A stretch of 64,000 nucleotides of DNA from Paludibacter jiangxiensis (GTDB taxonomy: Bacteria; Bacteroidota; Bacteroidia; Bacteroidales; Paludibacteraceae): contig CAMDGD010000005.1 in assembly GCA_945897785.1 (NCBI GenBank), forward strand, positions 1 to 64,000, read 5' to 3'. How positions within the stretch are numbered: position 1 is the first letter of the stretch; every line of letters starts with the position of its first letter. The translations under genes and the position numbers were made by a program. The notes below the pieces were generated by a model that was not told the DNA's origin, did not search any database, and worked only from the letters and a program-made list of their open reading frames with translations. Below, piece by piece: positions 1-64,000 of the stretch.

Positions 1-139
1 TCCAAGGTATGTATTTAGCTGTAAATTTAGTCATTCGAATAGGGTTGTTGTGTTGATGGATCCTTTTATCAACATTTTCAGTATGACCAATGTAATATTT
101 GTCAGCACTTTCGGAATATAAAATATAAACTGAGTACAT
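1..139 (-). CDS. GIY-YIG endonuclease-like protein, N-terminal part only (runs off window start)
   Basis: Minus-strand translation from ATG at 139: MYSVYILYSESADKYYIGHTENVDKRIHQHNNPIRMTKFTAKYIPW; YVYILYS...YYIG pattern typical of short GIY-YIG proteins. Not in ORF track because truncated. Confidence 0.8.
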   Translation of the reverse strand, partial: MYSVYILYSESADKYYIGHTENVDKRIHQHNNPIRMTKFTAKYIPW

Positions 140-167
140 AATATTAAAAAGTATTATAGTTGATACA

Positions 168-199
168 AAAAAAGGATAACTTTAATTGTTATCCTTTTT
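168..199 (-). terminator. Putative rho-independent terminator downstream of tRNA-Asn
   Basis: Inverted repeat aaaaaaggataac / gttatccttttt. Confidence 0.6.
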
Positions 200-200
200 G

Positions 201-274
201 CTCTTCAGGTAGGACTTGAACCTACGACCCCCTGATTAACAGTCAGGTGCTCTAACCGACTGAGCTACTGAAGA
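201..274 (-). tRNA. tRNA-Asn (anticodon GTT)
   Basis: Minus strand TCTTCAGTAGCTCAGTCGGTTAGAGCACCTGACTGTTAATCAGGGGGTCGTAGGTTCAAGTCCTACCTGAAGAG; full cloverleaf, acceptor TCTTCAG/CTGAAGA, anticodon GTT. Confidence 0.95.
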
Positions 275-446
275 ATATATTGTAAAAAAGCTATTGCTTA
301 ACCTAAGCACCCCTGATTAATCCCGACGCTTCGGGACTCTAACCGACTGAGCTACTGAAGAATATATTGTAAAAAAAGCTATTGCTTAACCTAAGTACCC
401 CTGATTAATCCTGACGCTTCGGGACTCTAACAAACTTAGCTGTTAA
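271..446 (-). repeat. Two decayed tandem tRNA-Asn-derived copies, 87-nt period
   Basis: aagaatatattgtaaaaaa(a)gctattgcttaacctaag(c/t)acccctgattaatc(c/t)(c/t)gacgcttcgggactctaac... present twice (271 and 358). The middle copy retains the intact tRNA 5' half TCTTCAGTAGCTCAGTCGGTTAGAG. Confidence 0.85.
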
Positions 447-535
447 AGGAATTCTTCTTTTTTTTGTAATTTTGAGTTGCAAAGGTAATGGCTAGTTTTG
501 AAATATGCAATATATTTGTCGAAAATTAAAAGAAA

Positions 536-1513
536 ATGAAGAAAGTTTTAGGTATGGGTAATGCCATTGTTGATGTGCTTACTCGAATTAATAGTGATGT
601 ACTTTTAGATGAATTGCAACTTCCAAAAGGAAGCATGCAATTGGTTGATGTTGATTTTATGCTTAGCAATGCCTCAAAGATAAATCAATTTGAACGATTG
701 ATGGCAGCCGGGGGTAGTGCGTCAAATACGATTTCGGGGTTGGCAAAGCTTGGCATACAGACTGGTTTTATTGGTAAGGTAGGGCATGATGATGTTGGTC
801 GGTCTTTTAGGGAAGAAACCGAAAAGAATAATATAACAGCTCATATACAACTTGCAGATAGCTTATCCGGACAGTGTTTGGTGTTGATTTCTCCGGACGG
901 AGAAAGAACCATGTGTACCTTCTTAGGTGCTGCATCAGAATTAACAGCAGCTGATTTACATATTGACATGTTTAAAGGATACGATTATTTTCATATTGAA
1001 GGATATTTGGTCTTTAATAATGATTTAATTCGTAAAGCGGTACAGTTGGCAAAAGAAGCCGGATTGAAAGTTTCTATAGACTTGGCTAGTTTTAATGTGG
1101 TAGATGCAATGCATGGATTTTTAAAAGATATTATTGAAGATTATGTAGATATTGTTTTTGCCAACGAAGAAGAAGCAAAATCGTTAACCGGTTTAGAAGC
1201 TGAAGAAGCTGTACATGAAATTGCAAAAGTATGTGATATAGCTGTTGTAAAAGTGGGGAAAGACGGTTCTTTTATAAAAGAAAATGAGATAGTTTATCGT
1301 GTTGATGGAATATTAGCTAATTGTATAGACACTACAGGTGCAGGCGATTTATATGCTTCAGGGTTTTTATATGGTATGACACAACAATATTCGTTGGATA
1401 AATGTGGAAGAATTGGTTCTATTGTAGCCGGTAATGTGGTAGAAGTAGTTGGAGCAAAAATGGATGACTCGCGTTGGACAAAAATAAAAACAGAGATTGA
1501 TAAATTAGTATAA
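536..1513 (+). CDS. PfkB-family carbohydrate/adenosine kinase
   Basis: GMGNAIVDVL N-terminus, AAGGSASNTISGLAKLG, C-terminal DTTGAGDLYASGFLYG signature. Confidence 0.9.
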   Translation: MKKVLGMGNAIVDVLTRINSDVLLDELQLPKGSMQLVDVDFMLSNASKINQFERLMAAGGSASNTISGLAKLGIQTGFIGKVGHDDVGRSFREETEKNNITAHIQLADSLSGQCLVLISPDGERTMCTFLGAASELTAADLHIDMFKGYDYFHIEGYLVFNNDLIRKAVQLAKEAGLKVSIDLASFNVVDAMHGFLKDIIEDYVDIVFANEEEAKSLTGLEAEEAVHEIAKVCDIAVVKVGKDGSFIKENEIVYRVDGILANCIDTTGAGDLYASGFLYGMTQQYSLDKCGRIGSIVAGNVVEVVGAKMDDSRWTKIKTEIDKLV

Positions 1514-2041
1514 GTGAATCGAAAACTAAAATTAGAGGAACTTAACCGAATTTCTGCAGAAGAATTTAAGCAAGCAGAGAAAACACCCCTTATTGTGGTG
1601 CTTGATAATGTAAGGAGCCTTCATAATGTAGGGGCTGTTTTTCGCACCTCGGATGCATTCTTGGTAGAAGCGGTTTATTTATGTGGTATTACTTCTACGC
1701 CTCCAAATGCAGAAATGCATAAAACCGCTCTCGGAGCTGAGTATACTGTAGAATGGAAATACTTTGAACGAACGATAGATGCAGTTAATGTGTTAAAAGA
1801 CAAAAACTACCAAGTGTTTTCTATTGAACAGGCAGAAGGAAGTACTCCTTTAACCGATTTAAAATTGGACAATTCGAAAAAATATGCTGTTATCTTTGGG
1901 AATGAAGTTAGGGGCGTTCAGCAAGAAGTGATTAACGCTTCCGATGCTTGTGTTGAATTGCCGCAATTTGGCACCAAACATTCGTTAAATGTGTCTGTAA
2001 CAGCAGGGATTGTGATTTGGGAGTTTGCGAAGAATTTGTAG
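1514..2041 (+). CDS. TrmH/SpoU-family RNA 2'-O-methyltransferase
   Basis: VLDNVRSLHNVGAVFRTSDAF, IFGNEVRGV, LPQFGTKHSLNVSVTAGI SpoU motifs; GTG start. Confidence 0.9.
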   Translation: MNRKLKLEELNRISAEEFKQAEKTPLIVVLDNVRSLHNVGAVFRTSDAFLVEAVYLCGITSTPPNAEMHKTALGAEYTVEWKYFERTIDAVNVLKDKNYQVFSIEQAEGSTPLTDLKLDNSKKYAVIFGNEVRGVQQEVINASDACVELPQFGTKHSLNVSVTAGIVIWEFAKNL

Positions 2042-2052
2042 GGTCTTTGGAT

Positions 2053-3033
2053 TCAATACTCCTTTACCACTACACTATACCCTCCAATTATTCCTATACC
2101 ATTTTCTATATTACTATACACTTGACTCGGTTCTGAGAACATAGACATGCCTGATGTTTCATAGTTCTTCTTAGCAGAGGTCATAAATAAATAGGCATCT
2201 TTGTTTAACGAGAAGAATCGCAGTTTTCTTTTTTTCGTTACCAATGAAGTATAGTATGTTTCTGTATTAACCATATCCTCAATATAAAAACTAAAAGAAT
2301 AGCTTTGCCCATTTATTTTTTTATCATCAAAAATCAAAATGGGCTCCATCGCAGAACCGCCAAAAACAGTTTCATCAGATGTTGATAGATATCTGTTTAC
2401 ATCAGTAGTATCAGGATTGTAATAACCGTAATCTTCGCTAACTAAACTATAATCATCCAATACTTCTATCCCATAATAGTTTTCATCGGCTCCGTTATCA
2501 ATAAAATGGATGGTATAAGTAATTCTTTTATATTGAATCGTGTCGTATCCTAAAGACCCTGTCTCATCATATATCATACTGTACTCTTGGTTGTATGTAA
2601 TTACCGTATCTACCGTCATGCTTGTTTTTTTTGGTAGTATTGTTTTGCCTTCTGCTTCTTTTGTAAAGCTTGGACTGCTCACAATTACCCGTATTTCTTC
2701 GTTTTCTTGCGGAATGTAATTTGCTTTATATATGCCGGAGTCGCCAGAAACAAGTGTCATATTTTCTTTAAAAACATTGTTTACATAGAGTTTTACCAGC
2801 GCATTGTTTACACCCAGGTAATTACCATTTTTATTTTTTAATGGATCACTTGTGCTTTCTAGAAAGAATACGCTTTTTGTAATTTGAGCATATAAGGTGC
2901 TGTCTGGCATGGCTATTATATGTGTAACAAGCATCGGTTCTGATTGGTTGTCGTTAAATTCAATTACATCTTCGCAGCCAAATAAAAAAAGACTTAAAAT
3001 GATGCAGATTGCTATGTTTTTTAGTTGGGTCAT
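2053..3033 (-). CDS. DUF4249-like lipoprotein
   Basis: Lipobox LFLFGCED; adjacent to and downstream of a TonB receptor, a common DUF4249 context. Confidence 0.7.
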   Translation of the reverse strand: MTQLKNIAICIILSLFLFGCEDVIEFNDNQSEPMLVTHIIAMPDSTLYAQITKSVFFLESTSDPLKNKNGNYLGVNNALVKLYVNNVFKENMTLVSGDSGIYKANYIPQENEEIRVIVSSPSFTKEAEGKTILPKKTSMTVDTVITYNQEYSMIYDETGSLGYDTIQYKRITYTIHFIDNGADENYYGIEVLDDYSLVSEDYGYYNPDTTDVNRYLSTSDETVFGGSAMEPILIFDDKKINGQSYSFSFYIEDMVNTETYYTSLVTKKRKLRFFSLNKDAYLFMTSAKKNYETSGMSMFSEPSQVYSNIENGIGIIGGYSVVVKEY

Positions 3034-3037
3034 CTTA

Positions 3038-5383
3038 TTAGAATTTTAAACTGTAAGAAACAGAAGGTAAGAAAGGTAATATTGATAATTGTTTGAGTTG
3101 ATTTTGACCCGTTGGTACATCATATTTTGTATATATAATAAATGCGTTTTTATGGTTATACGCATTGAAAATGCTTATGTTCCAAGTACGTTGTCCCCAT
3201 TTTATTTTTTTGTGGAAATTGAAGCTTATGTCGAGGCGATGCGAGTTAGGCATACGAAAATTGTTTCTGTTTTCGTAATAGGTGTATTGCGGACTATAAC
3301 TAAAGCCTTGCAATAAGGATGGTGCATTGAACAGTTGGGTGCCTAAAGTTGCTGTTGTTCCTGTGCCAAAAGTCCAGTTGGCACCCATATCAAATTTTTT
3401 AGAGAATTTGTGTGAAATGGTAATCCCTATATCGTGTCGCCTATCGTATTTGGCAGGAAATATATTGCCAAAACTGATGTTGTCAAATTGCCGGTTTGCC
3501 CATGCTAGTGTATATCCTATCCACCCGGTAGTCTTTCCAACCGATTTCTCAAGAAGCACTTCCATACCATATGCCCATCCTTGTCCAATTTCAATCTTAT
3601 CTTCCCATCCTTCTGCTATTGAACCACTTTCTGAGAATAAACTTTCGCCTTCTTTGTATTCAATCAAATTGTTCATTTTTTTGTAATAGCCTTCTATTGA
3701 AAAATCAATATCTTTAGGTAATTTGTAAAAGAAACCTAGTGAGACTTGTTTCGATTTCATAGGAGCTACTCTTTTGGTAACAGGCACCCAGAGGTCGGTT
3801 GGTAAACTAATAGAATTACTTGCTAATAAATGGGCATATTGCGTCATTTCCGAATATGCTGCCTTGACAGACATCTTTGAGTTAAGTAAGTAGCGAGCAG
3901 AAACTCTCGGTTCAAACGACTGGTATGCTTTTCCTTCTACATAAAAAGTTGAATAATGGAGACCGATGTTTCCTTTTAATGATGTTGTGAGGGTAATATT
4001 ATCTTCCACATACAAATTTATTTCTTGTGGATATATCCTTTTGTTTCCGCTTACTATAGTTGTGTCAAAATTATTCATAGCCGATTCAAAAGAAGTAACA
4101 TCGGGTTTAAATGTATGATAGGTATACTCTCCTCCAAATTTTATTTCGTGGTTTACACTCGGATTATAATCAAAATTTACGCGAGCTGATTGGTCTTGAA
4201 TACCTGAAGTATATCCCATGCCCATAGTGCCTGAGCTATCCCGAACGGCCATTTTTATGTTGGAAATATAACTTGTATAGTTGAGGGTTGTATTGCAGAA
4301 TAACTTAGGACTAACTCGCCAGTTCCAACGCAATGCACTGATCGTATTTCCCCAACTCCAGTCCATATTCATGGTGGAATTTAAGGAGGGAGATTCTGCA
4401 AATTCATAACCGGTAGAAATTACATCATTCCCATTGTAGAAGCTTAGGAAAAGGCGGTGTTTATCACTAATCTTATGTGATATTTTAGCATTGACATCAT
4501 AGAAATAATAGCCAAATGTTGTTTTATCTTTATAGTTCTTTTGTGCTGCCGCTATAAATGGTTTCGCAAGTAAATCGGCATAGGTTCTTCTGCCCGAAAT
4601 AGAAAAAGTTGTTTTTTCTTTAATTATGGGGCCTTCTAAGTTTATTTTGGAAGATAGCAATCCAATACTAGCGTTGCCATGTATTTTTTTATCGTTGCCA
4701 TCATTCGTGGTTATGTCGATGACGGAAGAAAGCCTGCTTCCAAAGCGTGCCGGAAAGCTGCCTTTATATAAGGTTACATTTTTAATGGCATCGGCATTGA
4801 AAACTGAGAAGAAGCCCATTAGGTGATTTGCATTGTAAACAGGCACACCATCCAGCAACATCAAGTTCTCATCCGGACCGCCACCCCGCACATACATGCC
4901 CGATGAGCCTTCGGTACCCGATTGTACGCCCGGAAGCATTTGCAAGGCTTTTATTACATCCACCTCGCCCAACATGGCAGGCATGCTTTTAATTTGAGAG
5001 ATTGGAATGTTGATGGTGCTCATTTGAGTACCTTTGATTCCGGTTTCGGCTAAATTTGCCGTTACAACTAATTCTTTGAGTTGCAAATTGCTTTCAAAAG
5101 CGATGTTGATGGTAGTGTCTTTTTGAAGGAGAAAACGAAGTTCTTTTTTCTCAAATCCCATTGAGCTGAAGCTTAAAATAACCGAATCTTTGGGAAGAGT
5201 TAATGAATAATACCCGTATGAATTTGTAATAACGCCTTTTTTACTTCTGTTATCATAAATGCTTCCACCAATTTGTGTTTCACCGGAACTTTTTTCTGTT
5301 AAATAACCGCTAATGGTGTAGTTTTGTGCAAAGCATAAACCTGTTGCTATAAAAAGGAACAAGAAAAATAGAATCTTTTTCAT
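3038..5383 (-). CDS. TonB-dependent receptor with carboxypeptidase-like regulatory domain
   Basis: Signal peptide, N-terminal CarboxypepD_reg-like domain, plug (PAMLGEVDVIKALQMLPGVQSGTEGSSGMYVRGGGPDENLMLLDGVPVYN), C-terminal beta-barrel. Confidence 0.93.
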   Translation of the reverse strand: MKKILFFLFLFIATGLCFAQNYTISGYLTEKSSGETQIGGSIYDNRSKKGVITNSYGYYSLTLPKDSVILSFSSMGFEKKELRFLLQKDTTINIAFESNLQLKELVVTANLAETGIKGTQMSTINIPISQIKSMPAMLGEVDVIKALQMLPGVQSGTEGSSGMYVRGGGPDENLMLLDGVPVYNANHLMGFFSVFNADAIKNVTLYKGSFPARFGSRLSSVIDITTNDGNDKKIHGNASIGLLSSKINLEGPIIKEKTTFSISGRRTYADLLAKPFIAAAQKNYKDKTTFGYYFYDVNAKISHKISDKHRLFLSFYNGNDVISTGYEFAESPSLNSTMNMDWSWGNTISALRWNWRVSPKLFCNTTLNYTSYISNIKMAVRDSSGTMGMGYTSGIQDQSARVNFDYNPSVNHEIKFGGEYTYHTFKPDVTSFESAMNNFDTTIVSGNKRIYPQEINLYVEDNITLTTSLKGNIGLHYSTFYVEGKAYQSFEPRVSARYLLNSKMSVKAAYSEMTQYAHLLASNSISLPTDLWVPVTKRVAPMKSKQVSLGFFYKLPKDIDFSIEGYYKKMNNLIEYKEGESLFSESGSIAEGWEDKIEIGQGWAYGMEVLLEKSVGKTTGWIGYTLAWANRQFDNISFGNIFPAKYDRRHDIGITISHKFSKKFDMGANWTFGTGTTATLGTQLFNAPSLLQGFSYSPQYTYYENRNNFRMPNSHRLDISFNFHKKIKWGQRTWNISIFNAYNHKNAFIIYTKYDVPTGQNQLKQLSILPFLPSVSYSLKF

Positions 5384-5464
5384 CCATAATAAATTTCGTC
5401 AAAATTAACAATTTGATAGTATGAGCAATTGGTTGTTTTGTTAATTCTACTTAAAATTCGCAGT

Positions 5465-6386
5465 TTACTTTATCAGAATTTCTATGTTAAATGACTCTCC
5501 TTTGTTTAGTTTAGATATAAATTGTATTGCATTATCTTTTTCTTTTAGTTCATAGCTTACTGAATTTGCTCCTCTTTGTCCAATATTGAGAGCCACTATT
5601 GTTAATCTCAACGATTCTTTTTTAGTAGGAAGTTTCATTGTTTTTCGTGTTTTTGTTAGAAGAATATTTTCTTGTAAAATCTTATTGTTTAGATAAATAC
5701 TTATGCTATCACCATCAACATATGCGCCGTCCCATATGTCTAAATATAAGTCTGTTTTTGAGCTTTCAATTACTATTTTTTCGTTGGACATTAAAACCAT
5801 TTTTTGTTTCTCGGAGAGGCTTTTGACAGCTTGTTTTATAGCAGTTGTGTCTTTATCGGCGAAATTTCTCGTTTTTGTTTCTTTTTTAGTAGTGCTAGTT
5901 GTTTTGTTTTGAATTTTCGTCTTTGTTGAACTTGCTGCAAGTTTTATTTCTTTTAAGCTGTTACTTTCTATCAAAAAGACATTTCCTTCTGCACCAACCT
6001 TGCCGGATGGATAAACGCCCTTAAACCCTCCGCTGATTAGTTTTTTTCTTGAACTTTTTTTATGTTAAGATTGTCTGCAACAACAAAACAGAAGGTCGAT
6101 TCGTCATCTCCAGTTTTGGTATAGGCATTTCCTGTTTCTTTAAATGATAAAGTTTTTTAGAGGGATTATATTTTCCTTTAATCCATGATTTTGTGAGATT
6201 TTCCCCTTCAATATCGGTAAGAGAATAGCCATCTATGGTATTATTTCTATTAATTTTATATACAATCTTGTAGCTTAATACTTGTCCTTCTTTGGTAGAA
6301 ATAGCTCCTTCAAATTCGTTAAGTTCTTCTGCAATAGTTGTTTGAATAAAAAATAGGACTAAGAAAAGGGTAAAGAAGTTTTTCAT
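5465..6386 (-). pseudogene. Secreted hypothetical protein interrupted by two apparent frameshifts (ORFs 6060..6386 and 5465..5974 are fragments)
   Basis: Restoring one A in each of two A-runs gives a continuous reading: ...QEMPIPKTGDDESTFCFVVADNLNIKKVQEKKLISGGFKGVYPSGKVGAEGNVFLIESNSLKEIK...; signal peptide MKNFFTLFLVLFFIQTTIAE. Confidence 0.75.
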
Positions 6387-6501
6387 AAATGGTTAATTGT
6401 GTTTTATTGACAAATTAATGTATTTATTTTGACAATTAAATATAATGTATTGTGTATTTGCTCTCAAATTTATTTAGTAATATTTTAAATAACTACAATC
6501 T

Positions 6502-6864
6502 ATGAAAAGAATTATTATCAGCTTAAACGCATTTTTACTTTTTTCAGGAGTTAGCTTTGCTGCTTTTTAAGTGCAGACTGCACAAGATGAGGCAGTTGCA
6601 GTTTCTTTTAATCAAGCAGAGTTAGTTCAAGAAACTTCTTCTGCTACCAATGGTTCAGATGGTACTGTTGCAATTGTTTTAGCGTTGGTTTCAGTACTTC
6701 TTTTGCCATTTGGATTGCATAATTGGTATTTAGGCAATAAGAAACAAGCATTGTGGCAAACCTTATTGGTATTTCCTGGATTAATTCTTTTAATTCCACC
6801 TTTAGTTTCTTGGGTTTGGCAAATAATTGATCTATTTGTTCTTCTAAGTGGAGGAACTCTTTAA
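6502..6864 (+). pseudogene. TM2-domain-like secreted/membrane protein with in-frame TAA at end of signal peptide
   Basis: ATG at 6502: MKRIIISLNAFLLFSGVSFAAF*VQTAQDEAVAVSF..., reading frame continuous with ORF 6571..6864 (GLHNWYLGNKKQALWQTLL TM2-like); TAA at 6568-6570. Confidence 0.7.
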
Positions 6865-6883
6865 TAAGAAGGGGTTTTAAAAC

Positions 6884-6923
6884 AAAAAAAGAGGATGTCC
6901 TTATATTGGACATCCTCTTTTTT
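6884..6923. terminator. Bidirectional rho-independent terminator
   Basis: aaaaaaagaggatgtcc-ttatatt-ggacatcctctttttt between convergent genes. Confidence 0.85.
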
Positions 6924-6939
6924 ATTTTTGCTGTTTTTA

Positions 6940-7791
6940 TTATTGAATAGCAATTAATTCTACATCAAAGATAAGGGTTGAAAAAGGAGGTATGGTTTGC
7001 ATATCTCTTTCGCCGTAAGCAAGTTCTTGAGGAATATAGATCTGCCATTTAGAACCTACCGGCATTAATTGCAAGGCTTCTGTCCACCCTTTAATAACCT
7101 GGTTAACCATAAACTCAGCAGGTTCGCCCCGTTGAATGGAGCTGTCAAAAACATTTCCGTCAATTAATTTTCCTTCGTAATGCACCTTTACTTTGTCTGT
7201 AGCGTTAGGTTTTGCACCGCTTCCGTTTTTAATAACTTTGTATTGCAACCCGCTTTCTAGAGTAATAACACCTTCTTTACTTTTATTTTCAGATAAGTAT
7301 TTTTCACCTTGAACTTTATTGTTTCCAAATTGTTTTTCCATAGCTTCTTTTTGCTTTTTCTCAACAGTTTTTTGTAATAAAGCATTGGCTTCTTCAACCG
7401 TTATTTGCATTTCATTTTTAGCTAAGGCGCCAAGTAATGCGGCTTTCAACACTTTCATATCAAGTGTCAACGATGAGTCTTTCAATAAGCCTTTATCTAC
7501 ATCATTTTTAATAGAAGCACCTAGTTTTAAACCCTCAGCGTAAACGGAAAGTGTAGTATCATTACTTTTTAATCCTTCTTTTATGCCTTCTAATAAAGCA
7601 TCGTAGTTTGCACCCACAGTATCTCCTTGTAATATATTACTTGAGATGTAAGAAGCGTAACCAACTCCGTATGCATAGCTTAAAGAGTCTTTTTCTGTTT
7701 GCAAGGAAATATCTGCAGTTGATTTTTTGCAGGAGTTAAGCATTAAGCCGGTAGCTAACACTAAGGTTAGCGAAATAAGCATTTTCTTCAT
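6940..7791 (-). CDS. FKBP-type peptidyl-prolyl isomerase, lipoprotein
   Basis: Lipobox LNSCKKS; N-terminal dimerisation-like domain SYAYGVGYASYI; FKBP core KVHYEGKLIDGNVFDSSIQRGEPAEFMVNQVIKGWTEALQLMPVGSKWQIYIPQELAYG. Start moved to M at 7791. Confidence 0.92.
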   Translation of the reverse strand: MKKMLISLTLVLATGLMLNSCKKSTADISLQTEKDSLSYAYGVGYASYISSNILQGDTVGANYDALLEGIKEGLKSNDTTLSVYAEGLKLGASIKNDVDKGLLKDSSLTLDMKVLKAALLGALAKNEMQITVEEANALLQKTVEKKQKEAMEKQFGNNKVQGEKYLSENKSKEGVITLESGLQYKVIKNGSGAKPNATDKVKVHYEGKLIDGNVFDSSIQRGEPAEFMVNQVIKGWTEALQLMPVGSKWQIYIPQELAYGERDMQTIPPFSTLIFDVELIAIQ

Positions 7792-7795
7792 TTTT

Positions 7796-8500
7796 TTATT
7801 TATTAGTGGTTTCAATATCGAGTAATTCTACAATAAAAATTAAGGTTGATTGTGGTGGTATAGGTCCAACCTTTTGGGCTCCGTAGCCTAAATCTGCCGG
7901 AATAAACAATTTGTGTTTTGCTCCAATTGACATTAGTTGTACGCCCTCTGTCCATCCTTTAATTACTTGATTAAGAACAAAAGAGATTGGCTCGCCACGG
8001 CTGTACGAACTATCAAAAACGGTTCCGTCAATTAATGTTCCTTCATAATGAACTTTAACCATGCTGGTGTCTGCCGGTTTTACTCCGTTTCCTTCTTTTT
8101 CAATAATGTATTGAAGTCCGCTAGGTAAACTAACTACACCTTGTTTTTTAGCATTTTCTACTAAAAACTGTTTGTTTTCTTCAATTCGTTTGGTTTCTTT
8201 TTCTTTAAAAGCAGCTTTCATGTACACATCAACCAAAGAGTCTGCCTTTGTGATTGGAATGATTGTAGAGTCTCCTTTTAAGGCAATTTCTAATCCTTTA
8301 AGCAGTAAACTGCTGTTGTAGTTATCGCCAATGGTCATTTCCAATTGTTTTTTGATGTTATCGCCAACAGTGATACCTATAGAGTAACTAATGGTATCGG
8401 TTTCGTTTTTCATTTTCATTTTTTTTGGTTTCCCTTTACCGGCCTGAACCGCAACAGATACCGTTAAAAATGCCATGAATAGTAACACAAGTTTTTTCAT
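7796..8500 (-). CDS. FKBP-type peptidyl-prolyl isomerase, secreted
   Basis: Signal peptide MKKLVLLFMAFLTVSVAVQA; FKBP core VKVHYEGTLIDGTVFDSSYSRGEP...GYGAQKVGPIPPQSTLIF. ORF start at 8671 would overlap the upstream gene, so start moved to 8500. Confidence 0.9.
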   Translation of the reverse strand: MKKLVLLFMAFLTVSVAVQAGKGKPKKMKMKNETDTISYSIGITVGDNIKKQLEMTIGDNYNSSLLLKGLEIALKGDSTIIPITKADSLVDVYMKAAFKEKETKRIEENKQFLVENAKKQGVVSLPSGLQYIIEKEGNGVKPADTSMVKVHYEGTLIDGTVFDSSYSRGEPISFVLNQVIKGWTEGVQLMSIGAKHKLFIPADLGYGAQKVGPIPPQSTLIFIVELLDIETTNK

Positions 8501-8520
8501 TTTTTTGAGCGTAATAAAGT

Positions 8521-9105
8521 TTATACTATGTCTATTAATTCTACTTCGAAAACTAAGGTTGTATTCGGACCAATATGTTGTCCGGCGCCTTGTGTTCCAT
8601 AGGCTAAATTTGATGGAATAAACAATTTCCATTTCGAACCTATTGGCATCAATTGTAAGGCTTCTACCCAACCTGAAATTACTTGACTAACACCAAAAGT
8701 AGCAGGTTCGCCTCGTTGCACTGAGCTATCAAATACAGTTCCGTCTATTAATGTGCCGTGGTAATGACATTTAACACTGTCGGTAGCCACTGGTTTAGCG
8801 CCGGCACCTTGAACCATTATTTCGTATTGTAATCCGCTTGGCAAGGACACTACACTTTCTCTTTTAGCATTCTCAGCTAAAAATTCTTTTCCTGAAGCTT
8901 CTTGTTGTTCCGATATCTTGTTTTGTAGCGTTTCAAAATAACTGTTTAGCATCTCTTGTGCTTCTTGATTCGTAATTTCTTGGCTTTTGCTTTCCAGAAC
9001 ATCTTGTATGCCTTTGCTTAATTTCTCGAAGGCAAGGTTTTTTATGCCGGTGCTTAAAATGTTATTTCCAATACTTAGCCCTAATGCATAACTGATTTTT
9101 TCCAT
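8521..9105 (-). CDS. FKBP-type peptidyl-prolyl isomerase, no obvious signal peptide
   Basis: MEKISYALGLSIGNNIL...; FKBP core VKCHYHGTLIDGTVFDSSVQRGEPATFGVSQVISGW. Confidence 0.92.
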   Translation of the reverse strand: MEKISYALGLSIGNNILSTGIKNLAFEKLSKGIQDVLESKSQEITNQEAQEMLNSYFETLQNKISEQQEASGKEFLAENAKRESVVSLPSGLQYEIMVQGAGAKPVATDSVKCHYHGTLIDGTVFDSSVQRGEPATFGVSQVISGWVEALQLMPIGSKWKLFIPSNLAYGTQGAGQHIGPNTTLVFEVELIDIV

Positions 9106-9420
9106 AATAAATAAAGTGCGTTTTAATTAAATAAAAATTTGAGTGCGAATATACAGTTTTTATATAAAATGCTACGACTATAAAACTAAAAAAATCTTGT
9201 TTGGTTTTTTTGTTTTTTGCTTTCCCTCTTTTTATGCCTGCAGCCAATTGATTACAAGTCGTTTGTTTCTTTTTTGATAAAAATGCGAATGGGGTGGTTG
9301 TGGTAAAATAACAGCAGTTATTCGCATTTGTTTTTTATTTGTAAGTATCATTATATAAATAGTTTATCTATTAATAAAAATTAATTGTGTATTTATTGTG
9401 TAACATATATTTATTTTTAA

Positions 9421-9428
9421 TACCTTTG
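9421..9428 (+). promoter_or_regulatory. Possible Bacteroidota -7 element upstream of purH
   Basis: TACCTTTG matches TAnnTTTG; upstream TTG is present but spacing is longer than the consensus 19. Confidence 0.45.
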
Positions 9429-9453
9429 CCAAACACAAATTACATTTATATAA

Positions 9454-10977
9454 ATGATTGATAATAAGAAGATTAAGTCGGCTTTAGTTTCGGTTTATCA
9501 CAAAGATAAGCTGGATTTGATTATTCAAAAGTTACATCAAGAGGGTGTAAAACTTATTTCTACCGGAGGTACTCAAACCTTTATTGAATCGTTGGGAATC
9601 CCTTGTCAAGCGGTGGAAGAATTAACTGGTTATCCTTCTATTCTTGGAGGAAGAGTAAAAACACTGCATCCAAAAGTGTTTGGAGGAATTCTTTGCCGTA
9701 GAGATAATCAGAGCGATTTACAGCAGATAGAAGCATACGAGATACCTGAAGTTGACTTGGTTATTGTTGATTTATATCCTTTCGAAGAAACAGCCCGCTC
9801 CGGTGCTGAAGAACAAACTATTATTGAAAAAATTGATATTGGAGGCATTTCGTTAATTCGTGCTGCTGCCAAAAATTATAAGGATGTTGTTATTGTTGCC
9901 TCGCAAACACAGTATGAACCTTTGTTAGAAATTCTAGAAAATGATGGAGCAAATACTAGTTTAGAAGATAGACGATGGTTTGCAAAAGAGGCTTTTGCTG
10001 TTTCATCACATTACGACTCGGCTATTTTTAATTGGTTTGATGGTGATTCCGGTAGCGCATTTCGATTTAGCGAAAACAATGCAAAGGTGCTTCGTTATGG
10101 AGAAAATCCGCATCAAAAAGGGTTTTTCTACGGCAAGTTTGAGGATATGTTTGAACAGTTGCAGGGAAAGGAAATTTCATACAATAACTTATTAGATATT
10201 GATGCAGCGGTTTCATTGATTAGTGAATTTAATGAAGTAACTTTTGCCATCCTTAAACATAATAATGCCTGTGGATTGGCCTCCAGGCCGGTATTGCTAG
10301 ATGCGTGGAATGCCGCATTAGCAGGAGATCCGGTTTCAGCTTTTGGAGGTGTGTTAATTACTAATGCCGTTGTTGATAAAGCTACTGCTACCGAGATTAA
10401 TAACTTGTTTTTCGAAGTAATTATTGCTCCGGATTACGATATTGATGCCTTGGAGATTTTAACGCAAAAGAAAAATAGAATTATTCTAATTCAAAAAGAA
10501 GCTGAAATGACCAACAAGCAATGCCGATCGTTATTGAATGGGGTATTGGTGCAAGATAAAGATAACAGTATTCAAGGGCCGGAAGATTTAAAAACAGCTA
10601 CGGTTAAGGCTCCGGAAACTAGCCAAATTGACGATTTGCTTTTTGCCAATAAATTGGTGAAAAACACCAAATCGAATGCCATTATTTTGGCTAAAAATAA
10701 ACAGCTTTTGGCTAGTGGTGTGGGGCAAACATCGCGTGTTGATGCTCTTAAGCAAGCTATAGAAAAAGCACATACCTTCGGTTTCGACCTAAAAGGAGCC
10801 GTAATGGCTTCTGATGCTTTTTTCCCTTTTCCTGATTGTGTAGAAATTGCAGGAAACGAAGGTGTTAATGCCGTTATTCAACCTGGAGGTTCTATGCGCG
10901 ATGATTTAACTATCGACTATTGCAACGAACACAATATTGCCATGGTGCTAACGGGCGTTAGGCATTTTAAACATTAA
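9454..10977 (+). CDS. purH: Bifunctional AICAR formyltransferase / IMP cyclohydrolase
   Basis: ALVSVYHKDKLD...LISTGGTQTFIESLGI; GGRVKTLHPKVFGGIL; LRYGENPHQKG; FPFPDCVEIAGNEGVNAVIQPGGSMRDD. Confidence 0.97.
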   Translation: MIDNKKIKSALVSVYHKDKLDLIIQKLHQEGVKLISTGGTQTFIESLGIPCQAVEELTGYPSILGGRVKTLHPKVFGGILCRRDNQSDLQQIEAYEIPEVDLVIVDLYPFEETARSGAEEQTIIEKIDIGGISLIRAAAKNYKDVVIVASQTQYEPLLEILENDGANTSLEDRRWFAKEAFAVSSHYDSAIFNWFDGDSGSAFRFSENNAKVLRYGENPHQKGFFYGKFEDMFEQLQGKEISYNNLLDIDAAVSLISEFNEVTFAILKHNNACGLASRPVLLDAWNAALAGDPVSAFGGVLITNAVVDKATATEINNLFFEVIIAPDYDIDALEILTQKKNRIILIQKEAEMTNKQCRSLLNGVLVQDKDNSIQGPEDLKTATVKAPETSQIDDLLFANKLVKNTKSNAIILAKNKQLLASGVGQTSRVDALKQAIEKAHTFGFDLKGAVMASDAFFPFPDCVEIAGNEGVNAVIQPGGSMRDDLTIDYCNEHNIAMVLTGVRHFKH

Positions 10978-11024
10978 ATTGATATCATTCGAAATTTATT
11001 AGGACTTTTAAGAACACATATATT

Positions 11025-12044
11025 ATGGGACTTTTTTCATTTACACAAGAAATTGCAATCGACCTTGGTACGGCAAATACTATTATTATTTGCAACGACA
11101 AAATAGTAGTAGACGAGCCTTCAGTGGTTGCGTTAGATCGTAGAACAGATAAGCTGATTGCTATCGGAGAAAAAGCCCGTCAGATGCATGGGAAAACACA
11201 CGAAAATATTCGTACAGTGCGCCCTTTGCGCGATGGTGTTATTGCCGATTTTTATGCCGCTGAGCAAATGATTCGTGGAATGATTGCTATGATAAATGAT
11301 AAACCTAGGTTATTTGCCCCATCGTTAAAAATGGTGGTGTGTATTCCTTCCGGATCAACCGAGGTCGAGTTAAGAGCAGTGCGTGATTCTGCCGAACATG
11401 CAGGAGGTAGAGATGTGTATATGATATACGAACCAATGGCTGCAGCTATCGGTATTGGTATCGATGTGGAAGCTCCCGAGGGTAATATGATTGTTGATAT
11501 AGGTGGTGGAACTACAGAAATTGCCGTTATTTCATTAGGGGGTATTGTTTCCAATAAATCTATTCGTATTGCGGGTGATGATTTGACCGCCGATATTATG
11601 GATTATATGGGTCGACAACATAATATCCGCGTAGGAGAAAGAACAGCAGAATTGATAAAAATAAATGTGGGTGCAGCTTTAACTGATTTGGATGATGCTC
11701 CGGAAGATTATATAGTACATGGCCCAAACCGAATGACAGCACTTCCTTTAGAAGTACCCGTTTCTTATCAGGAGATAGCTCATTGCTTGGAGAAATCAAT
11801 CTCGAAAATTGAGGCTGCAATACTTAGTGCGCTAGAACAAACGCCACCAGAATTGTATGCAGATGTTGTTCGAAAAGGTATTTATTTGGCGGGAGGTGGA
11901 GCCTTGTTGCGTGGCTTAGATAAAAGACTAACCGAAAAAATTAATATACCGTTTCATATTGCCGAAGATCCTTTACGTGCCGTTGTTAGAGGAACAGGAG
12001 TGGCGTTGAAAAATGCTGATAAATTCTCGTTCTTGATGCGATAA
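11025..12044 (+). CDS. mreB: Rod shape-determining protein MreB
   Basis: IAIDLGTANTIIICNDKIVVDEPSVVA; VCIPSGSTEVELRAVRDSAEHAGGRDVYMIYEPMAAAIGIG; IVDIGGGTTEIAVISLGGIV. Confidence 0.97.
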   Translation: MGLFSFTQEIAIDLGTANTIIICNDKIVVDEPSVVALDRRTDKLIAIGEKARQMHGKTHENIRTVRPLRDGVIADFYAAEQMIRGMIAMINDKPRLFAPSLKMVVCIPSGSTEVELRAVRDSAEHAGGRDVYMIYEPMAAAIGIGIDVEAPEGNMIVDIGGGTTEIAVISLGGIVSNKSIRIAGDDLTADIMDYMGRQHNIRVGERTAELIKINVGAALTDLDDAPEDYIVHGPNRMTALPLEVPVSYQEIAHCLEKSISKIEAAILSALEQTPPELYADVVRKGIYLAGGGALLRGLDKRLTEKINIPFHIAEDPLRAVVRGTGVALKNADKFSFLMR

Positions 12045-12080
12045 TACAAATCCTGATTTTCTCTCATTATAAGGGAGCTT

Positions 12081-12956
12081 ATGAAAACATTACTCAAGTT
12101 TTTTATTACCTATGGTATATATTTTATATTTGTACTATTAGAAATAGGTTCTCTTATTTTGGTTGTAAATAACAACCATTTTCAACGTAGTGTTTTTTTA
12201 ACTTCTTGTAATTCCTTTTCGGCAACGCTTTATAAATACAATCATCGCGTTATCGATTTTTTTAGTCTTATTCAAGTTAATAAAGAACTTGCTGCTGAGA
12301 ATGTTGATCTCAGAATTGAGCTTGTTAAAGCACAAAATACCCTCGTATCTTTGGCTCAAGATTCTTTGAGTTTCAATTCTTTCCCTTCAAATCCGGAAAT
12401 GAATTATTCTTTTTATTCTGCCCGAGTAATAAATAATAGTACCAATAAGTTACTTAACTACATCACCTTAAATAGAGGGAAGAAAGATGGTATTGAACGC
12501 GAAATGAGTGTGGTAAATCCGCAAGGAGTAGTTGGTATTGTTAAGGCAGTGTCTAATCATTTTTCTGTTGTGATGCCTCTGCTAAACAGTCAGGCTCAAA
12601 TGAGTTGTAAAATTAAAGAAAAGCATAATTCGTCTGATATAATAGTAGGGGCTGTAAAAGATATTGGTTCTTTAAAGTGGGATGGACTGGATTATCGTTA
12701 TGCAAGTTTAATGCAAGTGCCTCGTCATGTAGAAATTAGCAAAGGTGATACGATTGTAACTAGCGGTTATTCTGATTTCTTTCCCGAAGGAATATTGGTA
12801 GGTACTATTGCTGATTTCGAAAAGTCAAGTGATGATAATTATTACAAGATAAAAGTGCGATTATCTGTTAATTTTAAGACCGTTTCTTATGTACAGGTAA
12901 TTGATTACAAACATAGAAAAGAACAAAACGAGTTGGAATTACACGCTGAAAAATGA
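12081..12956 (+). CDS. mreC: Rod shape-determining protein MreC
   Basis: N-terminal TM plus coiled coil, LNYITLNRGKKDGIEREMSVVNPQGVVGIV; follows mreB. Confidence 0.93.
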   Translation: MKTLLKFFITYGIYFIFVLLEIGSLILVVNNNHFQRSVFLTSCNSFSATLYKYNHRVIDFFSLIQVNKELAAENVDLRIELVKAQNTLVSLAQDSLSFNSFPSNPEMNYSFYSARVINNSTNKLLNYITLNRGKKDGIEREMSVVNPQGVVGIVKAVSNHFSVVMPLLNSQAQMSCKIKEKHNSSDIIVGAVKDIGSLKWDGLDYRYASLMQVPRHVEISKGDTIVTSGYSDFFPEGILVGTIADFEKSSDDNYYKIKVRLSVNFKTVSYVQVIDYKHRKEQNELELHAEK

Positions 12957-13453
12957 GATTAATATTATCCTATACTATCCGCTTTTTATTATATGTTTTG
13001 ATACAAGTGCTTGTATTAAATAATATTAAGTTTTTAGGTTTTATAAATCCGTATGTGTATGTGGTTTTTATTCTCACTTTGCCCATGCAAACGCCTCGTA
13101 TTCTTTTGTTGTTTATTGCTTTTTTATTGGGATTGAGTATAGATATCTTTTCGAATACCTTAGGCGTACATGCTTTTGCCACCGTTTTTCTAGCTTTTAT
13201 AAAACAGCCTTTAAGTAATTTATTTGCTCCCCGTGATAATTATGAATCGGTGGTTCCTTCTATGAAAGCTTTCGGTGCAAACTCTTTTGTAAAATATGCT
13301 GTTCTGATGGTACTTATTCATCATTTCGTTCTATTTAGCATCGAAGCATTTTCTTTTCAACATGTTGGATTACTGCTTTTTAAAATATTGCTTAATACTT
13401 TAGCAACGCTTGTCATTATTTTAAGTATGGAACGGTTCAAATCAAAAAAATGA
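12953..13453 (+). CDS. mreD: Rod shape-determining protein MreD
   Basis: Small polytopic protein between mreC and PBP2; overlaps mreC stop by 4 nt. Confidence 0.85.
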   Translation: MRLILSYTIRFLLYVLIQVLVLNNIKFLGFINPYVYVVFILTLPMQTPRILLLFIAFLLGLSIDIFSNTLGVHAFATVFLAFIKQPLSNLFAPRDNYESVVPSMKAFGANSFVKYAVLMVLIHHFVLFSIEAFSFQHVGLLLFKILLNTLATLVIILSMERFKSKK

Positions 13454-15288
13454 TAGATAAGCATCTTCAAAACAGAAAATCAGTTCTTGCCGGAATCATG
13501 ATGATTATTGTGGTTATCTATGTACTTCAGTTAATCAATCTGCAAATTTTCAATCCTACTTACAAAGAGCATGCAGACAGTAATGCTTTTCTAAACAAAA
13601 CACAATATCCTGCCCGTGGATTGATGTACGATCGAAACGAAAAGCTACTGGTGTATAATAAACCGGCTTACGATATTATGGTGGTTTTAAACGAGGTTGA
13701 GCCTTTTGATACGGTGGATTTTTGCAAGGCAGTTAATCTTAGTGTGCCTTTTTTTAAGAGTTTGATTAATAAACTCCCTAAAGATAAAGGGTATAGTTAT
13801 ATACCTCAATTATTATTGTCGCAGTTGTCGGTTGAGGAATATGCTGTGTTGCAAGAAAAATTATTCAAATTTCCGGGGTTTTATATTCAAAATAGAACAC
13901 TACGAGAATATACTTATCCTTGTGCAGCTCATGCTCTAGGTTCCGTGGGCGAAGTGTCTAAAACAAATATTGAAGCGGATGACTATTACCGAAGTGGAGA
14001 TTATGCAGGTATGAACGGGGTAGAAAAGCATTACGAAAAAGAGTTACGGGGCAAAAAAGGGGTGGAAATTTTATTGCGGGATTATAGGGGGAGAATTAAA
14101 GGAAAATATGAAGAAGGCGAGATGGATATTGATCCAATTTCCGGCAAAAATCTAACGCTTTCTTTGGATATTGATTTGCAAATGTATGGGGAACAATTAA
14201 TGCAAGGGAAGGTAGGTAGTGTTGTAGCTATAGAACCAGCTACGGGAGAAATATTAGCTATGGTATCGAGTCCCTCGTTTAATCCTTCCGATTTGGTTGG
14301 GCGGCAACGAACAAAAAATTTCCGAGCATTGAATAATGATCCTATTAAGCCTTTGCTCGACCGGCCTTTGATGGCTCGTTACCCTCCCGGTTCTACTTTT
14401 AAAGTAGTAAATTCGTTGATTTTTAAAGAAGAAGAAATTATTACACCAGCAACACGTTTTTCTTGTAATAATGGGTTTGTTGCAGGTAGATTACGGGTTG
14501 GATGCCATCATCATCCTAATAACTTAGATTTAGTTGGTTCTATACAGCATTCGTGCAATGCATATTATTGTCATGGTTTGCGTGCCATGTTAGACAATAA
14601 AAAGTATGGTTCAACCGAAAACGCATTTACTGTTTGGAAAGATGCTGTAGTTTCTTTTGGTTTTGGCTATAAATTAGGGGTAGATTTTCCTAATGAAAAT
14701 AGAGGCTATATACCTAATGCGGAGGTGTATAACAAAATTTATGGAAAGGGTAGTTGGCGGGCATTAACTGTAATTTCAATTGCAATCGGACAAGGTGAGG
14801 TTATTTCTACGCCTATACAAACAGCGAACTTAGCGGCTGCAATTGCTAACAGAGGGTATTGGTATCCTCCTCATATTGTGAAACATATTGAAGGAGGAAA
14901 AATAGATTCAATGTATTATAAAAAAAGGCATACCGTGGTTGACCCTAAACATTTTGATTCGACAATAGAAGGTATGCGTATGGCTGTTGTTGCCGGAACA
15001 GCCCGAGTTGCTGCTATTGATAGCGTGGAGGTATGCGGAAAAACCGGAACAGCCCAAAACCCACACGGTAAAGATCATTCCATTTTTATGGCTTTTGCTC
15101 CCAAAGATAATCCGAAAATTGCTATCGCTGTTTTTGTTGAGAATGCCGGTTTTGGGGCTACTTGGGCTGGACCTATTGCGAGTTTGATGATGGAAAAGTA
15201 CTTGAAAGGATCTATCAATCCAAAGCGAAAATATTTAGAAGATAGAATGTTAAATACAAACCTAATGCCTAGTGCTAAGAAACATTAA
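13450..15288 (+). CDS. mrdA: Penicillin-binding protein 2 (elongasome transpeptidase)
   Basis: ARGLMYDRNEKLLVYNKPAYDI; RYPPGSTFKVVNS (SxxK); SCN-type motif HSCNAYYC; CGKTGTAQNP (KTG). Confidence 0.95.
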   Translation: MIDKHLQNRKSVLAGIMMIIVVIYVLQLINLQIFNPTYKEHADSNAFLNKTQYPARGLMYDRNEKLLVYNKPAYDIMVVLNEVEPFDTVDFCKAVNLSVPFFKSLINKLPKDKGYSYIPQLLLSQLSVEEYAVLQEKLFKFPGFYIQNRTLREYTYPCAAHALGSVGEVSKTNIEADDYYRSGDYAGMNGVEKHYEKELRGKKGVEILLRDYRGRIKGKYEEGEMDIDPISGKNLTLSLDIDLQMYGEQLMQGKVGSVVAIEPATGEILAMVSSPSFNPSDLVGRQRTKNFRALNNDPIKPLLDRPLMARYPPGSTFKVVNSLIFKEEEIITPATRFSCNNGFVAGRLRVGCHHHPNNLDLVGSIQHSCNAYYCHGLRAMLDNKKYGSTENAFTVWKDAVVSFGFGYKLGVDFPNENRGYIPNAEVYNKIYGKGSWRALTVISIAIGQGEVISTPIQTANLAAAIANRGYWYPPHIVKHIEGGKIDSMYYKKRHTVVDPKHFDSTIEGMRMAVVAGTARVAAIDSVEVCGKTGTAQNPHGKDHSIFMAFAPKDNPKIAIAVFVENAGFGATWAGPIASLMMEKYLKGSINPKRKYLEDRMLNTNLMPSAKKH

Positions 15289-16726
15289 GATATCGCAAGC
15301 AGTTGATTGGCCAACGATATTAATGTATATTGTTTTGGTCATTATGGGCTGGATAAGTATATACGGTGCTAGTTACGATTTTGAGCATCCTTCTGTATTT
15401 GATTTTGACCAAAATGCAGGTAAACAATTGCTTTGGATTGGCTCTTGCGTTTTTATTTGCATTTCATTATTGATGATTGATAGTCGTATTTACGATGTTT
15501 TTGCCTATTTTATATATGCTGCTGCCTTGGTATTGCTTATTTTAACGGTGCTTTTTGCTCCCGAAATAAAGGGTTCTAAATCGTGGTTGGTATTAGGTCC
15601 TGTGCGTATTCAAACGGTCGAAATTGCTAAGTTTGCAACAGGCCTGGCCTTGGCTAAGTTTATGAGTAGGTATAATTTTAGGCTGAAAGGTTTTAAGAAC
15701 TATCTTCCGGTTTTATTGCTGATTATTACTCCGATGGCATTAGTGCTATTCCAAAAAGAGGCCGGTTCCGCTTTGGTATTTTTGGCTTTTTTCTTAATGC
15801 TTTATAGAGAAGGAATGCCCGGAGTTTTATTGTATTTAGCCGGATGTTGTGTTATTTTGTTTATTATTGTAATAAAGTTTGGTAGCGATTTGCTCCAGCC
15901 TACGGCCGATTCTATTGGGGCAATTTTAGCCGTATTTTTCATTATTATTACACAGCTAGGTTTTTTGTTTGTTTTTACAAAAAACCTAAAACAAATAAAG
16001 TATATTGGATTGGGCTATGTATTTGTTATTGTTATTGCGCTTGTTGTTAATTTAATTATACCAGTTTCATACCTGTATTTTTTGGCTGTGGCAATGTTTC
16101 TTTCAGTGTTGTATCTTAGCTGGTTGTCTATCCAGTTGCGTGCAAAACCGTATGTGTTAATTGCTCTTTTTACTATTGGTGCTGTTGCTTATGCCTATTC
16201 TTCGGATTACTTGTTTACCAGTGTACTACAGCCTCACCAACAAATGCGTATTGAGGTATTATTGGGTATGCAGAATGACCCTACCGGTGCCGGATATAAT
16301 GTAAATCAGTCTAAAATTGCCATTGGTTCTGGTCAATTTCTTGGCAAAGGGTTTTTAAATGGCACGCAAACAAAACTCAAGTATGTGCCAGAGCAAGACA
16401 CCGATTTTATTTTTTGCACTGTAGGAGAGGAGTATGGCTTTTGGGGGTCGGTTTTGGTGCTGGGGCTTTATCTTGCTTTTTTATTACGCTTATTGCATAT
16501 GGCCGAACGGCAACGAGAAACTTTTAGTAGGGTTTATGGCTATGGTGTGGTAAGTATTTTCTTTTTTCATTTTGCCATTAATATTGGTATGGTGTTGGGC
16601 TTGGCTCCGGTTATTGGTATTCCTTTGCCATTTTTTAGTTATGGAGGGTCCTCTTTGTGGGGGTTTACTATTTTGTTGTTTATCTTTTTGCGTTTGGATG
16701 CTTCTCGTTTAGAAAAGATGCGTTGA
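15272..16726 (+). CDS. rodA: RodA (SEDS-family peptidoglycan glycosyltransferase)
   Basis: VEIAKFATGLALAKFMSRY; GAGYNVNQSKIAIGSGQFLGKGFLNGTQTKLKYVPEQDTDFIFCTVGEEYGFWGS; FFSYGGSSLW. Confidence 0.95.
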   Translation: MLRNIKISQAVDWPTILMYIVLVIMGWISIYGASYDFEHPSVFDFDQNAGKQLLWIGSCVFICISLLMIDSRIYDVFAYFIYAAALVLLILTVLFAPEIKGSKSWLVLGPVRIQTVEIAKFATGLALAKFMSRYNFRLKGFKNYLPVLLLIITPMALVLFQKEAGSALVFLAFFLMLYREGMPGVLLYLAGCCVILFIIVIKFGSDLLQPTADSIGAILAVFFIIITQLGFLFVFTKNLKQIKYIGLGYVFVIVIALVVNLIIPVSYLYFLAVAMFLSVLYLSWLSIQLRAKPYVLIALFTIGAVAYAYSSDYLFTSVLQPHQQMRIEVLLGMQNDPTGAGYNVNQSKIAIGSGQFLGKGFLNGTQTKLKYVPEQDTDFIFCTVGEEYGFWGSVLVLGLYLAFLLRLLHMAERQRETFSRVYGYGVVSIFFFHFAINIGMVLGLAPVIGIPLPFFSYGGSSLWGFTILLFIFLRLDASRLEKMR

Positions 16727-17263
16727 TACTTTGGAGCTAATAACTTTATCAACAGCGATATCGAATGGTTCGAAAGGGATATAATCTTGAAGTTGAAAAT
16801 TAAAACATAGTCCGATAGTGTAGCCCGAAAAATCTTGCAAAAAATGGTCGTAAAATCCCTTTCCTCTCCCCAGCCGATGTCCTTTTTGGTCAAATGCTCG
16901 TCCGGGAATAACAGCTAAATCAATTTTATTTTCAAATTTATGTGTGTTGGGTTGTAGAATGTTATAGGGCCCATCAACCATTTTTTTTAAGCCTTCAAAA
17001 ACATGGGCTTCAAATTTGTTTGTACCAATTACCGGAAGTAAAATTGTTTTTGAATGGTGCCATTTTTCAATAAAATGATGCGTGTTTATCTCGTCGGGTA
17101 ATGACCAGTACATAAGTACGGTCTCTGCTTCAATAAAATGGGTGTCCTGTTCCAGATTTTGCAAGGCTTTTTCTGTGCCCCGTTTTAATTCGTCTTCGGT
17201 ATAAATACCAATTCTTCGCGTAATTTCTTTTCGCAAGGCTTTTTTTTCTTCAGATAAGCTCAT
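16709..17263 (-). CDS. 5-formyltetrahydrofolate cyclo-ligase
   Basis: KKALRKEITRRI; MYWSLPDEINTHHFI; DLAVIPGRAFDQKGHRLGRGKGFYDHFL. Confidence 0.93.
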   Translation of the reverse strand: MSLSEEKKALRKEITRRIGIYTEDELKRGTEKALQNLEQDTHFIEAETVLMYWSLPDEINTHHFIEKWHHSKTILLPVIGTNKFEAHVFEGLKKMVDGPYNILQPNTHKFENKIDLAVIPGRAFDQKGHRLGRGKGFYDHFLQDFSGYTIGLCFNFQLQDYIPFEPFDIAVDKVISSKVSTHLF

Positions 17264-17264
17264 T

Positions 17265-19739
17265 TTATGTGCTACTTAAGGTGTCGGTTAAATAATCCAT
17301 ATGCTTAAGTGCAAATCGCAATTCAGTGTAATTAAACTGCTCGCCTAAAACTTCGCGGGCTGTTTTAACGCTCTTGCTTTCTGCAGTTTCAAAGTAAGCA
17401 CAAATTTTTGAAAGTATGTCATCTGTAAGAAATAAACTTATGTCTACTTCGCCTGTGCCAATGAAATGAGCTAAGTGGGTTTCAATAGTGCTTATTGCAA
17501 GCATCCTTTCTTGCGCAATCTCATGAATTTTTTTTCCTGATTTGAATAAGTCTAAGGTTACCTTCTTGCTATCAATTTTAGTGTTAGGTTTTAAACTGGT
17601 TGTTTCATCTTCTTTTTGTAGTGGTATTTCGTTTTTTTTGATACCTTTTTCTAGACAATATTCGTTAATTAACTCCAATATCTCGCTCCCAAACTGACTC
17701 ACCTTTTTGGTTCCCATGCCGTTAATTTCTTTTAAGGCCTTACTGTTGGTTGGAAGATAATATACCAATTCGAACAATACTTTTTGCGAAAAGATATGGT
17801 ATGCAGGCAGTCCGAGTTCATCTGCATGTGCATTACGCCATGCACGCAATATGTTGTATAGTTGAGGATGCGGAATCTCTGCCGATTGAATTTCTTTGTT
17901 TTTGCGGGGCTTGCTTGTTTTTTCTTTTTCTAATACAGCATTTGCTCGTGCCGTTAAATAGGCCTTTACCATAAATCCTGTTTTACAACTGTTCATGCAA
18001 GCTATTTTTATGCTTGTTTCGGTTTCAACTTTTTGCACAGTTTCTTGTATCTGTTTGCGCACTGCTTTATTGTCAATATCAAGATCGGCTTTTGATAAGC
18101 TTTCTATAATATTGATTTGTAGTTTTTGTGAAAAATAGTCGGCTGCTTTTTTTACCCTTTCTTGTAGCGTTTGGTTATTTTCTAAATCTGTTTCTAGTAC
18201 ACTTAATTCTTTAATTTGTGTTTGAAATTTTAAGGAGATGCTAAATGATTCACGCTGAAAAGTTTCCTGCAACTTGGTAAAATAGTTTATGCTGTGTTCG
18301 GGTAGGGTAGCTTTGTTTTCTTCGGCAACGGTTGTGAGTGTTTGTAATAAATACCGTATCCGATGCAACTGAAATAAATCGCATAAAAGGTCTAACTGAT
18401 ACGCTTGTTTGCAGCTTGTTAGTGAGTGGTTGTCCGGTTGTTTTTCTTCTATTTGTTGCGTAAACCCGTTAATGGTTGTGTCATTAATAATGCTTCTTGA
18501 CGAAATTTTTGTTTTTAACACTATGCCTTCCAGTGTTTTACATCTGCTTAAAGCAACATATACTTGTCCGTGTGCAAAGGATGCCTCTGCATCAATAATG
18601 GCTCGCTCAAAGGTTAAACCCTGACTTTTATGTATCGTAATTGCCCAAGCAAGTTTGAGCGGGTATTGTACAAATTTGCCTTCAATTCTTTCGCTAATTT
18701 CATTGGTTGTGGTGTCTAGTGTGTATTTTATGTTTTCCCATTGTAACGGAATAACTGCAATTTCAGCGCTTTCGCCCGGACAATGCACAAATACCTTATC
18801 GTTTTCTATACGGGTAATTTTGCCTATTTTCCCGTTATAAAATTGCTTGTCTTCCGATAAATCGTTTTTCACGAACATCACTTGTGCTGCTTCTTTCAAA
18901 GTTAGTTCGAAATCTGTAGGATACGCATATTCCGGAAAAGAGCCTTCTATAGAAGCCTTAAAACCAATAGCTTTACCCTTAAGCTCTTGCAGTTTAGACT
19001 CATTGATTTTCTGCGCTTGGATGTTATGAGTACAAAGGGTGATGTAGCCTTCCTCTGTACTTGGGTTAAAGCTTGGGTTGTGCCTTTTGTTAAGTGTTTC
19101 TAAAGTATCTTGGTCGAGGCGGTTTTCTCGTACTTTATTTAGTAGGGAAATAAAAGCATGGTCTTGTTGCCTAAAAACATGCGTTAGTTCAATGCTTACA
19201 AAGGTAGTTTGACGCAAGGCTTTGCTGCTGAAAAAATACATGGTGTCGTAGTGCATCTGCAATAAACTCCATTCATTGTCTTTTACTACCGGAGATAATT
19301 GCTGTAAATCGCCAATCATCAATACTTGAACTCCCCCAAATGGCTTGTTTTTGTTTCGGAATTTCCTCAATACTCCATCAATGGCATCTAATAAATCAGC
19401 CCGAACCATACTTATTTCGTCAATAACAAGTAAGTCTAAACTCCGTATTATATTGATTTTTTCGCGATTAAACTTTTTAGCTTCTGCAAGGTTGTTTTGT
19501 GAAGGAAGCTGAGGTCCAAACGAGATTTGAAAAAAGGAATGTATGGTAACACCGCCTGCGTTAATTGCTGCTACACCTGTTGGTGCAACTATTACCATCC
19601 GCTTAGGTGATTTTTCTTTTAGTGTTTTTAAAAAAGTGGTTTTTCCGGTACCGGCCTTTCCTGTTAAAAAAATATGTTCTCCTGTATATTGAACAAAGTC
19701 GTATGCCAGTTGTAGTTGGTCGGTGATTTTAATACTCAT
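17265..19739 (-). CDS. Pif1/RecD-like superfamily 1 helicase with HRDC and C-terminal HTH-like domain
   Basis: Walker A TGKAGTGKTTFLKTL; VIDEISMVRADLLDAID; LQQLSPVV; LAWAITIHKSQGLTFE; HRDC-like PAYHIFSQKVLFELVYYLPTNSKALKEINGMGTKK. Start moved to M at 19739. Confidence 0.88.
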   Translation of the reverse strand: MSIKITDQLQLAYDFVQYTGEHIFLTGKAGTGKTTFLKTLKEKSPKRMVIVAPTGVAAINAGGVTIHSFFQISFGPQLPSQNNLAEAKKFNREKINIIRSLDLLVIDEISMVRADLLDAIDGVLRKFRNKNKPFGGVQVLMIGDLQQLSPVVKDNEWSLLQMHYDTMYFFSSKALRQTTFVSIELTHVFRQQDHAFISLLNKVRENRLDQDTLETLNKRHNPSFNPSTEEGYITLCTHNIQAQKINESKLQELKGKAIGFKASIEGSFPEYAYPTDFELTLKEAAQVMFVKNDLSEDKQFYNGKIGKITRIENDKVFVHCPGESAEIAVIPLQWENIKYTLDTTTNEISERIEGKFVQYPLKLAWAITIHKSQGLTFERAIIDAEASFAHGQVYVALSRCKTLEGIVLKTKISSRSIINDTTINGFTQQIEEKQPDNHSLTSCKQAYQLDLLCDLFQLHRIRYLLQTLTTVAEENKATLPEHSINYFTKLQETFQRESFSISLKFQTQIKELSVLETDLENNQTLQERVKKAADYFSQKLQINIIESLSKADLDIDNKAVRKQIQETVQKVETETSIKIACMNSCKTGFMVKAYLTARANAVLEKEKTSKPRKNKEIQSAEIPHPQLYNILRAWRNAHADELGLPAYHIFSQKVLFELVYYLPTNSKALKEINGMGTKKVSQFGSEILELINEYCLEKGIKKNEIPLQKEDETTSLKPNTKIDSKKVTLDLFKSGKKIHEIAQERMLAISTIETHLAHFIGTGEVDISLFLTDDILSKICAYFETAESKSVKTAREVLGEQFNYTELRFALKHMDYLTDTLSST

Positions 19740-19845
19740 TGTTTGTATGTTTTGCAAACAAAGATAATACAATAAAAATTAAACCCAATAGTATATTAAA
19801 AGAAATTTCACCTTTATTTATCTTGTTGTTTTGATATGGACAGTT

Positions 19846-20682
19846 TTATAAGCTTAGCGTCTTTTTTAATAGTTTGTATCCGTTGGTGCTGGCTTTAATT
19901 TTTTGACCGTTTTGTAGATGCAACAAGTAGTTTTGTTTTTCGTACAGTTCTACGCGAGATATTATTTCAACATTTACGATGCAAGACCTATGTACACGAA
20001 CAAACTTATTTTGTGGTAAGTGTTGTTCAAAATACTTCATGGTTTGTTCTTTTAAGTATCTGCCTTCGGTAGTGTGTATCATTACATAATCGCCTTCTGC
20101 CTGTAAGTATTGAATATCGTTAATGGCTATTACATGAATTTTTTGCCCTACTTTTACTGCTATACGGTCAATTAACTCGATGGAATCAGCTGCTGTAAAG
20201 TTTGCCGCTTGCTCAATCTTTTCAGCAATAGCGTCTTGTTTTTGTTCTTCTTCTACAATTCTATATATTTCTACAAGCATGATATATCTTTGTACTACAA
20301 TGATATAGAGTAGAATACCGCTCATTATTCGCAGAGGAATGGTTGGTAGTAATAAGGAAAAAAGTTCGATAGGGATGCAAATATACAGCAGCAACCATCC
20401 CGCACCCAGCCAAGTGCTAAGGGTTAGTAAGCATAATGCAATGGAATTTATCCACCGTTGTATTGTGCTTAGTTGAGTGAAGTTAACAAACCGTATTACG
20501 AGCCACAAGGGGATAGATAGGATGCCCAATAGAAAGCTAAAAATGAGTCCGTCTAGCAATAAATAGTAAATAGAAACACTCACTAATGGATACAACAGTA
20601 CTGCTTGCAAAACCCCCATAAAAAGGCAGGCTATAGCCAAAAGAAAAAGGTGCCATTTGTGTTCGAATAAAGGATGTATCAT
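19846..20682 (-). CDS. Membrane-anchored LytTR-family transcriptional regulator
   Basis: N-terminal TM helices; C-terminal VGQKIHVIAINDIQYLQAEGDYVMIHTTEGRYLKEQTMKYFEQHLPQNKFVRVHRSCIVNVEII = LytTR. Confidence 0.9.
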   Translation of the reverse strand: MIHPLFEHKWHLFLLAIACLFMGVLQAVLLYPLVSVSIYYLLLDGLIFSFLLGILSIPLWLVIRFVNFTQLSTIQRWINSIALCLLTLSTWLGAGWLLLYICIPIELFSLLLPTIPLRIMSGILLYIIVVQRYIMLVEIYRIVEEEQKQDAIAEKIEQAANFTAADSIELIDRIAVKVGQKIHVIAINDIQYLQAEGDYVMIHTTEGRYLKEQTMKYFEQHLPQNKFVRVHRSCIVNVEIISRVELYEKQNYLLHLQNGQKIKASTNGYKLLKKTLSL

Positions 20683-20691
20683 GCTAGGTTT

Positions 20692-21480
20692 TTAGTTTTT
20701 TAGTACCCCTTCTCCAAAAATAATTGACCCTGATATTACTAAGGTTTTTGTACTTTCAGAGTCGTCGTTAAAATAGCTTCTTTTGTCTTCAAAAGCACCG
20801 AATACAGTATTTGTATTTGTTTTGATTCGCCAGTTTTCAGGAATTAATATGATTACTGAACCAAAAGCAATATCTATTTCGAGTGTTGTAATACCTTCAG
20901 GTAAACTTGTTTTCCGTAAGTCGAGTTTAGTTTCGCCAAACACAGTTTTTATAATACCTCCCTTAAATTCAGGTTCTAGCACAATGTGTTTTCCGCTTTC
21001 AAAAACACTTCGTTTGTTTATAAAACCGTTTTCGCAGTTATACTGATTCTCCATACCGCTTTTTTCTGCTTCGTATAAAATCTTTTCACGAATGGTGCGG
21101 GCTTTGTTGGGCGAAAATATGTTGTGAATAACAACAAAAACACCTGCAATAATTAGTAATACGGGCCAATATAATTGAATAAAATTAGGCGGCACACTGC
21201 CTAAAAAGTTATCGGGAACCAAACCTATTTTTGGAATGATAAAGAAGGAACCCAAGCTTAGGAAAAAGGCTGCAGTATATACCTGTTTTTTAACTAAAGA
21301 TACTATACCAATAATTATCAAAAGCATTTGCCACGAAATTATGGAGTCAATATACTTAGCAGGGATAAGGTTTAATTTAGTACAAAGCAGTAATCCTCCG
21401 CCAATAATTAGTAAAGAAGCAAAACCAAAACCACCACAACAAGAGGGTTTTTTTGCATAACAATCTGATGTTTTTTTCAT
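20692..21480 (-). CDS. LiaF-like membrane protein (LiaF TM5 / cell-wall-active antibiotic response C-terminal domain)
   Basis: Four TM helices; C-terminal FGETKLDLRKTSLPEGITTLEIDIAFGSVIILIPENWRIKTNTNTVFGAFEDKR. Confidence 0.82.
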   Translation of the reverse strand: MKKTSDCYAKKPSCCGGFGFASLLIIGGGLLLCTKLNLIPAKYIDSIISWQMLLIIIGIVSLVKKQVYTAAFFLSLGSFFIIPKIGLVPDNFLGSVPPNFIQLYWPVLLIIAGVFVVIHNIFSPNKARTIREKILYEAEKSGMENQYNCENGFINKRSVFESGKHIVLEPEFKGGIIKTVFGETKLDLRKTSLPEGITTLEIDIAFGSVIILIPENWRIKTNTNTVFGAFEDKRSYFNDDSESTKTLVISGSIIFGEGVLKN

Positions 21481-21633
21481 AGTCTGAAGGTATTAATTAT
21501 ATCTGTTTATTTTAATAGCAATAATTGCTTATGGTTTTTTTAAATTAATGATGAGCAAAAATACGGGCTTAGTGTTATCAGTAAAATAGAAAATCGATGA
21601 AACAAGGTTTTTCTCCCGATAAAAGAGGTGTTA

Positions 21634-22956
21634 TTACAGGGTAGGTAAACTCATTCCATTTATCTTTTGATATAAATCTAACGCATATATGTCGGTCATT
21701 CCGGATACAAAGTCGAGTACGGCCTGTATTTTGCCGTAAGTACTGTTGCTGTTGGTTTGGTATTGTTCGGGTATGCGAGAAAGCAGCATCTTGGCATAGG
21801 CTTTTTCATTGTTTAATACTGCCAGCGAAAATTTATTTATCAGTGTGTAAATAATATTGTATCCGGCAATTTCAATATCTACTACATCTCTCGATTTGTA
21901 TATGCGCGTATACGAAACTTTTTCACAGTTACTATAAGCTTCTCTTAGTTCGTGAGAGATATACTCTATTAGTGCGCCGTTTAGTGTGCCGTTTAATATA
22001 TTTTTTTCGTTGGCAACAAACGCATTTACGCAGCTGTCTATCAGTAAGCCAATAACGGTAGAGCGTAAATACGCAATTTGTTCGTTTTTGTCCGACACCA
22101 GCGTAAGCGTTTCCATGGTTCTTGCTTTTCGGTTTTCCGGAATAAAGCCTACCAAAAGGGCTTTTGTTTCTTCGGTACTAAGAATTTTTAGTTTATGGGC
22201 ATCTTCAATATCCATTATTTCGTAACAGATATCATCAGCGGCTTCTACCAAATATACCAGTGGATGGCGTGCGTATTTAAAGGGTTCCAGTTGTGGCATG
22301 CCAAGCTCTGAGGCTATGCAAACAAAGGTGTCTTTTTCCGATTGAAAAAATCCGAATTTCTGTTTTCTTACCGCATAATTTGAGCTATATGGATATTTAG
22401 CAATGGAGGCTAGCGTAGCGTATGTTAAGGCAAAGCCTCCTTTTCGGCGTCCGTTAAATTGATGTGTGAGTAAGCGAAAGGCGTTGGCATTTCCTTCAAA
22501 GGTAATGATGTCTTTCCACTCAGCAGCACTCATTTCTTGTTGCAGCGATGCCCCTTCACCTTCCGAGAAATACGTTGCTATGGCTTTTTCTCCGGAGTGC
22601 CCGAAAGGCGGATTGCCTAAATCGTGTGCCAAACAAGCCGCAGAAACAATAGACCCAATTTCGGCAATGAAAGGTGAGAAATCGTTTCCGTATTTTTGCT
22701 GTAATAGTTTACTCACCCCGTTGCCTAAGGACCGACCTACACAGGCAACCTCTAAACTATGCGTTAGTCTGTTGTGCACAAAAACGCTTCCCGGTAACGG
22801 AAAAACTTGGGTTTTGTTTTGCAAACGACGAAAAGGAGCCGAAAAAATTAAGCGGTCGTAGTCTCGTTGAAACTCACTTCGATCATCGTGATTTCGGAGG
22901 TGTAAATCCTCCATGCCAAACCGTTTATTAGATAGCAAAGTGTCCCAGTGCATCAT
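21634..22956 (-). CDS. dgt: Deoxyguanosinetriphosphate triphosphohydrolase-like (HD domain)
   Basis: RSEFQRDYDRLIFSAPFRRLQNKTQVFPL; NRLTHSLEVACVGRSLG; AACLAHDLGNPPFGHSGE. Confidence 0.94.
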   Translation of the reverse strand: MMHWDTLLSNKRFGMEDLHLRNHDDRSEFQRDYDRLIFSAPFRRLQNKTQVFPLPGSVFVHNRLTHSLEVACVGRSLGNGVSKLLQQKYGNDFSPFIAEIGSIVSAACLAHDLGNPPFGHSGEKAIATYFSEGEGASLQQEMSAAEWKDIITFEGNANAFRLLTHQFNGRRKGGFALTYATLASIAKYPYSSNYAVRKQKFGFFQSEKDTFVCIASELGMPQLEPFKYARHPLVYLVEAADDICYEIMDIEDAHKLKILSTEETKALLVGFIPENRKARTMETLTLVSDKNEQIAYLRSTVIGLLIDSCVNAFVANEKNILNGTLNGALIEYISHELREAYSNCEKVSYTRIYKSRDVVDIEIAGYNIIYTLINKFSLAVLNNEKAYAKMLLSRIPEQYQTNSNSTYGKIQAVLDFVSGMTDIYALDLYQKINGMSLPTL

Positions 22957-23107
22957 AGTTCTATTGTATTTTTTTAAACAGTTAAAAATGACGGTAAGCC
23001 TGATATGGAAAATCTTGGCTTTAGCTACATGTTAAAAATCTTGATTTTATTTTATAATTGAAAAAATTGCTAAATGCACTACGAGTTGGTAATGATACGG
23101 CACAAAC

Positions 23108-23812
23108 CTACAAGGCACAACGATACTCTTTTATAGCTTTCCGAAAGCTTTTTGTTTGGTTATCTGTTACCTTATCCATCAATTGCCAAAACCGTACACC
23201 ATGATTCATTTCTACCGTATGGCAAAGTTCATGTAAAAGTACATAATCAATTAATGGCGGTGGCATTAACAGTAAATAATACGAAAGATTGATATTTTTT
23301 TTGGTTGAACAACTGCCCCACCTTGTTTTGCTGCTTTGTATTTTAATTGCTGTGTAAGAAAATCCATGGATAGTTGCCAGTTGTTTTATCCTTTCCGGCA
23401 ATAACCGCTTGGCTTCTTTTTGCAAAAAATACACGATGCCTTTACGAAATGTGGTTTGCATCTCGGCAGAGTTACTTTGTTTACTTAGCGGATACTCGAT
23501 GAGTAATACTCTGTCTCTAAGCCTAAAAAAAACCTTATCATTCTTGCTCGCTTCTACTTTAGTAGTAAAAGAAAGGGTTTTCAGGGGATTGTTTTCGTCA
23601 ATAATAAATGTTTGTAAACTGCTTTTTTCTTGCTTCTCTTTTATTTTTATCCGTACCTCATTTAAAAAATCAAGCCCCTCTTTTTGGGAGGCATGAAAGG
23701 GCAAGGTTAAGCGCAGATGATTTGGTTTGATGGTAACTTTTATTCGTCGGGCGCTTTTGTTACGCCAAATCTCAATACGGCCAAGTTCGTTGTCTTCTAG
23801 TACACTTTCCAT
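23108..23812 (-). CDS. YgjP/SprT-like zinc metallopeptidase (DUF45 family)
   Basis: RWGSCSTKKNINLSYYLLLMPPPLIDYVLLHELCHTVEMNHGVRFW (HELCH...H). Confidence 0.92.
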   Translation of the reverse strand: MESVLEDNELGRIEIWRNKSARRIKVTIKPNHLRLTLPFHASQKEGLDFLNEVRIKIKEKQEKSSLQTFIIDENNPLKTLSFTTKVEASKNDKVFFRLRDRVLLIEYPLSKQSNSAEMQTTFRKGIVYFLQKEAKRLLPERIKQLATIHGFSYTAIKIQSSKTRWGSCSTKKNINLSYYLLLMPPPLIDYVLLHELCHTVEMNHGVRFWQLMDKVTDNQTKSFRKAIKEYRCAL

Positions 23813-24053
23813 TTACACAAGGTTATTGTTTTTTTTGTTTTTCGTAAAAAAAGCAATACAAATATGACAAAAAGATTGTTATTTAGGGTTCTTTTTATGG
23901 TGTAAGTTATATAAAAAATATTTTTCTACTACATTAGTGTAAACCTTAGCTGCTAATATGTGTAATCATTGTTAATAATTTTGTAAATTTGTCCGTTTTG
24001 AATAGTAAATAACACTATATGCATGGAGTTTTCCCTCCAAATACGATACGATT

Positions 24054-25235
24054 ATGGAATATAAATTAGCTTTAGGCGGTTGCCAAATGAACGAGAAAGG
24101 ATGCCGGAATAATACCAAACAAAAACTGGCTACTTTCGATTGGTTATGCGACCTGCCCGAAACAGTTTCGGATACCGACTTTGTTGAGGTTCAGTTTAAA
24201 AATACCCGCAAAGCTTACTTTCTAAATAGCACAAAAATTCCCCTAGAAAAAGGCGATATAGTGGCCGTAGAGTCATCGCCGGGGCATGATATTGGCGAAA
24301 TATCGCTAGTAGGTAAATTGGTATTGTTGCAAATGCGAAAGAATAATGTTTATCCTGATAAAGTTGAGGTGAGAAGGGTGTACCGTAAAGCCAGACCTTC
24401 TGATTTAGAAAAATATGAGGAGTCGAAAGGAAGAGAACAGGAAACCATGATTCGTTCCCGCCAAATAGCCGAAAGGTTAAATTTAAATATGAAGATTGGC
24501 GATGTAGAGTATCAAGGAGATGGCAATAAAGCGATTTTCTATTATATTGCCGATGACCGTGTTGATTTTCGTGAGTTAATTAAGGTGTTGGCCGATACCT
24601 TTAAGATTCGGGTGGAAATGAAGCAAATTGGTGCCCGACAAGAAGCCGGTAGAATTGGTGGAATTGGTCCTTGTGGCAGGGAATTGTGCTGTTCTGCTTG
24701 GATGTCGAGCTTTGTGTCTGTATCTACCAATGCGGCGCGCCTTCAAGATATCTCGTTAAATCCTCAGAAACTTGCCGGACAATGTGCTAAGTTAAAATGT
24801 TGCATGAATTATGAGGTCGATGCCTATATAGACGAACTAAAGGATTTTCCTTCGAAAGAAGTGCAACTGGAGACCAAAGATGCTGTCTTTTATCATTTTA
24901 AAACTGATGTGTTTAAGCGGCAAATGACTTATTCGTCTTCTCCTCATTTTGCTGCTAATCTTGTTGTACTCTCTGTTGAACGGGTAAAAGAAGTTATTGC
25001 CTTGAATAAAGCAGGCGGTAAACCGGAGTCGCTCGACATTAAGGAAAAGGAAACTAAACCTGCCGTCGATTTCCAAAATATTGTGGGACAAGATAGTTTA
25101 ACCCGTTTTGATACTGAAAAAAAACGTTCAGGAAAAAAATCAGGTAAGAGCAATAATAACAACAGAAATAAACAACGTTCCAATAACAATAAACCAATTA
25201 TCTTAAAAAAGAAAAATCAAGATACAAATGAATAA
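24054..25235 (+). CDS. ricT: PSP1-domain RicT-like protein
   Basis: IKVLADTFKIRVEMKQIGARQEAGRIGGIGPCGRELCCSAWM...CAKLKCCMNYE; Asn/Lys-rich tail. Confidence 0.88.
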   Translation: MEYKLALGGCQMNEKGCRNNTKQKLATFDWLCDLPETVSDTDFVEVQFKNTRKAYFLNSTKIPLEKGDIVAVESSPGHDIGEISLVGKLVLLQMRKNNVYPDKVEVRRVYRKARPSDLEKYEESKGREQETMIRSRQIAERLNLNMKIGDVEYQGDGNKAIFYYIADDRVDFRELIKVLADTFKIRVEMKQIGARQEAGRIGGIGPCGRELCCSAWMSSFVSVSTNAARLQDISLNPQKLAGQCAKLKCCMNYEVDAYIDELKDFPSKEVQLETKDAVFYHFKTDVFKRQMTYSSSPHFAANLVVLSVERVKEVIALNKAGGKPESLDIKEKETKPAVDFQNIVGQDSLTRFDTEKKRSGKKSGKSNNNNRNKQRSNNNKPIILKKKNQDTNE

Positions 25236-25701
25236 GGCATATTATATACTCTTGTTGGGTTTCTTTTCCCTTTTTTTTGTAAGTGCTTGCTCAAAAAACG
25301 ATACCGTTTTTAGTGCATACAACGAACTTCCTCCTCAAGGGTGGCATAAAGATAGTATTGCTGTTTTTGAAGTTACTTTGAATGAAGAAGCAAATTATAC
25401 GGTGTTTGTAAATGTTAGAAATTCAGCTAATTTTAAAACGCAGAACTTGTGGCTGTTTATTGATTATGAACAACCGGATAAAACCATTAAAAAGGATACG
25501 GTAGAGTTTTATCTAGCCGATAATGGCGGTCGTTGGTTAGGCTCAGGGTTTGGGTCTTTGTACGAAATGAAAGTGGCCTTCCTGCCTAAAATAAACTTTT
25601 CGCAAAAAGGCTCATATCAATTTCAAGTTAAACAGGCCATGCGCGATACCGTTTTGGTTGGTATAAACGATATTGGTTTAGAAATCGTAAAAGCCCATTA
25701 A
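25228..25701 (+). CDS. gldH: Gliding motility lipoprotein GldH
   Basis: Lipobox FVSACSKN; YNELPPQGWHKDSIAVFEVTLNEEANYTVFVNVRNSANFKTQNLWLFI; follows RicT. Confidence 0.85.
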   Translation: MNKAYYILLLGFFSLFFVSACSKNDTVFSAYNELPPQGWHKDSIAVFEVTLNEEANYTVFVNVRNSANFKTQNLWLFIDYEQPDKTIKKDTVEFYLADNGGRWLGSGFGSLYEMKVAFLPKINFSQKGSYQFQVKQAMRDTVLVGINDIGLEIVKAH

Positions 25702-25713
25702 TTTGTTTTATCT

Positions 25714-26469
25714 GTGGGAAAAAATAAACTAAAAAAGTTTGCCGACATGGAGTCTTTCTCTCATGTCTTTCAACTTTCTTTTAACGAGCTGAGGGCAGGA
25801 ACTCCTTTTTCGATGAAGGGGAAATGGAACGAGCAGTTTTTTAAAAATGAGCATCCTATTGTGCTAGAGCTGGGCTGTGGTAAAGGGGAATATACTTTGG
25901 GCTTGGCAAGGGTTTTTCCGGATAAAAACTTTATCGGTATTGATATTAAAGGGGCTCGCATGTGGACAGGTGCAACAGAGGCCTTGGATAAGAAAATGGG
26001 TAATGTGGCTTTTTTGCGCACAAAAATTGAAATGCTGACGCATTTTTTTGCTCCCGATGAGGTGGCCGAAATCTGGATAACTTTTCCCGATCCACAAATG
26101 AAAAAGCTTACCAAACGAATGACGGCAACAAATTTTATGGCCCTGTATCAACATTTCGTTAAGCCAAACGGATTGATTCACCTGAAAACAGATAGCCCGT
26201 TTATGTTTACTTATACGCGCGAAATGATTCGTGAAAATAAGTATTCGTTACTGGCTATTACTGATAATTTGTACGAATCGGCTCTTGTTAACGACTTGCT
26301 GTCAATTAAAACTTATTACGAAAAACAATGGTTAGCCAGAGGGTTAAGTATTAAATACCTTTGTTTTGAGTTAGCACCACGAACTATTTTTATTGAACCT
26401 GATAAAGATATTGAACCTGATGCTTACCGTAGTTTTAATCGAAATAGACGCGCATCGCTTTCGTTGTAA
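25714..26469 (+). CDS. trmB: tRNA (guanine-N7-)-methyltransferase
   Basis: [51 protein letters not shown] start. Confidence 0.93.
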
Positions 26470-26490
26470 CTATATTAAAATTTAAGTATA

Positions 26491-27600
26491 ATGACTTTTT
26501 ATCCCAAATTAATACTCGATGCTTTAAGCAAAGTGCGCTATCCGGGAAACGGAAAAAACTTGGTCGAAAACCAAATGGTAGAAGAAGATATTCGTATAGA
26601 AGGAAACAAAATTAGTTTTTCGCTTATTTTTGATAAGCCTACCAACCCCTTTATTAAGTCGGTTGTTAAAGCAGCCGAACAAGCAATACTAGCGTATGTT
26701 GGCGCCGAAGCCGAAATTAAAGGGAACATTCGCGTAAAAACCTTGCAGGAGGCTAAGCCTGAACCCGAAAAGGCCTTGGCAAATGTAAAAAATATTATTG
26801 CCGTTTCTTCCGGAAAGGGTGGTGTGGGTAAATCAACTATCGCTTCAAACCTAGCCGTTGTTTTGGCTAAAATGGGCTATAAAGTGGGCTTGCTCGATGC
26901 CGATATTCACGGACCCTCAGCCCCAAAAATGTTTGGCTTGGAAGATGCTCGTCCCGTTACCCAAAAAATGGGCGATAGGGATATGTTGCTTCCGGAAGAA
27001 AAGTACGGACTGAAAATTCTTTCTATCGGGTTTTTTGTCGATCCGCATACCGCTCTTTTGTGGCGCGGCGGTATGGCAAGCAATGCCTTAAAACAACTGC
27101 TTACCGATGCTTATTGGGGCGACTTAGATTATTTTGTTATTGATATGCCTCCCGGCACCAGCGATATTCATCTTACGTTAATTCAATCGTTGGGTATTAC
27201 CGGAGCTGTCGTGGTAAGCACTCCGCAAGAGGTGGCGCTAGCCGATGCCAGAAAGGGTATTCAGATGTTTACCAACGATAAAGTGAATGTTCCTGTGTTG
27301 GGCTTAGTCGAAAATATGGCTTGGTTTACTCCCGAAGAGTTGCCCAACAATAAATACTTCATTTTTGGCAAAGAAGGCTGTAAACGATTGGCCGAAGAGT
27401 TGGATGTGCCTTTGCTGGGGCAAATACCTATTGTACAAAGCATCAGAGAAGGTGGCGACGAGGGCAAACCTATCGCTCTACAAACAGAATCGATTGTTGG
27501 CCACGCTTTTTTACAGTTAGGTGCCGAGGTGGTAAAACAAGTAGCCCGCAGAAATGAACAGTTGCCTCCTACTAAGCGGGTGGAAATTGAAAATAAATAG
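26491..27600 (+). CDS. Mrp/NBP35-family Fe-S cluster carrier ATPase
   Basis: IIAVSSGKGGVGKSTIASNLAVVLAKMGYKVGLLDADIHGPSAPKMFG; DYFVIDMPPGTSDIHLTL. Confidence 0.95.
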   Translation: MTFYPKLILDALSKVRYPGNGKNLVENQMVEEDIRIEGNKISFSLIFDKPTNPFIKSVVKAAEQAILAYVGAEAEIKGNIRVKTLQEAKPEPEKALANVKNIIAVSSGKGGVGKSTIASNLAVVLAKMGYKVGLLDADIHGPSAPKMFGLEDARPVTQKMGDRDMLLPEEKYGLKILSIGFFVDPHTALLWRGGMASNALKQLLTDAYWGDLDYFVIDMPPGTSDIHLTLIQSLGITGAVVVSTPQEVALADARKGIQMFTNDKVNVPVLGLVENMAWFTPEELPNNKYFIFGKEGCKRLAEELDVPLLGQIPIVQSIREGGDEGKPIALQTESIVGHAFLQLGAEVVKQVARRNEQLPPTKRVEIENK

Positions 27601-27648
27601 CTTGTTTTTTTTACTATAGATATGTTGTGTTTAATTAATTGTATTTAA

Positions 27649-28917
27649 ATGAATATTCTTCTTCTAGGGTCCGGTGGACGGGAACATGCTATGGCATGGA
27701 AAATTGCGCAAAGCAACAAAGTAACGAACTTGTATATTGCTCCCGGAAATGCGGGTACAAAAGCGGTTGGAATTAATCTTCCTATTGCTGCCGATGATTT
27801 TGAGGCCTTAAAACAAGCGGTTGTTGATAAGCAAATAAGTATGGTGGTTGTTGGTCCTGAAGATCCGTTGGTAAAAGGGGTGTACGATTTCTTCAAGCAA
27901 GATGCCGTGCTGAAAGATATACCGGTTGTTGGGCCTTCGAAAATGGGGGCACAGCTTGAGGGTAGTAAAGATTTTTCGAAACAGTTTATGTTTCGCCACA
28001 ACATACCAACAGCAGGTTATAAAAGTGTAACGGCATCAACTATTAACGAGGGTATTGCTTTTCTACAATCAGTAAAAGCACCTTATGTGCTTAAGGCTGA
28101 TGGCTTGGCTGCCGGCAAGGGGGTGTTGATTATTAACGACCTTAACGAAGCCATTGCAGAGCTTCGGAGTATGTTGGATGGAAAGTTTGGTGCAGCTAGT
28201 GCTACCGTTGTTATCGAAGAATTTTTGGCTGGTATAGAGTGCTCTGTTTTTGTTATTACCGATGGGTCGGATTATAAAATTTTGCCCGAGGCTAAAGATT
28301 ATAAACGAATTGGAGCAGGAGATACAGGCTTAAATACCGGAGGCATGGGTGCCGTATCGCCGGTGCCTTTTGCCGATAAGGTGTTTATGCAAAAAGTGGA
28401 AGAACGGATTATTAAACCTACCGTTGAGGGCTTAAAAGCTGAGGGTATCGACTACAAAGGGTTTATCTTTTTTGGCTTGATAAAGGTAAATAACGAACCT
28501 TTCACTATTGAGTATAATGCCCGCATGGGCGATCCGGAAACAGAGGTGGTGATGCTTCGGATTAAGTCGGATTTTGTCGATTTATTAGAGGGAGTAGCGC
28601 AGGGTAATTTAAAAGATAAAAGCATTGAGTTCGACAGCCGTGCTGCCGTAACGGTAGTGCTTGTTTCCGGTGGATATCCTGAAGCTTTCGAAAAAGGAAA
28701 GGTAATTACGAACTTAGATAAGCTTACCGGTAGCATTGTATTTCATGCCGGTACAAAAGAAGATAATGGAGCAGTGCTAAGCAACGGTGGGCGTGTGTTG
28801 GCTGTGAGTTCTTACGGAGAGACTAAGGATGAGGCCTTGAAACAGTCGTTTGCTAACGCACAAAAAATTACTTTCGAAAAGAAATATTTTCGTTCAGATA
28901 TAGGTTTTGATTTGTAA
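27649..28917 (+). CDS. purD: Phosphoribosylamine-glycine ligase
   Basis: [31 protein letters not shown]-like ATP-grasp ([16 protein letters not shown]); [11 protein letters not shown]. Confidence 0.97.
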
Positions 28918-28946
28918 TACAATGAACATGGTTTTTTACTAAATCA

Positions 28947-29110
28947 TCCAATTATACATAACGAGCCATGAGAAAAGCTTTCTCACACACAAGTATGATT
29001 AATTGGAATAGCTGCCACTTGATTAGCGATAGCGTATCCTGTGGTAAGGCAAGTTAATATCACGACTAACAGGAGTAAATATCGCCGAAGACTAATATCG
29101 CGAAGCTACT
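28947..29110. other. Structured intergenic element (candidate ncRNA or leader)
   Basis: Nested inverted repeats: TCCAATTA (28947-28954) / TAATTGGA (29000-29007) enclosing hairpin TGAGAAA-AGC-TTTCTCA (28969-28985); followed by further short complementary segments (tgccacttg...ggcaagt). Confidence 0.4.
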
Positions 29111-29130
29111 ATCAACTAAACTATAAACAG

Positions 29131-30261
29131 ATGAAAATTGCTATTGTTGGTACAACACATCCTTACCGCGGAGGCTTATCTGCTTTTAACGAAAGGCTAT
29201 CCAAGCAACTTATAAAAGAAGGGCATGAGCTTGTTGTGTACACTTTCACCTTGCAGTATCCTAATTTCTTGTTTCCGGGTAAAACACAGTTTTCTGCTGA
29301 ACCCGCTCCTCAAGAATTACACATTATTCCGTGTATAAACTCTATTAATCCGTTTAACTGGATTCGTGTTGGACGAAAAATTAGAAAGGCCAACTATGAT
29401 GCTGTAATTTTTTGTTATTGGATGTCTTTTATGGCTCCTTGTTTTGGGACTATTGCCCGCTGTTTACGCAAAAGAACAAAGAAAATGGCGCTGGTCCATA
29501 ATATGATTCCACACGAAAAAAGCCTTTTGGATGTGTTGTTTCCAAGGTATTTTGTGCGTGCTATGGATGCTTTTACTGCCATGTCGCAGGTGGTAGTTGA
29601 TGATATAAAGAAATTGGGTGCTACAAACAAACCGCTAACTTTAACTCCCCATCCGCTGTACGATCATTTTGGCGTGCGTATGACCAGAGAGGATGCGCTT
29701 GAGCGTTTGAGCCTTGATTCTAGCTATAGGTTTGTTTTGTTTTTTGGGTTGATTCGCAGCTATAAAGGGCTTGATTTATTGCTCGAAGCTTTTGCTGATG
29801 AGCGCTTGCGCAAGCTTCCTGTAAAATTGTTGGTTGCAGGTGAGTTTTACGAAGACGAACAGTATTATTTGGATATTATTACCGAAAAAGATTTGTCGGA
29901 GCATGTGTTAATTTGCGACAATTATATTCCCGAAAATGAGGTGCGTGAGTGGTTCTCGGCTGCCGATTTAATTGTACAGCCTTACCGAAGTGCAACACAA
30001 AGTGGTATTAGTCAAATTGCCTATCATTTCGAAAAGCCTATGCTGGTTACCAATGTTGGTGGCTTGGCAGAGATTGTGCCTAACGGAAAAGCCGGTTATG
30101 TAGTGGAGCCTAAGCCAACTCAAATTGCTGATGCCTTGTTAGACTTTTATCAAAATAATCGCCAAAAAGAACTTGAAGAGGGTACCAAAGAAGCAAAGAA
30201 AAAATACGATTGGGCTGTAATGACAAAAAAGATTATTGACTTATTGACTGAAATAAAATAA
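29131..30261 (+). CDS. GT4-family glycosyltransferase
   Basis: MKIAIVGTTHPYRGGLSAFNERLSKQL; LFFGLIRSYKGLDLLLEAF; GGLAEIVPNGKAGYVVEP. Start moved from 29041 to the conserved MKIAIVG at 29131. Confidence 0.9.
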   Translation: MKIAIVGTTHPYRGGLSAFNERLSKQLIKEGHELVVYTFTLQYPNFLFPGKTQFSAEPAPQELHIIPCINSINPFNWIRVGRKIRKANYDAVIFCYWMSFMAPCFGTIARCLRKRTKKMALVHNMIPHEKSLLDVLFPRYFVRAMDAFTAMSQVVVDDIKKLGATNKPLTLTPHPLYDHFGVRMTREDALERLSLDSSYRFVLFFGLIRSYKGLDLLLEAFADERLRKLPVKLLVAGEFYEDEQYYLDIITEKDLSEHVLICDNYIPENEVREWFSAADLIVQPYRSATQSGISQIAYHFEKPMLVTNVGGLAEIVPNGKAGYVVEPKPTQIADALLDFYQNNRQKELEEGTKEAKKKYDWAVMTKKIIDLLTEIK

Positions 30262-30319
30262 AAATTATTATTTTTAGATGTTTTTTCTTTATTTGTTAAC
30301 TTATTAATTCAATAGCACT

Positions 30320-30748
30320 ATGAAACTACAATGTATCTTGACAAACACAGAAAATGAAACCATGCGCAATGTGGCAATAATGCTATTGAGGGTGTTGGCT
30401 GGTGGTTTTTTGCTTACGCATGGCTTGGCAAAATTGTCGAATTTTGAAGCGTTAAGTCAGGTTTTTCCTGATCCAATTGGCTTGGGCAGCACTGTATCTT
30501 TAGTATTAGTTTTAGTTGCCGAAGTGTTGTGTGCCGTATTGGTTATTGTTGGCTTTTTTACACGTTTAGCGGTGTTACCCATACTATTTGCTATGGGAGT
30601 TGCTGCTTTTGTAATTCATGCAAACGAACCCTTTGCCGGTAAAGAGTTGGCCTTGTTTTATCTTGGTGTATTTGTAGTGCTATTTTTTACCGGCTCCGGT
30701 AAATATGCTGTTGATACATTTATAAAAGACTGTTTCTATATTGATTAA
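30320..30748 (+). CDS. DoxX-family membrane protein
   Basis: MLLRVLAGGFLLTHGLAKL; EVLCAVLVIVGFFTRLAVLPI. Confidence 0.88.
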   Translation: MKLQCILTNTENETMRNVAIMLLRVLAGGFLLTHGLAKLSNFEALSQVFPDPIGLGSTVSLVLVLVAEVLCAVLVIVGFFTRLAVLPILFAMGVAAFVIHANEPFAGKELALFYLGVFVVLFFTGSGKYAVDTFIKDCFYID

Positions 30749-30767
30749 AAAGAGTTCGTTATATGTG

Positions 30768-30802
30768 AACCGCCATTACGCTTTGTTGTGGCGGTTTTTT
30801 TA
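30768..30802 (+). terminator. Rho-independent terminator
   Basis: aaccgcca-ttacgctttgt-tggcggttttttt. Confidence 0.8.
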
Positions 30803-30844
30803 TTGTCGATTTTTTTTACCTTTGTTTTTTTTAATACCAATTAA

Positions 30845-31789
30845 ATGAGTTATCAACCTGCTATACCCAATCAACAAGGCATACAAATTATTTCCAATAT
30901 ATCGGTAGAAAGTTTAGTGCCGTATATTGATTGGCGTTTCTTTTTTATGGCTTGGAAATTAACCGGAAAGTATGATGGGATGGATGCTGTATGCGATTGT
31001 CAATCATGTCAAGTAGGCTGGTTGCATCAATTTCCCGAGGCTGACAGAGCAAAGGCAAAAGAGGCTTTAAGCTTGTATAAAGATGCACGACAAATGCTTA
31101 AGGATATGGTACATCAGCAGGCTTTTTCTGTGAAAGGAGTTGTAGGTATTTTTCCTGCTGTATCAGAAAAAGAGGGCATCAGTTTTTTTTATCAAGATAA
31201 AAAAATAGTTGTTGCCACTTTGCGTCAGCAAGAATTTAAAAAAGAGGGCATTTATTATTCTTTATCCGATTTTATTTCGCCAAAAAATGATTATGCAGGT
31301 ACTTTCGCTGTTACCGTGCATGGTGCCGAAGCTATGGCTAAGGTGTTCGATAAAGAGGACGATACCTATAATTCAATTTTAGTAAAAACCCTTGCCGATC
31401 GCTTGGCTGAGGCAGCTGCTGAATGGATTCACGAAAAAGTACGGAAAGAAATATGGGGGTATGCTAAAGACGAAGATATTAGTATTGAGGATATGTTGAA
31501 AGTGCGGTATTCGGGTATTCGTCCTGCTGTAGGTTATCCTTCTTTACCCGATCAATCAATTATTTTTGATTTACAGCCTATCTTGCCTTTCGATACAATT
31601 GGCATAAGCCTAACCGAAAATGGGGCTATGTTCCCTAATGCTTCTGTTTGCGGATTACTTATTTCTCATCCTAAATCGCAGTATTTTAACATTGGGAAAA
31701 TTGATATTGAACAACTTGGCGATTATGCTAAACGGAGAGGAAAATCACCCGGTGAGATAAAAAAATGGTTAGCTCAGAATTTGAGTTAA
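30845..31789 (+). CDS. Stand-alone MetH activation (AdoMet-binding) domain protein
   Basis: VPYIDWRFFFMAWKLTGKY; LADRLAEAAAEWIHEKVRKEIWGYAKDEDISIEDMLKVRYSGIRPAVGYPSLPDQ; IGISLTENGAMFPNASVCGLLISHPKSQYFNIGKIDIEQLGDYAKRRG = C-terminal activation domain of cobalamin-dependent methionine synthase. Confidence 0.88.
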   Translation: MSYQPAIPNQQGIQIISNISVESLVPYIDWRFFFMAWKLTGKYDGMDAVCDCQSCQVGWLHQFPEADRAKAKEALSLYKDARQMLKDMVHQQAFSVKGVVGIFPAVSEKEGISFFYQDKKIVVATLRQQEFKKEGIYYSLSDFISPKNDYAGTFAVTVHGAEAMAKVFDKEDDTYNSILVKTLADRLAEAAAEWIHEKVRKEIWGYAKDEDISIEDMLKVRYSGIRPAVGYPSLPDQSIIFDLQPILPFDTIGISLTENGAMFPNASVCGLLISHPKSQYFNIGKIDIEQLGDYAKRRGKSPGEIKKWLAQNLS

Positions 31790-31820
31790 CTAAAGTATCT
31801 ATCAACATTGTGTAATAATT

Positions 31821-32933
31821 ATGAAGTTTATTATTAGTAGTTTGATTGTATTTTGTGTATGTGTGACTTTGTTTGCTTTTGATGATGGAAGCATTAAACT
31901 TATTAAGTTTAAAGATGGTATTCATCATTGGAATTTGAAAAATCCGGATAGAAATTACGACAGATATGACAGAACAGAGTTCGAAGCTATTGCGCAGAAT
32001 TTTGTTGAATGGCAAAATTACGATGGAGGATGGCCAAAAAATATAGATTGGTTAGCTAAAATTGATAAAGATTCTGTGCGTAGAATAATGCAGAAACGAT
32101 ACCGCTCAAGTACTCTAGATAACCGAAATATTTTTCCGCAAATTGAATACCTGAGCGAAGCTTATACCAGAACAAAGAATGAAACATTTAAAAATTCGGC
32201 CGAAAAAGGCTTGCAGTATATTTTAGCTATTCAAAATAGCTTGAGTGGAGGATGGCGAGGTTGGGATATTGATGCTATTACATACAATGATGAAATCATG
32301 ACTGGCGTGATGAATCTTATGCTCGATATTAAACTGAAACACGAGAATTATACTTGGGTGTCGGAAGAGTTGTATGATAAAATTGTCAAGTCTTTAGATA
32401 AAGCCATTAAGGTAACTTTGAAATGCCAAATTGAGGTAGATGGAGTGAAAACGGCTTGGGGGCAGCAACATAGTCATAAAACACTACGCCCAATGGAAGC
32501 TCGTTCGTTTGAGTTGCCTTCAATTACGGCTAATGAAAGTTGTGATGTGTTGTTGTTTTTGATGCGTATAGAGAATCCCGATCAAGATGTTATTGATGCT
32601 GTTCATGCCGGCGTAAAATGGTTGGAAAAGGCAAAGCTAAATGGTTTTAAAATAGAACGAGTGCCTTTGCCAAGAAATCAATACATCAATAAGGAATATC
32701 CGTATGATTTACAAGTAATTGAAGACCTTCAAGCCAAACCTATTTGGGCGCGTTTTTATGATATTGAAACCAATCAGCCTTTTTTGTGTAATCGCGATGG
32801 TATAAAAGTATATAATTTAAATGAAGTAAGCCCCGAGTCTCGTACCGGCTATGCTTGGTATGGATATTGGCCGGAACCGGTGTTTAAAGCCTATGCCGAT
32901 TGGAAAGGTAGAAAAGATGTTTTTCGTCATTAA
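31821..32933 (+). CDS. Secreted pectate lyase (PL10/PelA-like)
   Basis: Signal peptide; NFVEWQNYDGGWPKNIDW; TLDNRNIFPQIEYLSEAY; NDEIMTGVMNLMLDI; WGQQHSHKTLRPMEARSFELPSIT; FYDIETNQPFLCNRDGIKVYNLNEVSPESRTGYAWYG. Confidence 0.9.
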   Translation: MKFIISSLIVFCVCVTLFAFDDGSIKLIKFKDGIHHWNLKNPDRNYDRYDRTEFEAIAQNFVEWQNYDGGWPKNIDWLAKIDKDSVRRIMQKRYRSSTLDNRNIFPQIEYLSEAYTRTKNETFKNSAEKGLQYILAIQNSLSGGWRGWDIDAITYNDEIMTGVMNLMLDIKLKHENYTWVSEELYDKIVKSLDKAIKVTLKCQIEVDGVKTAWGQQHSHKTLRPMEARSFELPSITANESCDVLLFLMRIENPDQDVIDAVHAGVKWLEKAKLNGFKIERVPLPRNQYINKEYPYDLQVIEDLQAKPIWARFYDIETNQPFLCNRDGIKVYNLNEVSPESRTGYAWYGYWPEPVFKAYADWKGRKDVFRH

Positions 32934-32952
32934 AAAATAAGAAAATATTGTC

Positions 32953-35319
32953 TTGAATAATTGCTCTTTGCCATTGGTATTCAGCCTTTTTGTGCTTCTC
33001 TTTGCTGTACAAGGGTTCTCGCAAGAGGAAACACTCTTGGTTGGTCAGGTAATAGATAAAAGTGATAAACAGCCTTTAAGTAATGTGTTTGTGCATTTCG
33101 ACCAAAGCGGAGTGGGCACTACAACGAATGATGAAGGTTATTTTGTGCTTCGTACTACCGAAGTGCATACCCATTTGGTGGTTTCGTTGATGGGGTATAA
33201 AGCTAAAACGGTACGGGTAACCCCAGGCGAGAGTAAAGGCTTAACCATACGCTTGTCGGAAGAGAATTTTTCCTTACCCGACTTGCTAATTTTTCCAACC
33301 GAAAATCCTGCTATAGCATTTATGCGCAAAGTGCGTGCCCGAAGAGTACTCAATAATCCCATGCGCTTTCAAGGTTATAAAGTCCAACTACAAGAGCAGA
33401 CCTATGCTTCTATTGGGAATATTAATAAAAGAAATGCTAACCGTAAGCTTTTTTATAAACTTCAAAAGGGCTTGTTAACTGCCAATGATTCGACCTATTT
33501 TTTACCAATCTATTATGGTGAAAAAAGCTTTCGTTTACATGATGGAAAACAAACGGAATTGCAGTCTGATGATAAAAGTATTTTTCCGGCTGATTATACT
33601 GTTATTGGTGAGTTGATTCAACAATTCCCTGTTCAGGTAAATTTTTACGAGAATTACCTGTCGTTATTTGGTAAAAATTTTCTTAGTCCTTTAGCCGATT
33701 ATGCCGATAAAAAATACCATTATTTTTTTAAAGATAGTTTTTTATTGGCCGAACATAAACAGTATGAAATTGTTTTCCGGCCTAAAAATTATAAAGAATT
33801 GCTTTTTGAGGGAAGCATGCTCGTAGATTCAGCCTCCTTGGCTTTAAGCAATATTACAGCGCATTTAACTCAGGCTGCAAACATTAATTTTATACAGCAA
33901 CTTGCTTTTGTTCAAGAGTTTACTGGTAATAACGACAAGTGGGTTTTTCGGCACCAATCGCTTGTTGCTAATCTTCGGTTTATGAAGCAAGACCATGTTT
34001 CTAACGCTTTTTTTATTACTAAAAACAGTTTGTTTGACAGTTCATTGACAGATAGCACAACCGTATCTTCAGTAACAGACACTGCTTTTTTACAGGCTAT
34101 AGATACCTTGCAAGAGCAAAATTCTGTTAAAACGTTTAATGCCTTATCGCAACTGTTTTTGGATAAGTATATCTCTGTGGGTAAAATAGATATAGGTCCC
34201 GTAAATTTATTTTCGAGTTACAATAAAGTGGAGGGGAATAGATTTACCGTAGGCGCTCGCACCGGGAAAGAGTTGTCGCCTTTTTTTACTGTTGGCGGGT
34301 ATGGAGGCTATGGTTTGTTGGATGCCGATTGGAAGTATGGAGGTGAGTTTCAGTATCGATTTAAACAACCCGAGTATGCTGTGCTCGGATTGGCTTACGA
34401 TAATAATACTTTTCAACTTGATTTTTCTTTTCATGATCAGCTTCGACACGAAAATTTTGTAGGCAATGGCTTGGCTGATTTTAGCACCTTTTTATTTCGC
34501 ATAGATGCTGGTCACTATATTAGGCGTGAGCAGGTTAGTTTGTTTTTTGCAAAGCAATGGGTTAAGGGTTTTACTACACACTTAGGGCTTGCGTCGAAGC
34601 GCTATTTTCCTAATCAGTTTGTTGTTTTTAGCCAAAAAGGAATTCCTTTGGCTGCCTTACGCGATTATAGCCTTACTGTTGATTTCCGTTTTTCATTTAA
34701 AGAAAGGGTTATAGATAACTTCTTTCATCGTATTTTCTTAAGTAATTTATGGCCAATAACGCATGTTGTCTTTACTGCCGGAAACGCTCAACTGGATAAG
34801 AATAATTGCCCTTACCTAAAACTGCATACGGCTACTAAACAAACGGTTTTGCTAGGTATTTTTGGTAGCTTTCGGTACACTGTCGAGGCCGGTACTATAT
34901 TAGGTACCGTACCTTATCCTTTGTTGGAATTGTATACAGCCTTTGATAATAATGGCTTCGGTAGATACGCTGTGCATAGGAATAAGGCATTTATTTATGC
35001 TACAGATGCTTATGTTAATATACAAGGAAATATTACAACAAATGGCTTGCTTTTAAATTATATACCAATTGTTAATCGGTGTAATTTGAGAGAAACTGTT
35101 GGGTTTAAAGTGGCTTATGGAAAAGTATCGGATAAACAGTTGGGGTTGATGGATCTGCCTTCGTTTATTTATCCGCTACAAAAACCCTATGTGCAATGGA
35201 GTGCAGGTATTACAAATATTTTTAAAGTGATGGCGTTAGAGTCAGTTTGGGAAATAATACCTATAAAAAGTAGCTTGTTAACTTGGGGTGTGCAAGTAAG
35301 GTTTTTTGCAGGGTTTTAG
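32953..35319 (+). CDS. DUF5686 / carboxypeptidase-regulatory-domain outer-membrane protein
   Basis: Signal peptide, VGQVIDKSDKQPLSNVFVHFDQSGVGTTTNDEGYF CarbD-reg domain followed by long DUF5686-like beta-rich region; TTG start. Confidence 0.8.
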   Translation: MNNCSLPLVFSLFVLLFAVQGFSQEETLLVGQVIDKSDKQPLSNVFVHFDQSGVGTTTNDEGYFVLRTTEVHTHLVVSLMGYKAKTVRVTPGESKGLTIRLSEENFSLPDLLIFPTENPAIAFMRKVRARRVLNNPMRFQGYKVQLQEQTYASIGNINKRNANRKLFYKLQKGLLTANDSTYFLPIYYGEKSFRLHDGKQTELQSDDKSIFPADYTVIGELIQQFPVQVNFYENYLSLFGKNFLSPLADYADKKYHYFFKDSFLLAEHKQYEIVFRPKNYKELLFEGSMLVDSASLALSNITAHLTQAANINFIQQLAFVQEFTGNNDKWVFRHQSLVANLRFMKQDHVSNAFFITKNSLFDSSLTDSTTVSSVTDTAFLQAIDTLQEQNSVKTFNALSQLFLDKYISVGKIDIGPVNLFSSYNKVEGNRFTVGARTGKELSPFFTVGGYGGYGLLDADWKYGGEFQYRFKQPEYAVLGLAYDNNTFQLDFSFHDQLRHENFVGNGLADFSTFLFRIDAGHYIRREQVSLFFAKQWVKGFTTHLGLASKRYFPNQFVVFSQKGIPLAALRDYSLTVDFRFSFKERVIDNFFHRIFLSNLWPITHVVFTAGNAQLDKNNCPYLKLHTATKQTVLLGIFGSFRYTVEAGTILGTVPYPLLELYTAFDNNGFGRYAVHRNKAFIYATDAYVNIQGNITTNGLLLNYIPIVNRCNLRETVGFKVAYGKVSDKQLGLMDLPSFIYPLQKPYVQWSAGITNIFKVMALESVWEIIPIKSSLLTWGVQVRFFAGF

Positions 35320-36068
35320 CGTTGCGATGAAAATAAATAAGTTAATCGTAGCGAAAAAACATTGTGGTGCGAGCTTATTTCATAATCACTTTCGTTGTAT
35401 CCGTATGTGTCTTCGGGTAATAATACTTTCATAGAGAAATCATTTATTGTACTTGTTGTTCCGTATGTGTAGTAAACAGCTAATTGCAAGGTTCTTACCA
35501 GTTCAAGTCCAATGCCAAACGTGTATCCTCTGTCCATGGTGTTAAATGCAGTGCCTACCCCATCGCCAAAGTCCATTTGTGTGGTTTTAATTAAATCAGG
35601 TAAGTTTTGATTATTGTTTAATAGATCTTGTGCTTTTTCAATTCCTATTTTTCCTGAAAGGGCATAACTCCAATATAAACCTCCGGCAGCAAACATTTTA
35701 AAATCTCTTGGACCGAATTTCCATTTTATTAATACCGGAACTTCAAGGTAGTCGTAGCTTTTGTATCCTTCTAATAAAAGCGCATACGATTTGTCTGTAT
35801 TGTCTAAAAAGTAGTTGATATTGCTTCCCTTGCGCGAAAAGAATGTGCCTAATTCTAATCCAATGTTGTAATTTGGAATGATTAATTCGATGGTAGGTCC
35901 AATTACAATGCCTTTAAAACTGTTTACTTTATTTGCCGTTGCATTGGCAGTGCCCGAAAAGGTGGTTAATTCGTTGGATAAATTTACGCCGGCAACAAGT
36001 CCCATGGCCATTTGTGCATGGACTGTTGTACAAGTAATAAATAGGAGTATGCCAAAAAATCGTTTCAT
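35316..36068 (-). CDS. PorT-like outer-membrane beta-barrel protein
   Basis: Signal peptide; GLVAGVNLSNELTTFSG...; GLELGTFFSRKG; YLEVPVLIKWKFG. Confidence 0.78.
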   Translation of the reverse strand: MKRFFGILLFITCTTVHAQMAMGLVAGVNLSNELTTFSGTANATANKVNSFKGIVIGPTIELIIPNYNIGLELGTFFSRKGSNINYFLDNTDKSYALLLEGYKSYDYLEVPVLIKWKFGPRDFKMFAAGGLYWSYALSGKIGIEKAQDLLNNNQNLPDLIKTTQMDFGDGVGTAFNTMDRGYTFGIGLELVRTLQLAVYYTYGTTSTINDFSMKVLLPEDTYGYNESDYEISSHHNVFSLRLTYLFSSQR

Positions 36069-36130
36069 GTTCTTACTTGTTTACAAAAAAACCCTGAAGA
36101 CTTAACATTTTGTCTACAGGGCTTCTGTTG

Positions 36131-36212
36131 TGCGGCTGAAGGGACTCGAACCCCCACGCCTCTCGGCACCAGATCCTAAGTCTGGCGCGGCTACCAATTA
36201 CGCCACAGCCGC
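36131..36212 (-). tRNA. tRNA-Leu (anticodon TAG)
   Basis: Minus strand GCGGCTGTGGCGTAATTGGTAGCCGCGCCAGACTTAGGATCTGGTGCCGAGAGGCGTGGGGGTTCGAGTCCCTTCAGCCGCA; variable arm present. Confidence 0.95.
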
Positions 36213-36411
36213 ATTTTTTTAACCCTGCAAAAGTATATAAATTTTTATTAATACCTTATCTAAATTAAAAAAAAATATCAGTTTCTATTTATTTTATACA
36301 ATAATCTTGCAAAAAATAGATATTTGTTCATCAATTGTTTTTCAAAATATTCATTTAATCAAGTATCTTTGCTTTTTCAAAATAGTTCATTTTTTAATAA
36401 AATTATAAAAT

Positions 36412-37473
36412 ATGGGATTGTTGTTTGTCTATTTATTTTTCGCCTTGTTTGTGTCTTTTTTATGCTCCATTATTGAATCGGTGTTATTATCTACTCCTAT
36501 GTCTTTTTTGTTTGTTAAAAAGGAAAATGGTGCTACTTGGGTAACTAAATTCATTCGTTATAAACAGCATATTGATAAACCTCTATCTGCAATTCTTTCT
36601 TTAAATACCGTTGCTCATACTGTAGGTGCAGCTGGAGTGGGTGCGCAGGCAGTAAAAATCTTTGGTGATGCATCTTTTGGTGTTGTTTCTGCAATTTTAA
36701 CGATTCTAATATTAGTTTTTACAGAAATTATTCCTAAAACAATTGGAGCAAGGTATTGGCGAAGTTTAACGGCATTTGCTTCGTATACTATACATGGCAT
36801 GGTGTTAATTACTTATCCCTTGGTTCTTTTTTCCGGCTTGTTAACAAAGCCATTTTCAAAAAAAGGCAATCGGTTTACTACTAGTAGAGAGGAAATTGCA
36901 GCTCTTGCAAATATTGGTGCTAACGAGGGTGTTTTTTCTATTAATGAATACAAAATTATTCATAACCTGCTAAAGTTGAAAAATGTAAAGGTTAAAGAAA
37001 TAATGACTCCTCGTGTAGTTGTAGTGGTTGCGGATGAGTCATTGTCGTTAGAAGATTTTTTAAAAGATAAAGAATACCTTAAGTTTTCTCGTATTCCTGT
37101 TTATGAAGGAAATGACGAAAATATCACCGGCTATGTTTTTAGGCAGGCGGTGTTTGAAAATTTGGCAGAGGATAGAGCTGGACTGCAACTAAAAGATTTA
37201 AAAAGAAAAATTGTAGTAGTGCCCGATAATATTATGCTTTTTTCGCTTTGGGAAAAGCTTCTGGAGCAAAAAGAACACATAGCGTTGGTTGTTGATGAAT
37301 ATGGTGGTATGGATGGTGTTGTTACATTAGAAGATGTAATTGAAACATTGCTGGGCTTAGAAATTACTGACGAAAAAGATACCGTAACCGATATGCAGCA
37401 GTATGCTAGAGAAAGATGGAAAACTAGACAGGCAAAATATCACTTGCTTGAAACTCTAAAAAAATCAACTTGA
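36412..37473 (+). CDS. CNNM-domain and CBS-domain membrane protein (HlyC/CorC-like)
   Basis: N-terminal CNNM TM domain; VKVKEIMTPRVVVVVADESLSLEDFL; ALVVDEYGGMDGVVTLEDVIETLLGLEI. Confidence 0.92.
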   Translation: MGLLFVYLFFALFVSFLCSIIESVLLSTPMSFLFVKKENGATWVTKFIRYKQHIDKPLSAILSLNTVAHTVGAAGVGAQAVKIFGDASFGVVSAILTILILVFTEIIPKTIGARYWRSLTAFASYTIHGMVLITYPLVLFSGLLTKPFSKKGNRFTTSREEIAALANIGANEGVFSINEYKIIHNLLKLKNVKVKEIMTPRVVVVVADESLSLEDFLKDKEYLKFSRIPVYEGNDENITGYVFRQAVFENLAEDRAGLQLKDLKRKIVVVPDNIMLFSLWEKLLEQKEHIALVVDEYGGMDGVVTLEDVIETLLGLEITDEKDTVTDMQQYARERWKTRQAKYHLLETLKKST

Positions 37474-37522
37474 AATTTGTTGCATTTTTAAACAGTTTCT
37501 TAGCTTTTGAAATACAAATTGC

Positions 37523-39367
37523 ATGAATTATAGGTTATCGTTTTTTATAAAATATTATTTTTTTTGGCTGCTCTTTTTTGTTTGTTTTAAAGCCTTTTTT
37601 TTGCTGTATAACTATCCGGTAACAGCCCAGTTTGCCGTATCCGATATTGGAGAAATTTTTTTACATGGGCTGGTTATGGATTTATCGGCGGCGGCATATC
37701 TATCTTTTTTACCCGGCTTGACACTTGCTTTTGGTGCTGTTTTCTTTCCCCTTGTTGTGCATGTTTTTATTCGTTACTATACCTTGCTATTGTTGGTTTT
37801 TTTAAGTTTGCTGGGCTTGGGTGATTTGGGGTTGTATGCGGATTGGGGCACTCGTATAAATTCCCAAATTTTTCTGTATTTGCAAAACCCTGCAGGGATG
37901 TATGCTGCTTTAACTTTTGCACAATTGATAGGGTTGTTGGTAGCTTGGGTGTTGATTACTGTTTGTTGGTTCTGGTTGTATAAGCAATTTGTTGCCCATA
38001 AAAAGGACGATCTTCCTTTAGGCAATTGGAAAACCATTCCCGTGTTTCTGTTTTTAACTGCTTGTTTAGTTTTACCGGCTCGCGGAGGCATAAACACATC
38101 TCCACTTAATCATAGCCATGTGTATTTTAGTCAGCAATTAGATGCAAACCAAAGTGCGTATAATTATTTTTGGAATTTTATTTACAGCTTAGGTCAGGCT
38201 AAGTTAAATAAGCCTTTGGTGCATTATATGGAAACAGATGAGGCCAACAATATTCTTGCTAATTATGCTCCAAAAGCTCGAAATTATCCTGTTTACATAC
38301 AAAAGGATGCGCATAAACCGTTAAATGTGGTTTTTATTTTGTTAGAGAGTTTCTCTTCTAAAATTAGCGAACCTTTTGGCGGAATGCCCAATGCTACTCC
38401 ACGGCTCAATGCACTGGCTAAGGAAGGCATTGTTTTTTCGTCTTTTTATGCTACAGGAAATCGTTCTGACAAGGGAATGTGTGCCTTAATTGGAGGATAT
38501 CCATCGGTGATGAACAATACCACATCGTTGGCTTTGCCACATAAAATGGAAGAGTTGTTCTTTTTTCCACGCAAGTTTAAAGAAAATGGCTACCATTTAT
38601 CCTTTTATTACGGAGGGGATGTGAATTTTTACAATACTAGGTCTGCCCTAATTCGCTCCGGTTTTACTAACATTACCGACAATACTAGTTTTCCTTACAA
38701 AATTGCTACAATGCAAAAATGGGGTGTCCCCGATCATTTTTTGTACGAAAGAATGTTTGACGAATTGCTAGAACAAGAACAGCCTTTTTTTAGCCTGGTG
38801 TATAATATTAGCAGTCACGAGCCTTTCGATATTCCCAATTACCATAAAATTAAAGGAGACGAGAAAAGTCAGCAATACCTTAATGCCATTGCATATAGCG
38901 ATAGTTGCTTGGGTGTTTTTGTTGACAAATTAAAAGCTAGTCCGCTTTGGGATAATACCTTGTTAATTATTACTTCAGACCATTGTAGTTTACAACCGGA
39001 ACCAACCGGCATTGAAGACCCGGAAAGTTACCGCGTTCCGTTAATTTGGACTGGTGGGGTTGTTGATACGAGCTTTGTTTGCAATAAAATTGCTATGCAT
39101 AACGATTTAGGGCCAACCATACTGCAACAAATGGGTTGGGAGTTTACTATGCCTCGTTTTTCGAAAAATATATTTGGCGAGGAAAACTACGCTTTTTATT
39201 TTAGAGAGATGGGGTGGGGTTTCGTAGCCCCTTCGGTAAAAGTGTTTTACAATACAAACACAAAATCAACAACTTTTTTTAAAGCAGAATTATCTCATTA
39301 TACCGATTCAATGCTTATTTTTGCGAAAGCATTTGTACAGTCTTTACACGATGATTTCTCAAAATAA
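37523..39367 (+). CDS. LTA synthase-like membrane phosphoglycerol transferase/sulfatase
   Basis: Five N-terminal TM helices then sulfatase fold: VVFILLESFSSKISEPFGG; FYATGNRSDKGMCALIGGYPS; ITSDHCS. Confidence 0.88.
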   Translation: MNYRLSFFIKYYFFWLLFFVCFKAFFLLYNYPVTAQFAVSDIGEIFLHGLVMDLSAAAYLSFLPGLTLAFGAVFFPLVVHVFIRYYTLLLLVFLSLLGLGDLGLYADWGTRINSQIFLYLQNPAGMYAALTFAQLIGLLVAWVLITVCWFWLYKQFVAHKKDDLPLGNWKTIPVFLFLTACLVLPARGGINTSPLNHSHVYFSQQLDANQSAYNYFWNFIYSLGQAKLNKPLVHYMETDEANNILANYAPKARNYPVYIQKDAHKPLNVVFILLESFSSKISEPFGGMPNATPRLNALAKEGIVFSSFYATGNRSDKGMCALIGGYPSVMNNTTSLALPHKMEELFFFPRKFKENGYHLSFYYGGDVNFYNTRSALIRSGFTNITDNTSFPYKIATMQKWGVPDHFLYERMFDELLEQEQPFFSLVYNISSHEPFDIPNYHKIKGDEKSQQYLNAIAYSDSCLGVFVDKLKASPLWDNTLLIITSDHCSLQPEPTGIEDPESYRVPLIWTGGVVDTSFVCNKIAMHNDLGPTILQQMGWEFTMPRFSKNIFGEENYAFYFREMGWGFVAPSVKVFYNTNTKSTTFFKAELSHYTDSMLIFAKAFVQSLHDDFSK

Positions 39368-39374
39368 TTTGATT

Positions 39375-40373
39375 ATGCAAAAACAGTTTGCCTTAATTAT
39401 TAATCCAATTGCAGGTCCGTTTAACAATATTCGGTATGCCGAGAATATTCGAAAGGAATTGTTGATGAACGATTGTGTTGTAGAAACCATAACAACTGAA
39501 CGAAAAGGGCATGCTTTTGACTTAGCAAATGAGCGCGCCCAAAACCCCGATGCACTTATCGTGTCTATGGGTGGCGACGGTACTTTTAATGAGGTTGCTT
39601 CGGCCTTGGTGCATTCGCCGGCCTCCTTGGCGCATATTCCTAGAGGCTCAGGTAACGGATTAGCGCGTATGTTAAATATTCCACGACTTCGACATCAAAC
39701 TACCAGTTATTTACTAGATGGACAGATAAAGAGAATTGATGCAGGAAAAATAAACCAACGATTTTTCTTTTGTACTTGCGGTTTTGGTTTTGATGCCTAT
39801 ATCGCCGATCGTTTTAATAAAAGTAAGTTAAGGGGTTCTTTGTTGTATGGTTGGTATATTTTTAATTTGTTTAATAAATATAAAGCCATTAAGGCTAGTT
39901 TTACCGTAGATGGAGTACTTTACGATGGCGATTATTTTGTAGTTACTTTTTCTAACGCAAACCAGTATGGCTTGAATGCCCGCATAGCCCCTCAGGCTGA
40001 TTTGTCTGACGGCTTACTTGACATCACTATTCTTAAACCTTTTCCTCGTATTTTGGCTCCTTTAATGGGTGTTTCTTTGCTTGGAGGATTTATTAATAAA
40101 ATGCCTTATGTAGAAACACTTCGTGCTGCAAAGGTGCATATTCATTCGGTTTCTTCCAGTTTTTTTCATGTCGATGGTGAAGCTATAGCCATGGATTATC
40201 CAGCTACAATTAGGGTATATAAGGAAGCTTTAAAGCTTCATATACCTAAAAACCAAAAATTTGTATTTGATCGTAGGGCTTTGTATAAAAGATTTAAAAT
40301 TGAAAAGTACTTACTGGAGAGTGAGTGGAATGACTTGTGGAAAAAACTGGATAAAAAAGAGTGGTTTAACTAG
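39375..40373 (+). CDS. Diacylglycerol kinase / YegS-family lipid kinase
   Basis: FALIINPIAGPFNN; IVSMGGDGTFNEVASALVHSPASLAHIPRGSGNGLARML; VDGEA. Start moved from 39321 to 39375. Confidence 0.92.
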   Translation: MQKQFALIINPIAGPFNNIRYAENIRKELLMNDCVVETITTERKGHAFDLANERAQNPDALIVSMGGDGTFNEVASALVHSPASLAHIPRGSGNGLARMLNIPRLRHQTTSYLLDGQIKRIDAGKINQRFFFCTCGFGFDAYIADRFNKSKLRGSLLYGWYIFNLFNKYKAIKASFTVDGVLYDGDYFVVTFSNANQYGLNARIAPQADLSDGLLDITILKPFPRILAPLMGVSLLGGFINKMPYVETLRAAKVHIHSVSSSFFHVDGEAIAMDYPATIRVYKEALKLHIPKNQKFVFDRRALYKRFKIEKYLLESEWNDLWKKLDKKEWFN

Positions 40374-40454
40374 CAATGGGGTAATAAAATACTTGTAGGA
40401 ATTACTTTTTTTATTATCTTTACAGAAAATATGTATTTTTTAACAAATTAACAG

Positions 40455-40988
40455 ATGAATGTCATGAAAGCACATGTAGCCATTTATAAATCAGAAGAAA
40501 AAGCCTTAAATGCAATTGAATTGCTTAGTGAAAAAAGCTTTGCAATTGATAAGGTTTCAATGATTAAACGAATTGAACTTACGGGGAATAAGTTTGAGGT
40601 TAAGTCTATAAAAAATTTTAAAATGGCGCCATTACTAATTAGTACGCTATTGGGTATGCTTGTTGGAATTTTTGCTCCATTATTCAACATTACTTTTGGA
40701 TTAGATTTTATGGAAGATTTGTCTCCTGTTATCGGCGGTTTTGTTGGATTTGATATTGGCTTACTTGTAGGTGCATTGCTGTTAATAATAATAGCTATTA
40801 TTATTAAGCGAGACAAAACAATTGAAACCCACAATTCTGTTGAAGAAGTAAATTACGTAATTGTTGTTGAAGGAACTCTAGACGACATTAAACTAGCCGA
40901 AAATATTTTGAATACAGTAGGTGTTCATCAATATAAATTAGAGTGTACTTATTGTCAATCAAGAAAAATTGCTCCAAAAGCGGTATAG
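40455..40988 (+). CDS. Small membrane protein with general-stress-type (YflT-like) N-terminus and glycine-rich TM region
   Basis: HVAIYKSEEKALNAIELLSEKSFAIDKVSMI; two TM segments with GLLVGALL. Confidence 0.55.
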   Translation: MNVMKAHVAIYKSEEKALNAIELLSEKSFAIDKVSMIKRIELTGNKFEVKSIKNFKMAPLLISTLLGMLVGIFAPLFNITFGLDFMEDLSPVIGGFVGFDIGLLVGALLLIIIAIIIKRDKTIETHNSVEEVNYVIVVEGTLDDIKLAENILNTVGVHQYKLECTYCQSRKIAPKAV

Positions 40989-40992
40989 CTAT

Positions 40993-41367
40993 TTAGTTTA
41001 CCGGAGGGAAAAATGCATTTTCAATGTGTTCTATGCAATAAGTTCCTTGCTTATTCGGCAAAACAGATATTACATCAAAGCGGGTTTCCAGCAACAAGTC
41101 GTAGGTAAAAATATAGTCGTGCGTTGCTTTAACTATGCGGTTTATTTTTGCCTGCGTAATACTGTCTTTAGGGTGTTCAAAGGTTGCTGTTGAACGAGAT
41201 TTTACTTCTACTACAATCAACATTCCGTCCTTTTCAGCAATTATATCCAATTCATTTTTACTGCCAAAAGGCACCCAGTTTATATGCCTAATGTTATATC
41301 CTTTTGTTCTCAGGTAGATTCGTGCTTGTTTTTCGCCTTCAATACCTAATTCGTTGTGTTTTGCCAT
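40993..41367 (-). CDS. YraN/UPF0102-family endonuclease-like protein
   Basis: MAKHNELGIEGEKQARIYLRTKGYNIRHINW...NELDIIAEKDGMLIVVEVKSRS. Start moved to 41367. Confidence 0.92.
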   Translation of the reverse strand: MAKHNELGIEGEKQARIYLRTKGYNIRHINWVPFGSKNELDIIAEKDGMLIVVEVKSRSTATFEHPKDSITQAKINRIVKATHDYIFTYDLLLETRFDVISVLPNKQGTYCIEHIENAFFPPVN

Positions 41368-41493
41368 GTTTTTGTATGTAAACAGCAAATATAATACTTT
41401 GCAATAGAAATATAATTGCTTTGTGTATAAAATGTTCTCAGTTTGCATTCTTTTATCAAAAAAGTGTACTTTTACTGCTTAATTTTTCAGCAA

Positions 41494-42273
41494 ATGCAGA
41501 ATAGACATATAAATAGAGATAGCTATTTTAGCGAGCAAGCATATACCACCGAAAAATTTGTTATTCCTTTTATTGGCAAAGCTCGTTTTGTTGATTCGGA
41601 AATGCATGTTTTAGAGATAGGTTCGGGCGAGGGGGGTAATATGAAACCTTTATTGGATATGGGTTGCAAAGTGACCGGAATCGAAATTGAAGCAACGAAA
41701 CATGCTTGGGCTATAGATTTTTTTAAAACGCATCCAAACAGAGAAAACCTTAGCTTAATTTGTGAGGATATTTACAAGTATAAGCAAAAACAACAATTTC
41801 AAGTAATTATCATTCGCGATGTCGTGGAGCATATTCATAATCAAGAACGGTTTATGACTTACATTCGTGATTTACTTACGCATGACGGCTGTATTTTTAT
41901 TGCATTTCCTCCTTGGCAAAATCCTTTTGGAGGACATCAACAAGTTTGCGAAAATAAATTGTTATCTGTCTTACCTTTTTTTCATCTGCTGCCAGTTTGG
42001 TTATATAAAATGGTGTTGAGGCTTGGAGGGGAAAAGGCTCAAAAGATTGATGCCTTACTTGAAATTAAAGAAACTGGTATAAGTATAGAACGGTTCAAAA
42101 GGATTATTGTTAAGACAAACTATACTGTTTTGCGCGAGGTTTTTTATTTTATTAATCCGAATTATGAAATAAAATTCGGACTAAAACCTAGGGTGGCATG
42201 GAAATTAATAAGTAAGATTCCATATCTTCGTAATTTATTTGTTACCAGCTATTATTGTGTGTTAAGTAAATGA
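41494..42273 (+). CDS. Class I SAM-dependent methyltransferase
   Basis: VLEIGSGEGGNMKPLLDMGCKVTGIEIE; IIRDVVEHIHNQERFM. Start moved to 41494. Confidence 0.85.
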   Translation: MQNRHINRDSYFSEQAYTTEKFVIPFIGKARFVDSEMHVLEIGSGEGGNMKPLLDMGCKVTGIEIEATKHAWAIDFFKTHPNRENLSLICEDIYKYKQKQQFQVIIIRDVVEHIHNQERFMTYIRDLLTHDGCIFIAFPPWQNPFGGHQQVCENKLLSVLPFFHLLPVWLYKMVLRLGGEKAQKIDALLEIKETGISIERFKRIIVKTNYTVLREVFYFINPNYEIKFGLKPRVAWKLISKIPYLRNLFVTSYYCVLSK

Positions 42274-42479
42274 AAAAGAAAGCTTCAATAGAATCGGCAA
42301 AAAAACGCAGCGCAATAAGAAAAAATCGCATAGCTGTAATGTTGAACGACGACGAGCTAAAAGCAATGAATCGGTTTATTGATACCTATAAGGTGAAAAA
42401 TAAATCTCGTTTTGTGCGGGAAACGCTAATGATGGCTATTCTTAAAAAATTTGATGAAGACCATCCTACCCTATTTTAA
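42270..42479 (+). CDS. Ribbon-helix-helix-like small protein
   Basis: IAVMLNDDELKAMNRFIDTYKVKNKSRFVRETLM; starts in the ATGA overlap with the methyltransferase gene. Confidence 0.6.
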   Translation: MKKKASIESAKKRSAIRKNRIAVMLNDDELKAMNRFIDTYKVKNKSRFVRETLMMAILKKFDEDHPTLF

Positions 42480-42491
42480 TAAACAAACTTC

Positions 42492-43142
42492 ATGGTAAAG
42501 GTTCAAAATATAACAAAAAGTTTTGGTAATTTGCAAGTACTAAGGGGGGTTGACCTAGTTGTAGATAAAGGAGAGATTGTTTCAATTATTGGGGCTAGTG
42601 GCGCAGGTAAAACCACGCTACTACAAATAATTGGTACTTTAGATAAACCTGATGCTGGTTCTATTAGTATTAATAATAGACAAACAAATAACTTAACTGG
42701 AAAAGAACTAGCTTTGTTTCGAAATACGCAAATCGGATTTATTTTTCAATTTCATCAGCTTTTGCCTGAATTCTCTGCCTTAGAGAATGTTATGATTCCT
42801 GCATTAATTGCTAAAAAATCGTCTCAAAAAGCCGAAGCGGAGGCTAAAGAACTTCTCACTTTTTTGGGTTTAAGTGATAGGCTTTCGCATAAACCCAACG
42901 AATTGTCGGGAGGCGAAAAACAGCGGGTTGCAGTAGCTCGTGCCCTTGTAAATAATCCGGCTGTTATTTTAGCCGATGAGCCTTCGGGTAGTTTGGATAC
43001 TAAAAACAAGGAAGAGCTACATCGCTTATTTTTTGAGTTACGCGATAAGTTAAATCTTACCATTATCATTGTTACGCACGACAAGCAACTAGCTTCAATT
43101 TCCGATCGTGTTATTGAAATGAAAGATGGTATGGTATTGTAA
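42492..43142 (+). CDS. LolD/MacB-type ABC transporter ATP-binding protein
   Basis: [77 protein letters not shown]. Confidence 0.95.
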
Positions 43143-43152
43143 AAAGAGTTTC

Positions 43153-44285
43153 TTAAATAATGCCTAACGATTTGGTGTGTTTGCTAATTTTATACACCGC
43201 TTCGTCAATTTGATCAAAAGTGTGCGTTGCTATTAGCGAAAACCGTATCATGAAGTCTTCTGTCCGTACAACTGGGGATACAACCGGATGAATAAATACC
43301 CCTTCGTCTGTTAATGATTTTGCAATTAAGATGTGTTGTAATTGTCTTTGATATACAGTGGGTTATTTGGCGTAGAAGAGTGTGCAATTTAGAAAACACT
43401 TTCTATAAAGTCTGTTAAACAACGGTGGGTATTTGCCCAATGCGCTTCTTGTCTCCAGGTTTCCTCTTCTATAACTTCCAAAGTGGCTACTACATAAGCT
43501 GTTGAGTCTGGTGTTATTCTGGATCTATATAGTAGGGCGTATGAGTTGTATTAAATGATTTGTGGTATGCTATCGGCAGTTATATATCCGCCAATAGTAA
43601 CTAGAGATTTACTCAATATGCCTATAATAAAATCGACCGCATAAGTTAATTTTTAGTTATAACAAATAACTTTACCATTTTTACCAAAGACTTATAATGA
43701 TTGTGCTTAGTCTATCATTGCCGGAACCTTATGTTTTTGAGCTAGCGCTACAACTGCTTGTAAGTTAACTACATCGCTTTTCATAGCAAAAACACCCTAT
43801 GTAACAATCAACTTTATTTTATCTGAATGGAAGCACTTATGTTTTTTTTTTAACAATTACATGTTGTTGTGTTTGTGTTTTTGTTACTTCGAAAAAGAAA
43901 GTCTTTTGCTTTCTATTATCGAGGCAGAGTCAAATTCATCGTAAATAACATAGTCTTTTTTGTCTTTTTAACAAGATACAACTCCTTCGTTTAGGGCAAA
44001 TCAGGTGCTATAAATAAAGGCTTCTGCTTTGTTTGCAAGGGTCGCCAGTTTTGTTTCTAGTTCAATATGGATGTAAAGTGTGCCGATAAAAAAAATCGAT
44101 CCGGCAAGGCCTGTTCCGTATTTTTCAATGGCTTTTCATGCCGTTTTTTTTTATTATTGGTTGATTAGATAAGCCAAGATAGCTCTTGGAGCCAAACATT
44201 AAAACCGGTTTTTCATTTAGTTGAAACACCGTGTTCTGATCTAATTCTTTGGACATAAAATAAGGATATATTCCTTATGCCATCT
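43153..44285 (-). pseudogene. Decayed serine palmitoyltransferase / alpha-oxoamine synthase family gene
   Basis: Minus-strand fragments in family order: GIYPYFMSKELDQNTVFQLNEKPVLMFGSKSYLGLSNQ; KYGTGLAGSIFFIGTLYIHIELETKLATLANKAEAFIYST; DYVIYDEFDSASIIESKRLSFSK*QKHKHNNM*LLKKKHK; SDVVNLQAVVALAQKHKVPAMID*AQS; VDFIIGILSKSLVTIGGYITAD; GVFIHPVVSPVVRTEDFMIRFSLIATHTFDQIDEAVYKISKHTKSLGII*. Confidence 0.92.
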
Positions 44286-44412
44286 ACTGTTGTGGAAGAT
44301 AAAGTTTGGCTATTTTCGCGCTTTATATGCTCATTGTAAAATGGATTATTACAAATTATCAATATGTAGAAATAAACTATATTTTGTTACATTTGCATGG
44401 AACAAAAAAAAT

Positions 44413-44904
44413 ATGATGGATGAGTTAAAATACTTGGCAAAACAGGCCGAAGTTTCTTCCAAAAAAATCTTTAAGAAAAATAAAAGGCGTTTGGAGTCAA
44501 TGGATTTGGTTGTGCATGATTTACACCAGAAATTTAGCGCCCAAATCAATTGTTTAGATTGCGCCAATTGTTGCCGTGCCCTAGGTCCTAGAATTAGTGA
44601 TAAGGATATTGATAAAATGGCTAAGGCTTTACGAATCAAACCATCTGATGTGGTTCAACGCTATCTTACAAAAGATGAAGATTATGATTTCGTTTTTAAA
44701 GCGATGCCTTGTCCTTTTTTGCAAAAAGATAATTATTGCTTGATATATGATTCCCGACCCAAAGCGTGTAGAGAATACCCACATACCGATAGAAAAAAAT
44801 TTTATCAGATAGTTGAACTTACAATCAAGAATACATATACTTGCCCAATTGCTTATGAAGTAATAGAGGCTTTGAAGAAAAGTTTTACCACAGAAACAAA
44901 ATAA
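44413..44904 (+). CDS. YkgJ-family cysteine cluster (zinc/iron-chelating) protein
   Basis: NCLDCANCCRALGPRISDKDIDKMAKALRI; PCPFLQKDNYCLIYDSRPKACREYPH. Start moved to 44413. Confidence 0.9.
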   Translation: MMDELKYLAKQAEVSSKKIFKKNKRRLESMDLVVHDLHQKFSAQINCLDCANCCRALGPRISDKDIDKMAKALRIKPSDVVQRYLTKDEDYDFVFKAMPCPFLQKDNYCLIYDSRPKACREYPHTDRKKFYQIVELTIKNTYTCPIAYEVIEALKKSFTTETK

Positions 44905-44916
44905 ATTTTAGATAAT

Positions 44917-45792
44917 ATGCTATTGTATGGATTGTTTGCTAAACATACTTTTGGGGTAAAAATTGCTCTTTTTTTCTTTTTGTCTTTGTTGGGTTTGATT
45001 ATTTCTATTAATTTGGTTTGGGTTTTTAGTCTAAATCAAACAGATATACTTAATGTGCAATTGTCTCAACTTATATTTGCTTCTTTTGGTATGGCTATGC
45101 CTGCAATAGCAGCTGCTTTGCTTTTTCGAAAAGAAGATGAAAGTGTTCTACATATTCGTGTTTTTCCTCCTTTGGTAATGGTAATGTCAGTCATTGTGTT
45201 GATGCTCTTGTTAATGCCAGTAATAAATATTATAGCTTTGTGGAATGAACAATGGACTTTTCCTGAGTCTTTCTCAACAATTGAAGCCATTTTTAGAACG
45301 ACGCAACAGCGCGCTGACGAATTAACCCTACGGTTGCTCGAACAGAGTTCTTATGTTGCTTTTAGCGCAAATTTGTTTTTTTTGGCCTTGGTTCCTGCCA
45401 TAACTGAAGAGCTTTTTTTTCGCGGCACCCTACAATCGTTATTGCAAGAAAAAATTGGAAGACACCTTGCTGTATGGTTGGTAGCAATCATTTTTAGTTT
45501 ATTTCATATGCAATTTTTTGGCTTTGTACCCCGTTTGTTATTAGGTGGGATGCTTGGATATTTGCTTTTGTGGAGCAAGTCAATATATTTGCCTATTATT
45601 GCCCATTTTACAAATAATGCAAGTATTGTTCTTTTTTATTATTTGGCCTCAAAAGGAGTTGTTTCTTTTTCTATTGAGGATGTAGGTAAAGGCAATCAGT
45701 GGTGGATGGCATTGCTTTGTGTTGTGTTGGTGTTGCCTATATGCTTTTTCTTATATAAACGCCGTGTTAAAACAATAACAATCACTAAATAA
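44917..45792 (+). CDS. CPBP-family intramembrane glutamic protease
   Basis: VPAITEELFFRGTLQSLL (EExxxR); IFSLFHMQFFGFVPRLLLGGMLGYLLLWS. Confidence 0.92.
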   Translation: MLLYGLFAKHTFGVKIALFFFLSLLGLIISINLVWVFSLNQTDILNVQLSQLIFASFGMAMPAIAAALLFRKEDESVLHIRVFPPLVMVMSVIVLMLLLMPVINIIALWNEQWTFPESFSTIEAIFRTTQQRADELTLRLLEQSSYVAFSANLFFLALVPAITEELFFRGTLQSLLQEKIGRHLAVWLVAIIFSLFHMQFFGFVPRLLLGGMLGYLLLWSKSIYLPIIAHFTNNASIVLFYYLASKGVVSFSIEDVGKGNQWWMALLCVVLVLPICFFLYKRRVKTITITK

Positions 45793-45895
45793 AGCAAAAT
45801 ACTACTTGTAAACACCCGAATCGTATAAAAAAGTGTATTTTTGTATCTGCTGAAGAAAAGACCTTGTTGATTGTCAGATTTATATCCCGAAAACA

Positions 45896-48800
45896 TTGAA
45901 GAGAACTGTTATAAATATATACGCTGTTTTGTTGCTTGTAGCCTTTTTTTATGGTTGCTCCAACACAAAGAACACCTGGTTCTCCAGAAATATGCAAGCA
46001 CTCACTACCAAGTATAATGTGCTTTATAATGCAGAGCAAAGTTATCACGAAGGAATGCAAATAATCAACAAGGCTCATACCGATGATTATTCTAAAATAC
46101 TACCCCTTTATCCGATAAGTGTACACAGCAATGCTTTTGCTGCTATTCCTCAAATGGATAGAACCATTGAGAAAACTCAAAAAGCAATTAAAAATCACTC
46201 CATAAAAAAGAAACCTACAAAAGATCCAAAACAAGCAAAAGATGCCAAATATCAGGCTTTTTTAAAACAAGAAGAGTATAATTACATGATTGATGAGGCT
46301 TGGATGTTATCCGGTAAGGCTCAGTTTCATAAGGCAGAATTTTTAGCTGCGGTAGGTACTTTTACATATATAATCAACCATTTTTCTCATAATAACTCTT
46401 GTGTCTCTGAAGCAAGAATATGGTTGGCTAGAAGTTATATCGAAATGGGTTGGCTATACGAGGCCGAAGATATATTAATTAAGGCCAATAAAGACCAAAT
46501 TCCACAAAAGCTAAGTGGTATTTATTCTGCTGTTAGTACCCACTTATTGCTAAAAGAATACAAATATAAAGAAGCCATTCCGCTCCTAACTATTGCAGCG
46601 CAAGAGGAATCGGATAAAATGCAACAAACGCGGTTTTATTATATTTTAGCTCAACTGCATCGCTTGGTAAATGATAATGTCTTGGCAAAACTGTATTTTA
46701 CTAAGGTAATCAAAGCTAATCCTCCAATAGAAATGGAGTTTAATGCCCGAATAAGTAAGGCCGAAGTGCAAACAAAAGAACCTGGCGAAGCTATTGCCGG
46801 CTTGCAAAAGATGCTGAAAAATTCCAAATACAAGACTTATGAAGATAAGTTGTATTTTACCATGGGAAACATTTACCAAAAACAAAAAGAGTACGATAAA
46901 GCGATTGTGAATTATACCTTAGCCATTGAGAAAAGCAACAATAATATTGTAAATAAAGTGCAAATATTGTTGGCCTTGGCCGACTTGCATTATTCGCAAC
47001 AAGCATATTTAAAGGCACAACCGTATTATAACGATGCTGTAATAATTATGCCAATTGACAATGTTGATTATGAAAAAATTAGAGCGCGAAGCCAGCTACT
47101 GGATAAATTGAACCAACAAAATGAAATTGTGCAGCTGCAAGATAGCCTTCAACAGTTGTCGGCTTTATCTGATGCAGAGAAAATAATGGCTGTTGAAGTA
47201 TTGATAAAATCGCTTCAAGCAGAAGAGTTGGCGCTAAAAGAAAAATTAATGGCAGATGCTAAAGTGCAAAATGAAGCATTTTATGCCCAACAGTCAGCCA
47301 TGCCTGAAATTGGACCTTCGTTTAATGAAAGGGGTAGTAGTGATTGGTATTTCTATAATAAATCGCTTATATTTAGTGGGTTAAACGACTTTCGGCAGAA
47401 GTGGGGTAGTCGGAAATTAGAAGATAACTGGCGTCGTAAAAATAAGGCTATTTTAAGCAATGACGATTTTTCTGTGCAATATAATGAAAGTAGTAAACAA
47501 ACAGATGCAACTATTGGAGTAGAACAAGGCGGAATCGTAGATAGATCTTTAGTTAATTCGGATGTAAATTATTATTTAAACCAGATTCCCGTAAATAAGG
47601 CGCAAATAGAATCTTCAAACCAGCAAATAGCTGATGCTTTATATACCATAGGGATGATTTTTATTGAAAATATTCAAGATATTGAGAATGCTATCCGTAC
47701 TTTCGAAGAGTTGGAAAGAAGGTTTCCTTCATACAGCCGTTTGCCCGATATCTATTATAATTTATATCAAATGAGCATGAAAGCAAACGATACGGTAAGT
47801 GCTACTCGTTATCGAAATCAGCTTATGGCAAAATTTCCTAATAGCTCATATGGAAAGATGTTTTCAATGCCTGATTATGCAGAACGAATTGCTTTGCTAA
47901 AGATGAAAGAAGATTCAATTTATCAAGAAACTTATTTTGCTTATTTGGACGATGATTTTGAGGCTGTTTTTGATAATTGTGTAATAATTAAGGAAGAATA
48001 TCCGCTTACCGAATTAATGCCAAAGTTTTTATTTGTAAAGGCTTTGAGTTATGGAAAGTCTCAGCAAAATGATTTGTTTGTAGAAACATTGCAGCAGGTA
48101 ATAAACGATTATCCTCAAAGCGATGTAAGCGCTATGGCAAAAGATATTTTAGCTTTAACAAAACAAGGAATGGTACCACAAGCTGGAGGCTCCCATGGTT
48201 CTATTCTTAGTAGACGAGACAGTATGTGCTTGTGTCAAGATGTAGTTGTAGATACAGTTAGTTTTACACATGATCCCAAAGTAAAACACTTGATACTAAT
48301 TGTTTCAGCTCCTGAAATTTCATTAAGCAAATTGCAGTATGTCGTTGCCATGTATAATTTTACGGGTTTTATGATTAAAGATTTTGATATTGAAATACAA
48401 AAACGGCTAACTAACAATTATTTACTTATTTCTCCACTTGATGGCTATAATGAAGCAGTATCTTATAAAAATGGATTGTTTGCTGATGCACTCGTTAAAT
48501 CATTTATTGATTCTAATAATTGTTTTAGTGTAATAATCTCTGAATCAAACTTTAATCTGATAAGAAAAGGGTCTAGTTTGGATAGTTATATTCAATTTTT
48601 TACCGCTACGATTAGCAAAAGTGAGGTGGAAGGGCTATTTTTAAATGAAAATAGTGTTAAAGGAATCGATACTATCCCTTATGTGGAAATGATTAATGAA
48701 CCGTCTGTTGAGCTTGCTGTTGATAGCTTTTCTGTGAATACGCCTATTGTTGAAGTGCCACTCAACAAAACAGCGTCAGTTATTTCTGAACCAGAAAAAC

Positions 48801-49426
48801 CCATTGCTATTGTTGCAACTGAAGTTTCTGCAGTGATAGAGAAAAAGCCGGCGCCTGCTTCAGAAGTAAAGGCATTGCCAAAAACAGAAAAGGTTCAAGT
48901 GAAAAATGAGATGGCTGTAGAAGCAAAAGAGAAACTGTCCGTTAAGGAAGAGGCAAAACTATTGCCGGCTAAGATAGATAAACCGAAAAATGAGGAAGAT
49001 AAAAGTAAAAAAAATATTATTATTATTCAAAAATCAGATTCGATTAAGACGAAATCAACTGATTATATATATAATGCAAAAGATAGGCATATATATGGCA
49101 TTGTTGTATTAGACGGAAGTTTTGATTATGATGCATTAAAAAATAAGCTTGATGGGTATAATGCAGAAAAATATTCTCTAGCAAATTACAAGGTGAGTAT
49201 GGTTGATATTGGGGGAGCTAAACTACTATTGGTAGAGTCTTTTCCAAATTTGATCAATGCAAAAACTTATTTATTTAACATTATTCGTAATAGAGATTTG
49301 TTTGAAGTGCTTAAACAAGCAGAATATCGAAATCTAATTATTTCAAAAAGTAATCTTTCTAAATTAATCGATGCAAAAAATATAAGCGATTATTTGGAAT
49401 TTAACAGAAACATAAATATGCGCTAA
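45896..49426 (+). CDS. PorW/SprE-like T9SS/gliding TPR lipoprotein
   Basis: Lipobox FFYGCSNTKNTWFSRNMQALTTKYNVLYNAEQSYHEGM; multiple TPRs; TTG start; immediately upstream of porX-like gene. Confidence 0.8.
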   Translation: MKRTVINIYAVLLLVAFFYGCSNTKNTWFSRNMQALTTKYNVLYNAEQSYHEGMQIINKAHTDDYSKILPLYPISVHSNAFAAIPQMDRTIEKTQKAIKNHSIKKKPTKDPKQAKDAKYQAFLKQEEYNYMIDEAWMLSGKAQFHKAEFLAAVGTFTYIINHFSHNNSCVSEARIWLARSYIEMGWLYEAEDILIKANKDQIPQKLSGIYSAVSTHLLLKEYKYKEAIPLLTIAAQEESDKMQQTRFYYILAQLHRLVNDNVLAKLYFTKVIKANPPIEMEFNARISKAEVQTKEPGEAIAGLQKMLKNSKYKTYEDKLYFTMGNIYQKQKEYDKAIVNYTLAIEKSNNNIVNKVQILLALADLHYSQQAYLKAQPYYNDAVIIMPIDNVDYEKIRARSQLLDKLNQQNEIVQLQDSLQQLSALSDAEKIMAVEVLIKSLQAEELALKEKLMADAKVQNEAFYAQQSAMPEIGPSFNERGSSDWYFYNKSLIFSGLNDFRQKWGSRKLEDNWRRKNKAILSNDDFSVQYNESSKQTDATIGVEQGGIVDRSLVNSDVNYYLNQIPVNKAQIESSNQQIADALYTIGMIFIENIQDIENAIRTFEELERRFPSYSRLPDIYYNLYQMSMKANDTVSATRYRNQLMAKFPNSSYGKMFSMPDYAERIALLKMKEDSIYQETYFAYLDDDFEAVFDNCVIIKEEYPLTELMPKFLFVKALSYGKSQQNDLFVETLQQVINDYPQSDVSAMAKDILALTKQGMVPQAGGSHGSILSRRDSMCLCQDVVVDTVSFTHDPKVKHLILIVSAPEISLSKLQYVVAMYNFTGFMIKDFDIEIQKRLTNNYLLISPLDGYNEAVSYKNGLFADALVKSFIDSNNCFSVIISESNFNLIRKGSSLDSYIQFFTATISKSEVEGLFLNENSVKGIDTIPYVEMINEPSVELAVDSFSVNTPIVEVPLNKTASVISEPEKPIAIVATEVSAVIEKKPAPASEVKALPKTEKVQVKNEMAVEAKEKLSVKEEAKLLPAKIDKPKNEEDKSKKNIIIIQKSDSIKTKSTDYIYNAKDRHIYGIVVLDGSFDYDALKNKLDGYNAEKYSLANYKVSMVDIGGAKLLLVESFPNLINAKTYLFNIIRNRDLFEVLKQAEYRNLIISKSNLSKLIDAKNISDYLEFNRNINMR

Positions 49427-49455
49427 TTGCGTTGAATTATTAAAATGTACTTGCC

Positions 49456-51000
49456 ATGAAAATTCTTTGGGCCGATGACGAAATTGATTTATTACGAGCA
49501 CATATACTCTTTTTAGAAGGTAAAGGATATGAAGTGCTTATAGCAACAAATGGGCAAGATGCAATTGACCTTTGTAGAGAGCATAACTTTGATATCATTT
49601 TTTTAGATGAAAATATGCCTGGCTTAAACGGACTCCAAACATTGGCGCACATTAAAATTATCAATTCCAATGTTCCGGTTGTAATGATAACCAAGAGTGA
49701 AGAAGAAAATATTATGGATATGGCTATTGGTAGTAAAATTTCCGATTATTTGATTAAACCTGTTAACCCAAATCAAATTGTATTGGCCATAAAAAAGCAT
49801 GTGTATAAAAAGGAAATTATTGCGGAACACATCACTTCTAATTACCGTACAGAGTTTGCCCAAATTGGCATGCAAATTAATGAATGTGTAACACATAGTG
49901 ATTGGAGTAAACTGTATAAAAAATTATTGTATTGGGAGATAGAACTAGATGCTTCTGAAAATGAAATGCGCGATTTGTTGCAGATGCAAAAAAATGAAGC
50001 AAATCATGCGTTTACTAAATATATTAAAAATAATTATGAATCGTGGTTTGATAACGAAGCTACAAAGCCCTTAATTAGCGCAGATATTTTTAAAAAGAAA
50101 GTGTTCCCAATGTTGGATAATGGGGATAAAGTTTTTTTAATCGTTATTGATAATTTTAGGTATGATCAGTGGTTGGTTATTAAGGAATTGCTAAATGACT
50201 ATTTCGTATTTACCGAAGAAGAACCATATTATAGCATTCTTCCAACAGCAACTCAATATGGTCGAAACGCAATTTTTAGCGGATTAATGCCTTTGCAAAT
50301 TCAGCAAATGTTTCCTCATTTGTGGGTTGAAGAAGAATCGGAGGAAGGGAAAAATCTCAAGGAAGAGGAGTTGTTGCAAACGCAATTGGATAGATTCAGA
50401 AAGAAATATTCGTTTTCTTACCAGAAAATAAATGATTCCCATTCTGGCGAAAAGCTAATTGAGAAAATTGCCGAAATAAAAGATAATCCGCTAAATGTTT
50501 GTGTGTTAAACTTTATAGATATGCTTTCTCATGCTAAAACAGATTCGAAAATGATGCGAGAATTAGTCCAAGATGATGCTGCTTATCGTTCATTAACAGT
50601 GTCGTGGTTTAAACACTCCTCTACTCTGGAGTTATTTAAGGTGTTGGCAGCAAATAAATTTAAGGTTGTTTTAACAACAGATCATGGAACCAAAAAAGTA
50701 AATAATGCTATAAAAGTAGTTGGCGACAAAGGAACAAATGTAAACTTAAGGTATAAGGTAGGAAAGAATCTTGGATACAATAAAAAAGATGTTTTTGAAA
50801 TTACACAGCCTTCTCGTATAGGATTACCAAGTCCAAATGTGAGTTCTGCGTATATTTTTGCTTCAAACGAAGACTTTTTGGCTTATCCTAATAATTTTAA
50901 TTATTATGTAGGGTATTATAAAAACACTTTTCAACATGGTGGGATTTCTTTGGAAGAAATGATTATTCCTATAGTAACAATGGAAGCCAAAGCAATTTAA
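49456..51000 (+). CDS. porX: PorX-like response regulator with PglZ (alkaline-phosphatase superfamily) domain
   Basis: Receiver MKILWADDEIDLLRAHILFLEGKGYEV...IIFLDENMPGLNGL; PglZ VFLIVIDNFRYDQWLVIKELL...YYSILPTATQYGRNAIFSG...TTDHGT...FQHGGISLEEMIIPIV. Confidence 0.92.
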   Translation: MKILWADDEIDLLRAHILFLEGKGYEVLIATNGQDAIDLCREHNFDIIFLDENMPGLNGLQTLAHIKIINSNVPVVMITKSEEENIMDMAIGSKISDYLIKPVNPNQIVLAIKKHVYKKEIIAEHITSNYRTEFAQIGMQINECVTHSDWSKLYKKLLYWEIELDASENEMRDLLQMQKNEANHAFTKYIKNNYESWFDNEATKPLISADIFKKKVFPMLDNGDKVFLIVIDNFRYDQWLVIKELLNDYFVFTEEEPYYSILPTATQYGRNAIFSGLMPLQIQQMFPHLWVEEESEEGKNLKEEELLQTQLDRFRKKYSFSYQKINDSHSGEKLIEKIAEIKDNPLNVCVLNFIDMLSHAKTDSKMMRELVQDDAAYRSLTVSWFKHSSTLELFKVLAANKFKVVLTTDHGTKKVNNAIKVVGDKGTNVNLRYKVGKNLGYNKKDVFEITQPSRIGLPSPNVSSAYIFASNEDFLAYPNNFNYYVGYYKNTFQHGGISLEEMIIPIVTMEAKAI

Positions 51001-51008
51001 TACCTCAT

Positions 51009-51785
51009 CTATTTTCCAGTCAATTCTTTGTAAAGCAACCGTTCAAGTTGTTCTTCGGATACATTGACAATTAAATCTCCGTTTTGAGCAATTGCAATTC
51101 TTCCCGTTTCTTCTGAAAGAATAATGGCTGTAGCGTCTGTTTTTTCTGTAATTCCTAAAGCAGCTCTATGTCTTAATCCCAATCGTTTTGATATGGTTTG
51201 GTTTTGCGATACCGGTAAAATACAACCTACTGCCATAATTTGTTTGTTTGCTATTATCATTGCTCCATCATGCAGTGGACTGTTTTTAAAGAAAAGGTTC
51301 TCAATTAATCGGTAGTTTATAGTTGCATTTACTTGCTCGCCAGAATGTAATAAATAACTTAGATCTGTGTTTTTTTCAATTACAATTAATGCACCGCATT
51401 TATTTCTTGACATATTCCTACAAGCAACTACAATTTGCATGATAGTAAGTTCTTCAATCTCATTTTTACCTCCCGCCGGTTTTGATAACCATTGCAATAT
51501 GGACCAATTTCTCTTTCTGCCTATTAATGAAAAAAATCGCCGTATCTCACTCTGAAATAATATGATTAAGGCAATAGCTCCAACGCTCATTATTTTATCA
51601 AGAATAGCTCCCAATAATTCCATTTTCAACACATAAAAAACCACAAACCAACAAGCTATAAATGCCATTATACCCAAAAAGATATTTACGGCATTTGTTC
51701 CTCTTAATAAACGGAAAGTTTGGAACATTAGAAATGCAACCAACAATATGTCTATAATGTCTTTTATGTTAAAATCTAAGCCCAT
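51009..51785 (-). CDS. cdaA: Diadenylate cyclase (CdaA/DisA_N family)
   Basis: TM N-terminus; HSGEQVNATINYRLIENLFFKNSPLHDGAMIIANKQIMAVGCILPVSQNQTISKRLGLRHRAALGITEKTDATAIILSEETGRIAIAQNG (DGA and RHR motifs). Confidence 0.95.
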   Translation of the reverse strand: MGLDFNIKDIIDILLVAFLMFQTFRLLRGTNAVNIFLGIMAFIACWFVVFYVLKMELLGAILDKIMSVGAIALIILFQSEIRRFFSLIGRKRNWSILQWLSKPAGGKNEIEELTIMQIVVACRNMSRNKCGALIVIEKNTDLSYLLHSGEQVNATINYRLIENLFFKNSPLHDGAMIIANKQIMAVGCILPVSQNQTISKRLGLRHRAALGITEKTDATAIILSEETGRIAIAQNGDLIVNVSEEQLERLLYKELTGK

Positions 51786-52648
51786 TAAATATGTAATTTG
51801 TTGAAAATTGCACTTGTTTCTTTTGCTTCTTTTACATCATGCACCCGAATTATTTTTGCCCCACCTTGTAGTGCGAAAAAATTGGCTACACTTGTGCCGT
51901 TTAAAGACTCTTCCGGAGTTGTATTAAATGTTTTGTAAAACATAGACTTACGAGATAAGCCAACCATTATCGGGCAATCAAAGGTTCGAAGATAAGCAAT
52001 TTTTTTTAATAGCTCGAAGTTTTGGTCTATAGTCTTTGCAAATCCAAAGCCTGGATCAATAATTATGTCATTAAGCCCCATGCTACGCAATTCCGCTATC
52101 TTTTCCGAAAAAAAATATAGGAGTTCTGCAATAAAATTAGTGTAGTTAGTTTTAAGGTGCATGCTTGTTAAATCTCCTTTTGTGTGACTTAATACATAGG
52201 GAACTTGCCATTTTATTACCGTTTTTAGTAAGTCGTGATCAAATGTCCCCCCTGAAATGTCATTTATTATAGCTATACGGTAGTTTTTAACTACAATATC
52301 AACAACTTTGGCACGAAATGTGTCACACGAGAATGTTAGTTTTGGAAATTCTTTTGTTAGTATATCTAACGCTGTTGAAATTCGGTCAATTTCTTCATTC
52401 TCGGAGGCGTATTTTTTTGCGTTTGGTCGTGTAGAAACAGCACCAATATCAATAATATCGACTCCTTGTTGTATAAATTGAGCTGTTTTTTTTAGTAAAA
52501 TATCTTTTACAATAGCACGGCTATCGGCATAAAATGAATCCGGTGTGATATTTAGAACCCCCATTATTAAGGGTTTTTCATAAGATAAGAGTTTCCCGTT
52601 ACAGTTGATTTTTTTCAATTTTATTAGAAATAATAAAAAATACAGCAT
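51785..52648 (-). CDS. folP: Dihydropteroate synthase
   Basis: IMGVLNITPDSFYADSRA; DIIDIGAVSTRPNA; IINDISGG; IIIDPGFGFAKTIDQNFELL; VGLSRKSM. True start may be internal. Confidence 0.95.
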   Translation of the reverse strand: MLYFLLFLIKLKKINCNGKLLSYEKPLIMGVLNITPDSFYADSRAIVKDILLKKTAQFIQQGVDIIDIGAVSTRPNAKKYASENEEIDRISTALDILTKEFPKLTFSCDTFRAKVVDIVVKNYRIAIINDISGGTFDHDLLKTVIKWQVPYVLSHTKGDLTSMHLKTNYTNFIAELLYFFSEKIAELRSMGLNDIIIDPGFGFAKTIDQNFELLKKIAYLRTFDCPIMVGLSRKSMFYKTFNTTPEESLNGTSVANFFALQGGAKIIRVHDVKEAKETSAIFNKLHI

Positions 52649-52781
52649 AAATTTTTTACAAAAATATAAAATTATATACCTTTACCGCTTTAAAAAACAC
52701 AGAAAAGACAATAAATATTTTAATAAACCAATAATTGATAAATTAAGTTATATTTGTAACGAATTAATCACCCCTTTAGCT

Positions 52782-54326
52782 ATGAAACTTAACATTATTT
52801 TTAAAACAGTCCTTTTTTTATCAGCACTACTACTTGTATCGTGCATGAAAAAAGAAGCTTCAAGTGTTACCGGATGGGCTTATAATGACAGAAAAACCGG
52901 CGGTTTTGAAGTAAATAATAACTATTATCAACAAACGCCTCCAGGAATGGTGTTCGTTGAAGGTGGTACATTTACCATGGGTCGTACTCAAGAGGATATT
53001 CCAGGCGATTGGGATAATATTCCTCGTCGTGTTACTGTAAGCTCCTTCTTTATGGATCAAACAGAGATTAGTAATCTACACTGGAATGAGTACTTACATT
53101 GGATGAAATTAATCATGCATAACTCGCCTGATTTAATCAGAAAAGCAACACCTGATACATTGGTTTGGCGGACAGAATTAGCTTACAACGAACCGTATGT
53201 TGAGTATTATTTCTCTCATGTGGCTTATAACAACTATCCTGTGGTTGGCGTAAGTTGGGAGCAAGCGGCTGATTATTGTGTATGGAGAACTGACCGTGCC
53301 AATGAATTAGTAATGGTATCTAATGGTTTAATTACTATGCCCGATTTTGAAAGCGTAAAAGATAATGAGGACGCCGAAGAAATTAAAAATAATGTTGTTT
53401 TAAATACACGCAAATATTTGTTAAGTTCCGAGTTTCAACCTGAAACAGGAAAGCGCCCAATGGAAAACCTTTGGGGTGAAGAAAGAAAAACAAATATGTC
53501 AGACGGTTTATTATTCCCAGATTTTCGTTTGCCAACAGAAGCAGAATGGGAATATGCTGCTTACGGTGTAATTGCTCGTGATGGCGAAGAAAACTCTGGC
53601 GAGAAAAAACAATTCCCATGGCCAGGTCATCAAATGCGTAATCCATCTAAAGATTTTCGTGGACAAATGCAAGCAAACTTTGTTCGTGGTAGAGGTGATA
53701 TGATGGGTATGGGTGGTAAGTTGAATGATGGTGCAACTCTTACTAATACAGTAACTGCATACTGGCCAAATGAATTTGGGTTATATAATATGGCCGGAAA
53801 TGTTAACGAGTGGGTTATGGATGTTTATCGTCCGCTTTCTAGTGAACAAGTTGAAGAATATAACTCTTTCCGTGGTAATGAGTATAAAGCTCCTGTGTTT
53901 AATGAAAACACACAAGAAGGTAAAAAAGTAATGGTTCCAGTTATTGATAGTTTAGGTAGAGTAAAATATGTAATTCCTGTAGAAAAATCAGATTCAACTA
54001 TGGGAGATTATATTAAATACGATGTAAGAAACTATGGTGATGGTGACAACCGTTCAGGTAAAAGTCCGGATGCATGGAAAACCCCAATGGATCCTGATAT
54101 GGCTACCAAATTATTATACGATCCAGATGTTACTGCTGATGGTCTTTTATCAAGAAAATTAACAAACAAAACTCGTGTATATAAAGGGGGGTCTTGGAGA
54201 GATAGAGTTTATTGGTTAAATCCTTCTACTCGCAGATATTTAGAACAAGATAAGTCAACCAATGATATCGGGTTCCGATGCGCCATGAGCAAATTAGGTG
54301 GAGCTGAAGACGAAAGAAGAAAATAA
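52782..54326 (+). CDS. gldJ: Gliding motility lipoprotein GldJ-like (FGE-sulfatase domain)
   Basis: Lipobox LLLVSCMKKE; VTGWAYNDRKTGGFEVNNNYYQQTPPGMVFVEGGTFTMGRTQEDIPGDWDNIPRRVTVSSFFMDQTEISN; YKGGSWRDRVYWLNPSTRRYLEQDKSTNDIGFRCAMS. Start moved to 52782. Confidence 0.88.
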   Translation: MKLNIIFKTVLFLSALLLVSCMKKEASSVTGWAYNDRKTGGFEVNNNYYQQTPPGMVFVEGGTFTMGRTQEDIPGDWDNIPRRVTVSSFFMDQTEISNLHWNEYLHWMKLIMHNSPDLIRKATPDTLVWRTELAYNEPYVEYYFSHVAYNNYPVVGVSWEQAADYCVWRTDRANELVMVSNGLITMPDFESVKDNEDAEEIKNNVVLNTRKYLLSSEFQPETGKRPMENLWGEERKTNMSDGLLFPDFRLPTEAEWEYAAYGVIARDGEENSGEKKQFPWPGHQMRNPSKDFRGQMQANFVRGRGDMMGMGGKLNDGATLTNTVTAYWPNEFGLYNMAGNVNEWVMDVYRPLSSEQVEEYNSFRGNEYKAPVFNENTQEGKKVMVPVIDSLGRVKYVIPVEKSDSTMGDYIKYDVRNYGDGDNRSGKSPDAWKTPMDPDMATKLLYDPDVTADGLLSRKLTNKTRVYKGGSWRDRVYWLNPSTRRYLEQDKSTNDIGFRCAMSKLGGAEDERRK

Positions 54327-54345
54327 TTAATTATAGTAATACTTT

Positions 54346-54378
54346 AAAACACTTGTCAATTGACAAGTGTTTTTTTTG
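54346..54378 (+). terminator. Rho-independent terminator
   Basis: aaaacacttgtcaattgacaagtgtttttttt. Confidence 0.85.
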
Positions 54379-54447
54379 TTGTTTTTACTATTGATTAAGC
54401 ACTTAAAAGCTAATTTTGCATTTTATATTATGATATTTGATTAAGTT

Positions 54448-55857
54448 ATGGAAAAAATCAGTAGAAAAAAAATTGTTGATATTCTGAAATACAGTTCAGA
54501 AGTTGGTGTTAAAATTAATGTTAAGGGTTGGGTGCGCTCAAAAAGAGGAAATAAAAATATCAATTTTATTGCACTTAACGATGGATCCTCCATTTTGAAT
54601 ATTCAGCTTGTAGTTGAAGTGGAAAAGTTTAGTGAATCTTTATTGAAGTCCATTACAACAGGGGCTTGTATTAGTGCTATCGGTGAACTTGTGGCTTCGC
54701 AAGGTCAAGGGCAATCGTTAGAAATTCATGTGGATGAAATTCAGGTTTACGGTGAAGCAGACCCTTTAACTTACCCTCTGCAAAAAAAAGGTCATTCGTT
54801 AGAATTTTTACGGGAAATTGCTCATTTAAGACCTAGAACTAATACTTTTAGTGCAGTATTGCGTATTAGGCATGCTATGGCCTATGCTATTCATAAATAT
54901 TTTAATGATAATGGTTTTTTTTATATGCATACCCCAATTATTACGGGTTCTGATTGTGAAGGTGCCGGTCAAATGTTTCAGGTTACTACACTCGATTTAA
55001 CTAATATTTCTAAAGACAAACTAGGGGAAGTAATTTATGATGATGATTTTTTTGGTAAACCTACCAGTTTAACTGTTTCCGGACAATTAGAAGGGGAATT
55101 AGGAGCCTTAGCATTGGGTGCTATTTATACATTCGGGCCAACTTTTAGGGCAGAAAACTCCAATACGCCAAGGCATTTAGCCGAGTTTTGGATGATTGAA
55201 CCTGAAGTTGCTTTTAATGAAATTCAGGAAAATATGGATTTGGCAGAGGATTTCTTAAAGTATCTTACCCAATACGCCCTTGATAATTGTAGCGATGATA
55301 TAGCTTTTTTGAATGAAATGTGGGATAAAGAGTTAATTAGTCGATTGCATTTTGTTGCTAATAACAAATTTGTTCGCCTATCATATACCGATGGTGTAGC
55401 TATTTTAGAAGACGCAGTGAGAAATGGACATAAGTTTGAATTTCCTGTATGTTGGGGTACAGATTTGCAATCAGAACACGAACGCTATTTGGTAGAGACT
55501 CATTTTAATTGTCCTGTAATTTTAACTGATTATCCTAAAGAGATTAAGGCTTTTTATATGAAACTTAATGAAGATAATAAAACGGTTAGAGCTATGGATG
55601 TATTATTTCCAAAAATCGGAGAAATTATTGGAGGTTCCCAACGGGAAGATGACTATGAAAAGTTAAAAGGTAGAATAGAAGACATGGATATTCCAATAAA
55701 AGATATGTGGTGGTATTTAGATACCCGTAGGTTTGGTTCGGCTCCTCATTCTGGTTTTGGACTTGGATTTGAACGATTACTCCTTTTTGTAACTGGGATG
55801 TCTAATATTAGAGATGTAATTCCTTTTGCACGAACACCTAAGAATGCTGCTTTTTAG
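54448..55857 (+). CDS. asnS: Asparaginyl-tRNA synthetase
   Basis: [111 protein letters not shown]. Confidence 0.97.
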
Positions 55858-55863
55858 CTATTT

Positions 55864-55892
55864 AACCACACAATTTTGTGTGGTTTTATTTT
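55864..55892 (+). terminator. Rho-independent terminator
   Basis: aaccacacaa-ttttgtgtggttttattttt after asnS. Confidence 0.75.
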
Positions 55893-55963
55893 TGCTTAAA
55901 AATGCATATTTATACACAAAATTCATTTCAAATGTTATAAAAGTGAAAAATTATACAGCATCA

Positions 55964-55994
55964 TTTGTCTAAACAGCTATTTTTATTACTTTTG
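55964..55994 (+). promoter_or_regulatory. Bacteroidota-type promoter upstream of korA
   Basis: TTTG (55964-55967), 19-nt spacer, TACTTTTG (55987-55994) = TTTG-N19-TAnnTTTG. Confidence 0.8.
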
Positions 55995-56028
55995 TGTCGC
56001 AAAAAAAGATTATTGAAAAATTATATAT

Positions 56029-57885
56029 ATGTCTGATAAAATGAATTTTATTGAAAAAGAACATGTAGTTATTCGTTTCTCAGGAGACTCCGGTGATGGA
56101 ATGCAGTTAACCGGAACTCTTTTTTCGAATATTTCTGCTATTTTAGGAAATGAAATTTCTACATTTCCTGATTATCCTTCAGAGATTAGAGCTCCACAGG
56201 GCACTTTGGGTGGAGTTTCTGGTTTTCAGGTGCACTTAGGCTCAAGTAGAGTATATACTCCAGGTGATGAAGCTGATATTTTTGTAGTAATGAATCCAGC
56301 AGCCCTTAAAGTAAATGTAAAGGGAATAAAGAAAAATGGCATCATTATTTTTGATATAGATTCTTTTGATGATAAGCATCTTGAGAAAGCAGGCTTTACT
56401 ACGGATAATCCATTTGAAGAATTAAAATTGTCGGAGACTATCCAATTAATTCCTGTAAAATTATCTTCTTTAACAAAGGAAAGTTTAAAAGAGTTTGATT
56501 TTGATTTTAAAACAATGGCGCGAAGTAAAAATATGTTTGCTTTAGGGTTAATTTGTTTTTTATTTAATCGTTCTATTGATCATGCTACCCACTTTTTAGA
56601 AACTAAGTTTAAAAAGAAACCGGATATACTAAAAGCTAACACTAAGGTTTTAGTTGATGGGTTTAATTACGGACAGAATATTGATGCTTCAATTTCAATT
56701 TTTCAAGTAAATAAATCGCAGTGCATTAAACCAGGAACTTACACAAGTATAAGCGGAAATAAGGCTGCTGCTTGGGGTTTAATAGCCGCATCCCAAAAAA
56801 CCGGATTACAATTGTTTTTGGGTAGTTATCCTATAACCCCAGCAACAGATATTTTGCAAGAATTATCTGAACGCAAAGATTTGGGGGTAATAACAGTGCA
56901 GTGTGAAGATGAGATTGCTGGCATTACTACTGCAATTGGAGCCTCATTTGCCGGAAATCTTGCTGCAACAAATACCTCTGGTCCAGGCTTAGCCCTTAAG
57001 TCTGAAGCTATAGGATTAGCTGTAATGGCTGAGTTGCCTTTGGTGATAATAAATGTTATGCGAAGTGGACCTTCAACGGGAATGCCTACCAAAACAGAGC
57101 AAACTGATTTACTGCAAGCTTTGTACGGTAGAAATGGAGAGAGTCCTGTTGTAGTGTTGGCTGCTAGCACACCTGATAATTGTTTTCATTATGCATACAT
57201 GGCTAGTAAAATTGCATTAGAATATATGACTCCCGTAATTCTATTGACCGATGCTTTTATTGGAAATGGTTCTTCGTTATGGAAACTACCTAAGCTTAGT
57301 GAATTGCCTGAAATTTCTATTCCTTTTGTAAGTGCTGAAATGAAAGGGAAAATAAAAGTTACTTCAAGAAACGATGGAAATATGGTTCGTTATTGGGCAA
57401 TTCCGGGTATGGAAGGTTTTGCTCATCGTAATGGAGGGTTGGAAAAAGACTATGATAAAGGAGCTATTTCTACCGACCCTGCAAACCATCAAAAAATGGT
57501 AACCGCACGGCAAACAAAAGTCAACAATGTTTCTGAGCTCATTCCAGAGCTTGTTGTTGAAGGAAGCAAGGATGCGTCCTTGTTGGTTATTGGCTGGGGA
57601 GGAACACATGGACATATTATCTCAGCAATAAATTCGTTAAAAAAGGAGGGTGAAAAAGTAGCTCTGGCTCATTTTAATTATATTAACCCGCTTCCTAAGA
57701 ATACAGTAGAAATAATTAAGCAATATAAGAAGGTAGTTGTTTGTGAGTTGAATAGTGGTCAGTTTGCAACTTTCTTGCGTTCAAAAGTAGAAGGAGTTGC
57801 TTTTTGTCAATATAATAAAGTAGAAGGGCAGCCTTTTACTGTGTTGGAATTAAAAGAGTGTTTTAAAAAGTATTTGGAGGAATAG
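56029..57885 (+). CDS. korA: 2-oxoacid:ferredoxin oxidoreductase, fused gamma/alpha subunit
   Basis: VIRFSGDSGDGMQLTGTLFSNISAILG; TFPDYPSEIRAPQGTLGGVSGFQVH; LGSYPITPATDILQELS; GPSTGMPTKTEQTDL. Confidence 0.95.
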   Translation: MSDKMNFIEKEHVVIRFSGDSGDGMQLTGTLFSNISAILGNEISTFPDYPSEIRAPQGTLGGVSGFQVHLGSSRVYTPGDEADIFVVMNPAALKVNVKGIKKNGIIIFDIDSFDDKHLEKAGFTTDNPFEELKLSETIQLIPVKLSSLTKESLKEFDFDFKTMARSKNMFALGLICFLFNRSIDHATHFLETKFKKKPDILKANTKVLVDGFNYGQNIDASISIFQVNKSQCIKPGTYTSISGNKAAAWGLIAASQKTGLQLFLGSYPITPATDILQELSERKDLGVITVQCEDEIAGITTAIGASFAGNLAATNTSGPGLALKSEAIGLAVMAELPLVIINVMRSGPSTGMPTKTEQTDLLQALYGRNGESPVVVLAASTPDNCFHYAYMASKIALEYMTPVILLTDAFIGNGSSLWKLPKLSELPEISIPFVSAEMKGKIKVTSRNDGNMVRYWAIPGMEGFAHRNGGLEKDYDKGAISTDPANHQKMVTARQTKVNNVSELIPELVVEGSKDASLLVIGWGGTHGHIISAINSLKKEGEKVALAHFNYINPLPKNTVEIIKQYKKVVVCELNSGQFATFLRSKVEGVAFCQYNKVEGQPFTVLELKECFKKYLEE

Positions 57886-57887
57886 TT

Positions 57888-58892
57888 ATGTTATTATATA
57901 CCGCAAAAGATTTTAAGAGTGATCAATATGTTAGGTGGTGTCCAGGATGCGGGGATCACGGAGCAATAGGTTCTTTGCAAAAAGCTATGGCCGAAATTGG
58001 TGTTGACCCTAATCAAATAGCTGTCATTTCAGGAATTGGATGTTCATCTAGGTTGCCGTATTATATGAATACTTACGGTTTCCACACCATTCACGGTAGA
58101 GGTGCAGCAATTGCAACCGGTGTAAAAGTGGCAAACCCCGATTTGATGGTTTGGCAAATAACAGGCGATGGTGATTGTTTAGCGATTGGGGGAAATCATT
58201 TTATTCATAGTGTTAGAAGAAATGTTGATATCAATGTGTTGCTATTTAATAATGAGATATATGGTTTAACAAAAGGGCAGTATTCTCCTACAACAAAAAA
58301 AGGTTTTGCAACAAAGACATCACCTTTTGGTACAGTAGAAAGACCTTTCCGTCCTGCAGAGTTGACTATTGGTTCTAGAGGAACTTTTTTTGCTAGAGCC
58401 TTGGATGTAGATATCAGAACATCTGTAGATGTAATGATAGCTGCAGCAAAGCATAAGGGTACCTCGGTTGTGGAGATGTTGGTTAATTGCATTATTTTTA
58501 ACGATGGCGCACACGGTTGGCTTGCCTCTAAAGAGCATAGAGAAGATAGAATGATTGTATTGAAACACGGTGAACCTATGATTTTTGGCAAAGAAAAGAA
58601 TAAGGGACTTGTTATGGATGGGTTTACTTTAAAAGTTGTTACTATTGGCGAAAACGGGATTAGTAAAGAGGATGTTTTGATTCATGATTGTACTTGTCAT
58701 GACTCAACCATTCATCAAAAACTAGCATTAATGGAAGGTCCTGATTTTCCAATTGCAATGGGCGTTATTCGCTCTGTAGATGAAGAATCATATGATGAAG
58801 CAGTTTATAATCAAGTGGCTCAAATACAGAAGGTAACAAAGGTAAAAACTTTTGAAGATTTGCTTGCTACTTTAGATACTTGGGAAATGTAA
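57888..58892 (+). CDS. korB: 2-oxoacid:ferredoxin oxidoreductase, beta subunit
   Basis: VRWCPGCGDHGAIGSLQKAM; ISGIGCSSRLPYYMNTYGFHTIHGRGAAIATGVKVANPDLMVWQITGDGDCLAIGGNHFIH. Confidence 0.96.
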   Translation: MLLYTAKDFKSDQYVRWCPGCGDHGAIGSLQKAMAEIGVDPNQIAVISGIGCSSRLPYYMNTYGFHTIHGRGAAIATGVKVANPDLMVWQITGDGDCLAIGGNHFIHSVRRNVDINVLLFNNEIYGLTKGQYSPTTKKGFATKTSPFGTVERPFRPAELTIGSRGTFFARALDVDIRTSVDVMIAAAKHKGTSVVEMLVNCIIFNDGAHGWLASKEHREDRMIVLKHGEPMIFGKEKNKGLVMDGFTLKVVTIGENGISKEDVLIHDCTCHDSTIHQKLALMEGPDFPIAMGVIRSVDEESYDEAVYNQVAQIQKVTKVKTFEDLLATLDTWEM

Positions 58893-58911
58893 CCCTATCA
58901 AAAATGTATTA

Positions 58912-58948
58912 TTAAGCCTAATAAAGAAAATTTTTATTAGGCTTTTTT
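58912..58948 (+). terminator. Rho-independent terminator
   Basis: aagcctaataaa-gaaaattt-ttattaggcttttttt. Confidence 0.8.
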
Positions 58949-58989
58949 TCTTTTTAGTATATTGTAGAAAATTTAAACAAATTGAAAAT

Positions 58990-59457
58990 ATGGCGACAGA
59001 AATTGAAAGAAAATTTTTAGTTACTTCTGATGAATATAGGCAATTGGCAAGCCCAATTTATTACAAGCAAGGGTATCTGTTAAACGAGCCTGAATTTATA
59101 AAGCGAGTGCGTGTTGCAGGAGAAAAAGCGTATGTTACGGTTAAAAGTAAAAATATTGGGATTACTCGTTCTGAATTTGAACAAGAAACACCTATAGAAG
59201 AAGCTATTGAGATGCTTGAAAAGATAGATGATGCTAAAATAATTGAAAAATACCGTTATAAAATAGAATACGCAGGAAAAGTATGGGAAGTGGATGAATT
59301 TCTGGGCGCAAACAAAGGTTTAGTTGTTGCCGAAATTGAACTTAATTCAGAAAGTGAATCTTTTGAAAAACCTAATTGGATTGGGGTGGAAGTTAGTGAA
59401 GATAGTAGATACTATAACTCAAATTTATGTTGCCATCCATTTAATGAGTGGAAATAA
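58990..59457 (+). CDS. CYTH-domain protein
   Basis: MATEIERKFLV; QGYLL; KRVRVAGEKAYVTVKSK; EKYRYKIEYAGKVWEVDEFLGANKGLVVAEIEL. Confidence 0.93.
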   Translation: MATEIERKFLVTSDEYRQLASPIYYKQGYLLNEPEFIKRVRVAGEKAYVTVKSKNIGITRSEFEQETPIEEAIEMLEKIDDAKIIEKYRYKIEYAGKVWEVDEFLGANKGLVVAEIELNSESESFEKPNWIGVEVSEDSRYYNSNLCCHPFNEWK

Positions 59458-59480
59458 GAGTCTGTTATTCAGATTTATAG

Positions 59481-59552
59481 TAGTCTCGCCGGGAATCGAA
59501 CCCGGATCTAAAGTTTAGGAAACTTTTGTTCTATCCATTGAACTACAAGACC
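59481..59552 (-). tRNA. tRNA-Arg (anticodon CCT)
   Basis: Minus strand GGTCTTGTAGTTCAATGGATAGAACAAAAGTTTCCTAAACTTTAGATCCGGGTTCGATTCCCGGCGAGACTA. Confidence 0.93.
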
Positions 59553-59603
59553 AGCTTTATAGGTGCAAAAGTACTTTATTTGTATTATCTTGCCAAATAA
59601 ACT

Positions 59604-60326
59604 TTAGTTGAATAATTGAATCATAACAGCTAATGATTTAATTTCAGCATAATGGCTTACATGTATTTTATAATATTCATTTAAGCTCTTTAATAAACTG
59701 TACTTTTCTTTTTTTGAGAAAACATGTTGACTCATGTTGTTGAAGTTGAGTGTAAGTAATATGGTTAAAAGCTTGCTTTCAGATAGATTTAAGCAAGGAT
59801 AAATAGCCTGATTCTCTATGAAAACACCATTGTATAGATCAAAGTATTTGTTTTCTACTATAGTTTCTTGCGCAGGGAAAAATCCTAAGTATTTACTCAA
59901 TTGAAGCATAAAAACTAAATGAAAATTACCAATGCTTTTTGTGGTACTGTCTAAAAAAAATATTGCATCTGATAAAAAACTATATAGATATTCATCTGTA
60001 AGTGGTTCTTTTAAAGTTCTATACAATAATTCAGACATAAATAATGCTAACGCATTTTTCCCTGGATCAAAGGGTATTGACTGAAAAGGAATAACTATAC
60101 GACTTTCTTTAATTTTTTGGATATTTTTTTTGGGGTTATATTCAGTTTCTATCTCTAAGACTGATAAAGGTTGATAAAGAGCCGATCGTAAAACGGTTTT
60201 TTTGCTATTTTTTCCGTGTATTATATAACCCATCCGCCCGTGTTTTTCGGTATATGTGTGAATAATCACACTATTTTCCGAATACTTGGTGGAATAAATA
60301 ACGATGGCTTTGGTTTTGATTATCAT
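59604..60326 (-). CDS. recO: DNA repair protein RecO
   Basis: MIIKTKAIVIYSTKYSENSVIIHTYTEKHGRMGYIIHGKNSKK; OB-fold N-terminus typical of RecO. Start moved to 60326. Confidence 0.9.
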   Translation of the reverse strand: MIIKTKAIVIYSTKYSENSVIIHTYTEKHGRMGYIIHGKNSKKTVLRSALYQPLSVLEIETEYNPKKNIQKIKESRIVIPFQSIPFDPGKNALALFMSELLYRTLKEPLTDEYLYSFLSDAIFFLDSTTKSIGNFHLVFMLQLSKYLGFFPAQETIVENKYFDLYNGVFIENQAIYPCLNLSESKLLTILLTLNFNNMSQHVFSKKEKYSLLKSLNEYYKIHVSHYAEIKSLAVMIQLFN

Positions 60327-60453
60327 GCTGCAAAGGTATGAAAAAACCACTGGATATATTTGACAATCAATAAGTTTATAAACCTTTAGTGCGTTATCAA
60401 TAGCAGAAATTTGTGATATGCATATAAAAATAATCTTTTTTTAGCAAAAATGT

Positions 60454-60484
60454 TTTGCAAATAAAAAAAACGGGTTTATCTTTG
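60454..60484 (+). promoter_or_regulatory. Bacteroidota-type promoter upstream of tRNA-Glu/rpsT
   Basis: TTTG (60454-60457), 19-nt spacer, TATCTTTG (60477-60484). Confidence 0.85.
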
Positions 60485-60521
60485 CGTGCTCAAATAAACG
60501 AAGGCGTTAATAATAATGCAA

Positions 60522-60593
60522 GGTCCCTTCGTCTATCGGTTAGGACATCAGGTTTTCATCCTGGAAAGAGGGGTTCGATTCCCCTAGGGACTA
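60522..60593 (+). tRNA. tRNA-Glu (anticodon TTC)
   Basis: GGTCCCTTCGTCTATCGGTTAGGACATCAGGTTTTCATCCTGGAAAGAGGGGTTCGATTCCCCTAGGGACTA. Confidence 0.96.
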
Positions 60594-60630
60594 CAAAGTA
60601 AATAAAAGAAAAAATTAATTTCATTCAAAG

Positions 60631-60885
60631 ATGGCAAATCACAAATCGTCAATCAAAAGAATCAGACAAGCTGAGAAAAGAAAATTGCACAATAGATATT
60701 ATGCAAAAACGGCGCGTAATGCTGTAAGAAAATTACGCGCAACAACCGTAAAAACAGAGGCTGCAGAGATGTTGCCAACTGTTAGTGCTATGTTAGATAA
60801 ATTAGCTAAAACAAATGTAATTCACAAGAATAAAGCTAGTAACCTAAAATCAAAGTTAACTAGATACATTAATAAGTTAGCTTAA
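60631..60885 (+). CDS. rpsT: 30S ribosomal protein S20
   Basis: [60 protein letters not shown]. Confidence 0.97.
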
Positions 60886-60900
60886 AAAATATTAATATAA

Positions 60901-60937
60901 AAAACCTCACTTTATAAGATAAAGTGAGGTTTTTTTA
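60901..60937 (+). terminator. Rho-independent terminator
   Basis: aaaacctcacttta-taaga-taaagtgaggttttttt. Confidence 0.85.
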
Positions 60938-60962
60938 CAACTAATAAAATACTATTAAGTAT

Positions 60963-61658
60963 ATGTTTGATAGACGATTGACAATTCCACATTGGGCAGA
61001 AGAAGACCGCCCTAGAGAAAAACTTCTTTTAAAAGGAGCTTCCGGTTTGTCTGATGCTGAACTCTTAGCCATTTTGATAGGCTCAGGGAGTAGAGAAGAA
61101 ACTGCCGTTGCTCTTTCTCGCCGAATATTGCGGTACGCTAAAGACAATTTGCAAGAATTAGGTAAGCTCTCGGTTGATGAGTTTGTTCGTACTTTTAAAG
61201 GCGTAGGTCCGGCAAAAGCCGTATGTATTGTTGCCGCGATGGAGTTGGCTCGAAGGCGAAAAGCAACAGATTGTATTGTAAAAAATCAGATTCAAACTAG
61301 TGCCGATGTTTTTGCCATTTTTCAATTACAACTGGCCGATTTACCCCATGAAGAGTTTTGGATTCTTTTGCTAAATAGAGCAAATAGAATTATTGATAAG
61401 ATAAATATTAGCAGAGGCGGAGTTTCCGGAACGGTTGTAGATGTGAAAATCATTCTAAAGAATGCATTAGATAAGTTGGCTTCTTCGGTGGTTCTTTGCC
61501 ATAATCATCCTTCAGGTAACAATCAACCCAGTACTGAAGATAAGAATTTAACGAAAAAAATTAAACTAGCGTTTCAAGCCGTAGATATAAATCTTTTGGA
61601 TCATATTATTGTTACTGACAATAATTTTTATAGTTTTGCTGATGAAGGTTTAATGTAG
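60963..61658 (+). CDS. radC: RadC-family JAB-domain protein
   Basis: WAEEDRPREKLLLKGASGLSDAELLAILIGSG; LCHNHPSGNNQPSTEDKNLTKKIKLAFQAVDINLLDHIIV (HxHPSG...D). Confidence 0.96.
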   Translation: MFDRRLTIPHWAEEDRPREKLLLKGASGLSDAELLAILIGSGSREETAVALSRRILRYAKDNLQELGKLSVDEFVRTFKGVGPAKAVCIVAAMELARRRKATDCIVKNQIQTSADVFAIFQLQLADLPHEEFWILLLNRANRIIDKINISRGGVSGTVVDVKIILKNALDKLASSVVLCHNHPSGNNQPSTEDKNLTKKIKLAFQAVDINLLDHIIVTDNNFYSFADEGLM

Positions 61659-61682
61659 TATTCTTTTAAAATTTGTGTAGTT

Positions 61683-61919
61683 ATGGAAAAACCAATAATT
61701 GCGGGTAAAGCCCCAAAAGTAATGAAAATGGAACCCGGAAAATACTTTTGGTGCGCATGCGGTAAAAGCAGCAAGCAACCCTTCTGCGACGGTTCGCATG
61801 GAACTAGTGGAATTACACCAGTTAAAGTGGAAATATCAGAGCCAAAAGAAGTGTATTGGTGTATGTGTAAGCAATCAAAAAACAAGCCTTTTTGCGATGG
61901 ATCACATCAAAAATTGTAA
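61683..61919 (+). CDS. Tandem CDGSH-type iron-sulfur protein
   Basis: Two motifs: CACGKSSKQPFCDGSH and CMCKQSKNKPFCDGSH. Confidence 0.94.
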   Translation: MEKPIIAGKAPKVMKMEPGKYFWCACGKSSKQPFCDGSHGTSGITPVKVEISEPKEVYWCMCKQSKNKPFCDGSHQKL

Positions 61920-61943
61920 TAGTTTGTTTTTTATATTTAAACT

Positions 61944-61980
61944 AGGCTCGTTTTGGTAATTATCAGAACGAGCTTTTTTG
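61944..61980 (+). terminator. Rho-independent terminator
   Basis: gctcgttttggtaattatcagaacgagctttttt. Confidence 0.75.
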
Positions 61981-62006
61981 TGTGGCATTTAATCAAGCTG
62001 AGTTCG

Positions 62007-62036
62007 TTTATAATGCCAACAAAATGTATAACTTTG
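62007..62036 (+). promoter_or_regulatory. Possible Bacteroidota promoter upstream of proB
   Basis: TAACTTTG (62029-62036) with a TTTA at 62007-62010, 18-nt spacing. Confidence 0.5.
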
Positions 62037-62090
62037 TAATCTTTAAAAGATGTTCTTAATTAATACGCTGTAATACAAGGTATTTAAACT

Positions 62091-63176
62091 ATGCATAATT
62101 ATCAATACCAACGAATTGTTGTAAAAATTGGGAGTAATGTGCTCGCAGAAAAAGATGGTACACTCGATTTAACTCGTATGTCGGCTTTGGTTAGTCAGCT
62201 AGCTACACTTCACAAAGCAGGTGTAGAGGTGATTTTAGTTTCTTCAGGTGCTGTAGCCTCAGGGCGTAGTGAACTTAATATTGATAAAAAGCTTGATGCC
62301 GTATCTGCTCGTCAGGTGTTCTCGGCAGTAGGCCAAGTTAAGTTAATGAATCATTATTATGATTTATTTCAAAAACAAGGTATTTTTTGTGGGCAGGTGC
62401 TTACAACAAAAGAGAATTTTGGTTCTCGTAGGCACTATCTGAACCAAAAAAATTGCATGCAAGAGATGTTGGCCTTAAAAGTTATTCCAATTGTAAATGA
62501 GAATGATACTATTTCTGTAACTGAATTGATGTTTACTGATAATGACGAGTTATCTGGGTTGATTGCCTCTATGATGGATGCACAAGTACTTATTATTCTT
62601 AGTAATATTGATGGCATTTACAATGGCGATCCTACTGACTCAACATCGGTGGTGATTCGTGAAGTGCACGCCAACAAAAGTATTGCGCAATATATTCAGG
62701 CAGAGAAGTCTTCTTTTGGTCGTGGAGGTATGTTGACAAAAACAACAATCGCCCGTAAAGTTGCTGATGAAGGCATCGCCGTAATAATTGCCAATGGGAA
62801 AAAGGACAATATATTACCCGGGTTGTTGCTAAAAGGCAGCACAACCGTTTGTACGAAATTTATTGCGAACCCCAAGGAGGTTTCTAGCGTAAAAAAATGG
62901 ATAGCCCACAGCAACAGTTTTGCAAAGGGAGAAGTGCATATTAATGCTGGGGCGGCAGATGCTTTGATGAAAAGCAAGGCAAGTTCTCTTTTGTTTGTTG
63001 GGGTAACAAGTATAAAAGGCGATTTTGAAAAAGATGACATTATTAAAATTTGCAACGAAGAAGGTGTTGTAATTGGCGTAGGAAAAGTGCGATATGATAG
63101 TGAAAAGGCTCGTCAGTCTGTGGGTAAAAAAGGCCTTCGTCCTTTGGTACATTATGATTATTTGTATTTAGATTGA
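62091..63176 (+). CDS. proB: Glutamate 5-kinase
   Basis: IVVKIGSNVLAEKDG; LVSSGAVASGRSEL; VNENDTISVTELMFTDNDELSGLIASMMDAQVLIILSNIDGIYNGDP; GRGGMLTK; PUA-like C-terminus. Confidence 0.96.
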   Translation: MHNYQYQRIVVKIGSNVLAEKDGTLDLTRMSALVSQLATLHKAGVEVILVSSGAVASGRSELNIDKKLDAVSARQVFSAVGQVKLMNHYYDLFQKQGIFCGQVLTTKENFGSRRHYLNQKNCMQEMLALKVIPIVNENDTISVTELMFTDNDELSGLIASMMDAQVLIILSNIDGIYNGDPTDSTSVVIREVHANKSIAQYIQAEKSSFGRGGMLTKTTIARKVADEGIAVIIANGKKDNILPGLLLKGSTTVCTKFIANPKEVSSVKKWIAHSNSFAKGEVHINAGAADALMKSKASSLLFVGVTSIKGDFEKDDIIKICNEEGVVIGVGKVRYDSEKARQSVGKKGLRPLVHYDYLYLD

Positions 63177-63266
63177 TGCCCTTAGTATTTGCCCTGTGAT
63201 GAGAAAACAAGTGGTTCTGCCACGAAAGATAAAAACATACAATATTAATTATCTCAAAAGACTACG

Positions 63267-64000
63267 ATGATACAAGAATCATGGAAAGAGAGTGCCTTAA
63301 AAGCCTCTCGTGCATTAAATCTTATTGCTGACGATACCATTAATATGGTATTGAATGCTGTAGCTGATGCTGCTTTAGCCAACATAGATTCAATATTGGC
63401 CGAGAATCAAAAAGATTTACTTTCCATGGAGAAAGCAAATCCGATGTATGACCGTTTGTTGCTGACTCCCGATCGTATAAAAGGGATAGCATCAGATATT
63501 CGAAATGTGGCTTCTTTGCCTTCACCTTTAGCAAAAGTTATTGAAGAGCGGATTTTGTATAATGGGTTGCAATTAACGAAAATTAGTGTTCCATTTGGTG
63601 TTATAGGCATTATTTATGAGGCCCGACCAAATGTTAGTTTTGATGTATTTTCCTTGTGTTTTAAATCGGGTAACGCTTGTGTGCTAAAGGGAGGAACCGA
63701 TGCGTATAATTCAAATATGGCAATTGTTAAGCTAATTAAGGCAGTGCTAAAACAATGTAATATTGACGAAAATTGTGTGTGCTTGTTGCCGGCAGGAAGA
63801 GAAGCGGCTGCCGAATTGATGGATGCCGTTGGCTATGTGGATTTGATTATTCCAAGGGGAAGTCAGGGCTTAATTGATTTTGTTCGTAATAACTCTAAAG
63901 TGCCCGTTATTGAAACCGGTGCTGGTGTAGTACATACTTATTTTGATGAATTTGGAGATAAAGAGAAAGGTGCTGAAATAATAACCAATGCCAAAACACG
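63267..64000 (+). CDS. proA: Gamma-glutamyl phosphate reductase (runs off window end)
   Basis: ATG at 63267: [37 protein letters not shown]...; [54 protein letters not shown]. Absent from ORF track because truncated. Confidence 0.95.

Follow-up and report, generated by a model that had tools for sequence, protein, structure and literature searches.

A gene at positions 30845..31789 of the plus strand encodes a 314-aa protein recognisable as a free-standing activation (AdoMet-binding reactivation) domain of cobalamin-dependent methionine synthase (MetH). It lies in the window, i.e., the whole 64,000-nucleotide stretch of DNA that was analysed, which belongs to contig C5. The locus raises the question of where the rest of the enzyme is encoded and which corrinoid protein such a domain would serve. 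The first-pass annotation had offered two options: MetH could be split across the genome, with this protein acting as a reactivator in trans, or the domain could serve another corrinoid enzyme.

Domain content and AdoMet site of the 314-aa protein

The open reading frame was intact, started with ATG and carried every motif quoted in the first-pass annotation, which had described the product as essentially only the AdoMet-binding reactivation domain. This description was borne out by a Pfam search, in which PF02965 scored 322 bits (E 4e-96) against residues 21-299, with positions 2-273 of the 273-position profile aligned; no other domain scored above its cut-off. Such a full-length match above the curated cut-off of 25 bits places the protein in the MetH activation domain family. 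Residues 2-313 aligned to 1MSK, the activation domain of E. coli MetH, with 221 bits, and the protein matched positions 925-1229 of the full-length MetH model NF007024 (1234 positions). Judged from its sequence, the protein is the MetH activation domain and nothing more. The annotation had also claimed that no other MetH domains were encoded nearby; for the homocysteine and B12 parts this held for contig C5, from which PF02574, PF02607 and PF02310 were absent.

In 1MSK, AdoMet is contacted by Asp946, Glu1101, Tyr1130, Arg1134, Tyr1139, Tyr1189 and Tyr1190, the last of which is Phe in other sequences (PMC1282579). In the alignment, these positions were occupied by D29, E193, Y222, R226, Y231, Y280 and F281, respectively, i.e., the 314-aa protein carried the AdoMet-binding residues that characterise the PF02965 family. 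The GIRPAVGY segment of the AdoMet site (31514..31537, plus strand) contains R226, P227, A228 and Y231, equivalent to E. coli Arg1134, Pro1135, Ala1136 and Tyr1139 (PMC1282579, PMC12272874), and its R, P, A and Y were invariant in all 31 aligned sequences. In the RPA segment of the human enzyme, Arg1172 and Ala1174 are predicted AdoMet contacts (PMC12272874). Given these contact residues and the invariant RPA, the protein looks competent to bind AdoMet.

Ten homologues went into a structure model (mean pLDDT 76.6, pTM 0.79), which matched solved activation domains, including AdoMet-bound 6BM5 (TM 0.71), and a structure search with it returned no match beyond solved activation domains at a significant E-value. 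Because the AdoMet loops (residues 221-237) were poorly modelled, only the overall fold was used.

The remaining domains of MetH in the genome

The genome to which the window belongs (G000, 1.91 Mb) was about 86% complete, and the absences reported for it are therefore provisional. The genome-wide profile search returned a single PF02965 protein, the 314-aa window protein, and a single protein with PF02574 (homocysteine methyltransferase). The latter was the product of a four-domain metH gene on contig C38 (L003:5406-8147, minus strand); it was 913 aa long, ended at a normal stop and contained PF02574, PF00809, PF02607 and PF02310, and PF02965 was absent from it. The PF02965 and PF02574 genes were unlinked, lying on separate contigs. 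The C38 MetH matched positions 10-919 of NF007024 and the window protein matched the segment from 925 onwards; therefore, the break corresponds to the linker that joins the activation domain to the B12-binding domain. Judged by sequence, the two proteins together make up one complete MetH, cut in this linker.

The annotation had named a genome search for metH modules as the check on its reading, and the main MetH that was found indeed lacked the C-terminal activation domain. A complete MetH elsewhere, combined with loss of the AdoMet-binding residues, had been named as evidence against it; instead, the C38 MetH was without the domain, and the residues were retained in the window protein. The possibility of another, complete MetH in this genome was likewise rejected, since the only PF02965 found was that of the window gene.

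MTHFR was present in the genome. MetE was not detected in the search of this about 86% complete genome, and the idea that MetE was the real methionine synthase was rejected on this ground. The same search detected no RamA-type reactivator (RACo_C_ter domain), and this alternative was rejected likewise. No free flavodoxin of the standard type was found in the genome; the sole Flavodoxin_1 match was a flavorubredoxin-like protein.

The neighbours of the window gene were purD and genes for a glycosyltransferase, a DoxX protein, a pectic acid lyase and a DUF5686 protein, all unrelated to B12. Operon context was rejected as a functional clue, as none of these neighbours had a B12 connection. The pectic acid lyase gene (PF09492, 31821-32933) lay directly downstream of the window gene and was conserved in two relatives, as was that of the neighbouring DUF5686 protein; the neighbourhood was partly syntenic in two relatives, at L043 and L044. 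No B12 or SAM riboswitch was found near either gene: the window yielded only tRNAs, and there was none in L003. On contig C38, queG (epoxyqueuosine reductase; Fer4_16, QueG_DUF1730; L003:4453-5397, minus strand) was located 8 bases downstream of metH on the same strand. QueG is also B12-dependent.

Distribution of the free-standing domain

Close named relatives were Paludibacteraceae MAGs. PF02965 was present in 44 of the 61 family genomes; it was free-standing in 31 (274-356 aa) and fused in 10 (1093-1233 aa), and of the remaining three, two were short forms of 210 aa and one, in G040, was a 461-aa frame interrupted by a stop. A separate PF02574 gene was found in 30 of the 31 free-standing genomes, in a frame of 915-1114 aa in 23 of them and of 352-405 aa in the other seven (G018, G025, G032, G043, G047, G053 and G059). 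The short PF02574 frames of these seven genomes suggest that their MetH is split into three or more pieces. Across the family, 43 genomes had PF02965 together with PF02574 and 15 had neither (Fisher p = 3e-11 with genomes counted as independent, a value which overstates independence because the family genomes are related).

In other families of the order, most strong PF02965 matches were in frames above 1180 aa, and the free-standing form is therefore concentrated in this family. A further free-standing case was seen in family f2 (339 aa, G290). Many genomes of the order also encoded short proteins of 200-270 aa with a partial PF02965 match. At two family loci (G011:C36 and G042:C20), a frame of about 785 aa contained a PF02574 match, and a 210-aa PF02965 protein was encoded about 90 bases away from this match, an arrangement that recalls TM0268/TM0269 of Thermotoga.

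The free-standing proteins formed one strongly supported group (100/99) in a tree of 68 rows; L013 and L016, fused MetH proteins from a single genus, fell into it as well. The activation domain of these two fused proteins carried the CxxC insert described below. They represent either a re-fusion or the ancestral state.

Role of the 314-aa protein and of its cysteine insert

The protein very probably belongs to a cobalamin-dependent methionine synthase encoded by two genes, as its trans-acting reactivation subunit. This reading is favoured because MetE, a RamA/RACo-type reactivator and another methyl-B12 protein were all not found in the about 86% complete genome. The joint occurrence of PF02965 and PF02574 in the family, the fold match to 6BM5 and the published precedents described below also speak for it; the lack of linkage between the two genes and of a standard free flavodoxin counts against it. 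Of the two options offered at the outset, the split MetH thus gained support, the sole other MetH having the other four domains. In the established mechanism, cob(II)alamin is reduced and then methylated by AdoMet in the activation conformation of MetH (PMC10567725). By analogy, when cob(I)alamin of the C38 MetH oxidises to inactive cob(II)alamin, the 314-aa protein would dock over the B12 domain in trans, the cobalt would be reduced by an electron donor, and AdoMet bound on the 314-aa protein would re-methylate it to methylcobalamin.

That the domain serves a corrinoid methyltransferase other than MetH is very improbable. In favour of that reading, the gene lies a long way from metH, and the adjacent DoxX, pectic acid lyase and DUF5686 genes have no methionine link; against it, the only PF02607 (methyltransferase-type B12 cap) of the genome was that of MetH, and PF02965 and MetH come and go together across the family genomes. 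The remaining PF02310 proteins were methylmalonyl-CoA mutase and a weak B12/radical-SAM match, so the annotation's second option was left with no candidate enzyme. Methylmalonyl-CoA mutase uses adenosyl-B12. The isolation of the gene, alone and unlinked to metH, would also fit a decaying remnant or an assembly artefact of a formerly fused MetH, but this is extremely unlikely: the frame is intact, the AdoMet residues are conserved, the free-standing forms cluster with strong tree support, and the adjoining genes are partly conserved in two relatives. Moreover, the recurrence of the free-standing form in 31 of the 44 PF02965-bearing family genomes is the observation that had been named as refuting a remnant.

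The annotation had singled out CDCQSC as a notable extra near the N-terminus, and this motif (residues 50-55, codons at 30992-31009) sits within a lineage-specific stretch of about 20 inserted residues (approximately 30974..31036, plus strand), which the E. coli domain 1MSK lacks and in which the model predicted a helix (residues 53-60). The insert of the free-standing clade could bind metal or act in redox chemistry and so make up for the lost covalent link to MetH, for example by docking the reactivator on MetH or passing electrons to the cobalt; this is improbable. A trans-acting reactivator with such an additional metal- or redox-linked function in its CxxC insert is, as a whole, unlikely too. 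Among 30 family sequences, Cys52 was kept in 21 and Cys55 in 22, the fused L013 and L016 among them, which favours a function. However, the motif was absent or broken in nine, among them free-standing L012, L024, L029, L030, L031 and L032, the extra first cysteine (Cys50) occurred in only 15, and some family sequences lacked the insert itself. The CxxC core was present in most free-standing relatives and lost in several, and because these free-standing members do without it, it is not essential to the family. It is a lineage feature that is dispensable for the basic function.

If the 314-aa protein acts as the reactivation subunit of such an enzyme, what looks like an odd orphan is simply the other half of an ordinary methionine synthase, and the truncated-looking MetH on contig C38 gives no ground for calling the organism a methionine auxotroph. 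A natural two-part MetH would also be a handy system for studying how an activation domain finds the B12 domain when untethered.

Comparison with known systems

Bacteroides is already known to have this two-gene arrangement, which is ordinary for the group and not new. In the split MetH of Bacteroides thetaiotaomicron, BT0249 is the reactivation protein and BT0180 the four-domain protein (GapMind, PMC7311316). The present pair resembles them in that the reactivation domain stands alone in one protein and the other four domains are in a second protein without PF02965; the organism is different, and orthology to BT0249 is suggested by domain layout and relatedness. The PF02965 domain can occur as a protein of its own in other bacteria as well (PMC5764234). 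The window protein shares full-length homology and the AdoMet-binding residues with the E. coli and human activation domains (1MSK, 6BM5, 2O2K), but those are fused to the C-terminus of MetH, whereas it is separate and carries the CDCQSC insert. According to the title of Huang et al. 2007 (in PMC7857596), the Thermotoga maritima MetH TM0268 needs TM0269 for reactivation, and to the extent that this title tells, the activation domain is separately encoded there too. However, TM0269 is far smaller (its solved chain, 1J6R, has 197 residues), with 13% identity over the fold alignment, and is encoded downstream of its MetH, whereas the window gene is unlinked to metH; the window gene is therefore not of the TM0269 type, a short domain encoded beside MetH.
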